In this document: one piece after another, positions 1 through 64,000 of the stretch
How positions within the stretch are numbered: position 1 is the stretch's first letter
How the letters are laid out: the number at the start of each line of letters is the position of its first letter
Assembly: GCA_027486255.1 (NCBI GenBank)
Contig: JAIXPL010000009.1
Location: 61,716 to 125,715, forward strand
From: Comamonadaceae bacterium
Lineage (GTDB): Bacteria; Pseudomonadota; Gammaproteobacteria; Burkholderiales; Burkholderiaceae_C
Direction: 5' to 3'
Length of the DNA: 64,000 nucleotides
The notes under the pieces: model-generated
The model's input: only the letters and a program-made list of their open reading frames with translations
What the model was told of the DNA's origin: nothing
The model's database searches: none
Translations under genes and position numbers: made by a program

Positions 1-45
1 TGGCCCGCGGCTGTTGCGGACCCACTCATCTGTCACACACAGAGA

Positions 46-3000
46 TCACTTTGTGGCGCGAAAAGCCGCCAGCGCCGCCTGCCATGCCGGCTGAGCCGCG
101 GCCAGATGCCGCGCCTTGACATGGCCAAAGCCCTTGATCTGCTCGGGGATGCGCGCCACCGCCAGGGCCTGCGGCAGCTTGTGCTCGCTCAGGCCGGCCA
201 GCAGCTCTTCCAGACTCTGCGTGTAGGCCTCGATCAGGGCGCGCTCCTGGCGCCGCTCGTCGGTGCGGCCGAAGGGGTCAAAGGGCGTGCCGCGCAGGCC
301 CTTGAGGCGCGCCAGGCCCCGGAAGGCCCAGCGCATCCAGGGACCGTAGGCCCGCTTGAGCAGCTCGCCCTGCGCATTGCGGCGGGCCAGCAGCGGCGGC
401 GCGAGATGGTGGTGCAGCGTGTAGTGGCCCTCGAACTGGGCGGCGATCTTCTCGGCAAAGCCTGCATCGGTGTGCAATCGCGCCACCTCGTACTCGTCCT
501 TGTAGGCCATGAGCTTGAAGAGGTTGCGCGCCACGGCCTCGGCCAGCTCGGTCTTGGAGGAGACGCGGCTTTCAGCCTGCCGCACGCGCTCGACCTGCTC
601 GGCGTAGCGCTGGGCGTAGGCCGCGTCCTGGTAGGCGGTGAGGAACTCGACGCGACGGGCCACCAGCTCGGCCAGGCCCTGGCGGCGCGCCGGCAGGGCG
701 ATGGTCTGGGCCGCCACCAGCAGGCGCTGCACGCCTGCGGCATCGTGCGCCGCCCGCCGCCCCCACTGGAAGGCGGCCTTGTTCTGGGCCACGGCCACGC
801 CGTTGAGCTCGATCGCGCGCATCAGCGAGGCCAGCGACAGGGGCACCCAGCCGCGCTGCCAGGCCAGGCCCAGCAGCATGGGGTTGGCATAGAGGCTATC
901 GCCCATGAGCTTCCTGGCCGCAGTGTCGACGTCAAAGGCGCCCACGGCGTGCTCACCCACCACCTGGGCGATCTGGCCCTGGCAGGCCGCCCCGGGGTTC
1001 TGCCAGCCGCCGTCTTTGACGAAGGCCGCCGTGGGCGCGCTGTGTGCATTAAGCGCCACCTGGGTGCGGCCTGGCCGCAGACGCAGCAGGGTTTCCTTGT
1101 GGGCCGCCACGATGGGATCGCAGGCGAGCACCAGGTCGGCGGCGGCCGTGCCCACGCGCGTGGTGCGGATGTCCTCGGGGCGCGCGGCCAGGAGCACATG
1201 GCTCCAGGTGCTGCCGCCTTTTTGCGCCAGGCCCGCCGCGTCCTGCGTGACCACGCCCCGGCCTTCCAAGTGCGCGGCCATGCCCAGCAGCTGGCCGATG
1301 GTGATGACGCCCGTGCCGCCCACGCCCGCCACCACCAGCCCCCAGACCGGGTCCGTGCGGCCGTGCAGCGAAGGCAGCACGGGCTCGGGCAGCACGCCCA
1401 GGCGAGCGTCGTCAAAGGGGTCGGGCCGCGCATCGTGGGCGCTCTTGCGGCGCAGCTGCCCGCCCTCGACCGTGACGAAGCTGGGGCAAAAGCCCTTGAG
1501 GCAGCTGTAATCCTTGTTGCAGGTGCTCTGGTTGATCTGGCGCTTGCGGCCGAACTCGGTGTCCAGGGGCTCGACCGAGAGGCAGTTGGACTGCGCGCTG
1601 CAGTCGCCGCAGCCTTCGCAGACCAGGTCGTTGATGAGCACGCGCCGGGCCGGATCGACCAGGGTGCCGCGCTTGCGGCGGCGGCGCTTTTCGGTGGCGC
1701 AGGTCTGGTCGTAGATGAGGATGGTGCAGCCCGTGAGCTCGCGCAGCTGGCGCTGCAGGGCGTCGAGCTCGTCGCGGTGGTGCACCGTGACCCCGGCCGG
1801 CAGGGCCACGCCCTCGTACTTGTGCGGATCGTCGCTCACCACCACCACGCGGCGCGCGCCCTCGGCCAGCACCGACTGCGCGATCTGCGGCACCGTGTGG
1901 CCCTCGGGCCGCTCGCCCACCTGCTGCCCGCCGGTCATGGCCACCGCATCGTTGTAGAGAATCTTGTAGGTGATGTTCACGCCGGCGGCAATGGCCTGGC
2001 GAATCGCCAGCAGACCGCTGTGGAAGTAAGTGCCATCGCCCAGGTTGGCGAACACATGCGTCTCGTTCACAAAGGGCTGCTGGCCCACCCAGGGCACGCC
2101 CTCGCCGCCCATCTGCGTGAAGCCTGCGTGCGCGCGGTCCATCCACAGCGCCATGTAGTGGCAGCCGATGCCCGCCATGGCGCGCGAGCCTTCGGGCACG
2201 CGGGTGCTGGTGTTGTGCGGGCAACCCGAGCAGAACCAGGGCGGGCGCTCGGGCGTGAGCGTAGAAGCCTGGAGCGCCGATTCGCGTGCGGCCAGCAGGG
2301 CCAGCTGCGCGTCCATGCGCGCGGTGGTGTCGGCATCGACGCCCAGCTTTTTCAGGCGCGCGGCAATGGCCTTGGCAATCAGGGCCGGGGACAGGTCGGC
2401 GTGGGCGCGCAGCAGGGTGTGGGCACTGGGATTGGACAGGCTCCACTCGCCGCCGCTGAAGTCACCCTCGCCCTCGTCGAACTTACCCAATACATGCGGC
2501 CGCACATCGGGCCGCCAGTTGTAGAGCTCTTCCTTGAGCTGGTACTCGATGACCTGGCGCTTTTCCTCAATGACCAAAATCTCCTGCAAGCCGGTGGCGA
2601 ACGCCCGCGTGAGCTGCGCCTCCAAGGGCCAGACCACGGCCACCTTGTGCAGGCGGATGCCCAGACGGCGGCAGGTGGCGTCGTCCAGCCCCAGGTCCGC
2701 CAGCGCCTGGCGCGTGTCGTTGTAGGCCTTGCCGCTGGCGATCAGGCCCAGGCGGTCGTTGGGCCCCTCGATGACGTTGTGGTTGAGCCGGTTGGCGCGC
2801 ACATAGGCCAGGGCGGCGTACCACTTGTGATCAAACAAGCGCTGCTCTTGAGCCAGGGCCGTGTCGGGCCAGCGGATGTGCACGCCGCCTTCAGGCATGG
2901 CGAAGTCGGTGGGCCGCACGATCTGCACGCGGTCTGGGGCTATGTCCACCGTGGCCGAGGACTCGACGATTTCCTGGATGGTTTTCATGCCCGCCCACAC

Positions 3001-3618
3001 GCCGGCGTAGCGGCTCAGCGCCAGGGCGTGCAGGCCCAGGTCGAGGATCTCCTGGACGCTGGAGGGAAAGAACACCGGCAGGCCGCAGGCCTTGAAGATG
3101 TGGTCGCTCTGGTGTGCGGCCGTGGAGCTCTTGGCCACGTGGTCATCACCGGCGACTGCGAGCACGCCGCCCCAGGGGGTGGTGCCGGCCATGTTGGCAT
3201 GCTTGAACACATCGGAGCAGCGGTCCACGCCTGGGCCCTTGCCGTACCAGATGCCAAAGACACCGTCGAACTTATTGCTGCCCGGCGGCGCAAAACCCAG
3301 CTGCTGCGTGCCCCACAGGGCGGTGGCGGCCAGCTCTTCGTTGACGCCCGGCTGGAAATGGATGTGGCGGTCCTGCAGATAGGGGGCCGCCTTCCACAGG
3401 GCCTGGTCGTAGCCGCCCAGGGGCGAGCCCCGGTAACCAGAGATGAAGCCCGCGGTGTGCTTGCCCTGCTGCTGGTCACGCTGCTGCTGCAACATGGGCA
3501 AGCGCACCAAGGCCTGCACCCCGCTCATGAAGGCACGGCCCTGCGCCAGCGCGTACTTGTCATCCAGCGTGACGGTGTCCAGGGCCTGGCGGATGTGCTC
3601 GGGCAGGGGGGCGTTCAT
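46..3618 (-). CDS. Indolepyruvate ferredoxin oxidoreductase family protein (fused 2-oxoacid:ferredoxin oxidoreductase)
   Basis: Long ORF with TPP-binding motif region (GDGTYFHSG), CxxCxxC ferredoxin-like cysteines and a C-terminal gamma-domain-like GVGGTGV motif. Start set at MNAPLPEHIRQ rather than the upstream ORF extension. Confidence 0.88.
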   Translation of the reverse strand: MNAPLPEHIRQALDTVTLDDKYALAQGRAFMSGVQALVRLPMLQQQRDQQQGKHTAGFISGYRGSPLGGYDQALWKAAPYLQDRHIHFQPGVNEELAATALWGTQQLGFAPPGSNKFDGVFGIWYGKGPGVDRCSDVFKHANMAGTTPWGGVLAVAGDDHVAKSSTAAHQSDHIFKACGLPVFFPSSVQEILDLGLHALALSRYAGVWAGMKTIQEIVESSATVDIAPDRVQIVRPTDFAMPEGGVHIRWPDTALAQEQRLFDHKWYAALAYVRANRLNHNVIEGPNDRLGLIASGKAYNDTRQALADLGLDDATCRRLGIRLHKVAVVWPLEAQLTRAFATGLQEILVIEEKRQVIEYQLKEELYNWRPDVRPHVLGKFDEGEGDFSGGEWSLSNPSAHTLLRAHADLSPALIAKAIAARLKKLGVDADTTARMDAQLALLAARESALQASTLTPERPPWFCSGCPHNTSTRVPEGSRAMAGIGCHYMALWMDRAHAGFTQMGGEGVPWVGQQPFVNETHVFANLGDGTYFHSGLLAIRQAIAAGVNITYKILYNDAVAMTGGQQVGERPEGHTVPQIAQSVLAEGARRVVVVSDDPHKYEGVALPAGVTVHHRDELDALQRQLRELTGCTILIYDQTCATEKRRRRKRGTLVDPARRVLINDLVCEGCGDCSAQSNCLSVEPLDTEFGRKRQINQSTCNKDYSCLKGFCPSFVTVEGGQLRRKSAHDARPDPFDDARLGVLPEPVLPSLHGRTDPVWGLVVAGVGGTGVITIGQLLGMAAHLEGRGVVTQDAAGLAQKGGSTWSHVLLAARPEDIRTTRVGTAAADLVLACDPIVAAHKETLLRLRPGRTQVALNAHSAPTAAFVKDGGWQNPGAACQGQIAQVVGEHAVGAFDVDTAARKLMGDSLYANPMLLGLAWQRGWVPLSLASLMRAIELNGVAVAQNKAAFQWGRRAAHDAAGVQRLLVAAQTIALPARRQGLAELVARRVEFLTAYQDAAYAQRYAEQVERVRQAESRVSSKTELAEAVARNLFKLMAYKDEYEVARLHTDAGFAEKIAAQFEGHYTLHHHLAPPLLARRNAQGELLKRAYGPWMRWAFRGLARLKGLRGTPFDPFGRTDERRQERALIEAYTQSLEELLAGLSEHKLPQALAVARIPEQIKGFGHVKARHLAAAQPAWQAALAAFRATK

Positions 3619-3694
3619 GCGGTGTCTCCTGTCGTGGGGGGCAGCCCTCGTCTGGGAGAAAGTGTATGCCCCGGTGTGGCGCCGGTGTGTGCGT

Positions 3695-4285
3695 TCAAGG
3701 CGCGCCGCGCAGGAGCTTGGCGCTGAACAGTTCCGGGATACCCATGCTTCGCCGGCCGGGGATGAGCTCGAAGGCCTCGCCTGCACACACGCTGCCGGGC
3801 TCCAGGACCGAGAGGTAAAAGCCGCAGAACCCGCTCTCGGCCATCAGCCGCACCGCCTGCGGGAAACCCAGGGCCGCATTGAGCTTGTGGCAAGGCTCAC
3901 GGGGCCGGGTGACCTGCAGCGCGCAATGAGGAAAGCGCAGCACGTCGCCCACCCAGGCGCCGGACTCCAGCAGGCCTGTCAGCGTGAGGTTTTCAGCCAG
4001 GCTGCCATGCGGCAGGCTGTCGTCGATCTCCGCTGCACCGGACTCGCGCCGGGCCTGGCGCCAGAAGGCGTAATGCTCGGCCGGGTAAGCGTAGACCGCC
4101 TGCGCCAGGCCGCCGTGGATGTTCAGGTCAGCCTGCTCGTCCCCGAGCAAGCCCAGGGGCGCCACAGGTACCGGGCCTTGAACCGGCTGCTTGACCATGG
4201 CCGTGCGCAGGCTGCGGCCAGCCAGGCGCACACGGCGCGATGGGCCCACCTGCACAGAGATCAAACGGAGGCTTTTCGGGGTCAT
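3695..4285 (-). CDS. MOSC domain-containing protein
   Basis: Translation MTPKSLRLISVQVGPSRRV...GLLGDEQADLNIHGGLAQAVYAYPAEHY resembles YiiM-type MOSC proteins. Confidence 0.8.
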   Translation of the reverse strand: MTPKSLRLISVQVGPSRRVRLAGRSLRTAMVKQPVQGPVPVAPLGLLGDEQADLNIHGGLAQAVYAYPAEHYAFWRQARRESGAAEIDDSLPHGSLAENLTLTGLLESGAWVGDVLRFPHCALQVTRPREPCHKLNAALGFPQAVRLMAESGFCGFYLSVLEPGSVCAGEAFELIPGRRSMGIPELFSAKLLRGAP

Positions 4286-4356
4286 GGGTGGGCCATCGTC
4301 AGTTTGGGGGCAGCCGAGCCGGTAAAATCAAGCCATTGTCGCGAAGGAAATTCACC

Positions 4357-4524
4357 ATGACCCAGTCCGCAGAACAGTCCACCCACGCCGCTCCGCACAA
4401 CCCCTCGCCTGTAGAAGAGCAGGACTCCCTCAAGGCCCTCATGCCGGTCATTCCCATCGTGCTGCCCGTTGTCGGCGGCGTGCTGATGTTCTTGCTGGCC
4501 TTCATCGCGATCTACATGGGCTAA
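4357..4524 (+). CDS. Small single-pass membrane protein (55 aa)
   Basis: MTQSAEQ...LKALMPVIPIVLPVVGGVLMFLLAFIAIYMG with one C-terminal hydrophobic helix; GGAAA-type RBS upstream. Confidence 0.55.
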   Translation: MTQSAEQSTHAAPHNPSPVEEQDSLKALMPVIPIVLPVVGGVLMFLLAFIAIYMG

Positions 4525-4622
4525 AGCCCTGCACTGTGGACGCTGCGCCAGGCCTGGCTGCGCAGCCCCTGTGCCATCCGCCTTCTGGCGGATTTTTTTT
4601 CGTTTTCCGTCCACACCGCCTC

Positions 4623-5228
4623 ATGCATACGCCGCTGCTGAGCCTCAAAGGCCTGTGCTTTGCCTACCCCGGCGCCCCCACGCCGGTGTTCCACCAGCTG
4701 TGCGCCGAGCTGCCGGCGGGGGTGGCCCTGGTGTGCGGTGATGAAAGCCGGGGCAAAAGCACCTTGCTGCGCCTGCTGGCCGGCCAGATCCAGGCCACAG
4801 AAGGCACCCTATCGTGGGCGGGGCAAGCGCTGACACGCCCGCAGGTGGCCTGGTTCGACCCCGCCGACCCCGCACGCGAGCAGCAGGTGGTGCAGGCCAT
4901 CCTGGCCGAGCTCGTTTCCCCGGACAAGCTCAGGGGCAGCGGCCTGCTGCAAGAGCTCGGCCTCGAGGCCCACCTGGACAAGCCGCTGTACCAACTGTCC
5001 ACGGGCAGCCGCCGCAAGGTCTTCTTGGCCGCGGCACTGGCCCAGGACGCCCCCCTGACCCTGCTGGACCAGCCCTTCATGGCGCTGGACCAGCCCTCGG
5101 TGGATGCCCTGCTGCGGCGATTTGCCACATGGCAAGACTGCCGGCAGCGGCTGCTGCTGATCGCCGACTACCTGCCCCCTTCGGGCCTGGTCCTCTCGGG
5201 CACGCTGGACCTGGACCGCCGGCGCTGA
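4623..5228 (+). CDS. ABC-type ATP-binding protein, degenerate (Walker B LLDQP)
   Basis: Walker A-like GDESRGKST, signature-like LSTGSRRKV, Walker B LTLLDQP. Confidence 0.75.
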   Translation: MHTPLLSLKGLCFAYPGAPTPVFHQLCAELPAGVALVCGDESRGKSTLLRLLAGQIQATEGTLSWAGQALTRPQVAWFDPADPAREQQVVQAILAELVSPDKLRGSGLLQELGLEAHLDKPLYQLSTGSRRKVFLAAALAQDAPLTLLDQPFMALDQPSVDALLRRFATWQDCRQRLLLIADYLPPSGLVLSGTLDLDRRR

Positions 5229-5307
5229 ATCGGGGCGAATCCGCTCACCCGCTGCCCGGTGGGCATGCTAGGCTGCGCGCCTCAATGTCACCAATTTGTG
5301 AACCATC

Positions 5308-5553
5308 ATGCGCACCTGTCTTGTCTTCCTGGTTTCGTCCCTCCTGAGCTTCCACGCCTTGGCAAGCCAGGCCAGCTGCCAAGCCGTCGCGGCTGAAAAA
5401 AAGCTGGCCGGCGCGGCCAAAAACTCCTTCTTGAAAAAATGTGAAGCCGACGCGCAGGCCAAATGCGACCAGTCGGCCGCCGACAAGAAGCTGGCCGGTG
5501 CGGCCAAAAACAGCCATCTGAAGAAGTGCATGGCCGACGCCGTCGGCTCCTGA
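5308..5553 (+). CDS. PsiF repeat-containing small secreted protein
   Basis: Signal peptide followed by two C-x-A-x-KKLAGAAKNSxLKKC repeats. Confidence 0.8.
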   Translation: MRTCLVFLVSSLLSFHALASQASCQAVAAEKKLAGAAKNSFLKKCEADAQAKCDQSAADKKLAGAAKNSHLKKCMADAVGS

Positions 5554-5651
5554 GCGCCGCCCGAACCCGGGCGCCCGGCATCCCCTGAGCACCCTTGGCG
5601 CCCCGCCAGGGGGCCGGAATGGCTCGCCTGGGCCCCAAGCATTTGGCGCAT

Positions 5652-5678
5652 AAAGTCATGCGTGTTATGCATGACTTT
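5652..5678. promoter_or_regulatory. Perfect 10-bp inverted repeat AAAGTCATGC-N7-GCATGACTTT upstream of pckG (candidate operator)
   Basis: Arms read directly: aaagtcatgc gtgttat gcatgacttt, ~137 bp upstream of the pckG start. Confidence 0.5.
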
Positions 5679-5814
5679 CGATCCTCGCCGACAATGTGTG
5701 ACAGGGCTTGTTCCTAAAATCACGGACCCAATCGATTCCTGCCGCGTCATGCCGACAGGCGTCTGACCCCAGACCTCTGCCGACATCACGCTTTTTTAAC
5801 TTTGGAGCTTTCCC

Positions 5815-7677
5815 ATGAACCATCCCGTCATGCAAGGTCTGGCCATCAATCCGCCGGCTTACGTGAAAAACGCCAAGCTGATCGCCTGGGTCGCCGACAT
5901 GGCCGCCCTGTGCAAGCCTGAGCAAATCTACTGGTGCGACGGCAGCGATGAGGAATACCAGCGCCTGTGCCAGCAGCTGGTGGACGCCGGCACCTTCAAG
6001 AAGCTCAACCCGGCCAAGCGCCCCAACAGCTTTCTGGCCCTGAGCGACCCCAGCGACGTGGCCCGCGTGGAAGACCGCACCTTCATCTGCCCCCAGAACA
6101 AGGAAGACGCCGGCCCGACCAACAACTGGGTGGCCCCGGCCGAGATGCGCGCCACGCTGCAGCCCCTGTTCGACGGTTGCATGAAGGGCCGCACCATGTA
6201 CGTGGTGCCGTTTTCCATGGGCCCGCTGGGCTCGCACATTGCCCACATTGGCGTGGAGCTCTCGGACAGCCCCTATGTGGCCGTGAACATGAAGATCATG
6301 ACCCGCATGGGCCGCGCCGTGTATGACGTGATCGGTGCCGATGGCGAGTACGTGCCTTGCGTGCACACCGTGGGCGCGCCGCTGCAGCCCGGCCAGAAGG
6401 ACGTGAGCTGGCCCTGCAACAAGACCAAGTACATCGTGCACTACCCCGAGACCCGCGAGATCTGGTCTTTCGGCTCAGGCTACGGCGGCAACGCGCTGCT
6501 GGGCAAGAAGTGCTTTGCGCTGCGCATCGCCTCCATCATGGGCCGCGACCAGGGCTGGCTGGCCGAGCACATGCTCATCCTGGGCGTGACCAATCCCCAG
6601 GGCAAGAAATACCATGTGGCCGCCGCCTTCCCGTCGGCCTGCGGCAAGACCAACTTCTCCATGCTGGTGCCGCCCCAGGGCTTCGAGGGCTGGAAGGTCA
6701 CCACCATCGGTGACGACATCGCCTGGATCAAGCCGACGGCCGATGGCCGCCTGCGCGCCATCAACCCCGAGGCCGGCTACTTCGGCGTGGCCCCGGGCAC
6801 GAACTACCACACCAACCCCAACTGCATGGCCAGCCTCGACAAGAACGTGATCTTCACGAACGTCGCGCTGACCGACGACGGTGACGTGTGGTGGGAAGGC
6901 ATGGAAAAGGATTCGGGCAGCTTCCCCGCGCACCTGATCGACTGGCAGGGCAAGGACTGGACGCCGCAGATCGCCAAGGAGACCGGCGCCAAGGCCGCCC
7001 ACCCCAACGCCCGCTTCACGGTGGCCGCCGTCAACAACCCGGCCCTGGACAGCGCCTGGGACGATCCGGCCGGCGTACCCATCGATGCCTTCATCTTCGG
7101 CGGCCGCCGCTCGACCACGGTGCCGCTGGTGAGCGAAGCCCGCAACTGGGTCGAAGGCATCTACATGGCCGCCACCATGGGCTCGGAGACCACCGCCGCC
7201 GCCACCGGCCAGGCCGGCATCGTGCGCCGTGACCCCTTCGCCATGCTGCCCTTCACCGGCTACAACATGAGCGACTACTTCCAGCACTGGCTGGACCTGG
7301 GCAAGAAACTGGCCGCCGCGGGTGCCACACTGCCGCGCATCTACACCACCAACTGGTTCCGCAAGGGCGACGACGGCAAGTTCGTCTGGCCCGGCTATGG
7401 CGAGAACATGCGCGTGCTCAAGTGGATGATCGACCGCATTGAAGGCAGCGGCCAGGGCAAGGACAACGTCATGGGCATCAGCCCCAGCTACGAGGACCTG
7501 AACTGGACCGGCCTGAATTTTTCTGCCGACGAGTTCGCCAAGGTCACCAGCATCGACCAGGCCGCCTGGGCCAAGGAGATGGAGCTTCACGCCGAGCTGT
7601 TCCAGCAGCTGGCCTACCACCTGCCCCAGGAACTCAAGGCCACCAAAGACGCCCTCGAAAAGCGACTGGCCGCTTAA
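5815..7677 (+). CDS. pckG: Phosphoenolpyruvate carboxykinase (GTP)
   Basis: 620 aa; [15 protein letters not shown] kinase-1a-like motif, [28 protein letters not shown]-terminal block. Confidence 0.95.
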
Positions 7678-7707
7678 AGGCTGCTGGGCGCAGGCCCGGG
7701 CTGCATG

Positions 7708-7744
7708 AAAAAAAGCCGTGCTGGTAACAGCACGGCTTTTTTTT
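7708..7744 (+). terminator. Rho-independent terminator after pckG
   Basis: AAAAAAAGCCGTGCTG-GTAA-CAGCACGGCTTTTTTTT. Confidence 0.92.
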
Positions 7745-7846
7745 GGTGGGCTCGGGTGGGTGGGCGATCGGTGCGCAGGTCCTGCGGCGAGGACTTGCGC
7801 TGATCGCCCAGAGGGCTGGGCTCCTACATGGGGGGCGTAGAGGCGA

Positions 7847-8962
7847 TCAGGCCTCGCCCCAGACGTCTTGCACCGTCTCGATGACCAGGCGCAGCTTGTC
7901 GCGCTGGGCCTGCACAGCAATGTTGTTGCCGTGCACGGTGCTGGAAAAACCGCACTGGGGGGACAGGGCCAACTGGTCCAGCGGTGCGTACTTGGCCGCT
8001 TCTTCGATGCGGCGCTTGAGCGCGTCTTTGCTTTCCATGTCGCCGAATTTGGTGGTGACCAGACCCAGCACCACGATCTTGCCCTTGGGCAGGAAACGCA
8101 GGGGACGGAAGTCGCCGCTGCGGTCGTCGTCGTACTCGAGGAAATAGGCGTCGATGTCCATTTCCTTGAGCAGGGCCTCGGCCACAGGCTCGTAGTTGCC
8201 GGCAGCGGCGTGCGTGCTCTTGAAGTTGCCACGGCACAGGTGCATGGCCAGGGTCATGCCGGCGGGCTTCTGGGCCACCACCTTGTTGATGAACTGGGCG
8301 TAGCGGTGCGGCAGCTCGTTGGGGTCATCACCGCGCTGGCGGGCCGCCTCGCGCATCTTCTCGTCGCACAGGTAGGCCAGATTGGTGTCGTCCATCTGCA
8401 CATAGGTGCAACCGGCAGCGGCCAGGCTGCGCAGCTCGTCGCCGTAGGCCTTGGCCACGTCGTCGTAGAAGGCCGGCTCCAGCTCGGGATAGGCCTGGCG
8501 GCTGATGCCGGCGCGGCCGCCGCGGAAGTGCAGCATGGTGGGCGAGGGAATGGTCACCTTGGGGGTGCAGCCCGCGGCCACCTGGCTCTTGAGGTACTGG
8601 AAATCGGCCAGCTGGATGTTCTTGGCATGCGTGACCTTGTCGGTGACGCGGATCACCGGCGGGGCCAGGTGGGTGGTGCCATCGGGCTGCAGCACCGACA
8701 GCGGAATGTCGGTGACCACGCCGCCGAGCTGCTCCAGGAAGTCGATGTGGAAATAGGTGCGGCGGAACTCGCCGTCGGTGATGGCTTTGAGACCCACGTC
8801 CTGCTGGAACTTGACGATTTCGGCGATCGCCTTGTCTTCCACCAGACGCAGCTGCTCGGGCGTGATCTGGCCCTTGGCCTTTTGCTCACGGGCTTCGAGC
8901 AGGTAGGCGGGGCGCAGGAAGCTGCCGACGTGGTCGTAGCGGGCAGGAAGTTTCACCATCAT
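7847..8962 (-). CDS. Cobalamin-independent methionine synthase II family protein (MetE C-terminal domain-like)
   Basis: MVKLPARYDHVGSFLRPAYLLEAR...CTYVQMDDTNLAYL...MHLCRGN...FLPKGKIVVLGLVTTK; MetE/YxjG-type Zn-site motifs. Confidence 0.85.
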   Translation of the reverse strand: MMVKLPARYDHVGSFLRPAYLLEAREQKAKGQITPEQLRLVEDKAIAEIVKFQQDVGLKAITDGEFRRTYFHIDFLEQLGGVVTDIPLSVLQPDGTTHLAPPVIRVTDKVTHAKNIQLADFQYLKSQVAAGCTPKVTIPSPTMLHFRGGRAGISRQAYPELEPAFYDDVAKAYGDELRSLAAAGCTYVQMDDTNLAYLCDEKMREAARQRGDDPNELPHRYAQFINKVVAQKPAGMTLAMHLCRGNFKSTHAAAGNYEPVAEALLKEMDIDAYFLEYDDDRSGDFRPLRFLPKGKIVVLGLVTTKFGDMESKDALKRRIEEAAKYAPLDQLALSPQCGFSSTVHGNNIAVQAQRDKLRLVIETVQDVWGEA

Positions 8963-9012
8963 TTGTCTCCACAAAAAATTGAAGTGCGAATGCTAGCGCA
9001 TGCGCAGGGGGT

Positions 9013-9963
9013 TCACAGGTCCAGGACCAGCACCGAGGACTTGGCGCGCGAGCAGCAGGGGGTGAACTGGTCGCCCTTGGCCTTTTCCTCGTCGGTAAAG
9101 TACATGTCGCGGTGGTCGCACTCGCCTTCGAGCACGCGCGTGATGCAGGTGCCGCACACGCCCTGCTCGCAGGACACCATGATGTCCACGCCCTGGGCCT
9201 GCAGGGCCGCCGTCACGGTCGTGTCGGCGGGAATGCGGTAGCTCTGGCCGGTGCTGGCGATGCGCACTTCGAATTCACGGTCGCCGGTGGTGTCCTGCGG
9301 GGCCGCGCCGAAGTACTCCAGGTGCAGCTGGTCGGCCGGCCAGCCCTGGGCCTTGGCAGTGGCCACCACGAAGTCGATGAAACCGGTGGGGCCGCACACA
9401 TAAATGCGGCTGCCGGCCGGGGCGGCCTTGAGCACGGCGGGCAAATCCAGCTTTTGCGACGCCTCACCATCGTCGAGATGCAGGTGAAAGCGCTCGCCGA
9501 AGGACTTGAGTTCGTCCAGGAAGGCGCTGCGCGCCCTGGACCGGTTGCTGGCATGCAGCTCGAAGCTCGCACCAATGGCGGCCAGGCGCTGGGCCATGCA
9601 CATCAGCGGCGTGATGCCAATGCCGCCGGCCAGCAAGAGGGAGTGCGGCGCGGCGTGGAGGGGGAAGTGATTGCGCGGCTCGCTGATGCTGATCACGTCA
9701 CCCTCATGCACCTGCTCGTGCATGGCGATGGAGCCGCCGCGGGAGGCGGCATCGCGCAGCACGCCGATGCGGTAGTGCGCCGCCTCATGCGGGTCATTGC
9801 AGAGGGAGTACTGGCGCACCAGGCCGCCGGGCAGGTGCACGTCGATGTGCGAGCCGGCCGAGAACGGAGGCAGGGGCTGGCCATCGGCTCGCGCCAGTTC
9901 ATAGCTGGCAATGCCCTCGGCCTCTTCGCGCCGACGCAGCACCTTCACTTGCAGTGAGCTCAT
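9013..9963 (-). CDS. vanB: Vanillate O-demethylase-type oxidoreductase (FNR + plant-type [2Fe-2S])
   Basis: FNR-like domain and C-terminal CEQGVCGTC ferredoxin motif; adjacent to a vanA-like oxygenase. Confidence 0.85.
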   Translation of the reverse strand: MSSLQVKVLRRREEAEGIASYELARADGQPLPPFSAGSHIDVHLPGGLVRQYSLCNDPHEAAHYRIGVLRDAASRGGSIAMHEQVHEGDVISISEPRNHFPLHAAPHSLLLAGGIGITPLMCMAQRLAAIGASFELHASNRSRARSAFLDELKSFGERFHLHLDDGEASQKLDLPAVLKAAPAGSRIYVCGPTGFIDFVVATAKAQGWPADQLHLEYFGAAPQDTTGDREFEVRIASTGQSYRIPADTTVTAALQAQGVDIMVSCEQGVCGTCITRVLEGECDHRDMYFTDEEKAKGDQFTPCCSRAKSSVLVLDL

Positions 9964-9976
9964 GGGAATTTCTTTC

Positions 9977-11041
9977 TCAGACCGCCACGGGCGTGGCCTG
10001 TGGGGCTTGTTCAGCAGCGATCAACCGGTCGATGATGCGACGGGACTGTACCCCACCGGCATCGATGTTGAGCATCAGGAGCTTGCGGTTCTTATAGAGC
10101 GTGAGGTTGCGCTGCTGGGCCTCGAGCACGGCGGTGTCCTCGGCGAACACCTTGCCCTGGCCCTCCTTGATCTGCGCCGTGAGGTTCTTGTCGCGCACGT
10201 TGAAATTGCGCGCCATGCCCCAGAAGTACCACATGGTGGTTTCGGTCTCGGGGGTGATGAAGTCCACCACGATGCTGGAGACTTTCTTGTCGTCCGGGGC
10301 CTGGTAGCCGCCGTGCCCGGCCAGGGCGACGCCCACTTCGATCATGACGTGGCTGGGCGGACTGAAGTGGCAGATCTGCCAGCGGTCCACCGGCTGGTCG
10401 TCGGGCAGGCCGTTGCTGCGCATATTGGCGCGCCAGAATGGCGGCGCGTTCACGCCATCCATGAAGCGGCTGGTGATGACTTCGTCGCCCACCGTCTTGG
10501 TGGTGACCGGGGTTTCGTCAATTTCCTTCTGGCCAATGCTGGTGGTGTGCACATAGGTCTCGTGCGTCAGGTCCATGAGGTTGTCGACCATGAGGCGGTA
10601 GTCGCACTTGATGTGATAGAGACCTCCGCCATAAGCCCAGTCCGGATTCTCGGCCCATGGAAGATGGTGCAGCTTGGCGGGGTCGGCCTGGGCCGCATCG
10701 CCGGGCCAGACCCAGATGAAGCCGTAGCGCTCAATGACCGGGTAGGCGCGGATGGCGGGAAAGCCCCCCACGCGCTGGCCGGGCATGGCCGCGGTCTTGC
10801 CGTCGCAACCCATAACCAGGCCGTGGTAACCGCACACCAATTTGCCTTCGCAGACCCGGCCCAGGGACAGGGCGGCGCCTCGGTGGGGGCAGAAGTCTTC
10901 GAGGGCAGCCACCTGCCCATCCTGGGGACGGTAGAACACCATCTGTTCACCGCACACCATGCGGCCCAGGGGCTTGTCATCGATTTCGTCGGGGGTACAG
11001 GCAACGTACCAGGCGTTCTTGGGATACATAGCGGGGCTCAC
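9977..11041 (-). CDS. vanA: Vanillate O-demethylase-type Rieske oxygenase subunit
   Basis: Rieske motif CPHRGAALSLG...CGYHGL; VDNLMDLTHETYVH iron-site region. Confidence 0.88.
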   Translation of the reverse strand: MSPAMYPKNAWYVACTPDEIDDKPLGRMVCGEQMVFYRPQDGQVAALEDFCPHRGAALSLGRVCEGKLVCGYHGLVMGCDGKTAAMPGQRVGGFPAIRAYPVIERYGFIWVWPGDAAQADPAKLHHLPWAENPDWAYGGGLYHIKCDYRLMVDNLMDLTHETYVHTTSIGQKEIDETPVTTKTVGDEVITSRFMDGVNAPPFWRANMRSNGLPDDQPVDRWQICHFSPPSHVMIEVGVALAGHGGYQAPDDKKVSSIVVDFITPETETTMWYFWGMARNFNVRDKNLTAQIKEGQGKVFAEDTAVLEAQQRNLTLYKNRKLLMLNIDAGGVQSRRIIDRLIAAEQAPQATPVAV

Positions 11042-11168
11042 AACAGGGTATGAAGATCCCCAATTATGGGTCTAAGGATACGCGCTGTATACATTGACAC
11101 AGGGTAAACCCTTTGTTTTCGGTTTTTTTGGGGGTTAGCGTCCTCAAATAGAGGTTAATTGTTGGTAC

Positions 11169-11180
11169 ATTGGATACATG
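11169..11180. promoter_or_regulatory. Candidate VanR operator-like sequence ATTGGATACATG
   Basis: Matches 9/12 of the Caulobacter VanR palindrome ATTGGATCCAAT (recalled). A related TACATTG occurs at ~11088. Lies between divergent vanA and vanR. Confidence 0.4.
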
Positions 11181-11963
11181 CCAAAGCATATGGAACCCGC
11201 CACGCGCAGCGCCGAGCTCGAGCCTTCGGGCTCCCAGGCGGTCAAGGCCTTGCTGCGCCTGCGCGAGATGGTGCTGGCCGGTGAACTGGCCGGGGGCAGC
11301 CGGATCGCCGAAGTGGCGATTGCCGACAAGCTCGGCGTCTCGCGCACGCCCATCCGCGCGGCGCTGATGCGGCTGGAGCAGGAGGGCCTGCTCGAGCTCC
11401 TGCCCACGGGCGGCTACACGGTGCGCACCTTCACGGAGCGCGACATTTCCGAGGCCATTGAACTGCGCGGCACCCTGGAAGGGCTGTCGGCCCGCCTGGC
11501 CTCCGAGCACGGCGCAGCCAGCGTGCTGGTCAGCGAGGCCCAGGCCTGCCTGGACCAAATCGACGCGGTACTGGCCCAGCCGGCCCTGGATGACGAGGCC
11601 TTCTCAGCCTATGTGCGCCTGAACGAGCAGTTCCACGCCCTGCTCAGCGAAATGGCGGGCAGTGCCGTGATCGCCAAGGAACTCGAGCGGGTGGCCCGGC
11701 TGCCCTTTGCATCGCCCTCGGGCTTCGTGGTCGTGCAGGCCAACTCGGGAAGCGCCCGCGACATGCTGGTGGTGGCCCAGGACCAGCATCGCCAGGTGCT
11801 CGAAGCCATCGTCCGGCGGGAAGGCTCGCGGGCAGAAGCCATCATGCGTGAGCATTCGCGCCTGGCCCAGCGCAACCTGCGGGCGGCGGTGGCAGGCCAT
11901 CAGCTCGAAGCCATGCCGGGGATCCGGCTGATCCGCAAACGCGAGCCCAGGCCGCGCGCATGA
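11178..11963 (+). CDS. vanR: GntR/FCD-type transcriptional regulator, VanR-like (start may be ATG at 11190)
   Basis: N-terminal wHTH (GGSRIAEVAIADKLGVSRTPIRAALMRLEQEGLLE) and FCD-like C-terminus; divergent from vanAB. Confidence 0.8.
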   Translation: MPKHMEPATRSAELEPSGSQAVKALLRLREMVLAGELAGGSRIAEVAIADKLGVSRTPIRAALMRLEQEGLLELLPTGGYTVRTFTERDISEAIELRGTLEGLSARLASEHGAASVLVSEAQACLDQIDAVLAQPALDDEAFSAYVRLNEQFHALLSEMAGSAVIAKELERVARLPFASPSGFVVVQANSGSARDMLVVAQDQHRQVLEAIVRREGSRAEAIMREHSRLAQRNLRAAVAGHQLEAMPGIRLIRKREPRPRA

Positions 11964-12104
11964 ATCCGCTGTCTTTTGCGCGATGACGCACCCCCGGGCC
12001 GATGAGCTTGCACAGACCCGGCCTCGCCTTGATCGCCCAAAATCCCCGACACTAGGCCCTCGATCCTCGTTTTCCTCAAACTTACATATAGATTGGAAAC
12101 AGAC

Positions 12105-13277
12105 ATGAAACGCCGCAGCTTCACTACCCTTGCCCTGGCCGCCACGGTCGCCCTCGGTGCCCAGGCCGCGCTGGCCCAGGACAACGTGTTCAAGATCGGC
12201 CTGATCCTGCCCATGACCGGCCAGCAGGCCACCACCGGCCGCCAGATTGAGGCCGCCGCGCGCCTGTGGATGGCCCAGAACGGCGATACCGTCGCCGGCA
12301 AAAAGGTCCAGCTCATCGTCAAGGACGACACCTCCCTGCCCGACGTGACCCGCCGCCTGGCCCAGGAGCTGGTGGTCAACGACAAGGTCAACGTGCTGGC
12401 CGGCTTTGGCATCACGCCCTCGGCCATGGCCGTGGCCCCGATCGCCACGCAATCGAAGACCCCCATGGTGGTGATGGCTGCGGCCACCTCCAGCATCACC
12501 GAAGCCTCGCCGTATATCGTGCGCACCAGCTTCACGCTGCCGCAGGCCTCCGTGGCGCTGGGCGACTGGGCACCCAAGAACGGTCTCAAGCGCGTGGTGA
12601 CCCTGGTCTCCGACTACGGCCCGGGCATCGACGCCGAGCGCTTCTTCAGGGAGCGCCTGCTGCTCAACGGCGGCCAGGTGCCCGAATCGCTGCGTGTGCC
12701 GATGCGCAACCCCGACTTCGCTCCCTTCCTGCAGAAGGTCCGGGACATCAAGCCGGACGCACTGTTCGTGTTCGTGCCCTCTGGCGCAGGTGCAGCCGTG
12801 ATGAAGCAGTTCCTCGAGCGCGGCATGGACAAGGCCGGCATCAAGCTCATCGGCACGGGCGACGTGACCGATGACGACCAGCTCAACGACATGGGCGACG
12901 GCGCCATCGGCGTCGTGACCTCGCACCACTACTCGACCTACCACCCTTCGGCCATGAACAAGAAGTTTGTGGCCGATTTCGGCAAGGCCAACAAGGGCAT
13001 GCGCCCGAACTTCATGGCCGTCGGTGGCTATGACGGCATGCGCGTGATTTACGACGCCCTCAAGGCCTCCAAGGGCCAGGGCGGCGGCGACGGCCTGCTG
13101 GCAGCCATGAAGGGGCAGATCTTCGAGAGCCCGCGCGGCAAGATCTTCATCGACGCTCAGACCCGCGACATCGTGCAGAACATCTACCTGCGCCGCGTCG
13201 AGAGGAAAGAGGGCCAGCTCTGGAATGTTGAATTTGACGTGATCAAGGACGTGAAGGATCCCGGCAAGGCACGCTGA
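12105..13277 (+). CDS. Branched-chain amino acid/aromatic acid-type ABC transporter substrate-binding protein
   Basis: Signal peptide MKRRSFTTLALAATVALGAQAALAQ; periplasmic binding fold type I motifs; followed by four liv-type genes. Confidence 0.9.
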   Translation: MKRRSFTTLALAATVALGAQAALAQDNVFKIGLILPMTGQQATTGRQIEAAARLWMAQNGDTVAGKKVQLIVKDDTSLPDVTRRLAQELVVNDKVNVLAGFGITPSAMAVAPIATQSKTPMVVMAAATSSITEASPYIVRTSFTLPQASVALGDWAPKNGLKRVVTLVSDYGPGIDAERFFRERLLLNGGQVPESLRVPMRNPDFAPFLQKVRDIKPDALFVFVPSGAGAAVMKQFLERGMDKAGIKLIGTGDVTDDDQLNDMGDGAIGVVTSHHYSTYHPSAMNKKFVADFGKANKGMRPNFMAVGGYDGMRVIYDALKASKGQGGGDGLLAAMKGQIFESPRGKIFIDAQTRDIVQNIYLRRVERKEGQLWNVEFDVIKDVKDPGKAR

Positions 13278-13383
13278 TCCCGATAGGCGGGCCGCTCGCA
13301 CCGGCCCGCACTCCTCCGCACCGGCAAGTGCGCCTGGCGTCCAGGCGAGCTTGCCGGTGTTGCCTTAGCGACGGTAGAACCAC

Positions 13384-14256
13384 ATGTTGACCATTCTCTT
13401 TGACGGCATCGCCTACGGCATGCTGCTCTTCATCCTCGCCGTGGGCCTGTCGGTGACCATGGGCCTGATGAACTTCATCAACCTGGCCCACGGTGCGTTT
13501 GCCATGGCTGGCGGCTACATCACGGTGCTGCTCATGCAACGCCTGGATGTCCCCTTCCTGGTGTGCCTGCCCTTGGCCTTCCTGGGCTCGGCCCTGCTGG
13601 GTGCAGTGCTCGAGCGCACCCTCTACCGCCCGCTCTACCATCGGCCGCACCTGGACCAGGTGCTGTTTTCCATCGGCATCGTCTTCATGGCGATCGCCTC
13701 GGTCGACTACTTCGTCGGCTCCACCCAGCAGATCATCCAGCTGCCGGCCTGGCTCAAGGGCCGCACCGAGCTGGGCTCGGGCGACTGGATCCTGGGCATG
13801 GGCCACTACCGGCTGTTCATCATTGCGGTGTGCCTGGCCCTGACCCTGGGCCTGCAGTACATCCTGTCGAAGACCCGCTTTGGCAGCCGCTTGCGCGCCG
13901 CGGTCGACGACCAGCGGGTCGCCGCCGGCCTGGGTATCAACGTGAACGTGGTGTTCCTGGCCACCTTTGCCGTGGGCTCGGGCCTGGCGGGCCTGGGCGG
14001 CGCGCTGGGCGCGGAGGTGCTGGGGCTGGATCCAAACTTTCCGCTGAAGTTCATGGTGTATTTCCTGATCGTGGTGGCCGTGGGCGGCACCTCGTCCATC
14101 AGTGGCCCGCTGCTGGCGGCCCTGCTGCTGGGCATTGCCGACGTGGCCGGCAAGTACTACATCCCCAAGCTCGGCGCCTTCATCGTGTATGCGCTGATGA
14201 TCGTGATCCTGATCTGGCGCCCGCAGGGCCTGTTCGTGCGCCAGGGAGGCAAGTAA
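13384..14256 (+). CDS. Liv-type ABC transporter permease (LivH-like)
   Basis: GLMNFINLAHGAFAMAGGY and C-terminal ...ILIWRPQGLFVRQGGK. Confidence 0.92.
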   Translation: MLTILFDGIAYGMLLFILAVGLSVTMGLMNFINLAHGAFAMAGGYITVLLMQRLDVPFLVCLPLAFLGSALLGAVLERTLYRPLYHRPHLDQVLFSIGIVFMAIASVDYFVGSTQQIIQLPAWLKGRTELGSGDWILGMGHYRLFIIAVCLALTLGLQYILSKTRFGSRLRAAVDDQRVAAGLGINVNVVFLATFAVGSGLAGLGGALGAEVLGLDPNFPLKFMVYFLIVVAVGGTSSISGPLLAALLLGIADVAGKYYIPKLGAFIVYALMIVILIWRPQGLFVRQGGK

Positions 14257-14260
14257 ACCC

Positions 14261-15229
14261 ATGAATGCACAAAGCTCGCTGCTCGCCAAGAGCCGCTTCA
14301 AATGGTGGGAGATCCTGCTGTGGATCGCCCTGCTGGCCTCGCCCGCCCTGCTGCCGCGGCAAGCGCTGATCATCAATGAGATCGCCATCGTGGCGCTCTT
14401 TGCCATCTCGCTGGACCTGATCCTGGGCTACACGGGCATCGTCTCGCTGGGCCACGCGGCCTTCTTCGGGCTGGGCGGCTATGCCGCGGGTCTGCTGGCC
14501 AAGCACATCAACCCCGACCCCCTGGTGGGCCTGGCCCTGGGCGTGGCCGTGTCCACGGTGGCCGGCGCCGTGATGTCGCTGACCATCATGCGGGGCAACG
14601 ACCTCACGCGCCTGATGGTGACCCTGGGCTTTGCCCTCATCCTCTTTGAGCTGGCCAACAAGCTCGACTGGCTCACCGGCGGGGCCGACGGCCTGCAGGG
14701 CGTGATGATGGGCCCGCTGCTCGGTCGCTTCGAGTTCGACCTCTACGGCCAGACCTCGGCCTTCTATTCGCTGACTGTGCTGCTGCTGTGTTTCCTGCTG
14801 CTGCGCCGCGTGATCCATTCGCCCTACGGTGCCACGCTCATGGCCATTCGCGACAACCGCCTGCGCGCCATGGCCATCGGCATTCCGGTGGCCAACCGGC
14901 TGACCTCCATCTACACCCTGGCCGCCGCCGTCGGGGGCGCGGCCGGCGTGCTGCTGACCCAGACCACGGGCTTTGCGTCGCTGGACCTCTTCGAAATTCA
15001 CCGCTCGGCCGACGTGCTGCTGATGTTGGTCATCGGCGGCACCGGCTGGCTGTATGGCGGCATCTTCGGGGCCATCGTTTTTAAGGTGATGCAGGACGTG
15101 CTGTCCAACATCACGCCCCAGTACTGGACTTTCTGGCTGGGCCTGTTCCTCGTCGTGCTGGTGATGGTGGGCCGTGAGCGCCTGAACAACCCGCGCAGCT
15201 GGTTCAAGGGCAAGGGAGCCCAGGCATGA
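14261..15229 (+). CDS. Liv-type ABC transporter permease (LivM-like)
   Basis: DLILGYTGIVSLGHAAFFGLGGYAAGLL LivM motif. Confidence 0.92.
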   Translation: MNAQSSLLAKSRFKWWEILLWIALLASPALLPRQALIINEIAIVALFAISLDLILGYTGIVSLGHAAFFGLGGYAAGLLAKHINPDPLVGLALGVAVSTVAGAVMSLTIMRGNDLTRLMVTLGFALILFELANKLDWLTGGADGLQGVMMGPLLGRFEFDLYGQTSAFYSLTVLLLCFLLLRRVIHSPYGATLMAIRDNRLRAMAIGIPVANRLTSIYTLAAAVGGAAGVLLTQTTGFASLDLFEIHRSADVLLMLVIGGTGWLYGGIFGAIVFKVMQDVLSNITPQYWTFWLGLFLVVLVMVGRERLNNPRSWFKGKGAQA

Positions 15230-16035
15230 ACACACCGTCCATGAACACCGACCGCGCCGCCCAGACCACGGTGCTGCATGCGCAGAACCTGGTCAAGCGC
15301 TTTGGCGGCATCACCGCCACGGACCACGTCACGATGGAGCTCAAGAAAGGCGCCCGCCATGCGCTGATCGGGCCCAACGGCGCAGGCAAGACCACGCTGA
15401 TCAACCTTCTCACCGGGGTGCTGCCGCCCACGGAAGGCCGTATCGTGCTGGAGGGGCAAGACATCACCGATCTGGCGCCGCACCAGCGGGTGCAGCGCGG
15501 CATGGTGCGCACCTTCCAGATCAACCAGCTGTTCGATCCGCTCACGCCGCTGGAGACGCTGGCGCTCACGGTCTCGCGACAGCGGGGCCTGGGTGCACGC
15601 TGGTGGCAGCCGCTGGGCAAGAACACCGCCGTGGTGCAACGCTGCGAGGAGCTGCTCGAACAGTTTCACCTGAGCGAGGTGATGAACCAACCCACGCGCG
15701 TGCTGGCCTACGGCAAGCGCCGCCTGCTGGAAATCGCCATTGCACTGGCCTGTGAGCCCCGGGTGCTGCTGCTGGACGAACCCGTGGCGGGTGTGCCGGC
15801 CGGTGAACGCGAAGAGCTTTTGCAGACCGTGGCGGCCCTGCCGGCCGACGTGTCGGTGCTGCTGATCGAACACGACATGGACCTGGTTTTCAACTTTGCC
15901 ACCTACATCACCGTGCTGGTCAACGGCGGTCTGCTCACCGAGGGCGAGCCCGACCAGATTGCCAATGACCCCCGGGTCAAGGCCGTGTACCTGGGCCACG
16001 GCCAGGATCACAGCGAGGGGGCTCACCATGGCTGA
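15226..16035 (+). CDS. Liv-type ABC transporter ATP-binding protein (LivG-like)
   Basis: GPNGAGKTTLINLLTG, LLLDEPVAGVPAGE; 4-bp overlap with preceding gene. Confidence 0.92.
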   Translation: MNTPSMNTDRAAQTTVLHAQNLVKRFGGITATDHVTMELKKGARHALIGPNGAGKTTLINLLTGVLPPTEGRIVLEGQDITDLAPHQRVQRGMVRTFQINQLFDPLTPLETLALTVSRQRGLGARWWQPLGKNTAVVQRCEELLEQFHLSEVMNQPTRVLAYGKRRLLEIAIALACEPRVLLLDEPVAGVPAGEREELLQTVAALPADVSVLLIEHDMDLVFNFATYITVLVNGGLLTEGEPDQIANDPRVKAVYLGHGQDHSEGAHHG

Positions 16036-16744
16036 ACTGCTGAAGGTGGAAGAACTGATGGCCGGCTACGGCGAGGCCGTGGTGCTGAACAAGGTCTCGC
16101 TCTCACTGAACCAGGGCGAGACCCTGGCCCTGCTGGGCCGCAACGGCACCGGCAAGACCACGCTGATCAACACCCTGGCCGGCGCCACCCGCCAGCACGG
16201 GGGCAGCATCACGCTGGGCTCAGGCAGCGAGCGCATGGCGCTGCACAAGCTGCCCTCGTTCGAGCGTGCGGCAGCTGGCATCGGCTGGGTGCCGCAGGAG
16301 CGCAATATTTTCAAGTCACTCACCGTGCATGAAAACCTCACGGCGGTGGCGCGGCCAGGTCCATGGACGCCAAGCGACGTGTATGAATTGTTCCCGCGCC
16401 TGGCCGAGCGCAAGAGCAACCTGGGCACGCAGCTCTCAGGTGGTGAGCAGCAGATGCTGGCGGTCGGCCGCGCGCTGGTGCTCAACCCCAAGCTCCTGCT
16501 GCTGGACGAGCCGCTCGAAGGCTTGGCGCCCATCATTGTGGAAGAGCTGCTGCGGGCGCTTCGCCGCATCACGCGCGACGAGGGCCTGTCAGCCATCATC
16601 GTCGAGCAGCATCCGCAGGCCATCCTGGCGATCTCGGACCAGGCGGTGGTGTTGGACCGCGGCACGGTGGTCCACCAGAGCAGCGCCCAGGCGCTGCAGG
16701 CCCAGCCCCAGTTGCTGGACAGCCTGCTGGGCGTGGCGCGCTGA
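16028..16744 (+). CDS. Liv-type ABC transporter ATP-binding protein (LivF-like)
   Basis: GRNGTGKTTLINTLAG, LSGGEQQMLAVGRALV, LLLLDEPLEGLAP. Confidence 0.92.
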   Translation: MAELLKVEELMAGYGEAVVLNKVSLSLNQGETLALLGRNGTGKTTLINTLAGATRQHGGSITLGSGSERMALHKLPSFERAAAGIGWVPQERNIFKSLTVHENLTAVARPGPWTPSDVYELFPRLAERKSNLGTQLSGGEQQMLAVGRALVLNPKLLLLDEPLEGLAPIIVEELLRALRRITRDEGLSAIIVEQHPQAILAISDQAVVLDRGTVVHQSSAQALQAQPQLLDSLLGVAR

Positions 16745-16755
16745 GGCTTGCATCA

Positions 16756-16779
16756 AGCCGTGCGATGCGCGGCTTTTTC
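16756..16779 (+). terminator. Probable intrinsic terminator after the liv-type operon
   Basis: AAGCCG-TGCGATGCG-CGGCTTTTT. Confidence 0.65.
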
Positions 16780-16941
16780 ATGCTCCGGCTGCTGGCGAAT
16801 TTTGCGAATAAGTCAACGCACAAAGACCCCTCACACGGCCGCGCTTTGGCCCTGCTGCGCCGATGAGCGCGGCCTACAATCCGCGGTCTTTGATTCACAT
16901 CAGACGGCCGGAAGCACCGGCCGCTTTCTTCAGGAGCCTCC

Positions 16942-19251
<2,310 letters not shown>

Positions 19252-19447
19252 TACTCAGCCGAGCCAAGATCGAGAGCAAGCACCAACTTTGGTGCGTCTT
19301 GCCCGGCAAGGTCTGATGACCTTATCAGGGCAAGCCCTTGCATTTTTCATGCGCATGAGTCACACTTACTCGCTTGAAATTTAAGGGTTAACCCGTGTAG
19401 AGCTTGTTCCTTCGAGGCAGGTTCCTGGGGTTCGAGAAAGGGTTTTC

Positions 19448-19861
19448 ATGTGGCGGAATGATGGACGTGGCTGGCGCCACGCCCTGACAGTGCTCCTTAT
19501 GGGGCTGGTCAGCGTGTTGAGCGCGCCAGTTTCAGCCAAGGGCCCGGTCACCGCAGACAGCAAAATCGCCGACACCACGATTGCCGTGGCGCAGCTTCCG
19601 GTGCAGGGTCAGCAAGTGTTGACCTTGATTTACCAAGGCGGCCCCTTCCGGCATGACAAGGACGGCACGGTGTTTGGCAATCGGGAACGGCTTCTGCCTT
19701 CCCAGCCACGCGGTTTTTACCGTGAATACACCGTCAGGACGCCAGAGGTCAGTCATCGAGGAGCCAGGCGAATTGTGTGCGGCGGGCAAGTGCCCACCCG
19801 ACCCGATGCCTGCTACTACACCGAGGACCATTACGCGAGTTTTCGCCGGATCGTTCAATGA
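19448..19861 (+). CDS. Secreted barnase/RNase N1-family ribonuclease
   Basis: Signal peptide (ALTVLLMGLVSVLSAPVSA); barnase-like core GGPFRHDKDGTVFGNRERLLPSQPRGFYREYTVRTP and C-terminal YYTEDHYASFRRI. Confidence 0.85.
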   Translation: MWRNDGRGWRHALTVLLMGLVSVLSAPVSAKGPVTADSKIADTTIAVAQLPVQGQQVLTLIYQGGPFRHDKDGTVFGNRERLLPSQPRGFYREYTVRTPEVSHRGARRIVCGGQVPTRPDACYYTEDHYASFRRIVQ

Positions 19862-19912
19862 GCTGAGCGTCCGGGCCATTGTGATTTTTGTAACTTGGGC
19901 TTGAGCTTTTCC

Positions 19913-20332
19913 ATGGAAAAAGACACGAAGATGGACATGCCACTTCGTACTGTGAGGACCAACATCGTGCAGTCCATCCGCGCATTTCGTGTGTCGGACC
20001 TGCAGGATGCAGCCACCGGGCTGGGCCATCACTTCCTGTATGCAAACCTGGCGAATGCACAGAGCAAGCAGGACGTGCTGGACATGATCGCCGCGCAGTA
20101 CACCTTCCCCGCGCATTTCGGCAAGAACTTTGATGCGCTCTACGACTGCATGACCGACCTGGTGCACAAGTCGGGCCAGCAGCCGGGCTTCATCGTGGTG
20201 CTCGAGCAGATTCCTGCGAACGCCAAGTTCGACAAGGAGGCCCGTGAGCAGCTGCTCGACATCTTCCGCGATGCCGCCGACTACTGGGCGGACCGAAAGA
20301 TACCGTTCAGATGTTTCTATTCTTTTCTGTAG
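19913..20332 (+). CDS. Barstar-family ribonuclease inhibitor
   Basis: AQYTFPAHFGKNFDALYDCMTDL barstar signature; immediately downstream of the barnase-like gene. Confidence 0.85.
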   Translation: MEKDTKMDMPLRTVRTNIVQSIRAFRVSDLQDAATGLGHHFLYANLANAQSKQDVLDMIAAQYTFPAHFGKNFDALYDCMTDLVHKSGQQPGFIVVLEQIPANAKFDKEAREQLLDIFRDAADYWADRKIPFRCFYSFL

Positions 20333-20366
20333 CCCGTTCCCCGGAGATTGGCCAAGGGGAACGGGC
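20332..20366 (+). other. 11-bp perfect hairpin immediately after the barstar stop codon
   Basis: GCCCGTTCCCC-N13-GGGGAACGGGC; no T-tract. Confidence 0.7.
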
Positions 20367-20533
20367 GAATGAGGCCCCGCAAGCAACTGAAGAAGGTAGT
20401 GAACCGATGCCGACCGACAAACTGGTCGACGTCTCGCCCCTGGCGCTGCGCATGAGCAGCCCCTTCAACGCAGGTTACTGGCTGACTGCAGCCTGATCAA
20501 CCGCGTCCGCCCCGCACACGGGGCTTGCCCAGT

Positions 20534-20561
20534 GAAAAGCCCGTCGAATGACGGGCTTTTC
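20534..20561. terminator. Bidirectional-type terminator between the barstar region and rsmA
   Basis: GAAAAGCCCGT-CGAATG-ACGGGCTTTTC. Confidence 0.75.
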
Positions 20562-20566
20562 GCGTT

Positions 20567-21340
20567 TCAGGGGGCCGCAGGATCGAGCGCCTGCACCAGG
20601 CTAACGTATTCGGCCACCGGCACCTCCTCCGCGCGCCGCTGCACGTCGAAATGCGCCGCAAAGCCCCGCTGCTCCAGCCACCGGCCCAAGGTGTGGCGCA
20701 AGAGCTTGCGGCGCTGGCTGAAAGCGACCTGCACCAGCTCGCTGAGCAGCTCGGGCTTGAGCTGCGGCGGCTGGGGGAGCGGCACCATGCGCACCACCGC
20801 GCTGTCCACACGCGGGGGTGGATCAAAGCTGGCCGGGGGCACAAAGAGCACGTCTTCCATGGCGTAGCGCCACTGCAGCATGACGCTGAGGCGGCCGTAG
20901 TGACCCGTGGACGGGGCCGCCACCATGCGGTCGATGACTTCCTTTTGCAGCATGAAGTGCTGGTCCTGCACCACATCGGCCACCTCCAGGAGGTGAAAAA
21001 GAATGGGCGAGGAAATGTTGTAGGGCAGGTTGCCGACGATGCGCAGCTTGTCGGCCTGCAGGCGACGGGCCAGCGCCCGGACATCCACCTTGAGCACGTC
21101 GGACTCGACGACGTCCAGCTGCCCATGCGAGCGCAGCTGCGCCGCGAGGTCGCGGTCGAGCTCAATGACGGTCAGGCGCCCCAAGCGTTCGACCAGGGGC
21201 TGGGTGAGCGCGGCCAGGCCCGGGCCGATCTCCACCATGGGCTGGCCGGGGCGGGGATCGATGGCGCGGACGATCGCATCGATGATGCCGCCATCGGTGA
21301 GGAAGTGCTGACCGAAGCGCTTGCGGGCGATGTGCTTCAA
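20567..21340 (-). CDS. rsmA: 16S rRNA (adenine(1518)-N(6)/adenine(1519)-N(6))-dimethyltransferase; TTG start inferred
   Basis: [23 protein letters not shown]...[12 protein letters not shown]...[16 protein letters not shown]. No ATG near the N-terminus; TTG at 21340. Confidence 0.92.
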
Positions 21341-21353
21341 GAAAGGCGCCGAA

Positions 21354-22709
21354 TCACTGGGGCGGCTCGCGGTATTCAATGTAGGCCTGGCCGCGCAGGT
21401 CCTGCAGGAAGGTGCGCATGGACTCCTCGGCCTTTTGCTCCCGCAGCTCGCGGCGGGCCAGGTCGCGCCGCTCGCGGTCGGAGAGCTGGTTCTCGCGGCG
21501 CTCGAGCACCTGAATGAGGTGCAGGCCAAAACGCGACTGCAGCGGTGCCGAGATCTGGCCGGGCTGTAGATTGTCCATCACCTGCTCGAACTCGGGCACG
21601 AACATGCCAGGGGACGCCCATCCCAGATCGCCGCCTTCCCGGGCCGAGGCGTCCTCGCTGAACTCGCGCGCCAACTGGGTGAACTCAACCTGTGCGGCCT
21701 CGATGCGGCGCTTGAAGTCGGTCAGGCGCTGGCGCGCGGCCGCCTCGCTCAAGCGAGGGCTGGGTTTGAGCAATATGTGCCGTGCACGGGTCTGGGTCAC
21801 CGTGGCCTGGGGATCGTCGGCCAACTTTCGTTCAGCCAGCTTGAGCACGTGAAAGCCTGCGCCGCTGCGCACGGGCCCGGCCAAGCCGCCCACCGGCAGG
21901 CCCTTCAGGGCATCGACAAACAGCGGTGGATAGCGCTCGGCGCTGCGAAGGCCCAGCAGTCCGCCGTTGGCCTTGTCACCCGCATCGGAGAGCTCGCGGG
22001 CCAGCGAGGCGAAGTCGGCACCAGCGTCCACGCGCTGGCGGATCTGGCGGGCCTTGGTTTCGAGGATCGCCACCTCCTCAGGGTTGGCGCTCTCGGGCAC
22101 GGCCACCAAAATTTGGGCCACGTTGATCTCAGCCGGGCCATTGGCCATCTCGGCCTTTTTCTCGGCCATGAAACGGTCGATGTCCTGCTCACTCACCCGC
22201 ACCCGGCCATCGACCTCCCGTTCACGCAGGCGCATGAGCAGCAGCTCCTCGCGCAGGTCCTGCCGAAAACGATCGAAGCTGATGCCGTCGGCGGCCAGGC
22301 GCTGGCGAAGCTCGGCCACGCTGATTTGGTTTTGGCGAGCCACGTCGGCGGCGGCCTGCTCCACCGCATCGTCCTCCACCCGGATGCCAATGGCCTTGGC
22401 CGTCTGCAGCTGCACGCGGTCGGTGATCATGCGCTCGAGCACCAGGCGCACAAACTCGGCCCGGGGAGGGACGGGGCGACCCTGCTGGGCCAGTTGTGGC
22501 GCCAAGCGCTGCATGCGCAGCAGGACTTCTTGGTTGGTGATGGGCTCGGAATTGACCACGGCCACGATGTAGTCGGCCGCCTGGATCGTGCCTCTGGCGG
22601 GCGTGCTTGTCTGGGCCTGGCTGGCACCAGCCAGACACAAGACCCCCAACAGTGCCACCAGCCGAGGCAGGCGGCGCAGGGAATGGATCGAAGAGGGGTG
22701 CTTATTCAT
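21354..22709 (-). CDS. surA: Periplasmic peptidyl-prolyl isomerase/chaperone SurA
   Basis: Signal peptide, SurA N domain and two parvulin domains; upstream of rsmA, downstream of lptD. Confidence 0.93.
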
Positions 22710-25110
22710 AGTTGGTGAAGCGGCTGGGCATGCTGACCTGATCACGCAGCACCTGGTAGCGCGGCACGTTGGAGCGCAGGGTGCTCAGGGGATTGTTGCC
22801 GATGCGCGAAAAACCCACGAACTCGAGCTGGAACATGATCTGCGTGTTGGTGGTGGTCAAGCCCCGTGTGGAGCGCTGCAGCACGGCACGCGCGATCCAG
22901 CAGCAGCCGTCGTACTCCAGGCCCACCACGCTGTCGACCAGCTTGCCGTCGATGGCGCTGTAGTTCAAGCGCCCCACGCTGTACCAGCGCCGCCCGCCCA
23001 GGCCCTCGCCGGCCCGGGCCTGACCGCGGTCACCCCAGAGGTCGTTGATCGGCCACTGCCAGCCCACATCAATCTGTTGGCTACCATTGTCCGTGCTGGT
23101 GATCGCCTGCTGGCGCTTGTAAGACGCCGTGACCACCCGATAAGGGGTCGGGTTGTAACGGGCGCCGATGGCGCTGCGCTTGGAGTCACCTTGCTGGGGA
23201 TTGATCTGGGTGGTCAAGCTCATGGACCACTGCGGCGTCCAGTTCACACTGGCGCCCACCAGCAGGTCGCTCAGGCGGTCGGAGTTGACCGGGGGGACGC
23301 TGCCGTCCAGGGTGACGCGCTGGTCGGCAAAGCGGATGCGCTGGGCCACCCCCAGGCGCAAGGCCTCTGCGCCGGTGCTGGGCACCAGCAGGCGGGACGT
23401 CACGCCCAGCGTGACGAGGTTGGCGTCGGCAATGCGATCGTTGCCGATGTAGCTGTTTTCCAGGAACAGGCTGGCGAAGTTGAAGCTGTTTTCCGCGCTG
23501 TCGTAATTGGGCAGGGCACTCTGGTTGCGGTAAGGCGTGTACACATAAAAGGCCCGCGGCTCCAGGGTCTGAAGGAAGTCGCGGCCAAAGAAGCGGGCCT
23601 CGCGCTCGAACTGCAGACCGCCATCGAGGCTGAAGGTCGGCACGGTGCGGGCGGCCGTGTTCAGGCCGTTCCATTCCTGAGCAAAGTTGTACTGCGTGGC
23701 GTGCAGCTGCACCTTGGGCGTGATGTAGCCGGCCGCCCACACCATAGGCCGGCTGATTTGTGCGCGGCCCACGAAACGGTCGGCATTGATCTGAGAAGCC
23801 GCGATGCGCTGCGCCTGAAAGCGCGTGAAGTCGGTGTCCACCGACCAGTCCACGCCGCCCAGCCCCGCCAAGGGCACATCCAACATGGCGTAGCGCGTGG
23901 TCAGCTGAGGCAGCCGGTCATAGGGCGGCACGATGATGGAATCGGGCGACTGCAAGGTCTGCCAGGTGAGCGAGCGCAGGCCCACCGTCCAGGGGCCACG
24001 GCCCCAGTTCAGCGACACATCGCTGGGCAAGAGGCGCTGCACCAGCGCCTTATTCTGCTGGCGCGGGAAATCGCGCCAGTAGTTGTCATCGCTCACCCGA
24101 TTCAGGTTCAGCGCATAGCTCAGGCCGCCGCCGGCCACACTGGCAGGTAGCAGGCTGTTGTGCTGCAAGCTGTAGGCCCAGCGGTCCTGGCCAGCCAGGC
24201 TGTCACCCGGCATGAAATTGGTGCGCAGGACGCCGCGGTACTCGCGCTCCAGGTAGCGGAACTCGGCACCCACATCGAGACCACGCTTGCTCATCAAGGT
24301 GGGGGTGATGGTGGCGTCGCGGTTGGGTGCGATGTCCAGATAGTAGGGCGTGACCAAGCTGAAGCCGCTGGTGGTGTCCAGCACGTACGAAGGCGGCAGG
24401 AAGCCGGACTTGCGCTGTTCGCTCAGGGGAAAACTCACGCTGCCCCCCCAAGCCAGGAAGGGTACGCCTTTGAAGCGCAGCACCGGCCTGTAGGCCTCGC
24501 CAACGCCGGCGTCAAAGTCGAAGTACATGCGCTGGGCACGGAAGTCCCAACTGGGATTCCAGCTGGCTTCGTTGTCGCGTTCGCAGGTGGTGTAAACCGC
24601 CCGGTGCGCGATCATGCGCTGCTCGCCCAGGAAGTCGATGCGTTCGGCCCGCCCGTTGGCGCCGCTGCGCAGGCGGAAGTCGACCTGGCTGAAAAAGCCC
24701 TCGAAGGTATCCAGCCTCAGTTGAAGCTCGGTGCCGAGAAACAGATTGCCCATGGTCTGGATGCGCACCGGGCCCTGGGTGGTAACGAGCTGGGTGGACT
24801 CTTCCAGATCAATCCGGTCGGCCCGAATGGCCGTGGCCGCGCGGCGCAGCTCGGCCTGGCCCTGAACACTGGTGCGCACCTCGGGCTGGCCACTGACGCG
24901 GTCACCGAAAACGAAGGTCGGGCCCTTCTTGCTCTCGGGAGAGAGCTCCTCGGCCAGCATGGGCGAGGGGCGCAGGTAAACCGGAGGCGGGGCCGCCTCG
25001 CTGCCGGGCGGGGCCTGGGCGTGGGCCAGGGAAATGGCCAGTGTGGCCAGGCCCGAGAAGATGCTTGCGCCGGCCAGAGGTAGAAAACGCGGACGTGGGG
25101 CCGAGCGCAT
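22702..25110 (-). CDS. lptD: LPS-assembly protein LptD
   Basis: Signal peptide, OstA-like N-terminal domain, beta-barrel C-terminus (PRAFYVYTPYRNQSALPNYDS); surA neighbour. Confidence 0.93.
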   Translation of the reverse strand: MRSAPRPRFLPLAGASIFSGLATLAISLAHAQAPPGSEAAPPPVYLRPSPMLAEELSPESKKGPTFVFGDRVSGQPEVRTSVQGQAELRRAATAIRADRIDLEESTQLVTTQGPVRIQTMGNLFLGTELQLRLDTFEGFFSQVDFRLRSGANGRAERIDFLGEQRMIAHRAVYTTCERDNEASWNPSWDFRAQRMYFDFDAGVGEAYRPVLRFKGVPFLAWGGSVSFPLSEQRKSGFLPPSYVLDTTSGFSLVTPYYLDIAPNRDATITPTLMSKRGLDVGAEFRYLEREYRGVLRTNFMPGDSLAGQDRWAYSLQHNSLLPASVAGGGLSYALNLNRVSDDNYWRDFPRQQNKALVQRLLPSDVSLNWGRGPWTVGLRSLTWQTLQSPDSIIVPPYDRLPQLTTRYAMLDVPLAGLGGVDWSVDTDFTRFQAQRIAASQINADRFVGRAQISRPMVWAAGYITPKVQLHATQYNFAQEWNGLNTAARTVPTFSLDGGLQFEREARFFGRDFLQTLEPRAFYVYTPYRNQSALPNYDSAENSFNFASLFLENSYIGNDRIADANLVTLGVTSRLLVPSTGAEALRLGVAQRIRFADQRVTLDGSVPPVNSDRLSDLLVGASVNWTPQWSMSLTTQINPQQGDSKRSAIGARYNPTPYRVVTASYKRQQAITSTDNGSQQIDVGWQWPINDLWGDRGQARAGEGLGGRRWYSVGRLNYSAIDGKLVDSVVGLEYDGCCWIARAVLQRSTRGLTTTNTQIMFQLEFVGFSRIGNNPLSTLRSNVPRYQVLRDQVSMPSRFTNYE

Positions 25111-25169
25111 CGTGAAATATGAGATAAAACCCGAGTCTGCCAAATTCGCACAATTATCCACGAGCCCCC

Positions 25170-26291
25170 ATGACGCCCTCTTCCGCACCGTCCCCGGCCC
25201 AGAGCGCGGCAGCCACCGCCGTGACCTGGGCCGACCCGGCCCGCGCCGCAGCCTTCGAGGCATGGCTGCAGCGCCTGGCCCAGGACCAGCGCCTGCACAC
25301 CAGCAGCCTGCGCCCAGCCTCGGCCGATGCGAGCTTTAGGCGCTACCTGCGCATCGACACCGTGCAGGGGGACAGCCGCATCATCATGGACGCCCCGCCC
25401 GCCCACGAGAACTGCGAGCCCTTCGTGCAGGTGGCCGGCTTGATGCACAGCGCCGGTCTGCGCGCCCCGGAGGTGCTGGCCTGGGACCAGGCGCAGGGCT
25501 TCATGCTGCTGAACGATCTGGGTGCGCAGACCATGATGCAGCTGATCCAGCAAGGCGACACCACGCAGACCCCTCAGCGCGGCGAGCTCGCCCACGATCT
25601 GTACCTGGGCGCCATCGATGCGCTCGTGCGCTGGCAGCTCGCCTCGCGGCCCGGCGTGCTGCCGCCCTATGACGACGCGCTGCTCTCACGCGAGCTCGCC
25701 CTCTTCCCCGACTGGTACGTGGCCCGCCACCGCGGCCTGCAGCTCAGCGCCAAACAGCAACAGACGCTAGAGGCGCTCTTTGCGCAGATCCGGCAACACA
25801 ACCTCGAAGCCCTGGGTGGCGCCCGCGTGTATGTGCACCGCGACTTCATGCCGCGCAACCTCATGGTGCAGCCGGCCGATCCGCGCGCGCCCCTGGGCGT
25901 GCTGGATTTCCAAGATGCGGTCTATGGCCCCATCACCTATGACATCGCCAGCCTGATGCGCGATGCGTTTTTGAGCTGGGACGAGGAGTTCGTGCTCGAC
26001 ATCACCGTGCGCTACTGGCAACAGGCCCGTCAGGCGGGCCTGCCGGTGGGCGACGACTTCGGCGAGTTCTATGCCGCGGTCGAGTGGATGGGCCTGCAGC
26101 GGCACCTGAAGGTGCTGGGCATCTTTGCGCGCCTGACCCTGCGCGACGGCAAGCCCCACTACCTGGCCGACACACCGCGCTTCATCCAGTACGTGCGCAG
26201 CACCGCCTCGCGCTACCGACCGCTCGGCCCTCTGATGCACCTGCTCGAAGAGATCGAAGGCAGTGCCGTGCAAGCGGGCTACACCTTCTGA
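25170..26291 (+). CDS. amgK: Aminoglycoside phosphotransferase-fold sugar kinase (AmgK-like)
   Basis: RVYVHRDFMPRNLMV and GVLDFQDAVYGPITYDIASLMRDAF; divergent from lptD as in pseudomonads. Confidence 0.8.
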   Translation: MTPSSAPSPAQSAAATAVTWADPARAAAFEAWLQRLAQDQRLHTSSLRPASADASFRRYLRIDTVQGDSRIIMDAPPAHENCEPFVQVAGLMHSAGLRAPEVLAWDQAQGFMLLNDLGAQTMMQLIQQGDTTQTPQRGELAHDLYLGAIDALVRWQLASRPGVLPPYDDALLSRELALFPDWYVARHRGLQLSAKQQQTLEALFAQIRQHNLEALGGARVYVHRDFMPRNLMVQPADPRAPLGVLDFQDAVYGPITYDIASLMRDAFLSWDEEFVLDITVRYWQQARQAGLPVGDDFGEFYAAVEWMGLQRHLKVLGIFARLTLRDGKPHYLADTPRFIQYVRSTASRYRPLGPLMHLLEEIEGSAVQAGYTF

Positions 26292-27010
26292 TGCCCCGCT
26301 TCTTCGTCGACCTGCCCCTGCAGACCGGGGCCGAACTGCCCCTGCCGGCCGGCGCTGCGCGGCATGTGCAGGTGCTGCGCATGCAGCCTGGCCAAGCGCT
26401 GACCTTGTTCAACGGACAGGGCGGCCAATGGCAGGCCCGCATCCAGCGCATGGGCCGCAGTGAGGTCGACGTGCACATCGAATCGCACGAAGCCGTGGAG
26501 CGCGAAGCGGGCCGGCGCGTGCACCTGGCGCTGGGCATGCCTGCCAACGAGCGCATGGACTGGCTGGTGGAAAAAGCCGCCGAGCTGGGCACCGCCAGTC
26601 TTCAGCCCCTGCACACCGCGCACAGCGTGCTGCGCCTGTCTGGCGATCGTGCCCCCAAGAAGCAACAGCACTGGCAGCAGGTGGCCGCCGCGGCCTGCGA
26701 GCAATGCGGCGGCAACCGTGTGCCCCGGGTGGAAGCCGTGCGCGAACTGGGCGCATGGTTGCCCCAGTCAGCGGGCGTGGCGCCCCTTCGCTGCGTGCTC
26801 TCCCTGGCCGAAGGCAGCCAGCCCCTGTCCCAGGTGCTGGCCGCGCATCCCGTGGGCGAGCTGCTGTTCTTGAGCGGGCCCGAAGGCGGCCTCTCGCCCG
26901 CCGAAGATGCTCAGGCACGCGCCGCCGGTTTCATGCCCGTGACCCTGGGGCCGCGCATCCTGCGCGCCGAAACCGCGGCCCTGGCCGCGCTGGCGCAGGC
27001 GCTGGGCTGA
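26291..27010 (+). CDS. rsmE: 16S rRNA (uracil(1498)-N(3))-methyltransferase
   Basis: MPRFFVDLPL...RHVQVLRMQPGQ...FLSGPEGGLSPAED...LGPRILRAETA. Confidence 0.93.
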   Translation: MPRFFVDLPLQTGAELPLPAGAARHVQVLRMQPGQALTLFNGQGGQWQARIQRMGRSEVDVHIESHEAVEREAGRRVHLALGMPANERMDWLVEKAAELGTASLQPLHTAHSVLRLSGDRAPKKQQHWQQVAAAACEQCGGNRVPRVEAVRELGAWLPQSAGVAPLRCVLSLAEGSQPLSQVLAAHPVGELLFLSGPEGGLSPAEDAQARAAGFMPVTLGPRILRAETAALAALAQALG

Positions 27011-27055
27011 GCCGAGGCGACAGTTCCCCTTCGGCGTGTCGGTTATAAGCCAGGG

Positions 27056-28234
27056 ATGAACCGTCATCTCTGGCTGCTGGTGGCCTGCCAAGGCATTTTC
27101 TTCACCAACAACGTCACCTTCATCGCCATCAATGGCCTGGTGGGCTTGGCGCTGGCGCCGGTGGGCTGGATGGCGACCCTCCCGGTGATGGGCTACGTGG
27201 TGGGCGGCGCGCTGTCCACCGGGCTGGTGGCGCGCACGCAGCAGCGCTGGGGCCGCAAAGGCTCTTTCCAGCTGGGCCTGGCGGTGGCGGTGTTCTCCTC
27301 GCTCTTGTGCGCCTGGGCGGCCTACACCAGCCACTTCTGGGTGCTGGTGGCCGCCACGGTGATTGCGGGCTACTACAACGCCAACGCCCAGCTCTACCGC
27401 TTTGCCGCGGCCGAGCTGGCCGAGCCCTCCAACCGCGAGAAAGCCGTCTCCTTCGTCATGGCCGGGGGGCTGATCGGCGCGATTGCCGGCCCCAACCTCG
27501 CTTCAGCCACCCGCAACCTCACGGCCATTCCATTCGCAGGCGCCTACTTTTCATTGGCCGGCGTGGCCCTCTTGGGCATGGCGGTGCTGTCCTTCATCCA
27601 CTTTCCGCCGCCGCCTGCCAAGGGCAGCGCCGGGGGCGGGCGGCCGCTGGGCGAGATCATGCGCCAGCCCGTGTTCGTGGTGGCGGCCATCGGCAGCGCC
27701 CTGGGCTTTGGCGTGATGAACCTGCTCATGGCCGCCACGCCGCTGGCCATGCAGACCTGCGGACTGCCGTTTTCCGAAGCGGCCATCGTGCTGCAGTGGC
27801 ACGTGATCGGCATGTTCGCACCCGGCTTTTTCACCGGCCACCTGATCAAGCGCTTTGGCACCCTGCCCATCATGGGCCTGGGCCTGAGCCTGAACGTGGT
27901 GTGCGTGATGATTGCGCTCTCAGGTGTCGAGCTGCATCACTTTGAAATGGCCCTCTTCCTGCTCGGCGTGGGCTGGAACTTCCTGTTCACCGGCAGCACC
28001 ACCCTGGCCCTGGGGACCTGGCGGCCCGAGGAAAAAGACAAGGCACAAGGTGCGCTCAACTTCTGCGTGTTTGCGGTGACCGCCATCACTTCGCTGGCCT
28101 CGGGCATCCTGGTCACCACACAGGGATGGACCTTGCTGAACCTCGGCTCGCTCCTGCCCATGGCCGTGATGGGCCTGTCGCTGGTGTGGCTGGCGCTGCG
28201 ACAAAAAAGGGAATCCGCCGCAGCACCGGTGTAA
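27056..28234 (+). CDS. MFS transporter
   Basis: ~12 hydrophobic segments; MFS-like translation. Confidence 0.88.
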   Translation: MNRHLWLLVACQGIFFTNNVTFIAINGLVGLALAPVGWMATLPVMGYVVGGALSTGLVARTQQRWGRKGSFQLGLAVAVFSSLLCAWAAYTSHFWVLVAATVIAGYYNANAQLYRFAAAELAEPSNREKAVSFVMAGGLIGAIAGPNLASATRNLTAIPFAGAYFSLAGVALLGMAVLSFIHFPPPPAKGSAGGGRPLGEIMRQPVFVVAAIGSALGFGVMNLLMAATPLAMQTCGLPFSEAAIVLQWHVIGMFAPGFFTGHLIKRFGTLPIMGLGLSLNVVCVMIALSGVELHHFEMALFLLGVGWNFLFTGSTTLALGTWRPEEKDKAQGALNFCVFAVTAITSLASGILVTTQGWTLLNLGSLLPMAVMGLSLVWLALRQKRESAAAPV

Positions 28235-28279
28235 GGTCCCGACCCCATCGCTTGGGAGCCCGGCCGAGCTGGCGCGGCC

Positions 28280-29761
28280 TCAGCCCGGCATGCGCGCGAT
28301 CACCTGTGCCACGGCGGCCGTAAGTCGCTTGGCGTAGGGCACATGCAAAAACTCATTCGGCCCGTGAGCGTTGCTCTTGGGGCCGAGTACGCCGCAGACC
28401 ATCATCTGCGCCTTTGGGAAACCCTGGCTGAGCAGGTTCATGAGCGGAATCGTCCCGCCCTGGCCGATGGTGGCGCAGGCTGCACCAAAGCAGGCCTGTG
28501 ATGCGTCTTGCAGGGCCGCCTCGAACCAGTCGGCCGTGGCGGGCGCATTCCAGCCGGTGGCCCCACCACCGCCTTCAAACGTGACCTTGGCCTGGTAGGG
28601 CGCGTTGTCCTCCAGCAGGGTCTTGAGCTGCTGCACGGCCTGCGCGGCATCCACCAAGGGCGGCAGGCGCAGCGAGAGTTTGAAGGCGGTGTAGGGCCGC
28701 AGCACATTACCGGCGTCCTTGAGCGCGGGCAGGCCGTCGGCACCGGTCACACTCAGCGTGGGGCGCCAGGTGCGGTTAAGGAGAGCCTCCACGGGGTCGC
28801 GCGTCATGGGCAGGGTGAAGGCGCTTGAGCCGCCGCAGTCGTGGTGCGCCCAGGGAAAGCGCGCGTGCAGCTCGTCGCCCAGGATGTCGGCCGTGGCACG
28901 CGCCTCTTCAAGGCGCTGCGCCGGGATCTCACCATGAAAAGCCGCCGGCAAGAGCCGCCCAGTGGCGCTGTCTTCCAGGCGGTCGAGCAGGTGGCGCAGG
29001 ATGCGAAAGCTCGAAGGCACCACACCGCTGGCATCGCCCGAGTGCACGCCCTCGGTGAGCACCTCCACCTTGAGCGTGCCCGTGACATTGCCACGCAAGC
29101 TGGTGGTGAGCCACAGCTGGTCGTAGTTGCCGGCACCGGAATCGAGGCAGATGACCAGCCCCACCTCGCCCAGGCGGCTTTTGAGCGCATCCACGTAGGG
29201 CAGCAGGTCGTAAGAGCCGCTTTCCTCGCAGGTTTCAATGAGGCCCACGATGCGCGGATGCGCCACCCCTTGCGATTTGAGCGCCTGAATGGCGGCTACG
29301 CTGGCGTAGATGGCGTAGCCGTCATCAGCGCCGCCGCGGCCGTAGAGCTTGCCGTCCTCATAGTGCGGTGTCCAGGGCCCGAGGTCCGAGCGCCAGCCTG
29401 AAAACTCGGGCTGCTTGTCCAGGTGGCCGTACATCAGCACCGTGGGCTGCGCCACCGACGAGCCAGCCGGCACCGGCCGGGTGGCGGCCACCTCGAAGAA
29501 GATCACCGGCGTGCGTCCGGGCAGGCGCACCACCTCCAGCGCCAGGCCCGGGACTTTTTGCGCCTCGACCCAGGCGGCGGCATGGCGCACCACGGTGTCG
29601 ATGTGGCCGTGGGCGGCCCAGTCCGCATCGAACAGGGGCGACTTGGCCGGGATGGCAATGTAGTCACTGAGCTGGCGAACGATGTCGGTGTCCCATTGCG
29701 CGCTGACTTGGTCCAGCGCAGCGGCGGTGTTGAGCACGGAAGCAGGCAAAGGGGCGTTCAT
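28280..29761 (-). CDS. M20 family metallopeptidase (dipeptidase)
   Basis: VLMYGHLDKQPE, GRGGADDGYAIYA, GLIETCEESGSYDL metal-site motifs. Confidence 0.9.
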   Translation of the reverse strand: MNAPLPASVLNTAAALDQVSAQWDTDIVRQLSDYIAIPAKSPLFDADWAAHGHIDTVVRHAAAWVEAQKVPGLALEVVRLPGRTPVIFFEVAATRPVPAGSSVAQPTVLMYGHLDKQPEFSGWRSDLGPWTPHYEDGKLYGRGGADDGYAIYASVAAIQALKSQGVAHPRIVGLIETCEESGSYDLLPYVDALKSRLGEVGLVICLDSGAGNYDQLWLTTSLRGNVTGTLKVEVLTEGVHSGDASGVVPSSFRILRHLLDRLEDSATGRLLPAAFHGEIPAQRLEEARATADILGDELHARFPWAHHDCGGSSAFTLPMTRDPVEALLNRTWRPTLSVTGADGLPALKDAGNVLRPYTAFKLSLRLPPLVDAAQAVQQLKTLLEDNAPYQAKVTFEGGGGATGWNAPATADWFEAALQDASQACFGAACATIGQGGTIPLMNLLSQGFPKAQMMVCGVLGPKSNAHGPNEFLHVPYAKRLTAAVAQVIARMPG

Positions 29762-29777
29762 GGCAATCCTTGAAAGC

Positions 29778-30377
29778 TCAGCGGGCGCTGGCCGGGGCGG
29801 GTGGGCGGAACTCGAGCACCAGGGCCTGCGGCGTGACCTTGAACTCCGTTGGCTGCAGGCCCAGCAACTGCAAGCTGTTCCAGTCGGCCTCGCTCACCTG
29901 GTGCAGCACCTGGTCGTTGAGGGCCCGCTCGGCCAGGCGCGGGGCATAGCGGTTCATGAGCTCCTGGTAGGCCGGGGCCAGGCGCGTGAAAGCCAGTTGC
30001 TGCACGCGCACATCGCGCAGGCGCACGGTGCGGTCCGACGGTTCAAAGCGCAGGCCGTAGTCCAAGGCCAGGCTGGCAGGGTGGCTGGTCCGCAGCAGGC
30101 GCTCGGTGATATCGAGCCTGAGTTCGGTGGCGATACGCCCAGTCTCCGGCAAAAGGCGCAGACGCGGCGCGCTCAAGCGCACCGAGAGCACATCGGCCAC
30201 GCGCTGCTCCAGTGGAAAACGACGCTCCAGGGTCGATTGCAGCTGCTCGTGACTCATGCTGATGCTGCGGCCGGTGAGCAATTGCACGGCCGGGCTGCTG
30301 CAGGCGCTCAGGGTGTGCAAGCCCCAAGCGCCGAGCAGCGCTCGACCCAGAAACCGGCGTGAAATTGTGGTGGACAT
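29778..30377 (-). CDS. DUF1439-type (YceB-like) lipoprotein
   Basis: ISRRFLGRALLGAWGLHTLSAC lipobox-like N-terminus; LLTGRSISMSHEQLQSTLERRFP. Confidence 0.7.
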   Translation of the reverse strand: MSTTISRRFLGRALLGAWGLHTLSACSSPAVQLLTGRSISMSHEQLQSTLERRFPLEQRVADVLSVRLSAPRLRLLPETGRIATELRLDITERLLRTSHPASLALDYGLRFEPSDRTVRLRDVRVQQLAFTRLAPAYQELMNRYAPRLAERALNDQVLHQVSEADWNSLQLLGLQPTEFKVTPQALVLEFRPPAPASAR

Positions 30378-30427
30378 GCCTGGATTTTGCGCCGTCTTGG
30401 GGCCAGGGGGGTCGGCCAGGCGGTGAA

Positions 30428-32266
30428 TCAGCGACCCGGGGCGGCCGCTGCCGGCTGCTCGGGCCCGGGCACCGTCTGGCATTCCCAGAAAATGCGTGCG
30501 CGGCACTGGCGGCAGATCTCGGGGTCGAGCTTGGGAAAGATGGTGGCAATGGCCGTGCGCTTGTCCGGAAACTGGTGCTCCGGGCCCAGCAGGCGCGTAA
30601 AGCCCGTGGTCTTCCACAGGTGCAGCACCTCCGGGCGGGGCCGGTGGAAGTACAGGTCGCCACCCATGGCGCGGCGGGCGTTGAGCTCGGCCTCCCACAG
30701 CTCGGCGCCGGCCAGGTCGATGAAGTTCATGCTCTTGCCCATCACCAGCAGGTGCTTTTGCGGATGCGGCACCGAGCGCAGGGCCTGCAAGGTGTCCGAG
30801 ACATGCGCCACGGCGCCAAAGTACACCTCGCCCTCCATGCGCAGCAGCTTGAGCTGCGGGCATTCGGGCAGGCGCTGGCCCTGCGGGGCGCGCGTGAGCT
30901 CGGCAGGGCCTTGGTCTTCCAGCACCACGAACTGCCGCTCCGGCGAAGTGCTGTCAAAACCCATGCTGCGCATGGCCGGGCGGGCCGTGCGGTAGAGAAA
31001 GCCCAGCAGCGACAGCAGCGTGCCCAGCACGATGGCCATCTCCAGGCGAATGGTCAGGGTGGCCACCAAAGTGGCGGCCGCCACGCCAAATTCCTGGCGG
31101 GACAGCTGCCACAGCGAGCGCCAGCGCTGGGTGTCGAGCAGGAACACACCGACGAGCAAGAGCAGGGCCGACACCGCCGCCATGGGAATGCGCGCCAGCA
31201 CCGGCGCCACCAGGCTGGCCAGCAGGAGCAGCAAGAGTGCGGAAAACACCGCCGCCAGCGGCGTGCGGGCACCGGCCTCCAGGTTGGGCATGGAGCGGTT
31301 GACCGAGCCGCAAGAGACATAGCTCGAGAAAAAACCGCCGACGATGTTCGACAGGCCCTGGCCCCGGAATTCGCGGTTGGCATCGATGCGCTGGCCGGAA
31401 CGCGCCGCCACCGCCTGGGCCATGGAAATGGCCTGGCCCAAGGCCACGATGGTCAGTGAAAAAGCCAGCCCCATGAGCTCGGGCAGCAGGGACCAGTTGA
31501 TCTGCGGCACATGAAAGCGTGGCCAGGGCGGGGGCACCTCCCCCACCTCCACCAGACCGGCCACCCAGGGAGCGAGCCCCACCTGGATGGAAGCCAGCCA
31601 GGTCAGGGCCGTGGCCACCGCCAGGCCCAGCAACATGGCGGGCCAGCGGGGGCGCCAGCGGCGGCAAGCGAGCGTGACCGCCAGGGTCAGCGCCGCCACG
31701 GCCAGCGCGGCAGGCTGCACGCGGCCAGCGTGCTCCCACAGGCCCTGCACCACCGCTATCGGCGAGCCGCCCACCGACAGGCCCAGCATAGCGGGCAAGG
31801 CATGCACGATGATGAGCAAGGCCGCCCCCGACGTGAAGCCAAACAGCACGGAAGGCGAGATGAAATTAGCCAGCATGCCCAGCCGCAGCGCGCCAATGAG
31901 CCACTGCATGAGGCCCACCATCACCGTCACGGCCAGCGCCAGCTGCACGTACTCGGGGCCGAAAGGCATGGCCAAGGGTGAGAGCATGGCCAAGAGGGCC
32001 AGGGAGTTGGCGTTGGTGGGGCCGGACATCATGTGCCAGCTCGAACCGAACATGGCCGCAATGATGCAGGGCACGATGGCGGTGTACAGGCCGTACTCCG
32101 GGGGCATGCCCGCCAGCGTGGCAAAGGCAATGCCTTGCGGCAGCACCAGCACAGCCCCCAGCAGGCCGGCCATGAGGTCGGCGCGGAGGGTGACGCGGGA
32201 GACCTGGCGCACCCAGCCCCCAAACAGCCGCTCCAGCCAAGACAGGGAAGAAGGCGCGGAACTCAT
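30428..32266 (-). CDS. SulP family inorganic anion transporter with STAS domain
   Basis: LLGAVLVLPQGIAFATLAGMPPEYGLYTAIVP SulP motif and C-terminal STAS-like region. Confidence 0.9.
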   Translation of the reverse strand: MSSAPSSLSWLERLFGGWVRQVSRVTLRADLMAGLLGAVLVLPQGIAFATLAGMPPEYGLYTAIVPCIIAAMFGSSWHMMSGPTNANSLALLAMLSPLAMPFGPEYVQLALAVTVMVGLMQWLIGALRLGMLANFISPSVLFGFTSGAALLIIVHALPAMLGLSVGGSPIAVVQGLWEHAGRVQPAALAVAALTLAVTLACRRWRPRWPAMLLGLAVATALTWLASIQVGLAPWVAGLVEVGEVPPPWPRFHVPQINWSLLPELMGLAFSLTIVALGQAISMAQAVAARSGQRIDANREFRGQGLSNIVGGFFSSYVSCGSVNRSMPNLEAGARTPLAAVFSALLLLLLASLVAPVLARIPMAAVSALLLLVGVFLLDTQRWRSLWQLSRQEFGVAAATLVATLTIRLEMAIVLGTLLSLLGFLYRTARPAMRSMGFDSTSPERQFVVLEDQGPAELTRAPQGQRLPECPQLKLLRMEGEVYFGAVAHVSDTLQALRSVPHPQKHLLVMGKSMNFIDLAGAELWEAELNARRAMGGDLYFHRPRPEVLHLWKTTGFTRLLGPEHQFPDKRTAIATIFPKLDPEICRQCRARIFWECQTVPGPEQPAAAAPGR

Positions 32267-32296
32267 ATCTCGAACATACGGTGAGTCGGCTGCCGC

Positions 32297-33661
32297 TCAG
32301 GCCCAGCCCATCAGGCGCAGCAGCAGGCCCGCCCCAGCGGCCACCGCGATCACGCGCAACACGCTCCAGCCCAGCCGCCACAGCGCCCAGGCCGAGGCCA
32401 GCACCAAGGCCAGTGCCCACAAGTCGGGCAAGGCCAGCACGCCGCCGGGCAGCACCACGGCCGAAAGGAACCACAGCGCCAGCTGGGCGATCACGCCCAC
32501 CACGGCGCAGGTCACCGCCGCCAGCGGCACGGTGACCATCGGCCTGCCGCGGGTGGACTCTACCCAGGGCCCGCCGGCGAGGATGAAGAGGAAAGAAGGC
32601 AAAAAGGTGAACCAGGTGGCCACGCAGGCGGCCAGCGCCGCACCCAGGAACTGTGCATCGGGCCCCAGCACCTGCTGCAACCAGCCGCCCACAAAGCCGA
32701 CAAAGGCCACCACCATGATGAGCGGGCCCGGCGTGGTCTCGCCCAGGGCGAGGCCATCCATCATCTGCGGCGTGCTCAGCCAGCCGTAGTGATCCACCGC
32801 CGCCTGCTGCACATAAGGCAGCACGGCATAGGCCCCGCCGAAGGTGAGCAAGGCCGCTTTGGTGAAGAACCAGCCCATCTGCGTGAGCGTGGCGTTCCAG
32901 CCCTGGCTGAACAGCAGCACCGCCATGGGCAGCAGCCACAGCAGACCCGTGACGGCCAACACGCGCAGCAAGCGCGCGCGGCTAAAGCGCGCATGCGCGG
33001 GCGGTAGCGTGTGGTCGTCGATGAGCGCGCTGGCACCGCCGGCCTGGTGGGCGGTATGGCCGCTGCCGCCTGCGCCCAGGGCCTGCGGCGCCCAGCGCGA
33101 CACGCCCCAGCCGATGAGCAAGGCGCTCAGCACCACGGCCGGGAAGGGCAGGTGCAGAAAGGCCAGGGCCACAAAACTGCCGAGCGCCAGCAGCCAGGGC
33201 AAGGGCAGGCGCCGCGGATCGCCCAAGGCCTTGCGGCCGATGCGGTGCAGCGCATGCAGCACGATGGCGGCCACCGCCGGCTTGATGCCGTAAAAAAGGC
33301 CGGCCACCAGGGGCTGCGTGCCCCAGGCCATGTAGATCCAGCTCAGCAAGATGAGCAGCAGCAGCGAGGGCAACACAAACAGCGTGCCGGCGGCGATGCC
33401 GCCGCGCGTCTTGTGCATCAGCCAACCCAGATAGGTGGCCAGCTGCTGCGCCTCGGGGCCGGGCAGCAGCATGCAAAAGTTCAGCGCATGCAAAAACCGC
33501 TGTTCGGAAATCCAACGCCGGCGCTCGACCAGCTCGCGGTGCATGATGGCAATCTGGCCCGCAGGCCCGCCAAAGCTGATGAGGCCCAGCTTGAACCAAA
33601 AACGCAGGGCCTCGCGGAAGGGCACCTCGGCCGGCGGCTGGCCCGGCGCGCCTTGGCTCAT
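32297..33661 (-). CDS. chrA: Chromate transporter, two-domain ChrA
   Basis: FWFKLGLISFGGPAGQIAIMH and second half FFTKAALLTFGGAYAVLPYV, duplicated CHR domains. Confidence 0.9.
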   Translation of the reverse strand: MSQGAPGQPPAEVPFREALRFWFKLGLISFGGPAGQIAIMHRELVERRRWISEQRFLHALNFCMLLPGPEAQQLATYLGWLMHKTRGGIAAGTLFVLPSLLLLILLSWIYMAWGTQPLVAGLFYGIKPAVAAIVLHALHRIGRKALGDPRRLPLPWLLALGSFVALAFLHLPFPAVVLSALLIGWGVSRWAPQALGAGGSGHTAHQAGGASALIDDHTLPPAHARFSRARLLRVLAVTGLLWLLPMAVLLFSQGWNATLTQMGWFFTKAALLTFGGAYAVLPYVQQAAVDHYGWLSTPQMMDGLALGETTPGPLIMVVAFVGFVGGWLQQVLGPDAQFLGAALAACVATWFTFLPSFLFILAGGPWVESTRGRPMVTVPLAAVTCAVVGVIAQLALWFLSAVVLPGGVLALPDLWALALVLASAWALWRLGWSVLRVIAVAAGAGLLLRLMGWA

Positions 33662-34254
33662 GCGCGCTGAACCTTGAAGACGGCGCGGCTGGCCCGCACG
33701 TTCGGCCACCAGCGCAGCTCCCGCCCGTCTTGCAGGCCGAACTCGTCGAGGATGTGCAGGCGGTTCTTCAGGGCCAGCGCCCGGAAGTCGCGCAGGGTGC
33801 CCACGCGGATGTTGGGCGTGTCGTACCACTGGTAGGGCAGCACCTTGGTCACCGGCATGCGGCCGCGCAGCACAGCCAGGCGGTTGGGCCAGTGGGCAAA
33901 GTTGGGAAAGGCCACGATGCCCATGCGGCCCACGCGGGCGGTCTCGCGCAGCATGACCTCGGTGTTGCGCAGATGCTGGAGGGTGTCGATCTGCAGCACC
34001 ACGTCGAAGGAGCTGTCACCAAACAGGGCCAGACCGTCTTCGAGGTTGAGCTGGATGACGTTCACGCCGCGGGCCACGCAGGCCTGCACGTTGGCGTCAT
34101 TGAGCTCCACGCCGTAGCCGGTGCAGCCGCGCTCGCGCATCAGGTGGGCCAGGAGCTCGCCGGTGCCGCAGCCCAGGTCGAGCACGCGCGAGCCTTCGGG
34201 CACCAGGCGGGCGATGTGGCGCAGGTCGGCAGACACAGGGGGGGCGGCGTTCAC
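33658..34254 (-). CDS. metW: Methionine biosynthesis protein MetW
   Basis: [21 protein letters not shown]; overlaps the upstream metX stop. Confidence 0.92.
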
Positions 34255-35405
34255 AGGCTCACCTTATCGAAGTAGGAGCGAACCACCGCCATGTAGCGGG
34301 GGTCGTCGAGCAGGAAGGCGTCGTGGCCGTGTGGCGCGTCAATCTCGGCGTAACTCACGTCACGCTGGTTGTCCAGCAAGGCCTTGACGAGTTCGAGGCT
34401 GCGCGCCGGAGAAAAGCGCCAGTCCGTCGTGAAGCTCACCAACAGAAACTTGGCCGCGGCCTGGGCAAAGGCCTTTGAGAGATCACCGCCGTGCGCGCGG
34501 GCCGGGTCAAAGTAGTCCAGCGCCCGGGTGATCAGCAGGTAGGTGTTGGCATCGAAGTACTCGGCGAACTTGTCGCCCTGGTAGCGCAGGTAGCTCTCGA
34601 TTTCGAACTCGACGTCCTGTGTGCTGAACTGGTAGGCGCGGTCCCGGCCCAGCTCACCCGCGATGGCGCGCAGCTGCCGACCGAACTTCTCGTTCATCAC
34701 GTCGTCGCTCAGGTAGGTGATGTGGCCGATCATGCGGGCAATGCGCAGGCCCCGCTTCGGGATCACGCCATGGCGGTAGAAGTGGCCGCCATGGAAATCG
34801 GGGTCGGTGACGATGGCGCGGCGGGCCACCTCGTTAAAAGCAATGTTCTCGGCCGTCAGGTTGGGGGCGCTGGCCACCACCACGGCGTGGCGCACACGCT
34901 CGGGGTGCTGCAGCGTCCAGGAGAGCGCCTGCATGCCGCCCAAGCTGCCGCCAATCACGGCGGCCAGTTGGCCAATGCCCAAGCGGTCGAGCAGCGCGGC
35001 CTGGGCGTTCACCCAATCCTCGACGGTGACCACGGGGAAATCCGCGCCATAGACCTGGCCGGTGTCGGGGTTGACATGCATGGGCCCGGTCGAGCCGAAG
35101 CACGAACCCAGGTTGTTCACGCCGATCACAAAGAAGCGCTCGGTGTCCAGGGGCTTGCCCGGGCCGATCAGGGTGTCCCACCAGCCTTCGGAGCGGGGCA
35201 TCACCTGGCCCTGGCTGTCGAGATAGACACCGGCCACGTGGTGCGAGGCATTGAGCGCATGGCACACGAGCACCGCATTCGACCTGTCGGCATTGAGCTG
35301 GCCGTAGGTCTCGTAGCTCAGGTCGTAGCCGCGCAGGGACGCACCGCTGGTGAGCGCCAGCGGCTCCTCAAAATGCATGGACTGGGGCGTGGCAACAAGG
35401 GACAA
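34251..35405 (-). CDS. metX: Homoserine O-acyltransferase MetX; TTG start ([12 protein letters not shown]) inferred
   Basis: [35 protein letters not shown]. The ATG at 35435 lies inside a terminator hairpin; TTG at 35405 gives the MS[10 protein letters not shown] N-terminus expected from homologues (recalled). Confidence 0.88.
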
Positions 35406-35416
35406 GCTGGCACCTG

Positions 35417-35453
35417 AAAAAACAAAACCCGGCATCGCTGAAGGCGATCCGGG
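35417..35453 (-). terminator. Intrinsic terminator in the metX leader
   Basis: Minus strand: CCCGGATCGC-CTTCA-GCGATGCCGGG-TTTTGTTTTTT. Confidence 0.85.
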
Positions 35454-35465
35454 CGGGGACAAATC

Positions 35466-35514
35466 GTCTTTAGCTGAATTTCTTGAGCGCCCGCAAGCTG
35501 AGCAAATCGGCGCC
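35466..35514 (-). ncRNA. SAM-II (SAM-alpha)-type riboswitch aptamer upstream of metX
   Basis: Minus strand GGCGCCGATTTGCTCAGCTTGCGGGCGCTCAAGAAATTCAGCTAAAG: P1 GCGCC/GGCGC enclosing GATTTG...TTGCG, then A-rich linker and AGCTAAA. Confidence 0.88.
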
Positions 35515-35608
35515 TTAAAAGTATAGCCGGGCCATGGCCCTGGCCCTGGCTCGGCGCGAAGGCGTGGACTCATGTCGGTCAATCATGACGCGCCATCATG
35601 ACGCCGCA

Positions 35609-36322
35609 TCAGGGCGCGTACCAGACCTCCACAGGCGGCCCCGGCCGCTGCAGCACCAGCGAGATGGGCAGCGCCGGACCGGGCTGGGCGCAAGCGCGCT
35701 CGAGCACGGCCCGCTTGGCAGGTCCCGACAGGGCCAGGTGAACATGCCGGGCCTGCTGAAGGACGGGCAAGGTCAGGGTCAGGCGGGCGTGCGGCGCCGA
35801 GCTCGGCCGCACCCAGGCCACCCGGGCCGGGCCCGACAGCGCCTCTGCCAGGCCAGGCGCCCCCGGAAAGAGCGAGGCCGTGTGGCCGTCCTCGCCCATG
35901 CCCAGCACCAGCACATCCAGGGGCCAGAGCAGGCCCGCGAATCGGGCCTCGGCCAGCGCGGCCAGGCCCGCCTGCTCGGGCTCAGTGGCCGGCAGCGCGT
36001 CAAAAAAGGGCAGGAAATGCGCAGCAGCCGCCGGGCCCTTCAGCAGGTGCCGGCGCACCAGGGCGGCATTGCTGTCGTGCGCCTCGGGGAGCACGCAACG
36101 CTCGTCGGCCAGCAGCACGCTCACCTGATGCCAGGGCAGCGCCTGGCTGTGCAATGCCTCGAAAAAAGCGACCGGAGAGCGGCCGCCGGAGACGGCCAAG
36201 AGCGCTTGGCCGCGCCGGTCCGTGGCCTCGCGCAGCTGCGCGGCCACGGCCCCGGCCAGCGCCTGCGCCGCTGAAGCGGCGTCCGGCGTCTCGTGCCAGA
36301 CAGGCCAGAGGCAGGGGCTCAC
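35609..36322 (-). CDS. pgl: 6-phosphogluconolactonase
   Basis: LLAVSGGRSPVAFFEALHSQ; VLGMGEDGHTASLFPG. Confidence 0.93.
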   Translation of the reverse strand: MSPCLWPVWHETPDAASAAQALAGAVAAQLREATDRRGQALLAVSGGRSPVAFFEALHSQALPWHQVSVLLADERCVLPEAHDSNAALVRRHLLKGPAAAAHFLPFFDALPATEPEQAGLAALAEARFAGLLWPLDVLVLGMGEDGHTASLFPGAPGLAEALSGPARVAWVRPSSAPHARLTLTLPVLQQARHVHLALSGPAKRAVLERACAQPGPALPISLVLQRPGPPVEVWYAP

Positions 36323-37788
36323 GGTGCCTCGGCCCCGCGAATGGGGGCGCGGGCGAGCAGGGCCGAGGCGCCGACCGGCCCCCAGCTGCCGGCCGGGTAG
36401 GGATGGGGCTGTTCACCGAGCTGCTGCCAAGCCTCGAGGATGGGATCGACCCATTGCCAGGCGGCTTCGAGTTCGTCGCGGCGCATGAAGTGGGTCAGGC
36501 GGCCCTTGATGACATCGACCAGCAGGCGCTCGTAGGCCTCGGCGCGGCGCTCGCTGAAGGCCGACTGCAGGTCGAGCTTGAGGAAGGCCGGGCGCAGCTT
36601 CATGCCCGAGCCCGGCTCCTTGGCCATCATCTGCAGCTCGATGGACTCCTCGGGCTGCAGGCTGATCACCAGGCGGTTGGCGTGCGGGGCAGCGCGCTGG
36701 TCGGCGAAGATGGAAAACGGCGGGTCGGCGTAATCAATGATGATGTCCGAGCGCCGCTGCGGCAGGCGCTTGCCCGTGCGCAGATAAAAAGGCACGCCGG
36801 CCCAGCGGGCGTTGCGCACCTGCGCGCGCAAGGCCACGAAGGTTTCGGTGCCGCTTGCGGCCGGCACGCCGGACTCCTGGCGGTAGCCGGCAACAGCCTG
36901 GCCCTCGACCACGCCCGCGCTGTACTGCCCGCGCACCGTGTCCTGCCGAACATCATGCAGGTCCATCCGGCGCAGGCAGCGCAGCACCTTGAGCTTTTCA
37001 TCGCGCACATCGTCCGGGTCAAGCGAGATCGGTGGCTCCATCGCCACGATGCACAGCAGCTGCAGCAGGTGGTTCTGCACCATGTCGCGCAGCGCGCCGG
37101 TCTGGTCGTAAAAGCCCGCGCGGGTACCCACGCCCACGGTCTCGGCCACGGTGATCTGCACGCTCTGGATGTGCGGGGCGCGCCACAGCGGCTCGAAGAT
37201 GGCGTTGCCAAAGCGCAGCACCATGAGGTTCTGTACCGTCTCCTTGCCCAGGTAGTGGTCGATGCGGTAGACCTGTCGCTCGTCGAAATAGCGCGCCACT
37301 GCCTCATTGATGGCGCGCGCGGAGGACAGGTCGTGGCACAGCGGTTTTTCGAGCACCACGCGGGCCTGCGGATCGATGAGGCCGGCCTCGTGCAGCCGCC
37401 CGCAGATCTGAGCGAAAAGCCCTGGTGCCGTGGCCAGGTAAAAGACCTTGGTCGAGCCCGGGCGACAGCACGGGGCCAGGCGGGCGTAGCCTTCGGCCTC
37501 GGTGGCATCCATGCTGACGAAGTCCAGCCGCGCCAGGAAAGCTGTCCAAGCTTCGTGCTGGAAGGCGTCGGCGGCCATGACGGTGCGCGCACTGCGGTCC
37601 ACGAAGTCGGCATAAGCCTGCCGGTCCCAGCCATGCCGACCGATGCCGATGATGCGGGTGTCCTGCGGCAGGCGCTCATGCACATGGGCCATGTAGAGCG
37701 CAGGCAGCAATTTGCGCCAGGACAGGTCGCCGGCGCCGCCGAAGATGACGAGGTCCAGGGGCGCGTCCATGGCCACCTGGGCAGGCAC
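36319..37788 (-). CDS. zwf: Glucose-6-phosphate 1-dehydrogenase
   Basis: [39 protein letters not shown]. Confidence 0.95.
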
Positions 37789-38199
37789 TCAGCCGCCCGA
37801 CTCCTCGGCCACCACCAGGTCGGGATGCAGGGCGCGGATGCGCGGGTCGGTGTAGTAGCCGCCGTACTCGGTGTAGCGCAGGTAGGGCCGTCCGCAAGTC
37901 GTGCAGGCCCAGACCTCGCAGCGGTTATAGGGGAACCAGCCCGGGGCAATGGGCGCATCGGCCGACCAGGCGTGGGTGCCCTGCGGGTGGTATTCAAGCA
38001 GCGTCGGATCCTCGTCGCCGGCAGGCCTGAGCGTGCCCAGGCAGCGCAGCTGCGCCGCATCAAAGCCGCCAGGCACCGACTCCCAGCCTGCACAGGCGAG
38101 CGCGCCGCAGTGCGTACAGGGTGGGGCCTGCTGGCCACGGCGGCCCAGCGCCATGAGCTCACGGGCCGAATAAAAGGGAAGGCTGGTGTCTTCAGGCAT
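37789..38199 (-). CDS. Conserved protein with cysteine pairs (CTHC, CTTC), possible zinc ribbon
   Basis: ORF downstream of the 38208 limit; CTHCGALAC and CEVWACTTCGRPYLRYTEYGGYY; abuts zwf. Confidence 0.55.
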   Translation of the reverse strand: MPEDTSLPFYSARELMALGRRGQQAPPCTHCGALACAGWESVPGGFDAAQLRCLGTLRPAGDEDPTLLEYHPQGTHAWSADAPIAPGWFPYNRCEVWACTTCGRPYLRYTEYGGYYTDPRIRALHPDLVVAEESGG

Positions 38200-38307
38200 G
38201 CTTGACAAGGTGCTGCGCCGGCGAACCCACCGGTACCGGCCATCGCCCCGATATTACGTGAGCCGCCCACCGAAGGACGCACCGAACCCGCGCACAGGCG
38301 CAAATCT

Positions 38308-38363
38308 TGCTTTTGTTTGGTGCATCATGCGTGTTTTGTGGGCTTGTGCACCAAAACAAGGCG
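38308..38363. promoter_or_regulatory. Pair of NtrC-like sites / 9-bp inverted repeat upstream of amt
   Basis: TGCTTTTGTTTGGTGCA (38308-38324) and TGCACCAAAACAAGGCG (38347-38363), each with one perfect half of TGCACYANNNTGGTGCA. Confidence 0.5.
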
Positions 38364-38394
38364 TGATTTCGTCGTTTTAAAGGAATCAAGTTTC

Positions 38395-39597
38395 ATGGAA
38401 GCACTAAAACAGGGCTCAGATGCGCTGTTCATTCTCCTGGGCGGCATCATGGTGCTGGCCATGCATGCAGGCTTTGCCTTTCTGGAGCTGGGCACCGTAC
38501 GCAAGAAAAACCAGGTCAATGCCCTGGTCAAGATCCTGGTGGATTTTTCCGTCTCCACCGTGGTTTATTTCGTGGTCGGTTACGGCGTGGCCTACGGCAC
38601 ACACTTCTTTGTGGGGGCCGAGCAGCTGGCCGCCAAGAATGGCTACGAGCTGGTGAAGTTCTTCTTCCTGCTCACCTTCGCGGCAGCCATTCCGGCCATC
38701 ATCTCCGGCGGCATCGCCGAGCGCTCGCGCTTTTACCCGCAGCTGCTGGCCACGGCCGTGATCGTGGGTTTGATCTACCCCTTCTTTGAGGGCATCGTCT
38801 GGAACCAGCAGTTCGGCGTGCAGGCCTGGATCAAGGCCACCACAGGTGATGAGTTTCACGACTTCGCCGGTTCGGTGGTGGTGCACGCCATGGGCGGTTG
38901 GCTGGCGCTGCCGGCCGTGCTGCTGCTGGGCGCACGCAGCAACCGCTACCGCAAGGACGGCGCCATGTCGGCCCATCCGCCCTCGAACATTCCCTTCCTG
39001 GCCCTGGGCGCCTGGATCCTCACCGTGGGCTGGTTCGGCTTCAATGTGATGAGCGCCCAGACCATCGACAAGATCTCGGGCCTGGTGGCCGTGAACTCGC
39101 TGATGGCCATGGTGGGCGGCACCCTGGTGGCGCTGCTCATGGGCAAGAACGACCCGGGCTTTGTGCACAACGGCCCGCTGGCGGGCCTGGTGGCTGTGTG
39201 CGCGGGCTCGGATCTGATGCATCCGCTGGGCGCGCTGGTGGTAGGCGGCGTGGCCGGCGCCATCTTCGTGGTGATGTTCACGCTCACGCAAAACCGCTGG
39301 AAGATTGACGATGTGCTGGGCGTCTGGCCGCTGCACGGCCTGTGCGGCGCCTGGGGCGGCATCGCATGCGGCATTTTCGGCAGCGCTTCCTTCGGCGGCC
39401 TGGGCGGGGTGAACCTGTCAGCGCAGCTGATAGGCACCGCCATGGGCGTGGCCTGGGCGGGCCTGGCCGGCTGGGCGGTCTATGGCCTGATCAAGGCGAG
39501 CGTGGGCCTGCGCCTGTCGCAGGAGGAAGAGTTCGAGGGTGCCGACCTGAGCGTGCACCGCATCGGCGCCACCCCGGACCGGGAAGTGAACTGGTAA
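38395..39597 (+). CDS. amt: Ammonium transporter
   Basis: FEGIVWNQQFGVQAW, DFAGSVVVHAMGGWLALPAV, LHGLCGAWGGIACGIFG. Confidence 0.93.
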   Translation: MEALKQGSDALFILLGGIMVLAMHAGFAFLELGTVRKKNQVNALVKILVDFSVSTVVYFVVGYGVAYGTHFFVGAEQLAAKNGYELVKFFFLLTFAAAIPAIISGGIAERSRFYPQLLATAVIVGLIYPFFEGIVWNQQFGVQAWIKATTGDEFHDFAGSVVVHAMGGWLALPAVLLLGARSNRYRKDGAMSAHPPSNIPFLALGAWILTVGWFGFNVMSAQTIDKISGLVAVNSLMAMVGGTLVALLMGKNDPGFVHNGPLAGLVAVCAGSDLMHPLGALVVGGVAGAIFVVMFTLTQNRWKIDDVLGVWPLHGLCGAWGGIACGIFGSASFGGLGGVNLSAQLIGTAMGVAWAGLAGWAVYGLIKASVGLRLSQEEEFEGADLSVHRIGATPDREVNW

Positions 39598-39606
39598 GAC
39601 CCAAGC

Positions 39607-39624
39607 GCGCGGGGATTCCCGCGC
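39607..39624. other. GC-rich hairpin downstream of amt
   Basis: GCGCGGG-GATT-CCCGCGC. Confidence 0.6.
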
Positions 39625-39630
39625 CGGCCC

Positions 39631-39668
39631 GGGCGTCCTGCGCGGCCCATTTGCCGCGCAGGACGCCC
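39631..39668. other. 15-bp perfect hairpin downstream of amt, no T-tract
   Basis: GGGCGTCCTGCGCGG-CCCATTTG-CCGCGCAGGACGCCC. Confidence 0.8.
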
Positions 39669-39976
39669 AGCAAACTGAAGAATATCGGTAAAAAAACCAC
39701 AGCCCGGGTTTCACGGCCGAGTATGGTCTGGCCGTTTAGTTTCTTGATGACTTTTTGTAAGTCGTTGAATTAAATGGATTTTTGGGGTTTCGCAAAGACG
39801 CCGTTCGAGTTTTGGGAATTGACAGCGTCGCCCATTGGCAAGATGAAAGAAAAAAGGGTAATCACCAGTTACTTTCCTTGCCGGCATTTAAGCAATCTCG
39901 CGCATAATCCCTTGGGCATGGTGGGCAACCACCACGCAAGTCAGGTGATTGGTCAGTTTCGCGCGTTTGTGCTTTC

Positions 39977-40017
39977 GGGACTCCATCGCTTTCGTTTCAG
40001 TGTTTTTGAGGAGTCCC
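39977..40017 (+). promoter_or_regulatory. RBS-sequestering hairpin in the leader of the RRM gene
   Basis: GGGACTCC-N25-GGAGTCCC; the 3' arm contains the Shine-Dalgarno GGAG, 3 nt before ATG 40021. Confidence 0.6.
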
Positions 40018-40020
40018 AAG

Positions 40021-40443
40021 ATGGGCAACAAACTTTACGTCGGCAATCTGCCGTACTCGGTGCGCGACGAAGATCTGCAGCAATCCTTTTCTGAATTCGG
40101 TTCTGTGACCAGTGCCAAAGTCATGATGGAGCGCGACACCGGTCGTTCCAAGGGCTTCGGCTTCGTGGAAATGGGCAGTGACGCCGAGGCGCAAGCCGCC
40201 ATCAACGGCATGAACGGCCAGTCCATGGGCGGCCGCAGTGTCGTCGTGAACGAAGCCCGTCCGATGGAGGCTCGTCCTCCCCGCAGCGGTGGCTTCGGCG
40301 GCGGTAGCGGTGGTGGCTTCGGCGGCGGCGGCGGTGGCCGTTCGGGCGGCGGCGGCTACGGCGGCGGCGGCAGTGATGGCGGTTTCCGCAGCCCCTACGG
40401 CGGTGGCGGTCGTGGCGGCGGCGGTGGCCGCGGCGGTTACTGA
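40021..40443 (+). CDS. RRM-domain RNA-binding protein with Gly-rich tail
   Basis: KLYVGNLPYS (RNP2), SKGFGFVEM (RNP1), C-terminal GGGxGG tract. Confidence 0.93.
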   Translation: MGNKLYVGNLPYSVRDEDLQQSFSEFGSVTSAKVMMERDTGRSKGFGFVEMGSDAEAQAAINGMNGQSMGGRSVVVNEARPMEARPPRSGGFGGGSGGGFGGGGGGRSGGGGYGGGGSDGGFRSPYGGGGRGGGGGRGGY

Positions 40444-40518
40444 TCCTGCTGTCCCAGGACTGCGCCTGAACATCGATTCGGCACGGTCCTGACGCAGCGC
40501 ACGCCCCGACGTGCAAGC

Positions 40519-40550
40519 AAAACCCTGGCGCCTTGGCCCCAGGGTTTTTT
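40519..40550. terminator. Terminator downstream of the RRM gene
   Basis: AAAACCCTGG-CGCCTTGGC-CCCAGGGTTTTTT. Confidence 0.8.
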
Positions 40551-40625
40551 CATGCCTGCAAAAAGAGCGCCCTGCGGTCGACGCACCATTTGCGGCCCTT
40601 TGCAAGCCTTTGCGACCCTTTTCGC

Positions 40626-41330
40626 TCAGGGGCGAGGTGCAGAAGAGGGCGGCTGAGAGGGTGTGGCCCGAGGCATGATGCGTGCCTTGGCGCGGCCTTC
40701 GAGTTCGACCATGCGATTGAGGTGGTCGTAGCGAAAACTCTCGCCGCTGAATTCATCCTGACCACTGAAAAAGCGCACGGGCAGGTGCGACAACATGCGC
40801 TCGTCTTTGGCGAAGACATGCAGGAAGTCGCCACGAAACTCCTGGCGAGGCAGCATGCCGCTGCGCGCGGTGGTCAGCGCATCGCGCACCACCACCGCGT
40901 TATTGAAGAGCTGCAGTTCCGAACCATCGTCACGGCTGAGGGCCAGACGGGCGCTGGCATGCGTCACGCGCCCATCAGGTGCCGTGGACTTCCAGCGGGG
41001 ATGGTCGACCTCGACGGTGGCACTGTCGTCGTAATGCCGCATCTCGGCGCCAAAGAGCTGGCTCTGCAGGCGACCGTCCTTGTCATAGGTGCGCATGGTG
41101 GCGCCGCGCATGAAGAAATCGACCTCATGCGTCTTAGCTTGTGCTTCCTGCGGCTCGGCCAGCTGCGGTGCCTGGCGCACCATCCAGTAGGTGAGCAAGG
41201 CCAGCACGGCCATGAGCACCATGGGCAGGTAAATCGCCAATCGGTCCCAGACGGCCAGCACCGCGCGCAACAGCTGCCGAGGGCCCAGATTCGCCGCGTG
41301 GGGGGCCGGGAAAAGGTCCGGCAGATTCAT
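40626..41330 (-). CDS. lptC: LPS export ABC transporter periplasmic protein LptC
   Basis: Single N-terminal TM helix; VDFFMRGATMRTYDKDGRLQSQLFGAEMRHYDDSATVEVDHPRW; downstream of kdsC. Confidence 0.88.
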   Translation of the reverse strand: MNLPDLFPAPHAANLGPRQLLRAVLAVWDRLAIYLPMVLMAVLALLTYWMVRQAPQLAEPQEAQAKTHEVDFFMRGATMRTYDKDGRLQSQLFGAEMRHYDDSATVEVDHPRWKSTAPDGRVTHASARLALSRDDGSELQLFNNAVVVRDALTTARSGMLPRQEFRGDFLHVFAKDERMLSHLPVRFFSGQDEFSGESFRYDHLNRMVELEGRAKARIMPRATPSQPPSSAPRP

Positions 41331-41914
41331 CGCTGGTAGTCGTCCAACAGGCGTGCGTAGTGTCCGGTGGCCGTGAGCAGCAGGTCGCACCACTCGCGCA
41401 CGGCACCATGGCCGGCGGCGGCCTGCGTCACATGGTGCGCAGCCGCACGCACCTCTGCATGGGCATGCGCCGGGGCGCAGCTGACGGCAGCGCGGCGCAT
41501 CACCGGCAGATCGGGCCAGTCGTCGCCCATGGCCGCGGCCTGGTGCCAGTCCAGGCCCAGCTTGGCCAGGGTGTCTTCGGCCGCGGGTCGCTTGTCTTCC
41601 GTGCCGAAATAGGCATGCGTGATGCCCAGGGCATCCAGGCGCGCACGCAGCACCAGGCTGTCGCGGCCGGTGATCACCACGGGCGTGATGCCCGCTTTTT
41701 GCAGCAGCTTCAGGCCATGACCGTCCAGGGTGTTGAAGCGCTTGATCGTCTCACTGGCCACGTAGAACTGGCCGGTGGGCGCCGCACGCTCGGCATGCTC
41801 GCTGAAGTACAGGCCGCCATCGGTGAGCACGCCATCGACATCGAAAAAGGCCACGCGCACGTCCTGCGCGGGCAGCAGCTGCTCGGGGGTGAAGGACAGG
41901 GCAGGCAGGGTCAT
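41327..41914 (-). CDS. kdsC: 3-deoxy-D-manno-octulosonate 8-phosphate phosphatase
   Basis: VAFFDVDGVLTDGGLYF HAD motif; AMGDDWPDLPVM. Confidence 0.9.
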   Translation of the reverse strand: MTLPALSFTPEQLLPAQDVRVAFFDVDGVLTDGGLYFSEHAERAAPTGQFYVASETIKRFNTLDGHGLKLLQKAGITPVVITGRDSLVLRARLDALGITHAYFGTEDKRPAAEDTLAKLGLDWHQAAAMGDDWPDLPVMRRAAVSCAPAHAHAEVRAAAHHVTQAAAGHGAVREWCDLLLTATGHYARLLDDYQR

Positions 41915-42906
41915 CAGATCACCTTGGCCCGCATCAGATCGTTGCTGTTGAGCGCGCCGCACAGGCGCGCGGCCTCGTCCACCACCAGCACACTGGTGAT
42001 GCGGTGCTGCTCCATGAGCGCGGCCGCCTCGGCCGCCAGGGCCGTGGCCTGCAGGGTGCGGGGCTGGGCATGCATCACATCGGCCGCACGCAGCTGGCGC
42101 AGGTCCTGACCCTGCTCGACCAAGCGGCGCAGATCGCCGTCGGTGAAGATGCCCAGCACGCGGCGCTGGTCATCGACCACGGCGGTGGCGCCCAAACCCT
42201 TGCTGCTCATCTCGCGCATGAGTTCGCTAAAACCCGCGTCCGCACCAACAGCCGGCACAGCCTCGCCTGTGCGCATGACATCGCTCACATGCGTGAGCAG
42301 CTTGCGGCCGAGCGATCCGCCCGGGTGTGAGCGGGCAAAGTCTTCCGGCTTGAAGCCGCGTGCATCGAGCAGGGCCACGGCCAGGGCGTCACCCATGGCC
42401 AGCTGGGCCGTGGTGCTGGCGGTGGGCGCCAGGTTCAAGGGACAAGCTTCCTGCGACACGCTGGTGTCCAGCACCACATTGGCATGGCGCGCCAGGGAGG
42501 AGCCCAGGCCGCCGGTCATGGCGATCAGCTTGACCTGCTGGCGGCGCAGTGTGGGCAACAAATTGGTGAGCTCTTCGCTCTCGCCGCTGTTGGAGATGCC
42601 CAGCACCACGTCCTCGGCCGTGATCATGCCCAGATCGCCATGGCTGGCCTCGGCGGGGTGCACGAACATGGCGGGGGTGCCGGTGGAGGCAAGCGTGGCG
42701 GCAATCTTGCGGCCGATGTGGCCGCTCTTGCCCATGCCCATGACCACGATGCGGCCACGGCACGCCAGCATCAGGCCCACGGCACGGCTGAAGTCTTCGC
42801 CAACGCGCGCCGCCAGGCCCAGCACGGCCGCCGCCTCGATCTCGAAGGTCTTGCGGGCCAGTGCCAGCGACTGTGCAGGATCGAAGGTCTTGGCGCCTAG
42901 GGTCAT
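41914..42906 (-). CDS. kdsD: D-arabinose 5-phosphate isomerase (KpsF/GutQ/KdsD)
   Basis: SIS domain (VVMGMGKSGHIGRKIAATLASTGTPAMFVHPAEASHGDLGM) plus CBS pair. Confidence 0.92.
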   Translation of the reverse strand: MTLGAKTFDPAQSLALARKTFEIEAAAVLGLAARVGEDFSRAVGLMLACRGRIVVMGMGKSGHIGRKIAATLASTGTPAMFVHPAEASHGDLGMITAEDVVLGISNSGESEELTNLLPTLRRQQVKLIAMTGGLGSSLARHANVVLDTSVSQEACPLNLAPTASTTAQLAMGDALAVALLDARGFKPEDFARSHPGGSLGRKLLTHVSDVMRTGEAVPAVGADAGFSELMREMSSKGLGATAVVDDQRRVLGIFTDGDLRRLVEQGQDLRQLRAADVMHAQPRTLQATALAAEAAALMEQHRITSVLVVDEAARLCGALNSNDLMRAKVI

Positions 42907-42957
42907 GACCGCATTCTAGTGAGCCGCCGCAGAGGCATCCGCTACCATGCTTGGACG

Positions 42958-44943
42958 ATGTCTGGACTCGAGCTCACGCTCTTTTACCTCTTGGCCGCGG
43001 TGATGGGCGTGGTGGTCTGCCGCTACCTCAAGCTGCCGCCCGTGCTGGGCTACCTGGCGGTGGGCGTGGTCATCGGCCCGAATGCGCTGGCCCTGGCGGA
43101 CAACGCCGACAGCGTGCGCCACCTGGGCGAATTCGGCGTGGTGTTTCTGATGTTCGTCATTGGCCTGGAGTTCAACCTGGGCAAGCTGCGCGCCATGCGC
43201 CGGCACGTGTTCGGCCTGGGCCTGTGCCAGGTGGTGCTGACCATGCTGCTGGTGGTGGGCGGCTCGCTGCTGCTGAGCTGGGGCGCGCCCCGCCTGTGGA
43301 ACCTGTCCTGGCAGGCCGCGCTGGCGCTGTCAGGCGCAGTGGCCATGAGCAGCACGGCGCTGGTGGTCAAGATGCTGGCCGAGCGCCTGGAGCTCGAGAC
43401 CGAGCATGGCCGCCGCGTGATGGGCATCCTGCTGTTTCAAGATCTGGCCGTGGTGCCCCTGCTGGTGATCATTCCTGCCTTGGGCTCGCCGGCCGAAGAA
43501 CTCTTCGGTGCGCTGGCCCTGGCCTTCTTGAAAGCCTCGGTGCTGGTGGGCGTGCTGCTCACCGGCGGTCAGCGCGTGATGCGCTGGTGGCTCACCCTGG
43601 TGGCGCGGCGCAAGAGCGAAGAGCTTTTTGTGCTCAACCTCCTGCTGGTGACGCTGGCGCTGGCCTGGCTCACCGAACTGGCCGGCCTGAGCCTGGCGCT
43701 GGGCGCCTTCATGGCCGGCATGCTGATTTCCGAGACCGAATACAAGCACCAGGTGGAAACCGACATCCGGCCCTTCCACGACGTGCTGCTGGGCCTCTTC
43801 TTCATCAGCATCGGCATGATGCTCGACTGGCGCGAGGTGGCGGGCAACTGGCCCTTGGTGCTGGTGCTGCTGCTGGTGCCGGTGCTGCTCAAGCTGGCCC
43901 TGATCACAGCCCTGACCTGGGTACTGGGGGCCACGGCAGGCGTGGCGCTGCGCACGGGCCTGTACCTGGCGCAGGCCGGCGAATTTGGCTTTGTGCTGCT
44001 CACGCTGGCGCAGGACAGCCGGCTGGTGCCCGCCAGCCTCCTCAACCCCGTGCTGGCGGCCATGGTGCTGTCCATGCTGGCCACACCCTTCATCATCCTG
44101 AGCGCCAATCAGATCGTCATGAAGCTGGTGAGCAGCGAATGGATGCAGCAGTCGCTGCAGATGACCAGCATCGCCCGCAAGGCCATCAATACCCAAAAGC
44201 ACGTGATCATCTGCGGCTACGGCCGCTGCGGCCAAAACCTGGCCCGCATGCTGGACAAGGAAGACATTCCCCACATCGCGCTCGACCTGGACCCCGACCG
44301 CGTGCGCCAGGCCGCCGCCGCGGGCAACTCAGTGGTGTTTGGTGACGCGGTGCGGCCACAGTCGCTCATGGCCGCGGGCCTGGCCCGAGCCAGCGCCGTG
44401 GTGGTGACCTACCTGGACACGGCCAGCGCGCTGAAGGTGCTGGCCAATGTGCGCGAGCATTCGCCCAGCGTACCGGTGATCGTGCGCACGGTGGACGACC
44501 ACGACCTCGAACAGCTGCAGGCCGCCGGCGCCACCGAAGTGGTGCCCGAGGCCATTGAGGGCAGCCTGATGCTGGCCAGCCACGCGCTGGCCCTGGTGGG
44601 CGTGCCCATGCGGCGCGTGATCCGCCTGGTGCAGGACCAGCGAGACGCCCGCTACAACCTGCTGCGCGGCTACTTCCACGGGGCCGACGACAGCAGCCTG
44701 CATGAGATGGAGCAGGAGCGGCTGTCCACCGTCAACCTGCCGCCTGGCGCCAGACTGGCGGGCAAGCCGCTGGACGCGCTGGCGCTGCACGCCGTGGGGG
44801 TGCGCGTGGTGAGCCTGCGCCGCGCGGGCGGGCAAAGTGTGCCCATCGACGAGGGCTCCTTGCTCGAGGGTGGCGACACCTTGGTGCTCTCAGGCCGGCC
44901 GGCTGCGCTGGCGCTGGCTGAAGACAAACTGCTCAAAGGATGA
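42958..44943 (+). CDS. Kef-family cation:proton antiporter with TrkA-N domain
   Basis: N-terminal Na+/H+ exchanger-like segments; [14 protein letters not shown] TrkA-N motif; TrkA-C-like end. Confidence 0.9.
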
Positions 44944-44959
44944 ATCCGCCGTGACCGTG

Positions 44960-45505
44960 ATGAATGTGCATGACTTCCTGCGCCGCCATATCCGCACCGT
45001 GCCCGACTGGCCGGCCCCGGGCGTGCAATTCCGCGACATCACGCCGCTGCTGCAGGATCCGCGCGTCTTCCGGGTGCTGGTCGATGCCTTTGTGCACCGC
45101 TACATGGACCCGGCGCTGCGGCCCGACGTGGTGGCCGGGCTCGATGCGCGCGGCTTCATCCTGGGCGCGGTGGTGGCCTACGAGCTGGGCGTGGGCTTCG
45201 TGCCGATCCGCAAGAAAGGCAAGCTGCCCTTCACCACCGTGGAGGAAACCTACGAGCTGGAGTACGGCAGCGCCACGGTGGAGCTGCACACCGATGCGGT
45301 GCAGCCCGGCCAGCGCGTGCTGCTGATCGACGACCTGATCGCCACCGGCGGCACCATGATGGCCGGCCGCAGGCTGTTGGAAAAACTCGGGGCCACGGTG
45401 ATCGAGGGCGCCGCCATCGTCGACCTGCCCGAGCTGGGCGGCTCGGCGCGGCTCAAGGCCTCGGGCCTGCACCTGTTCACCTTGGTGGACTTTGACGGGC
45501 ACTGA
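44960..45505 (+). CDS. apt: Adenine phosphoribosyltransferase
   Basis: [46 protein letters not shown] motif. Confidence 0.95.
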
Positions 45506-45562
45506 GGCTGGGCGGCGCTCGCCGCATGACCCTGCAGCGCACTGGGCCGCGGCCACCTTGGC

Positions 45563-46174
45563 ATGATGCGCGACATGCAGCACGACGCCATTTCCTTGAA
45601 AACGCACGGCCCCAGCCGCCGGCAGCTGTTGGTGGGTGCGGCCGGCCTGGCGCTGGGCCCCGCCTATGCCAACAACCAGGTCCGGGAAGCGGCCGTGTTC
45701 GCCGGGCAGCTGCGCCAGGGCGGCTGCGCCGTGGTGATCCGCCATGCCCAGACCGAGCCCGGTCTGGGCGACCCCCCCGGCTTCCGGCTCGATGAATGCG
45801 GCACGCAGCGCCAGCTCAGTCTGGCCGGCCGCGAGCAATCAAAACGGTTGGGCCAATGGTTCGCCCAGCGCAAGCTGCTGCCGCGCGAGGTGCGCACCAG
45901 CCAGTGGTGCCGCTGCCGACACACGGCCGAGCTGGCCTTCGGCAGCGCCACCGAGTGGCCGGCCCTGAACTCCACCTTCGGTGACAGCCGTCCGCAGGCT
46001 GCCCAGACTGCGCAGCTGCGCGAACGGCTGGCACAGATTCCCGAGCGGCAGTTCGAGGTTTGGGTCACGCACCAGGTCAACATGACCGACCTCACAGACC
46101 AGTACCCCTCCATGGGCGAAGCCTTCCTGGTAGACACCACCGGCCGCATGCGCGGTCGCTTCATGTTCGCCTGA
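45563..46174 (+). CDS. Histidine phosphatase family protein with twin-arginine-like N-terminus
   Basis: SRRQLLVGAAGLALG; VIRHAQTEPG; ends FLVDTTGRMRGRFMFA. Confidence 0.85.
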   Translation: MMRDMQHDAISLKTHGPSRRQLLVGAAGLALGPAYANNQVREAAVFAGQLRQGGCAVVIRHAQTEPGLGDPPGFRLDECGTQRQLSLAGREQSKRLGQWFAQRKLLPREVRTSQWCRCRHTAELAFGSATEWPALNSTFGDSRPQAAQTAQLRERLAQIPERQFEVWVTHQVNMTDLTDQYPSMGEAFLVDTTGRMRGRFMFA

Positions 46175-46229
46175 GGCGCCTTCAGAGCGGCGGCGCCGGA
46201 TGCCGCGTGCGAGCAAAGCTGGCGATGGC
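46124..46229. repeat. Left copy of ~106 bp imperfect direct repeat
   Basis: Aligns without gaps to 54367-54472 (offset 8243); 13 mismatches counted by eye, with the last ~50 bp differing at one base. Confidence 0.9.
46182..46229 (-). pseudogene. Remnant of the MFS gene 3' end (AIASFARTRHPAPPL)
   Basis: Same 15 C-terminal residues as the intact MFS protein at 54425-55840. Confidence 0.85.
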
Positions 46230-46333
46230 CGGCAAACACCCGAGGCAATCCCGGAAAAAGCCAGTGGAGAGGCCCCGACTTTCATGGCCTGGAGCCTCGT
46301 CGGCCGGCCGGACCACCGCAGGGCCCCAGCGAC

Positions 46334-47557
46334 TCAGCCTGCTGCGGGTAACAGAGTGCGCAACGGCTGCGCGGGATCGGCGATGCGTTCGGGCGTGGGC
46401 TGGACGCCGGCCTCCAGCAGCTTGCGCGCAACCATGAAGTCGGCCGGCGCATTGACCGCCTCGGCGCAGCGCAACAGTTCCTTCTGGAAGTGAAACAAAC
46501 TGAAACTGCTGGGTTGGGCGCCGGCACGCCGCACGGTGCGCACCGGGCCGGGGTCCAGCAGGCCCACCATCTGCAAGCGCATGCCGCCCTGCTCGGACCA
46601 GAACCAGGGCACAGGCTGGTACGGCTGCGGTGGCCCGCCCAGCAGCGTAGCCGCTGCCACGCGGGCCTGGTCCTGCGCGTTCTGAATGGACTCCAACCGC
46701 AAGTCGGCGCCGCGCCAGCCAAAGCGGGTGCAGTCGCCGATGGCCAGGATCTGCGGGTCGCTGGTGCGCTGCAGGGCATCGACCACGATGCCGTCGGAGC
46801 AGGCCAAACCGGCAGACTCGGCCAGCTCGGTGTTGGGCTGCGCGCCGATGGCCAGCAGCAACTGATCGACCGCGTGCGCACCCGAGGTACCTTCCAACCG
46901 GACCAGTCGTTGGTGGCTGAAGCTGGGGGCGCCCACTTCCGCCAGCAGTTCGATGCGGATGCCGGCGGCCCGGTGCTGCTCGAGCACATGCGCGGACAGG
47001 GCCTCGGAAACGGCCCGGCCCATCAGGCGCGGACCCGTTTCGAGGACCGTCACCGGCTTTCCCAGGACAGCGCAGGTAGCCGCAACCTCCAGGCCGATGA
47101 ACCCACCGCCCAGAATGGTGAGCGAGCGGCAGGCCGCCAAGGCTTCGCGCAGGGCGCGCGCGTCCTGCGCGCTGCGCAGTACATGGACATTGGACGCTGA
47201 AGGCCAGCCGGGCAGACGACGTGCGCGTGCGCCAGTCGCCAGCACCAGCTGGCCGTAGGCCAGGCTGCGGCCCGAGCGCAGGCCTAGGCTGCGGGCCTGC
47301 CGGTCCAAGGAATTGACGGGATCGTCCAGGAAGCACTGCACGCCGGCCGCGGCAAACCAAGCAGCATCGCGCAGCGGCTGCGCCGGCTCGTCAGGTTTTT
47401 TCAGGAAGGCCTTGGACAGAGGCGGACGTTGGTAGGGCAGCGCGTCTTCTTCGCCGACCAGATACACACGCGGCCCCTGACCGGCGTCAACAAGACTGGT
47501 GCAAAGCGCCATCCCAGCATGCCCGGCACCCACGATCACGATAGGGTCCGCACTCAT
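46334..47557 (-). CDS. Ferredoxin reductase, FAD-dependent (putidaredoxin/rhodocoxin reductase type)
   Basis: IVGAGHAGMALCTSL; TILGGGFIGLEVAATC; AIGDCTRFGW. Confidence 0.9.
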   Translation of the reverse strand: MSADPIVIVGAGHAGMALCTSLVDAGQGPRVYLVGEEDALPYQRPPLSKAFLKKPDEPAQPLRDAAWFAAAGVQCFLDDPVNSLDRQARSLGLRSGRSLAYGQLVLATGARARRLPGWPSASNVHVLRSAQDARALREALAACRSLTILGGGFIGLEVAATCAVLGKPVTVLETGPRLMGRAVSEALSAHVLEQHRAAGIRIELLAEVGAPSFSHQRLVRLEGTSGAHAVDQLLLAIGAQPNTELAESAGLACSDGIVVDALQRTSDPQILAIGDCTRFGWRGADLRLESIQNAQDQARVAAATLLGGPPQPYQPVPWFWSEQGGMRLQMVGLLDPGPVRTVRRAGAQPSSFSLFHFQKELLRCAEAVNAPADFMVARKLLEAGVQPTPERIADPAQPLRTLLPAAG

Positions 47558-48108
47558 AGCTGACCTTTGTTAGCGCCTAGCCGGTTGACGCGTTTGCGCT
47601 GCGCCTGGGGATGGCGCTGGTGCAAGTAGCGTCGAGTAGCCTCCTCGACCGCCGGAAGATTGTCGTGCAAGCGGCGCAGCAGATCGAGCAGCGCCTCCCG
47701 CTCCTTGGGGGACAGAGGGGACAGCAGGGCGCGTTCGCGCTCAAGGGCCAGCTCGCGAATCTCGTCGTGCAGGGCCTGGCCCTTGGCCGTGATGCTGGCT
47801 AGACGCAAGCGGCCGTCGTTCACATCCAGGCCAATGGTGATCAACCCATCGGACTGCATGCGCTTGAAGGCCCGGCTGGCCGAGGCCTTATCCATGCCGA
47901 TCACCCGGCAGGCGTGCTGAGCTGACAAGGTGCGCTCAATGGCCAGCAGCACCAACAGGCGCCAAGTTTCGATCCCTGTGCCGAAGGCTGTGAGGTAAGC
48001 CTGCGAAGCACCGCCCGAGAGCTTGTTAGAAATCCACGTGAGATACCCCGGCACATAGCGGTCGAGGTCGATCCGCGCCGAGGCGCGCGCGACCTGAGCG
48101 GCCTTCAT
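47554..48108 (-). CDS. MarR family transcriptional regulator
   Basis: YLTWISNKLSGGASQAYLTAFGTGIETWRLLVLLA...RVIGMDKASASRAFKRMQSDGLI...DGRLRLASIT; ATGA overlaps with both neighbours. Confidence 0.88.
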   Translation of the reverse strand: MKAAQVARASARIDLDRYVPGYLTWISNKLSGGASQAYLTAFGTGIETWRLLVLLAIERTLSAQHACRVIGMDKASASRAFKRMQSDGLITIGLDVNDGRLRLASITAKGQALHDEIRELALERERALLSPLSPKEREALLDLLRRLHDNLPAVEEATRRYLHQRHPQAQRKRVNRLGANKGQL

Positions 48109-48428
48109 TGCTGGCTGGCTGGCATCCGCAGCACCAGCCCGTTGAGCTCTGCGTGGACCTTGATCTGGCAGGACAGCCGGCTTTGCGGCAGGCGCTCGCT
48201 CGAGGTGCACTCTAGCATTTCGAGCTCGTTAGACAGTGGCGGCTGGACCTTGTCCAGCCAGGCCGGATCGATGTAGACGTGACAGGTGGCGCACATGGCC
48301 GAGCCACCGCACTCGCCAACGATGCCCCGCACGCCTGCGGCCACCGCTGCCTGCATGACGCTATGACCTTGCGGGACGTGCAGCTCGCTGCGCTGGCCTT
48401 CGTGAGTGATTAGATAAATGACAGGCAT
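48105..48428 (-). CDS. [2Fe-2S] ferredoxin (adrenodoxin/putidaredoxin type)
   Basis: CGGSAMCATCHVYIDPAWLD...E-LEML...RLSCQIKV. Confidence 0.92.
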   Translation of the reverse strand: MPVIYLITHEGQRSELHVPQGHSVMQAAVAAGVRGIVGECGGSAMCATCHVYIDPAWLDKVQPPLSNELEMLECTSSERLPQSRLSCQIKVHAELNGLVLRMPASQQ

Positions 48429-48445
48429 GGCAAAAAAGTTAGCGA

Positions 48446-49672
48446 TCAAGGAGGGATTAAACGGAGGGGTAGTGAAGCCAATGCGCGCAGGGTGTTGTTC
48501 AAACGGCGCGTGGGCTCACCCGCCAATTCGATGTGGGCAAAACGCTTAGCGATACCCGCAAGGATGAGCTCGCCCTCTAACCGAGCCACCACCTGACCTA
48601 CGCAGCCGTGGATGCCCGAGCCAAACGCCATGTGGCCGGTGGGCCGGCGGCCGATGTCAAAACGATCGGGGTCCGGCCACTGGCGCTCGTCGCGGTTGGC
48701 GGCGGCCAGTACGGTCAGCACCTTGGAGCCGGCGGGGATCGGAGTCCCCATCAGTTCCACCCCGCGAGAGGTAGTGCGGAAAAAAGTCTGCACGGCCGAC
48801 TCGTAGCGCAGAGATTCCTCGAAGGCCTGGCGCGCCAGACCGGGATCGGCGTGGAGCCTGGCATAGGCCTCGGGGTTGGTGGCAAGGCACCACAAGGCGT
48901 TGCCGATGCCATTGACCGTGGTGTCCACGCCCGCCGAAAGGAAAGATCGCACCAGCATGGGCGCCTCGTCCTGACTGATCTCGCCGGCGTCGGCGGCCTG
49001 GTAAATCTGGTCGCCCAAGCCACCGGGGCGCAGCATGGCTCGCTGGCAGTGAGCCATGATCCAGGCCGTCACCGGCTGCACCTTCTCGGCCGAACGGATC
49101 AGCCGTTCGTTGCGCGGGCCGAAGGCGTTGAAAATCATGTCGCCGTAAAGCAGCAGGTTCTCCCGTCCGTCGGATCCCAAGCCCACAGCGTCGGGGAAAA
49201 CCTTGAGCGGATAGGCCTCGGCGATACGCGTGACGCCGTCAACGGTCTCGCCGCGGCGGGCCGCCTCGAGTACGCCGTCTAGCAGACGGTCGGCCTCCTG
49301 CGAAAAACTTTCTCGGATCTGAGCGACGGTGCGAGGCGACAGAATGCGCGAAAGAATAGTTCGCGCGCGGGTGTGGTTGGGCGGGTCCGCCTCCAGGATC
49401 AGGCTCTTGGGCCGAAAGGGTGGCTCCTTGTTGAAGTTGGCAAGTCCCACGCCCGCCGAAGAGATGTAGTTCTCGTGATCGTTGAGGACATGACGCACCG
49501 GCTCATGGCGGCCGGTGACATAGATACCGTACTTGGGCATCCACACCACGGGGCCCGCCGCGCGCAGGCGCTCATGGTAGGGATATGGGTCGGCAAGCAG
49601 CGCGTTGGAAAACGGATCGACGTCCAGCACGGGCACGCCTGCGGGGGCGGCTGGCATGGTGTCAGTAGTCAT
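48446..49672 (-). CDS. Cytochrome P450, CYP199A-like
   Basis: I-helix SAGVDTTVNGI, ExxR EESLRYES, heme loop FGSGIHGCVGQ. Long blocks (ISSAGVGLANFNKEPPFRPKSLILEADPP, LVRSFLSAG.DTTVNGI) match recalled CYP199A sequences. Confidence 0.9.
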   Translation of the reverse strand: MTTDTMPAAPAGVPVLDVDPFSNALLADPYPYHERLRAAGPVVWMPKYGIYVTGRHEPVRHVLNDHENYISSAGVGLANFNKEPPFRPKSLILEADPPNHTRARTILSRILSPRTVAQIRESFSQEADRLLDGVLEAARRGETVDGVTRIAEAYPLKVFPDAVGLGSDGRENLLLYGDMIFNAFGPRNERLIRSAEKVQPVTAWIMAHCQRAMLRPGGLGDQIYQAADAGEISQDEAPMLVRSFLSAGVDTTVNGIGNALWCLATNPEAYARLHADPGLARQAFEESLRYESAVQTFFRTTSRGVELMGTPIPAGSKVLTVLAAANRDERQWPDPDRFDIGRRPTGHMAFGSGIHGCVGQVVARLEGELILAGIAKRFAHIELAGEPTRRLNNTLRALASLPLRLIPP

Positions 49673-49693
49673 GTGAAAGCTCCATCTATAGAT

Positions 49694-50404
49694 TCAGTGG
49701 GCACCCGCGACACCCACATAGCGCTCGAGCAACTCGGGCCGCGCGCTCAGGCTGTGGCAGGCTTCGCGGTGAACCACGGCGCCGCGCTCGAGCACGATGG
49801 CCTGCTGCGCAAAGCGCAGCGCCGCCTCGACCTTTTGCTCGACGAGCACCACGGCCACGCCGGTCTGGCTGGCCAGCCGGGTGAAAGCTGCCATGAGCTC
49901 CTGGCAGATGATGGGCGCCAGCCCCTCCAGCGGCTCGTCGCGCAGCAGACGCCGCGGCTGGCCCAACAGCGTGCGTGCGACGCTGAGCATCTGCTGCTCT
50001 CCGCCGGAGAGCTGGCTACCGCCATTGCGCCGGCGTTCAGCCAGGCGCGGAAAGAGCTCATAGGCCTCCTGCACGTAGCGGACCGGTCGGCCCTTGAGCC
50101 CGGTGACCAGATTTTCCTCCACCGTGAGCGAGGGAAAGATGTCGCGCGTCTGCGGCACATAGCCCAGACCCGCCAGCGCGCGCGCGCCAGGCCCGGTCTG
50201 GCCCAGGGGGCGGCCCTCCAGACGCACTGTGCCCCGGCGCACGTCGGCCAGCCCCATCAAGGCCTTGAGCAGTGTGGTCTTACCCACACCGTTGCGGCCA
50301 ATCAAGGCCAGTCGCTCGCCGGGCTCAACGGCCAACTCAATACCGTGCAGCACCTGCACCGGGCCGTAGCCGGCGTGCAGGTCATTGACTTCCAGCAAAG
50401 CCAT
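49694..50404 (-). CDS. Liv-type ABC transporter ATP-binding protein (LivF-like), atypical Walker B
   Basis: GRNGVGKTTLLKALMG, LSGGEQQMLSVARTLL, RRLLRDEPLEGLAP. Confidence 0.9.
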   Translation of the reverse strand: MALLEVNDLHAGYGPVQVLHGIELAVEPGERLALIGRNGVGKTTLLKALMGLADVRRGTVRLEGRPLGQTGPGARALAGLGYVPQTRDIFPSLTVEENLVTGLKGRPVRYVQEAYELFPRLAERRRNGGSQLSGGEQQMLSVARTLLGQPRRLLRDEPLEGLAPIICQELMAAFTRLASQTGVAVVLVEQKVEAALRFAQQAIVLERGAVVHREACHSLSARPELLERYVGVAGAH

Positions 50405-50407
50405 GCT

Positions 50408-51157
50408 TTAGCCCTCCTCGCCCAGATAGGCCGCGCGCACAGCAGGGTGGAGACGGATATCTGCAGGGCTGCCCTCGGCCAACACCGCGCCTTCGGCCAG
50501 TACCATCATGCGGTCGGCGAAATTGAAGACCAGGTCCATGTCGTGCTCGATCATGAGAATCGCCAAGTCGGCGGGCAGACTGTCCAGCGCCTGGAGCACC
50601 ACCTGGCGCTCACCGGAGGGCACGCCCGCCATGGGCTCGTCGAGCAGCAGCACGCGCGGGCGCAAGGCCATGGCCAGCGCGATCTCCACCAAGCGCTGCT
50701 CGCCATAAGCCAGCTCCACGGGGGCGCGGGCAGCCAGCGCATCCATGCGCAGGGACTGCAAGATGCTCTGGGCCTCACCCTGCACTGCGCTGTAACTGCC
50801 AAGCGGCCGCCAGAGTCTGCCGATGGAACCCTCGCGTTCGTGAATAGCCATTTCCACCTGCAGCCGCACCGGCAAGGTGGGTGCAAGCTGGGTAATCTGG
50901 AAAGTGCGCACCAGGCCGCGCTTGACCCGCTGGGCCTGACTTAACGCGCTCACATCCTCGCCGGCTAGGCATACGCTGCCAGCGCTGGGTGCCAGCACGC
51001 CGGTGATGAGGTTGATAAGGGTGGTCTTACCCGCGCCGTTGGGCCCGATCAGACCGACCTTGTCCCCCGCCTGGAGGCGCAAGTTGATGTCGCGGGTGAC
51101 CTGCAAGCCACCAAAGGACTTGCGCAGCTGCCGGGTCTCGAGCAGCGGCGCACTCAT
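50408..51157 (-). CDS. Liv-type ABC transporter ATP-binding protein (LivG-like)
   Basis: GPNGAGKTTLINLITG; LLLDEPMAGVPSGE. Confidence 0.92.
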   Translation of the reverse strand: MSAPLLETRQLRKSFGGLQVTRDINLRLQAGDKVGLIGPNGAGKTTLINLITGVLAPSAGSVCLAGEDVSALSQAQRVKRGLVRTFQITQLAPTLPVRLQVEMAIHEREGSIGRLWRPLGSYSAVQGEAQSILQSLRMDALAARAPVELAYGEQRLVEIALAMALRPRVLLLDEPMAGVPSGERQVVLQALDSLPADLAILMIEHDMDLVFNFADRMMVLAEGAVLAEGSPADIRLHPAVRAAYLGEEG

Positions 51158-52149
51158 GAGGACGCTCTCGCCGGCGAAGCCGCGCGCCTGAACACCTGCA
51201 GCCGCCGCGCCAATTCCTGGCCCCAGCGCTCGCGCGGCACCAGCACCATGGTCACCAATATTCCGCCAATGATGAACAACCAATGATAGGGGTTCAACGT
51301 GGAGGCCCAGTGGTGGATGCTGGCAAAGACCACCGTGCCCACCAGCGCGCCCCACAGGTTACCGGCACCGCCCAGCACCAGCATCACCAGGGCCTCGGCC
51401 GAAAGTTCAAAGCCCAGGGTATCAAGGCCAACGATCTGCGCCACCTGGGCGGCCAGCGCACCAGAGATGCCCGCGAACGCGCCAGCGATGGTGTAGAGCT
51501 TGAGCAGCTGCCAGCGGATGCGCGTGCCCAGAGCCGCCATACGCTGGCGGTTCTGATGGATACCCACACAGGCCAGGCCAAAGGGCGACGCCATCAGCCT
51601 GCGCATCAGCCACAGGCTGATGAACATCACGACAAAGCAGTAGACAAAGGCCACCCGGCCCTGCAGGTCAAACGATGCCAAGCCCAAGATTTTGCTTATG
51701 GTGAATCCAGAGAGTCCATCATCGCCGCCCGTCCACTGGCGCAGCTTGCTCGCCAGATTCTGCGCGATCTGACTGATGGCGATGGTCAGCATCAAAAAGG
51801 TCAGGCCCTCGTAGCGCAGCAGAAAAAGGCCGCTCAAGAACGCCAACAGCGCACCCGCACAAGCACCGGCCAGCAGGCCCAGCAAAGGGTTGCCCGTCAG
51901 GTGCATGGCCAGCAGCCCAGCCGCGTAGGCGCCCACGCCATACATGGCCGAATGACCTAGCGTGGCCAGCCCGCCATAGCCAACCACCAAGTCCAGTGAC
52001 ATCACGAAGATGGCCAAAGCCGCAATTCGCGCGGCCATGGGCAGCTGGTCTGGGAATACAAAATAGATCAACAGCGCCAAGCACAGCAAGGCCGCATAGG
52101 GCAGCACCTGGCGCCACAGCGGCGAGGCATGAAGGGACAGGCCAGTCAT
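51154..52149 (-). CDS. Liv-type ABC transporter permease (LivM-like)
   Basis: DLVVGYGGLATLGHSAMYGVGAYAAGLL. Confidence 0.92.
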   Translation of the reverse strand: MTGLSLHASPLWRQVLPYAALLCLALLIYFVFPDQLPMAARIAALAIFVMSLDLVVGYGGLATLGHSAMYGVGAYAAGLLAMHLTGNPLLGLLAGACAGALLAFLSGLFLLRYEGLTFLMLTIAISQIAQNLASKLRQWTGGDDGLSGFTISKILGLASFDLQGRVAFVYCFVVMFISLWLMRRLMASPFGLACVGIHQNRQRMAALGTRIRWQLLKLYTIAGAFAGISGALAAQVAQIVGLDTLGFELSAEALVMLVLGGAGNLWGALVGTVVFASIHHWASTLNPYHWLFIIGGILVTMVLVPRERWGQELARRLQVFRRAASPARASS

Positions 52150-52167
52150 GGGGGCAGCGCCAAGTGT

Positions 52168-53034
52168 TCAGGTGCTCCGGGCCACCAGCAGCCCCTGCGG
52201 GCGCCAGGCCAGGAAAAGCGCCATGGACAGGAAAAAAAACAAGCTTCCCCAGTCTGAGGCCAGGTACTTGCTCGCGGTCTCAATGGTGCCCAAGGCCAGG
52301 GCTGCCACTGCAGAACCGGTGATGCTGCCCATACCGCCCACGGCTACCACCACCAACACGAGCACCAGGTACTTGATGGGGTAGTAGGGCTCCAGGGGCA
52401 TGAGCTCGGCGCCCAGGATCCCGCCCAGCCCGGCCAGGGCAGCACCCGCGCCAAAGGTCAGCGCATAAACCCACTGCACCGGAATACCTAAAGCGGCAGC
52501 AGCACCTGTATTGTCCACCGTGGCGCGCAACCAGATGCCAAAGCGCGAGCGCCCAAGCACCCAGGCGCTCAGCAGCAGCACCGCCAGGCCCGCGGCGATG
52601 ACCAGCAGGCGCTGCGCCGGCAAAGTGCGGATGCCCAGATCGACCGGCGTCTTGAGCCAGCCGGGCAGAGGGATGAGCTGCACCTCAGGGCCCGCAAACA
52701 GATTGGCGGTGGCCACGAAGAGAAAGGTCAGACCGATGGTGAAGAGCACCTGCTGCAACTCGCTGAGCCGGTAGAGACGGCGCAGTACCAGGGCCTCCAG
52801 CAGCATGCCGAGCAATCCAGTGAGGACCACCGCCGCCAGAGCGCCCCAGGCATACGGCCAGCCCTGCGCGCCCACCAGCCAGGCGGCCAGGTAGCCACCT
52901 GTCATGGCAAAGGCACCATGGGCCAGATTCACGAAGCGCATTAGCCCCAAGGTGACCGACAGACCCACCGCAATGATGAACAGCACCATGCCGTAAGCGA
53001 TGCCATCGATCAAGATGTTGGCCAGCAAAGTCAC
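52168..53034 (-). CDS. Liv-type ABC transporter permease (LivH-like)
   Basis: GLMRFVNLAHGAFAMTGGYLAAWL; C-terminal AWRPQGLLVARST. Confidence 0.92.
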   Translation of the reverse strand: MTLLANILIDGIAYGMVLFIIAVGLSVTLGLMRFVNLAHGAFAMTGGYLAAWLVGAQGWPYAWGALAAVVLTGLLGMLLEALVLRRLYRLSELQQVLFTIGLTFLFVATANLFAGPEVQLIPLPGWLKTPVDLGIRTLPAQRLLVIAAGLAVLLLSAWVLGRSRFGIWLRATVDNTGAAAALGIPVQWVYALTFGAGAALAGLGGILGAELMPLEPYYPIKYLVLVLVVVAVGGMGSITGSAVAALALGTIETASKYLASDWGSLFFFLSMALFLAWRPQGLLVARST

Positions 53035-53060
53035 GCCGTCCCCCAGGGTCTGATCATCGC

Positions 53061-54230
53061 TTACTTGGCCAAGCCGTGGTCGGGCTGGGCCGGGAAGGTC
53101 TGCACTTCCTTGTTGATGAGCAGACCGCCTGGGCCTTTTTCAACGACACGCAGATAGACGTTCTGCGTGATATGGCGGGTGTTGGGGTCGATAGAGACCG
53201 GCCCGCGCGGGCTTTCCCATTTGAGCGTCTTAGCCGCAGCCATAGCCTTGTCCCCGTCGCGCTTACCGCCAGTGGCCTCGATCATCTTGTGAATCACATA
53301 CATGCCATCCCAGGCGCCCACGGTGGCGTAGTTGATGACCGCCTCCTTGTTTTGCTTGTTCACGGCGGCCACAAAGGCTTTGTTGGCGGCGCTGTCGCGC
53401 GCGCCAGAATAGTGGAACAGGGTCGTCAGGCCCAGGGCGCCGTCGCCGAACTTTTGCAGGTCGAACTCGTCGGTCTCGGCCGTGCCCAGGAACTCAATGC
53501 CGGCTTGGCGCAGGCCGTTTTCCTGGTAGGCCTTCACAAACCCCAGGTTAGGCGGTCCACCGGGCAAGAACACATAGACGGCTTGTGCGCCGCTGGCCTT
53601 GATGCGCTGGGCAAATGGCGCGAAGTCGGTGGTGCGCACCGGCATGCGGATGGACTCGGTGACCTGGCCGCCGAGCTTGCTGAACTCGGCCTTGAAGGCA
53701 GTCTCAGCATCGATGCCTGGAGCATAGTCCGATACAGCCGTGACCACGCGCTTGTAGCCCTTTTTGGCCGCATGCTGCGCCGCCGGCACCGTAACTTGCC
53801 ACAGTGTATAGCTGGTGCGGATGTAGAAGTCGGACCTGGTGGTGATGTCGCTGGTGGCGGCATTGAAGATCACCATGGGGGTCTTCGACTCCTGGATGAC
53901 AGGCGCCACCGCCGACGCATTGGGCGAGAAGACAATCCCACCGATGTAATCCACTTTGTCCTTGACAACCAATTCCTGCGCCAGGGTGCGTGTGTTGGCC
54001 GGGTTAGGGCCGCCCTCGTCGCGCCAGACGAACTCGATGTTCTGGCCGGCGAGCTTGCCGCCCTGGCTAGCCACGTAAGCCTCGGCGCCAGCCTTGAACA
54101 AGGTACCGTAGTGCGCAAAAGGCCCCGAGAAGGGCGCAATGATGCCCACCTTAACGGTCTGGGCCTGAGCGGCGCCGACCATGCCCGCCGCCAGCAAGGC
54201 GGCGCCCAACCATTTTGTCCTCATACCCAT
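53061..54230 (-). CDS. ABC transporter substrate-binding protein (Liv type)
   Basis: Signal peptide ...AALLAAGMVGAAQAQ; type I periplasmic binding fold; first gene of the co-oriented set. Confidence 0.9.
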   Translation of the reverse strand: MGMRTKWLGAALLAAGMVGAAQAQTVKVGIIAPFSGPFAHYGTLFKAGAEAYVASQGGKLAGQNIEFVWRDEGGPNPANTRTLAQELVVKDKVDYIGGIVFSPNASAVAPVIQESKTPMVIFNAATSDITTRSDFYIRTSYTLWQVTVPAAQHAAKKGYKRVVTAVSDYAPGIDAETAFKAEFSKLGGQVTESIRMPVRTTDFAPFAQRIKASGAQAVYVFLPGGPPNLGFVKAYQENGLRQAGIEFLGTAETDEFDLQKFGDGALGLTTLFHYSGARDSAANKAFVAAVNKQNKEAVINYATVGAWDGMYVIHKMIEATGGKRDGDKAMAAAKTLKWESPRGPVSIDPNTRHITQNVYLRVVEKGPGGLLINKEVQTFPAQPDHGLAK

Positions 54231-54366
54231 GCGTGTCTCCTGCTCGTTTAAGTTCGCAAACGCTTATTGCGCCCGCGTGTACAACTGTCATCTCCAGATG
54301 GTTGACATGTCTACTAGTGGAAATACCAAGCATTCCCGAGTAAGCAAAAAACCAGCCGCTCTGATT

Positions 54367-54417
54367 TTCTTGGTGAACACCACCGGCCGCATGCCCGGGC
54401 GCTTCGTCTTCGCTTAA
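54367..54417 (+). pseudogene. Remnant of a histidine phosphatase 3' end (FLVNTTGRMPGRFVFA)
   Basis: 13/16 residues identical to the C-terminus of the intact gene at 45563-46174. Confidence 0.85.
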
Positions 54418-54472
54418 GTGGTCTTCAGAGCGGCGGCGCCGGATGCCGCGTGCGAGCAAAACTGGCGATGGC
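54367..54472. repeat. Right copy of ~106 bp imperfect direct repeat
   Basis: See 46124-46229. Confidence 0.9.
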
Positions 54473-55840
54473 GGCCAGGGCCGACAGCACCGCCGCCACC
54501 AGCAGGGCCTCAGCCATCGACTGTTCAGTGGCGTGGCCGTGGGCTGCAAACACCACGGCCACCAAGGTGGCACCCAAGGTCTGACCGGTCAGCCGCCCGG
54601 TGGCGAGCATGCCGCCGGCCGCGCCCGAGCGATCGGGCGGCGCGCTGGTGATCAGGGTGTGGTTGTTGGGCGACTGAAACAGGCCAAAGCCCATCCCGCA
54701 CAAGAGCAGGCACGCAGCGACGGCAAGGTAAGGGCCACCCACCGAAGCCACCCAGGCCAGGCCGGCCAAGCCCAGCGCCTGGCCAGCCAAACCCAGGGCA
54801 CCGAGCCAGCCATTGTGGTAACGGCCGATCCAGCGGCCTGCGAGCGAGGCAGCCACGAAGGTGCCGGCGGGCCAGCACGACATCAGGAAGCCCGCTTGGG
54901 CGGCCGGTGCGTGCCAGGCTTCCAGCAGCAAGAAAGGCAGCACCACATAGGCCATGGTTTGCGCGGCAAAGCTGCCCACGGAGGTCATCATCGAGAGCCG
55001 AAACAAGGGGATGCGCAGCAGGTCCAGCGGCAGCAGGGGCTGGGCCTGGCGTGATTGACGGCGCACATGCACCACGGCCACGACGAGGCCGGCGAGCAAG
55101 AGCAGCGCCCCTTGCACCAGGAACTGTGTCCGTTGAGCGGCCGACTTGAGCGAGCGGCCCACGCAGTCAGCGGCCAGAAACAGCAGGCTGAAGAGGCCGG
55201 CATTGAGCACCATGTCCAGCCCGCTCGGGCGCAGCAGCCCGGGTGTGGGCGCGTTGAAGGGCAAGGTGCGCCAGCCCAGCCAGAGCACCAGCGCGCAGGC
55301 CGGCACGTTCAGGGCAAACAGCCAGCGCCAGGACGACACCGACAGAATGGCCGCCGCCACCAGGGGCCCGCACACCGTGGCCAGGCTCACCACCACCGAG
55401 CTCAGGGCCACGCCGCGCCCGAGCTGGGCCGGCGGCCACACCAGGCGCACCAGTGCCATGTTGACGGCCATGAGGCCTGCCGCACCCAGGCCCTGGGCCA
55501 CGCGCGCGGCCATCAGGAGCGGCAAGGAATCGGCCAGGCCCGCCACCGCAGACGCCGTGCCCCAAAGCGCTGCACCCACCAGGTACACGCGGCGAAAGCT
55601 GCTGCGCTCAGCCCAGTTGGCCACCGGCAGCAGGGCCACCAGTGCGGCCAGCTGAAAGGCGTTGATGACCCAGATGGCCTGGTCTGCGGGCACGCCCAGG
55701 TCGCGCGCCATGGTCGGCAGGCCCAGGGTGATGCTGGTGGTGTCCAGCACCGACAGGGCGATGCCCATCAAGATGGTGAAGGCGGCGAGGTGGCGCTCGC
55801 GACCCGTCAGGCCGGTCGGTGGGGAAGAGGCAGGCAGCAT
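54425..55840 (-). CDS. MFS transporter (DHA2/EmrB-like drug efflux)
   Basis: SVLDTTSITLGLPTMARDLGVPADQAIWVINAFQLA; multiple TM segments. Confidence 0.9.
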   Translation of the reverse strand: MLPASSPPTGLTGRERHLAAFTILMGIALSVLDTTSITLGLPTMARDLGVPADQAIWVINAFQLAALVALLPVANWAERSSFRRVYLVGAALWGTASAVAGLADSLPLLMAARVAQGLGAAGLMAVNMALVRLVWPPAQLGRGVALSSVVVSLATVCGPLVAAAILSVSSWRWLFALNVPACALVLWLGWRTLPFNAPTPGLLRPSGLDMVLNAGLFSLLFLAADCVGRSLKSAAQRTQFLVQGALLLLAGLVVAVVHVRRQSRQAQPLLPLDLLRIPLFRLSMMTSVGSFAAQTMAYVVLPFLLLEAWHAPAAQAGFLMSCWPAGTFVAASLAGRWIGRYHNGWLGALGLAGQALGLAGLAWVASVGGPYLAVAACLLLCGMGFGLFQSPNNHTLITSAPPDRSGAAGGMLATGRLTGQTLGATLVAVVFAAHGHATEQSMAEALLVAAVLSALAAIASFARTRHPAPPL

Positions 55841-55879
55841 GTCAGGGCATCATCGCTCATGGGCGCTGACGGGCCGGCC

Positions 55880-57316
55880 TCACTTGCCGATGCAGAACTT
55901 GGAGAAGATCTCGCCCAGCAGATCATCGGGCGTGAACTCGCCTGTGATGTGGCTCAGCGCCTGTTGGGCCTGGCGCAGGTCTTCGGCCAACAGGTCCAGG
56001 GCGGGAGCGGGCGAGCTGAGCTGCGCGCTGGCCTGTTCGAGCTGCACGCGCACGGTGTGCAGGGCTTGCACGTGGCGCTCGCGCGCCATGAAGAGGCCCT
56101 CGGGTGCCGACTGCCAACCGGCGATGTCCAGCAGGCGCTGGCGCAGACCGGCCAGGCCCGCGCCGGTCTTGGCAGAGATGGGCAGGCCCTCGCAGGCAGC
56201 CAGCGCCTCAAGGGCGGCCGCATCAGCCTTGTTCCAGACCTGCAGCACCGGGGTGGCGGCGGGCAACTGACGCGCCAGCAGCTCGGCAATCGCCTGGTCA
56301 GCGGCGCGGTGTTCGCGGGCCTCCTCGCCCTGCCCGTGGTGGCGCACCAGGTCGTGCAGGAACAGCACCGCATCGGCGCTCTCAATTTCGGCCCAGGCGC
56401 GGGCGATGCCGATACGCTCGACTTCATCAACACCAGCGCCATCAGGATCACGCAAGCCGGCGGTGTCCACCACGTGCAGAGGCACGCCCTCGATCTGGAT
56501 GAGCTGCGAGACCTTGTCGCGCGTGGTGCCGGCAATGGGCGTGACGATGGCCAGCTCCGCACCCGCCAGCGCGTTGAGCAGCGAGCTCTTGCCCGCATTG
56601 GGCTGGCCGGCAATCACCACCTTGATGCCTTCGCGCAGGATGGCACCCTGCTGCGCCCGCTGCATCACGGCCTGCAGGCGCTGCTGCAAGCGCTGCAGCT
56701 GGCCCTTGGCATCGGCCTGTTCGATGAAGTCGATGTCTTCTTCGGGAAAGTCCAGCGTGGCCTCGACCAGCATGCGCAGGTGCACGAGCTGCTCAAGCAG
56801 GCCGGCGATCTCCTCGGAAAAGGCGCCCGAGAGCGAGCGCGCCGCCGAGCGCGCCGCCGTCTCGGTGCTGGCATCGATCAGGTCGGCAATTGCTTCGGCC
56901 TGGGCCAGGTCGATCTTGTCATTGAGAAAAGCGCGCTGCGTGAACTCGCCGGGCTGGGCCGCGCGCAGGCCGGCCAGGCGCGGGCGGCCGCTGGCATCGG
57001 CCTCGGCAGCAGCTTGCAGGCAGCGCTGCACCAGGAGCTGCAACACCACCGGCCCGCCATGGGCCTGCAGCTCCAGCACGTCTTCGCCGGTGTAGGAGTG
57101 CGGTGCGGGAAAAAACAGGGCCAGACCCTGGTCGATGGGCTGGCCCGACGCATCATGAAAGGGGCCGTAGCTGGCCAGGCGCGGTTGGAGTACGCGACCG
57201 GTGAGGGCCTGCGCCAAGGCGGCCAGGTTCCGGCCGGAGACACGCACCATGCCCACGGCGCCCCGCCCTGGGGCGGTGGCGATGGCGACGATGGGGTCGT
57301 GCTGGCGGGCAAGCAT
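55880..57316 (-). CDS. mnmE: tRNA uridine-5-carboxymethylaminomethyl(34) synthesis GTPase MnmE
   Basis: [39 protein letters not shown]-terminal FCIGK. Confidence 0.95.
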
Positions 57317-57364
57317 GGCTGCAAACTTTCAGCAAAGCATCTGCGTGGTCCCAGGCGCCGCTGC

Positions 57365-57398
57365 CCTCACCCCCACCCTCTCCCAGAGGGAGAGGGAG
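57365..57398. repeat. Interspersed-type hairpin element CCTCACCCCCACCCTCTCCCAGAGGGAGAGGGAG
   Basis: 9-bp perfect stem CCCTCTCCC-AGA-GGGAGAGGG between mnmE and yidC. Confidence 0.6.
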
Positions 57399-57417
57399 CC
57401 ACAGCGCAGCGTCTGCC

Positions 57418-59124
57418 TTACTTGAACTTGGGCATATTGAACTGGGGCGGCACACCCATGCGGGTGTTGATGACCCACTGCTGCGCAATCGACAGGATGT
57501 TGTTGGTGATCCAGTACAGCACCAGACCCGCCGGGAAGAAGAAGAACATCACGCTGAAGATCAAGGGCATGAACCACATCAGCTTGGCCTGCATGGGGTC
57601 GGGCGGCATGGGGTTGAGTGCCGTTTGCAGCAGCGTGGTGAGGGTCATCACGACGGGCAGGATGAAATAAGGATCGGGGGCCGAGAGGTCGCGGATCCAG
57701 CCCACCCAGGGGGCGTTGCGCATCTCCACGCTGGACAGCAGCACCCAGTACAGGGCGATGAACACCGGGATCTGGACCATGATGGGGAAGCACCCGCCCA
57801 TGGGGTTGACCTTTTCCTCGCGGTAGATCTTCATCATGGCCACCTGCATTTCCTGAGGCTTGTCCTTCAGGCGCTCACGCATCTCCATGATCTTGGGATT
57901 GATGGCCTTCATCTTGGCCATGCTGGCGTAAGCCTTGGCGTTGAGCCAGTAGAAGGCGATCTTGAGGAGCAGCACCAGCGCCACGATGGCCCAGCCCCAG
58001 TTCTGCAGCACGCCGTGCAGCTTGTCCAGCAGCCAATAAAGCGGCTTGGCCAGGATGGTGAGCCAGCCATAGTCTTTCACCAGCTCCAGGCCCGGGGCCA
58101 GCGCTTCCAGGGTTTTTTCTTCCTGGGGACCGACGAAGAGCTTGGCCTCGAGCACCTGGCTGGCGCCGGGCGCCAGGGCCTGCAGGGGGGCAATCATGCC
58201 CACGGCGTACAGGTTGTTGTCGACCTTGCGCACAAAGAGATCGCGCTGAATGCCATCGGCCAGCAGCCAGGCCGAGGCGAAGTAGTGCTGCACCATGGCG
58301 ATGTAGCCATTGGTGGACTGCTTGTCGATCTCGATCTTGTTCTTTTCGATGTCCGTGAACTCCACCTTCTGGTACTTCTTGGCTTCTGTGTAGATGGCCG
58401 GACCGGTGAAGGTGGAATAAAAGGCCGACTCGCCCTCGGGCTTGTTGCCATCGCGCACCAGTTGCAGGTAGAGCTGAGGCGTCACCGGCGCATTGCCCAC
58501 GTTCACCATCTCATGGCGCACGGCGATGTCGTAGGAGCCGCGCTTGAACACATAGGTCTTGACCAGCTTGAGACCACCCACCTCGGGCGACTGGAACTGC
58601 AGCTCCAGCTGGTTTTGGCCGTCCTTGAGCTCGCGCTCGCCGGGCACCACGGTCATCAGAGTCTTGTGGGTAGGCAGGCTCGCACCGGCTGCACCGATCA
58701 GGCCGGACTGGGCCACGTACACGCGGCCTGCGCTCTCATCGAGCAGCACGAAGCCCTTGCGCGTGTCATTGAGGTCGGCGTATTGCTTGAAGACCGATTG
58801 CACCAGCGAGCCACCCTCGCTGTCAAAGCTCAGCTGCAGCACGTCGGTCTTGACCTCGATGCGCTGCTTCTGCGCCGTCGCGCTGGGCTGACCCAGGCCA
58901 GGCACGGCACTGACGCCCGCACCCGGGGTGACGGCGGCAGCGACAACGGCCGGGGCCGGCACCGCATCGGACTTCACGGCCGGGCTGCCCTGGGCCGCCG
59001 GCGGCGTGGCCGGTTGCGGGAAAAAGGTGGGCTTGTGTCCGTTATGGATCTGCCACTGGTCCCAGAGCAGGACCATGGAGAAACCAAAGATCACCCACAA
59101 AATGGTGCGGCGAATGTCGTTCAT
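57418..59124 (-). CDS. yidC: Membrane protein insertase YidC
   Basis: MNDIRRTILWVIFGFSMVLLWDQWQ; YREEKVNPMGGCFPIMVQIPVFIALYWVL. Confidence 0.95.
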   Translation of the reverse strand: MNDIRRTILWVIFGFSMVLLWDQWQIHNGHKPTFFPQPATPPAAQGSPAVKSDAVPAPAVVAAAVTPGAGVSAVPGLGQPSATAQKQRIEVKTDVLQLSFDSEGGSLVQSVFKQYADLNDTRKGFVLLDESAGRVYVAQSGLIGAAGASLPTHKTLMTVVPGERELKDGQNQLELQFQSPEVGGLKLVKTYVFKRGSYDIAVRHEMVNVGNAPVTPQLYLQLVRDGNKPEGESAFYSTFTGPAIYTEAKKYQKVEFTDIEKNKIEIDKQSTNGYIAMVQHYFASAWLLADGIQRDLFVRKVDNNLYAVGMIAPLQALAPGASQVLEAKLFVGPQEEKTLEALAPGLELVKDYGWLTILAKPLYWLLDKLHGVLQNWGWAIVALVLLLKIAFYWLNAKAYASMAKMKAINPKIMEMRERLKDKPQEMQVAMMKIYREEKVNPMGGCFPIMVQIPVFIALYWVLLSSVEMRNAPWVGWIRDLSAPDPYFILPVVMTLTTLLQTALNPMPPDPMQAKLMWFMPLIFSVMFFFFPAGLVLYWITNNILSIAQQWVINTRMGVPPQFNMPKFK

Positions 59125-59423
59125 GAAGGCTTCTTTGCGGAGGGCAGGACCTTGGGGGAGGTCAAGTGGGAGAAAAGGGTGGAGGGCACGGGATCACAGC
59201 CCCCCTCACACCAGGGGTGACAGCGGACGAGCCGCCGCAGCGTGAGGTAGCTGCCGCCGGCCGCGCCATGCTGCTCGAGCGCCTGCAAGGCGTAGGCCGA
59301 ACAGCTGGGCTCGAAGCGACAGGCCGAGCCCAGGCTGGGGCTGAGCAAAAGACGATAGGCGCGCACCAAGGCCATCAAGCAGGCCTGCGGCCATCGAGCG
59401 ACGGTGGAGAGCAAGGACGACAT
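59121..59423 (-). CDS. yidD: Membrane protein insertion efficiency factor YidD
   Basis: AYRLLLSPSLGSACRFEPSCSAYALQALEQHG. Confidence 0.93.
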   Translation of the reverse strand: MSSLLSTVARWPQACLMALVRAYRLLLSPSLGSACRFEPSCSAYALQALEQHGAAGGSYLTLRRLVRCHPWCEGGCDPVPSTLFSHLTSPKVLPSAKKPS

Positions 59424-59430
59424 GTGCGGT

Positions 59431-59892
59431 TCAGGCCGGTGGAGACGCGCGCGCCATCAGCCCCTGCAGCTCGGCTCGAACGGCCTGCTTGAGCTGCTCT
59501 GACGAACTGCTGAGAAAGTGCTGGCGGGAAAAGCCGGTGCGCAGGCGCACCAAATAGGCTGCCTGCTCGTGCGTGGGCAGCATGGCATCGGCGACGTCAT
59601 AAATCTGGCGCTTGATGGCGTGCCGGGTGACAGAGCGCTTGGCCCAGCGCTTGGGAACCATGGCGCCCAGCCAGAGCCCGAGCGGAGAAAACAGGGGTCG
59701 GGCCGCTGCGGCTGAAGGGGCGCTCGGCGCCTGCGGCATGGCCGGCTGACCTGAGGCCGCCGCGCTGTCGTCGAAGCTGTGGCGATGAAGCGCGAAATGC
59801 TCGGACTTGGCAATGACGCGCTGGGCGAGCACCGCCTGGAACTGCGCCCGAGTCTTGAGCCGCAACAAGGCCTTGCCCGCCAACCAGACCAA
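59431..59892 (-). CDS. rnpA: Ribonuclease P protein component
   Basis: LKTRAQFQAVLAQ; VPKRWAKRSVTRHAIKRQIYDVADAM; between yidD and rpmH. Confidence 0.9.
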   Translation of the reverse strand: MVWLAGKALLRLKTRAQFQAVLAQRVIAKSEHFALHRHSFDDSAAASGQPAMPQAPSAPSAAAARPLFSPLGLWLGAMVPKRWAKRSVTRHAIKRQIYDVADAMLPTHEQAAYLVRLRTGFSRQHFLSSSSEQLKQAVRAELQGLMARASPPA

Positions 59893-59903
59893 GGGGCCTG
59901 GAC

Positions 59904-60038
59904 TTAGACAGCCAGGCGCTTGCGGCCCTTGGCGCGGCGTGCGTTGATGACGGCACGGCCACCACGGGTGCGCATGCGGGCCAGGAAGCCGTGGGTGCGG
60001 GCGCGTTTGACTTTGGACGGTTGATAAGTGCGTTTCAT
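59904..60038 (-). CDS. rpmH: 50S ribosomal protein L34
   Basis: [44 protein letters not shown] (translated by hand; below the ORF-track length cutoff). Confidence 0.95.
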
Positions 60039-60267
60039 GATGAGTCCTTCAAGCTTTAAAAATCCCTCGGCCCTCGGCAACTACTTGGCAACTTTTAGAC
60101 CTTTACCTGCAGCGCGGAGAGCTGGCAGGCAGCCAAGCTGCCATGTCGCCAAGGTCCTGGTTGCTGACTTGAAAGGCCCGCGACCTGGACAGGTTCTGGT
60201 CGGAAGCTAAAAAGAAGCGCCCATACGGCGCACCTTCAGCTGCCCTGCCGAACAGGGAAAACCAAAG

Positions 60268-60296
60268 ATTATAGCTTTTTTGCTCATGCCTGGCAA
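60268..60296 (-). promoter_or_regulatory. Probable sigma70 promoter of rpmH-rnpA
   Basis: Minus strand TTGCCA-N17-TATAAT. Confidence 0.65.
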
Positions 60297-60469
60297 GAAC
60301 TTGGATCAGCAAGCTCATCCCTTGCAGGACAATTCAGCCGACTTGCCCAGAAAAGCCGGCGCCGCACGCATGCGGCCAGGGGCCTGTTCGCCCGGCCGGA
60401 CAGGTTGCGCAGGCGCTTGTCAAGACGCGGCGGAGCCCGCTTGCACCGGGAATACCCCGGCCGTCAAGA

Positions 60470-60499
60470 TTGTGGATAACTGGGGGCCAAGGCTACAAT
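60470..60499 (+). promoter_or_regulatory. Probable dnaA promoter overlapping a DnaA box
   Basis: TTGTGG-N18-TACAAT; perfect DnaA box TGTGGATAA at 60471-60479 and near-match ATATCCACA at 60521-60529. Confidence 0.6.
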
Positions 60500-60574
60500 G
60501 CTGAGTGCCTGCTTCCCACGATATCCACAATTTTCCGTGCGCCTCCTCGGGCCGATTTCCCTGTGTCACCTGCC

Positions 60575-61981
60575 ATGAATGAGGCCCCCTTTCCCGCGCC
60601 CAGCGCCGACCAGATGGCCGATCTCTGGCTCGCCTGCGTGGAGCAGCTGGCCCAGGAACTGCCCGAGCAGCAGTTCAACACCTGGATCAAACCCCTGGTC
60701 GCCGAGGTCGCGCCCGACCTCTCCAAACTCACCATCCAGGTGGCCAACCGCTTCAAGCTCGACTGGATCCGGGCCCAGTACAGCGCCCGCATCAGCGCCC
60801 TGCTGGCCGAACTGGCCGGCCAATCCATCACCCTTGAGTTAGTGCTTGCTCCGCGGGAAAGCCAGGCCAAGAGCTCGCCCCTCAACCAAAGCCTGAGAAA
60901 CCTGGCCGCCGCCGAGCCGCCCGCCATGGGCCAGACGGAGGAGGCGCCTGGGGCGCCCTTCAAGAGCCGGCTCAATTCGGCCCTCACCTTCGACACCCTG
61001 ATCGAAGGCTCGGCCAACCGCATGGGCCGGGCCGCGGCCATGCACGTGGCCAGCAGCATCGGGCAGCTGTACAACCCGCTGTTCATCTATGGCGGCGTCG
61101 GCCTGGGCAAGACCCACCTGGTGCATGCCATCGGCAACAAATTGCTGGCCGACAACCCGAATGCCAAAGTTCTCTACATCCACGCCGAGCAGTTCGTCTC
61201 GGATGTGGTTAAAGCCTACCAGCGCAAGGCCTTTGACGAGTTCAAGGAGCGCTACCACTCGCTGGACCTGCTGCTGATCGACGACGTGCAGTTCTTCGCC
61301 AACAAAGACCGCACGCAGGAAGAGTTCTTCAACGCCTTCGAAGCCCTGCTGGCCAAGAAGTCGCACATCGTCATGACCAGCGACACCTACCCCAAGGGCC
61401 TGGCCGACATCCACGAACGCCTGGTCTCGCGCTTTGACTCGGGCCTGACGGTGGCCATCGAGCCGCCCGAGCTGGAAATGCGCGTGGCCATCCTGATCCA
61501 CAAGGCCGAGTCCGAAGGCGCCGTGATGCCCGAGGAAGTGGCCTTCTTTGTGGCTAAAAACGTGCGTTCCAACGTGCGCGAGCTCGAAGGCGCCCTGCGC
61601 AAGATCCTGGCTTATTCGCGCTTTAACCAGAAGGACATCTCCATCCAGCTGGCCCGCGAGGCCCTGCGCGACCTGCTGTCCATCCAGAACCGGCAGATTT
61701 CGGTGGAAAACATCCAGAAAACCGTGGCCGACTTCTGCAAGATCAAGGTCGCGGACATGTATTCCAAGAAGCGCCCGGCCAGCATCGCCCGGCCGCGCCA
61801 GATTGCCATGTACCTGGCCAAGGAGCTCACCCAAAAAAGCCTGCCGGAGATCGGCGAGCTCTTTGGCGGCCGCGACCACACCACGGTGCTGCATGCGGTG
61901 CGCAAGATGGCGGCCGAACGCCAGCAACTGAGCGAGTTGAACCAGCAGCTGCACGTGCTGGAGCAGACCCTGAAAGGCTGA
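60575..61981 (+). CDS. dnaA: Chromosomal replication initiator protein DnaA
   Basis: [39 protein letters not shown]. Confidence 0.97.
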
Positions 61982-62134
61982 CAAATCGATCTCCCCAGCC
62001 CGGCCAACCCCCTGGGGCCGGGATTGGCAGAAACCAGCTCAAACAGGGGAAAATAGCGCCGGTTATGCCAAGGGCGGCTTCCCTGGTCCGACTACCATCA
62101 AAGACATCTCGCCAAGACAAGAAAGACAAGCCCC

Positions 62135-63244
62135 ATGATCGTCCTCAAAGCACCCCAGGAACAGGTTCTCTCGGCCCTGCAGTCGGTGGCCGGCATCGTC
62201 GAGCGCCGCCACACCCTGCCCATCCTGGCCAACGTGCTGATCCGCAAAACGGGCGGCCAGGTGCAGCTGACCACCAGCGACCTGGAGATCCAGATCCGCA
62301 CCAGCAGCGAGCTCGGGGGCGACGAGGGCAACTTCACCACCACGGTGGGTGCGCGCAAGCTGATCGACATCCTGCGCTCCATGCCCAGCGACCAAACGGT
62401 GTCCCTGGAGTCCAACCAGAACAAGCTGCTGCTCAAAGGCGGCAAGAGCCGCTTCACCCTGCAGACCCTGCCAGCCGAAGACTTTCCGCTGGTGCAAGAA
62501 GCGGCCAGCTTTGGCCCCGCCTTCTCGGTGCCGCAAAAAACGCTCAAGGCGCTGCTGAACCAGGTGTCGTTCTCGATGGCGGTGCATGACATCCGCTACT
62601 ACTTGAACGGCATCCTGTTCGTGGCCGAAGGCAAGCAACTGAGCCTGGTGGCCACCGATGGCCACCGCCTGGCCTACGCCTCGGCCGAACTGGACGTGGA
62701 CATCGCCCAGCGCCAGGAAGTGATCCTGCCGCGCAAGACCGTGCTGGAACTCCAACGCCTCTTGTCCGACAAGGAAGGCGCCATCGAGATGCGCTTTGCC
62801 GGCAACCAGGCCAAGTTCGGCTTCGACGGCATGGAGTTCGTCACCAAGCTGGTGGAGGGCAAGTTCCCGGACTACAACCGCGTGATCCCCAAGAACCACA
62901 AAAACATCGTGGTGCTGGGCCGCACCGCCCTCTTGGCCAGCCTGCAGCGCGCCGCCATTCTCACCAGTGAGAAATTCAAAGGCGTGCGCCTGAACCTCGA
63001 ACCCGGCACCCTGCGCGTGGCCTCCACCAACGCCGAGCAGGAAGAGGCCGTGGACGAGCTCGACATCGACTACGGTGGCGACGCCATCGAGATTGGTTTC
63101 AACGTGACTTATCTGATCGACGTGCTGGGCAATATGGACCAGGACATGGTCAAGCTCGAGCTGGCCGACGCCAACAGCTCGGCCCTGGTCACCATTCCCG
63201 ACAACACCGACTTCAAGTACGTGGTCATGCCCATGCGTATCTGA
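62135..63244 (+). CDS. dnaN: DNA polymerase III beta subunit
   Basis: 369 aa; MIVLKAPQEQVLSALQSVAGIVERRHTLPILANVLI; C-terminal YVVMPMRI. Confidence 0.97.
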   Translation: MIVLKAPQEQVLSALQSVAGIVERRHTLPILANVLIRKTGGQVQLTTSDLEIQIRTSSELGGDEGNFTTTVGARKLIDILRSMPSDQTVSLESNQNKLLLKGGKSRFTLQTLPAEDFPLVQEAASFGPAFSVPQKTLKALLNQVSFSMAVHDIRYYLNGILFVAEGKQLSLVATDGHRLAYASAELDVDIAQRQEVILPRKTVLELQRLLSDKEGAIEMRFAGNQAKFGFDGMEFVTKLVEGKFPDYNRVIPKNHKNIVVLGRTALLASLQRAAILTSEKFKGVRLNLEPGTLRVASTNAEQEEAVDELDIDYGGDAIEIGFNVTYLIDVLGNMDQDMVKLELADANSSALVTIPDNTDFKYVVMPMRI

Positions 63245-63334
63245 GCATGAGCAGGCCTTGGGCCTGAGCAGCACAGACCAGGCAGCCCGCGCCCCGCGCG
63301 GGTTTGCCCATTCAAGAGATCCCCGAAAGTATTT

Positions 63335-64000
63335 ATGACCGACGACAGCAAGCCCACCGAGGCGGCCAGCAACGCCACGGAAAGCAGCAACTACCAGCCC
63401 ACGATCGACGCCAACCAGGCGGGCGCTTCGGAGGCCTATGGTGAAGGTGCCATTCAAATCCTGGAGGGCCTGGAGGCCGTGCGCAAGCGCCCAGGCATGT
63501 ACATCGGCGACACCTCTGACGGCACCGGCCTGCACCACCTGGTGTTCGAGGTGGTCGACAACTCCATCGACGAAGCCCTGGCCGGCCACTGTGACGACAT
63601 CGTGGTCACCATCCACACCGACAACTCGATTTCCGTGGTGGACAACGGCCGCGGCATTCCCACCGGCATCAAGATGGACGACAAGCACGAGCCCAAGCGC
63701 TCGGCCGCCGAGATCGCCCTGACGGAACTGCACGCCGGCGGCAAGTTCAACCAGAACAGCTACAAGGTCTCGGGTGGCCTGCACGGCGTGGGCGTGAGCT
63801 GCGTCAATGCGCTGTCCAAGATGCTGCGCCTGACCATCCGCCGCGAAGGCAAGGTGCACACGCTGGAGTTCTCGCGTGGCGTGGTGCAAAACCGCCTCCT
63901 CGAGACGCAAGGCGGCGTCGAGGTCTCGCCCATGAAGGTCATCGGCGACACCGAAAAGCGCGGCACCGAGGTGCACTTCCTGCCCGACACCGACATCTTC
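63335..64000 (+). CDS. gyrB: DNA gyrase subunit B (partial, runs off window)
   Basis: [59 protein letters not shown]. Confidence 0.96.

Follow-up and report, generated by a model that had tools for sequence, protein, structure and literature searches.

Changes in gene order by tandem duplication followed by complementary loss (TDRL) have been described mainly for mitochondria (e.g. PMC3283314). The locus analysed here lies in a window of 64,000 nt on contig JAIXPL010000009.1 of a Comamonadaceae bacterium (GCA_027486255.1), to which all coordinates refer. It resembles TDRL in that a gene appears to have switched from one side of a block to the other, with leftovers of both the duplicated junction and the lost copy. 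Unlike in TDRL, the genes form a bacterial operon, a two-copy intermediate was not found, and the block has a later, separate divergence history; with a limited set of search terms, no direct parallel for a bacterial relocation by duplication and loss was found in the literature. A second comparison is offered by the microcin H47 island of E. coli, which has long imperfect direct repeats at its ends, lacks a recombinase of its own and was shown experimentally to excise and integrate (PMC3191183, PMC5426353). Our locus likewise consists of about 10 kb enclosed by imperfect direct repeats and free of a recombinase, whereas its repeats can be explained as scars of genes and no empty site was found.

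The minimal mobile element of Saunders and Snyder (2002), as far as the text citing it (PMC1538595) describes the concept, consists of gene sets that are exchanged between conserved flanks by homologous recombination. Likewise, variable gene sets occur here between conserved kefB-apt-phosphatase and mnmE-yidC, and the block shows its own divergence, but the content was compared between species and not between strains. With regard to gene content, the closest systems are those of CYP199A2 and CYP199A4 in Rhodopseudomonas, with which the locus shares a P450 of full-length similarity and nearby genes for a 2Fe-2S ferredoxin and an FAD reductase. It differs from them in being a fixed cluster with a Liv-type importer, a MarR regulator and a conserved probable operator, and in having a substrate that is predicted from sequence. 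We regard the repeats of this locus as scars of the relocation of an MFS transporter gene inside a catabolic cluster rather than as the ends of a mobile element, with a probability of roughly 0.75.

The repeat pair and the genes it encloses

The window belongs to an incomplete MAG (G000; 2.66 Mb in 85 contigs, 89.9% complete). Two direct repeats (46124-46234 and 54367-54477) align without gaps at an offset of 8243 bp and with 15 mismatches over 111 bp, a similarity far above chance in a search of the own genome (E 3.7e-32). They and the neighbouring genes are arranged as follows.

45563..46174, plus strand: intact gene of the histidine phosphatase superfamily, native left flank (ORF; PF00300 match weak, above the cut-off)
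46124..46234, no strand: left repeat copy, made of the intact phosphatase 3' end, a 7-bp spacer and an MFS tail relic
46334..47557, minus strand: FAD ferredoxin reductase, FdR (homology/domain match)
47554..48210, minus strand: MarR-family regulator (domain match)
48105..48449, minus strand: 2Fe-2S ferredoxin (domain match)
48446..49672, minus strand: cytochrome P450, CYP199A-like (closest solved relatives 2fr7 and CYP199A4)
49694..53034, minus strand: importer genes LivF, LivG, LivM and LivH (ORFs, homology/domain match)
53061..54230, minus strand: gene of a periplasmic substrate-binding protein (SBP), at the start of the operon (domain match)
54302..54329, no strand: 28-bp imperfect palindrome, conserved ahead of the SBP gene and probably an operator (sequence comparison)
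54425..55840, minus strand: intact MFS transporter gene in its new location, separated from mnmE by 39 bp (ORF, domain match; gene order compared with relatives)
55880..57316, minus strand: mnmE, native right flank (anchor search in 87 genus genomes)

Much of what the initial annotation had described at this locus was reproduced: the ungapped alignment at this offset with 13 mismatches in the first 106 bp (46124-46229 and 54367-54472), the origin of the repeats from both flanking genes, each copy recreating the former convergent phosphatase-MFS junction, and the whole ORFs of the phosphatase on the left and the MFS transporter on the right. Its statement that the block (FdR, MarR, ferredoxin, P450, LivFGMH and SBP) holds no recombinase was likewise borne out, as none was found among the genes between the repeats in the ORF list or by domain and homology searches. 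Mismatches amount to 9/51 in the phosphatase part of the repeat, 3/7 in the spacer and 1/48 in the MFS part, and the longest identical run measures 38 bp from 46180; the contrast between the phosphatase and MFS parts (Fisher p 0.016) is too weak to be decisive. Gene conversion, or a 48-bp relic conserved by chance, would fit the close match of the MFS-derived part. For an old relic such near-identity is odd, and this, like the lack of the relic in the closest relative of the window (G126), counts against relocation.

The closest solved sequences to the P450 are CYP199A enzymes, which match over the full length (2fr7, 6.2e-144; CYP199A4, 1e-135), while other families appear only from 1e-51. Because CYP199A4 demethylates 4-methoxybenzoate (PMC6021390), the block probably serves as a module for the uptake and oxidation (O-demethylation) of para-substituted benzoates. 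Relatives also carry the palindrome found upstream of SBP, which shows more substitutions in other genera, and the MarR regulator probably uses this candidate site as its operator. Hydrogenophaga, Limnohabitans, Ottowia and Ramlibacter have the same gene order in a different genomic context and without a close MFS copy, and named records sharing the cluster include MAGs of Comamonadaceae and Polaromonas.

Gene order between kefB and mnmE in related genomes

We located mnmE in 81 of the 87 genus genomes and mapped the island-side DNA for nearly all of these, leaving the partial mnmE matches of G052, G111, G020 and G105 out of the locus mapping. The gene sets between the conserved kefB and mnmE vary and comprise the cluster, an aldolase-Bug pair, or neither. 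By row count, kefB and mnmE share a contig in 57 genus genomes that lack both the MFS gene and the cluster, three of them with an aldolase and a Bug-type binding protein in place of the cluster. One genome (G053) has lost the cluster and kept an FdR end of 47 codons next to ADH, which indicates that deletion scars are not unusual at this locus. Close copies of the MFS gene are present in six genus genomes, and the cluster is found in all six.

A single contig of G013 spans kefB to yidC and has the order kefB-apt> <MFS <aldolase <Bug <FdR ... SBP <ADH <mnmE (arrowheads give gene direction), and the order in G022 is the same within the reach of its contigs. G124 reads kefB-phosphatase> <MFS <FdR up to a contig break and then P450 ... 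SBP <ADH <mnmE, and in the contig-broken G045 the MFS gene directly follows FdR. The MFS gene is thus located at the FdR end of the cluster in all four of these genomes, demonstrably on the kefB/phosphatase side in G124, G013 and G022. A location between SBP and mnmE was found in the window and in G126 only. The key relatives are all MAGs, and in G124, G022 and G045 contig breaks fall within the cluster, which also counts against relocation.

Scars of the MFS junctions and divergence of the block

Remnants of the old and new MFS junctions were recognised at both ends of the block, which also differs in divergence from its surroundings.

45981..54463, no strand: segment of raised divergence between the window and G126, 8.1% vs 3.2% outside (change-point fit; fourfold sites)
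46182..46229, minus strand: tail relic of the original MFS gene, comprising the final 15 codons plus stop, absent in G126 (1/48 mismatch to the intact MFS tail)
about 46250..46290, minus strand: relic of the original MFS start region, ATG at 46285, MKVGASP (homologous to the spacer between MFS start and FdR stop in G124/G045)
54367..54417, plus strand: phosphatase 3'-end relic comprising the final 16 codons plus stop, moved along with MFS (9/51 mismatches to the intact copy)

At the left end, the 15 MFS codons behind the phosphatase in the window are missing in G126. The start-region relic beside FdR, which the initial annotation had missed, reads MKVGASP in the window, MQVGAAP in G126 and MQAGASS in G124, and the homology of this FdR-stop/MFS-start region to G124 and G045 reached scores attained by 0 and 4 of 1000 shuffles, respectively. 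A further MFS relic in 46235-46260 was considered and rejected, its 21-bp resemblance being no better than that of shuffles. Tail and start relics at the left indicate that an MFS gene was once there and was deleted internally.

The right-hand joint is situated just behind the conserved region upstream of SBP: homology to G013 stops at ~54353 and the phosphatase relic starts at 54367. G126 also has a phosphatase 3' end before its MFS gene, ~30 bp shorter, and the occurrence of this relic in both genomes implies that it is older than their split. The relic is like the phosphatase of the window and G126 and unlike that of G124, which rules out a G124-type donor. The 39 bp between MFS and mnmE resemble the region upstream of MFS in G124, with weaker support (14/2000 shuffles). 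Together, the internally deleted MFS copy on the left and the intact copy on the right with the tail of its old neighbour point to a stage with two MFS genes. A genome carrying two copies was not found among the genus genomes, where close relatives are represented by one genome, and this counts against relocation.

The change-point fit gained 140 in log-likelihood, while the maximum over 200 block shuffles was 28.7. Its edges, supported at 45931-46001 and 54443-54633, fall in the 3' part of the phosphatase on the left and in the MFS tail on the right, within a heterogeneous background. Between the window and G126, fourfold sites differ by 16-26% from FdR to SBP and by 2-13% in kefB, apt, phosphatase, MFS, mnmE and yidC. 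The genome background, sampled in about 94 one-kb windows, has a mean of 4.7% and a 90th percentile of 7.8%. Another block of 11.7 kb elsewhere differs by ~8% between the same genomes, and the existence of such blocks also counts against relocation; a level of ~8% is not unique in the genome, and it is the position of the edges near the scars that is telling. The divergence of 8.1% in the block vs 3.2% in the flanks, with edges near the scars, indicates a separate recombination history of the block, and on the simplest reading, homologous recombination exchanged it in either the window or the G126 lineage. Of the initial proposal of an acquisition from a diverged relative, the separate history of the block stands, while the insertion of a mobile island is mostly unsupported.

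Relocation is favoured by several observations: the old position of the MFS gene is known from the outgroups G124, G013, G022 and G045, the remains of the lost copy (tail and start relics) are found at this old position, and a piece of the old neighbour (the phosphatase tail) is found at the new position in both the window and G126. The joint presence of MFS and cluster in six genomes and joint absence in 57, the comparable FdR scar of G053 and the divergence step also speak for it. The ancestral locus was probably organised as kefB-(apt)-phosphatase> <MFS <FdR <MarR <Fdx <P450 <Liv <SBP <(ADH) <mnmE, and in the last ancestor shared by the window and G126 an MFS gene with a phosphatase tail would also have been placed between SBP and mnmE. 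The likeliest route would be a tandem duplication of phosphatase-tail/MFS/FdR...SBP, or the Campbell-type integration of an equivalent circle. Complementary loss would have removed the second FdR...SBP and ADH, of which no close copy was found elsewhere in the incomplete window genome. The first MFS gene would have been deleted internally, leaving its ends at 46182-46229 and about 46250-46290, and the phosphatase tail would have stayed at 54367-54417. Later, the FdR...SBP block may have been swapped for a more diverged allele by homologous recombination in the lineage of the window or of G126. The relocated MFS gene would now be outside the operon and its conserved operator. Circle integration, whether or not the cluster had been deleted beforehand, or a transposed copy would leave the same traces as the duplication route. 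The locus is best filed as gene relocation by duplication and loss, and given that one close relative was sampled, membership is claimed for the outcome and not for the tandem route.

Alternative histories and significance

A possible but less probable history is one of loss and return, in which the cluster was deleted to leave phosphatase-MFS-mnmE, a donor phosphatase tail/MFS/FdR...SBP came back by a single crossover, and the redundant donor MFS gene decayed. This single scheme would account for two MFS copies, for the phosphatase relic and for a block with a divergence of its own, and a clean deletion of the cluster is known from G053, but an unseen intermediate and a donor circle are required. 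Moreover, the protein identities of the island drop in the order seen for the flank proteins, from window-G126 to G124/G045 and then to G013/G022, as by inheritance within the clade. It is doubtful that the scars now act as recombination sites, with FdR...SBP being swapped, or dropped and taken up again, as one piece in the species complex without a recombinase; the left divergence edge, located outside the repeat, argues against recombination strictly between the repeats. If true, however, gene relocation would have accidentally made a recombinase-free catabolic cassette.

Unlikely as well, and slightly more so, is the original interpretation, in which an 8.2-kb island entered an existing phosphatase-MFS junction, duplicated it in the process and could leave as a circle by recombination between the repeats. 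The repeat geometry, a block diverged beyond its flanks with edges near the repeats, and the flank-level divergence of MFS and mnmE are all in line with such an insertion. However, the MFS gene belongs to the cluster, with which it occurs in 6/6 genomes, and stands on its other side in the outgroups; its start relic adjoins FdR inside the supposed island, and the left divergence edge is ~140 bp outside the repeat. The initial annotation had advised looking for an empty site and for further copies of the repeat, but no phosphatase-MFS-mnmE locus without the cluster was found among the genus genomes examined, no close MFS copy in 301 family genomes, and no third repeat copy in the 2.66-Mb assembly. 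It had also named a block at the same place in close relatives as an argument against an island, and this is the situation in G126, the closest relative.

An artefact of metagenome assembly at the repeats is highly improbable: the window is a MAG contig and the repeats share 38 exact bp, but both the gene order and the phosphatase relic recur in the independent MAG G126, and the MFS start relic does not consist of repeated sequence. The 3' end of mnmE is a known attachment site (SGI1) and the variable segment abuts it, but a remnant of an integrative element is scarcely credible in view of the last 18 bp of mnmE occurring only once in the window and the lack of an integrase in the block.

On present evidence, this locus is not a recombinase-free mobile island but the trace of an operon-end gene that switched sides. 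The relocation of the MFS gene is probably ordinary bacterial genome reshuffling with unusually readable traces, in which a transporter gene at the end of an operon left it and both cut ends are still legible. It clearly illustrates how two adjacent genes can give rise to direct repeats that look like the ends of a mobile island, a case that relatives with the old gene order resolve, while repeat-based island finders would label the locus a mobile element. The region between kefB and mnmE is a chromosomal spot where an aromatic-degradation module gets reshuffled and lost.

Loss of the P450 cluster in G053, and what else its locus holds in relatives

In the same-genus genome G053, the locus between kefB-apt-phosphatase and mnmE retains a remnant of the ferredoxin reductase (FdR) gene that adjoins an alcohol dehydrogenase gene, and this relic is a scar left by loss of the entire P450 cluster at the same locus.

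L073 6925-7071 (G053): FdR relic, last 47 codons

In many genomes of the genus (L134, L141, L161, and others), the apt/phosphatase-mnmE interval spans ~1.7 kb; one of its ORFs encodes a Crp-like regulator and another begins MSFFNWFSG, a segment that the window lacks. The corresponding kefB-phosphatase/mnmE interval of G045 is spread across contigs (L069, L070, L130) and carries extra catabolic-looking ORFs (AraC-like, transketolase-like, hydratase-like).

Palindrome upstream of SBP and a second diverged stretch

Window 54302-54329: imperfect palindrome, 28 bp, ACTAGT core, upstream of the substrate-binding protein (SBP) gene

This palindrome, self-complementary at 20 of 28 positions, is probably an operator for MarR. 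It is kept in G124, G126, and G013 and also occurs, more substituted, in front of the SBP gene in Hydrogenophaga, Limnohabitans, and Ottowia.

Elsewhere in the window's own genome, 11.7 kb of contig C5 (L233 8384-20000) shares 91.9% identity with the closest relative G126, compared to a sampled mean of ~95%, and is possibly a further exchanged block.

Alcohol dehydrogenase next to mnmE

L105 1-1144 (G013) and L131 (G124): alcohol dehydrogenase gene between SBP and mnmE

This gene, similar to the glutathione-dependent formaldehyde type, is absent from the window and G126, unlike in G013 and G124. Formaldehyde removal by such a dehydrogenase would suit an O-demethylating P450.
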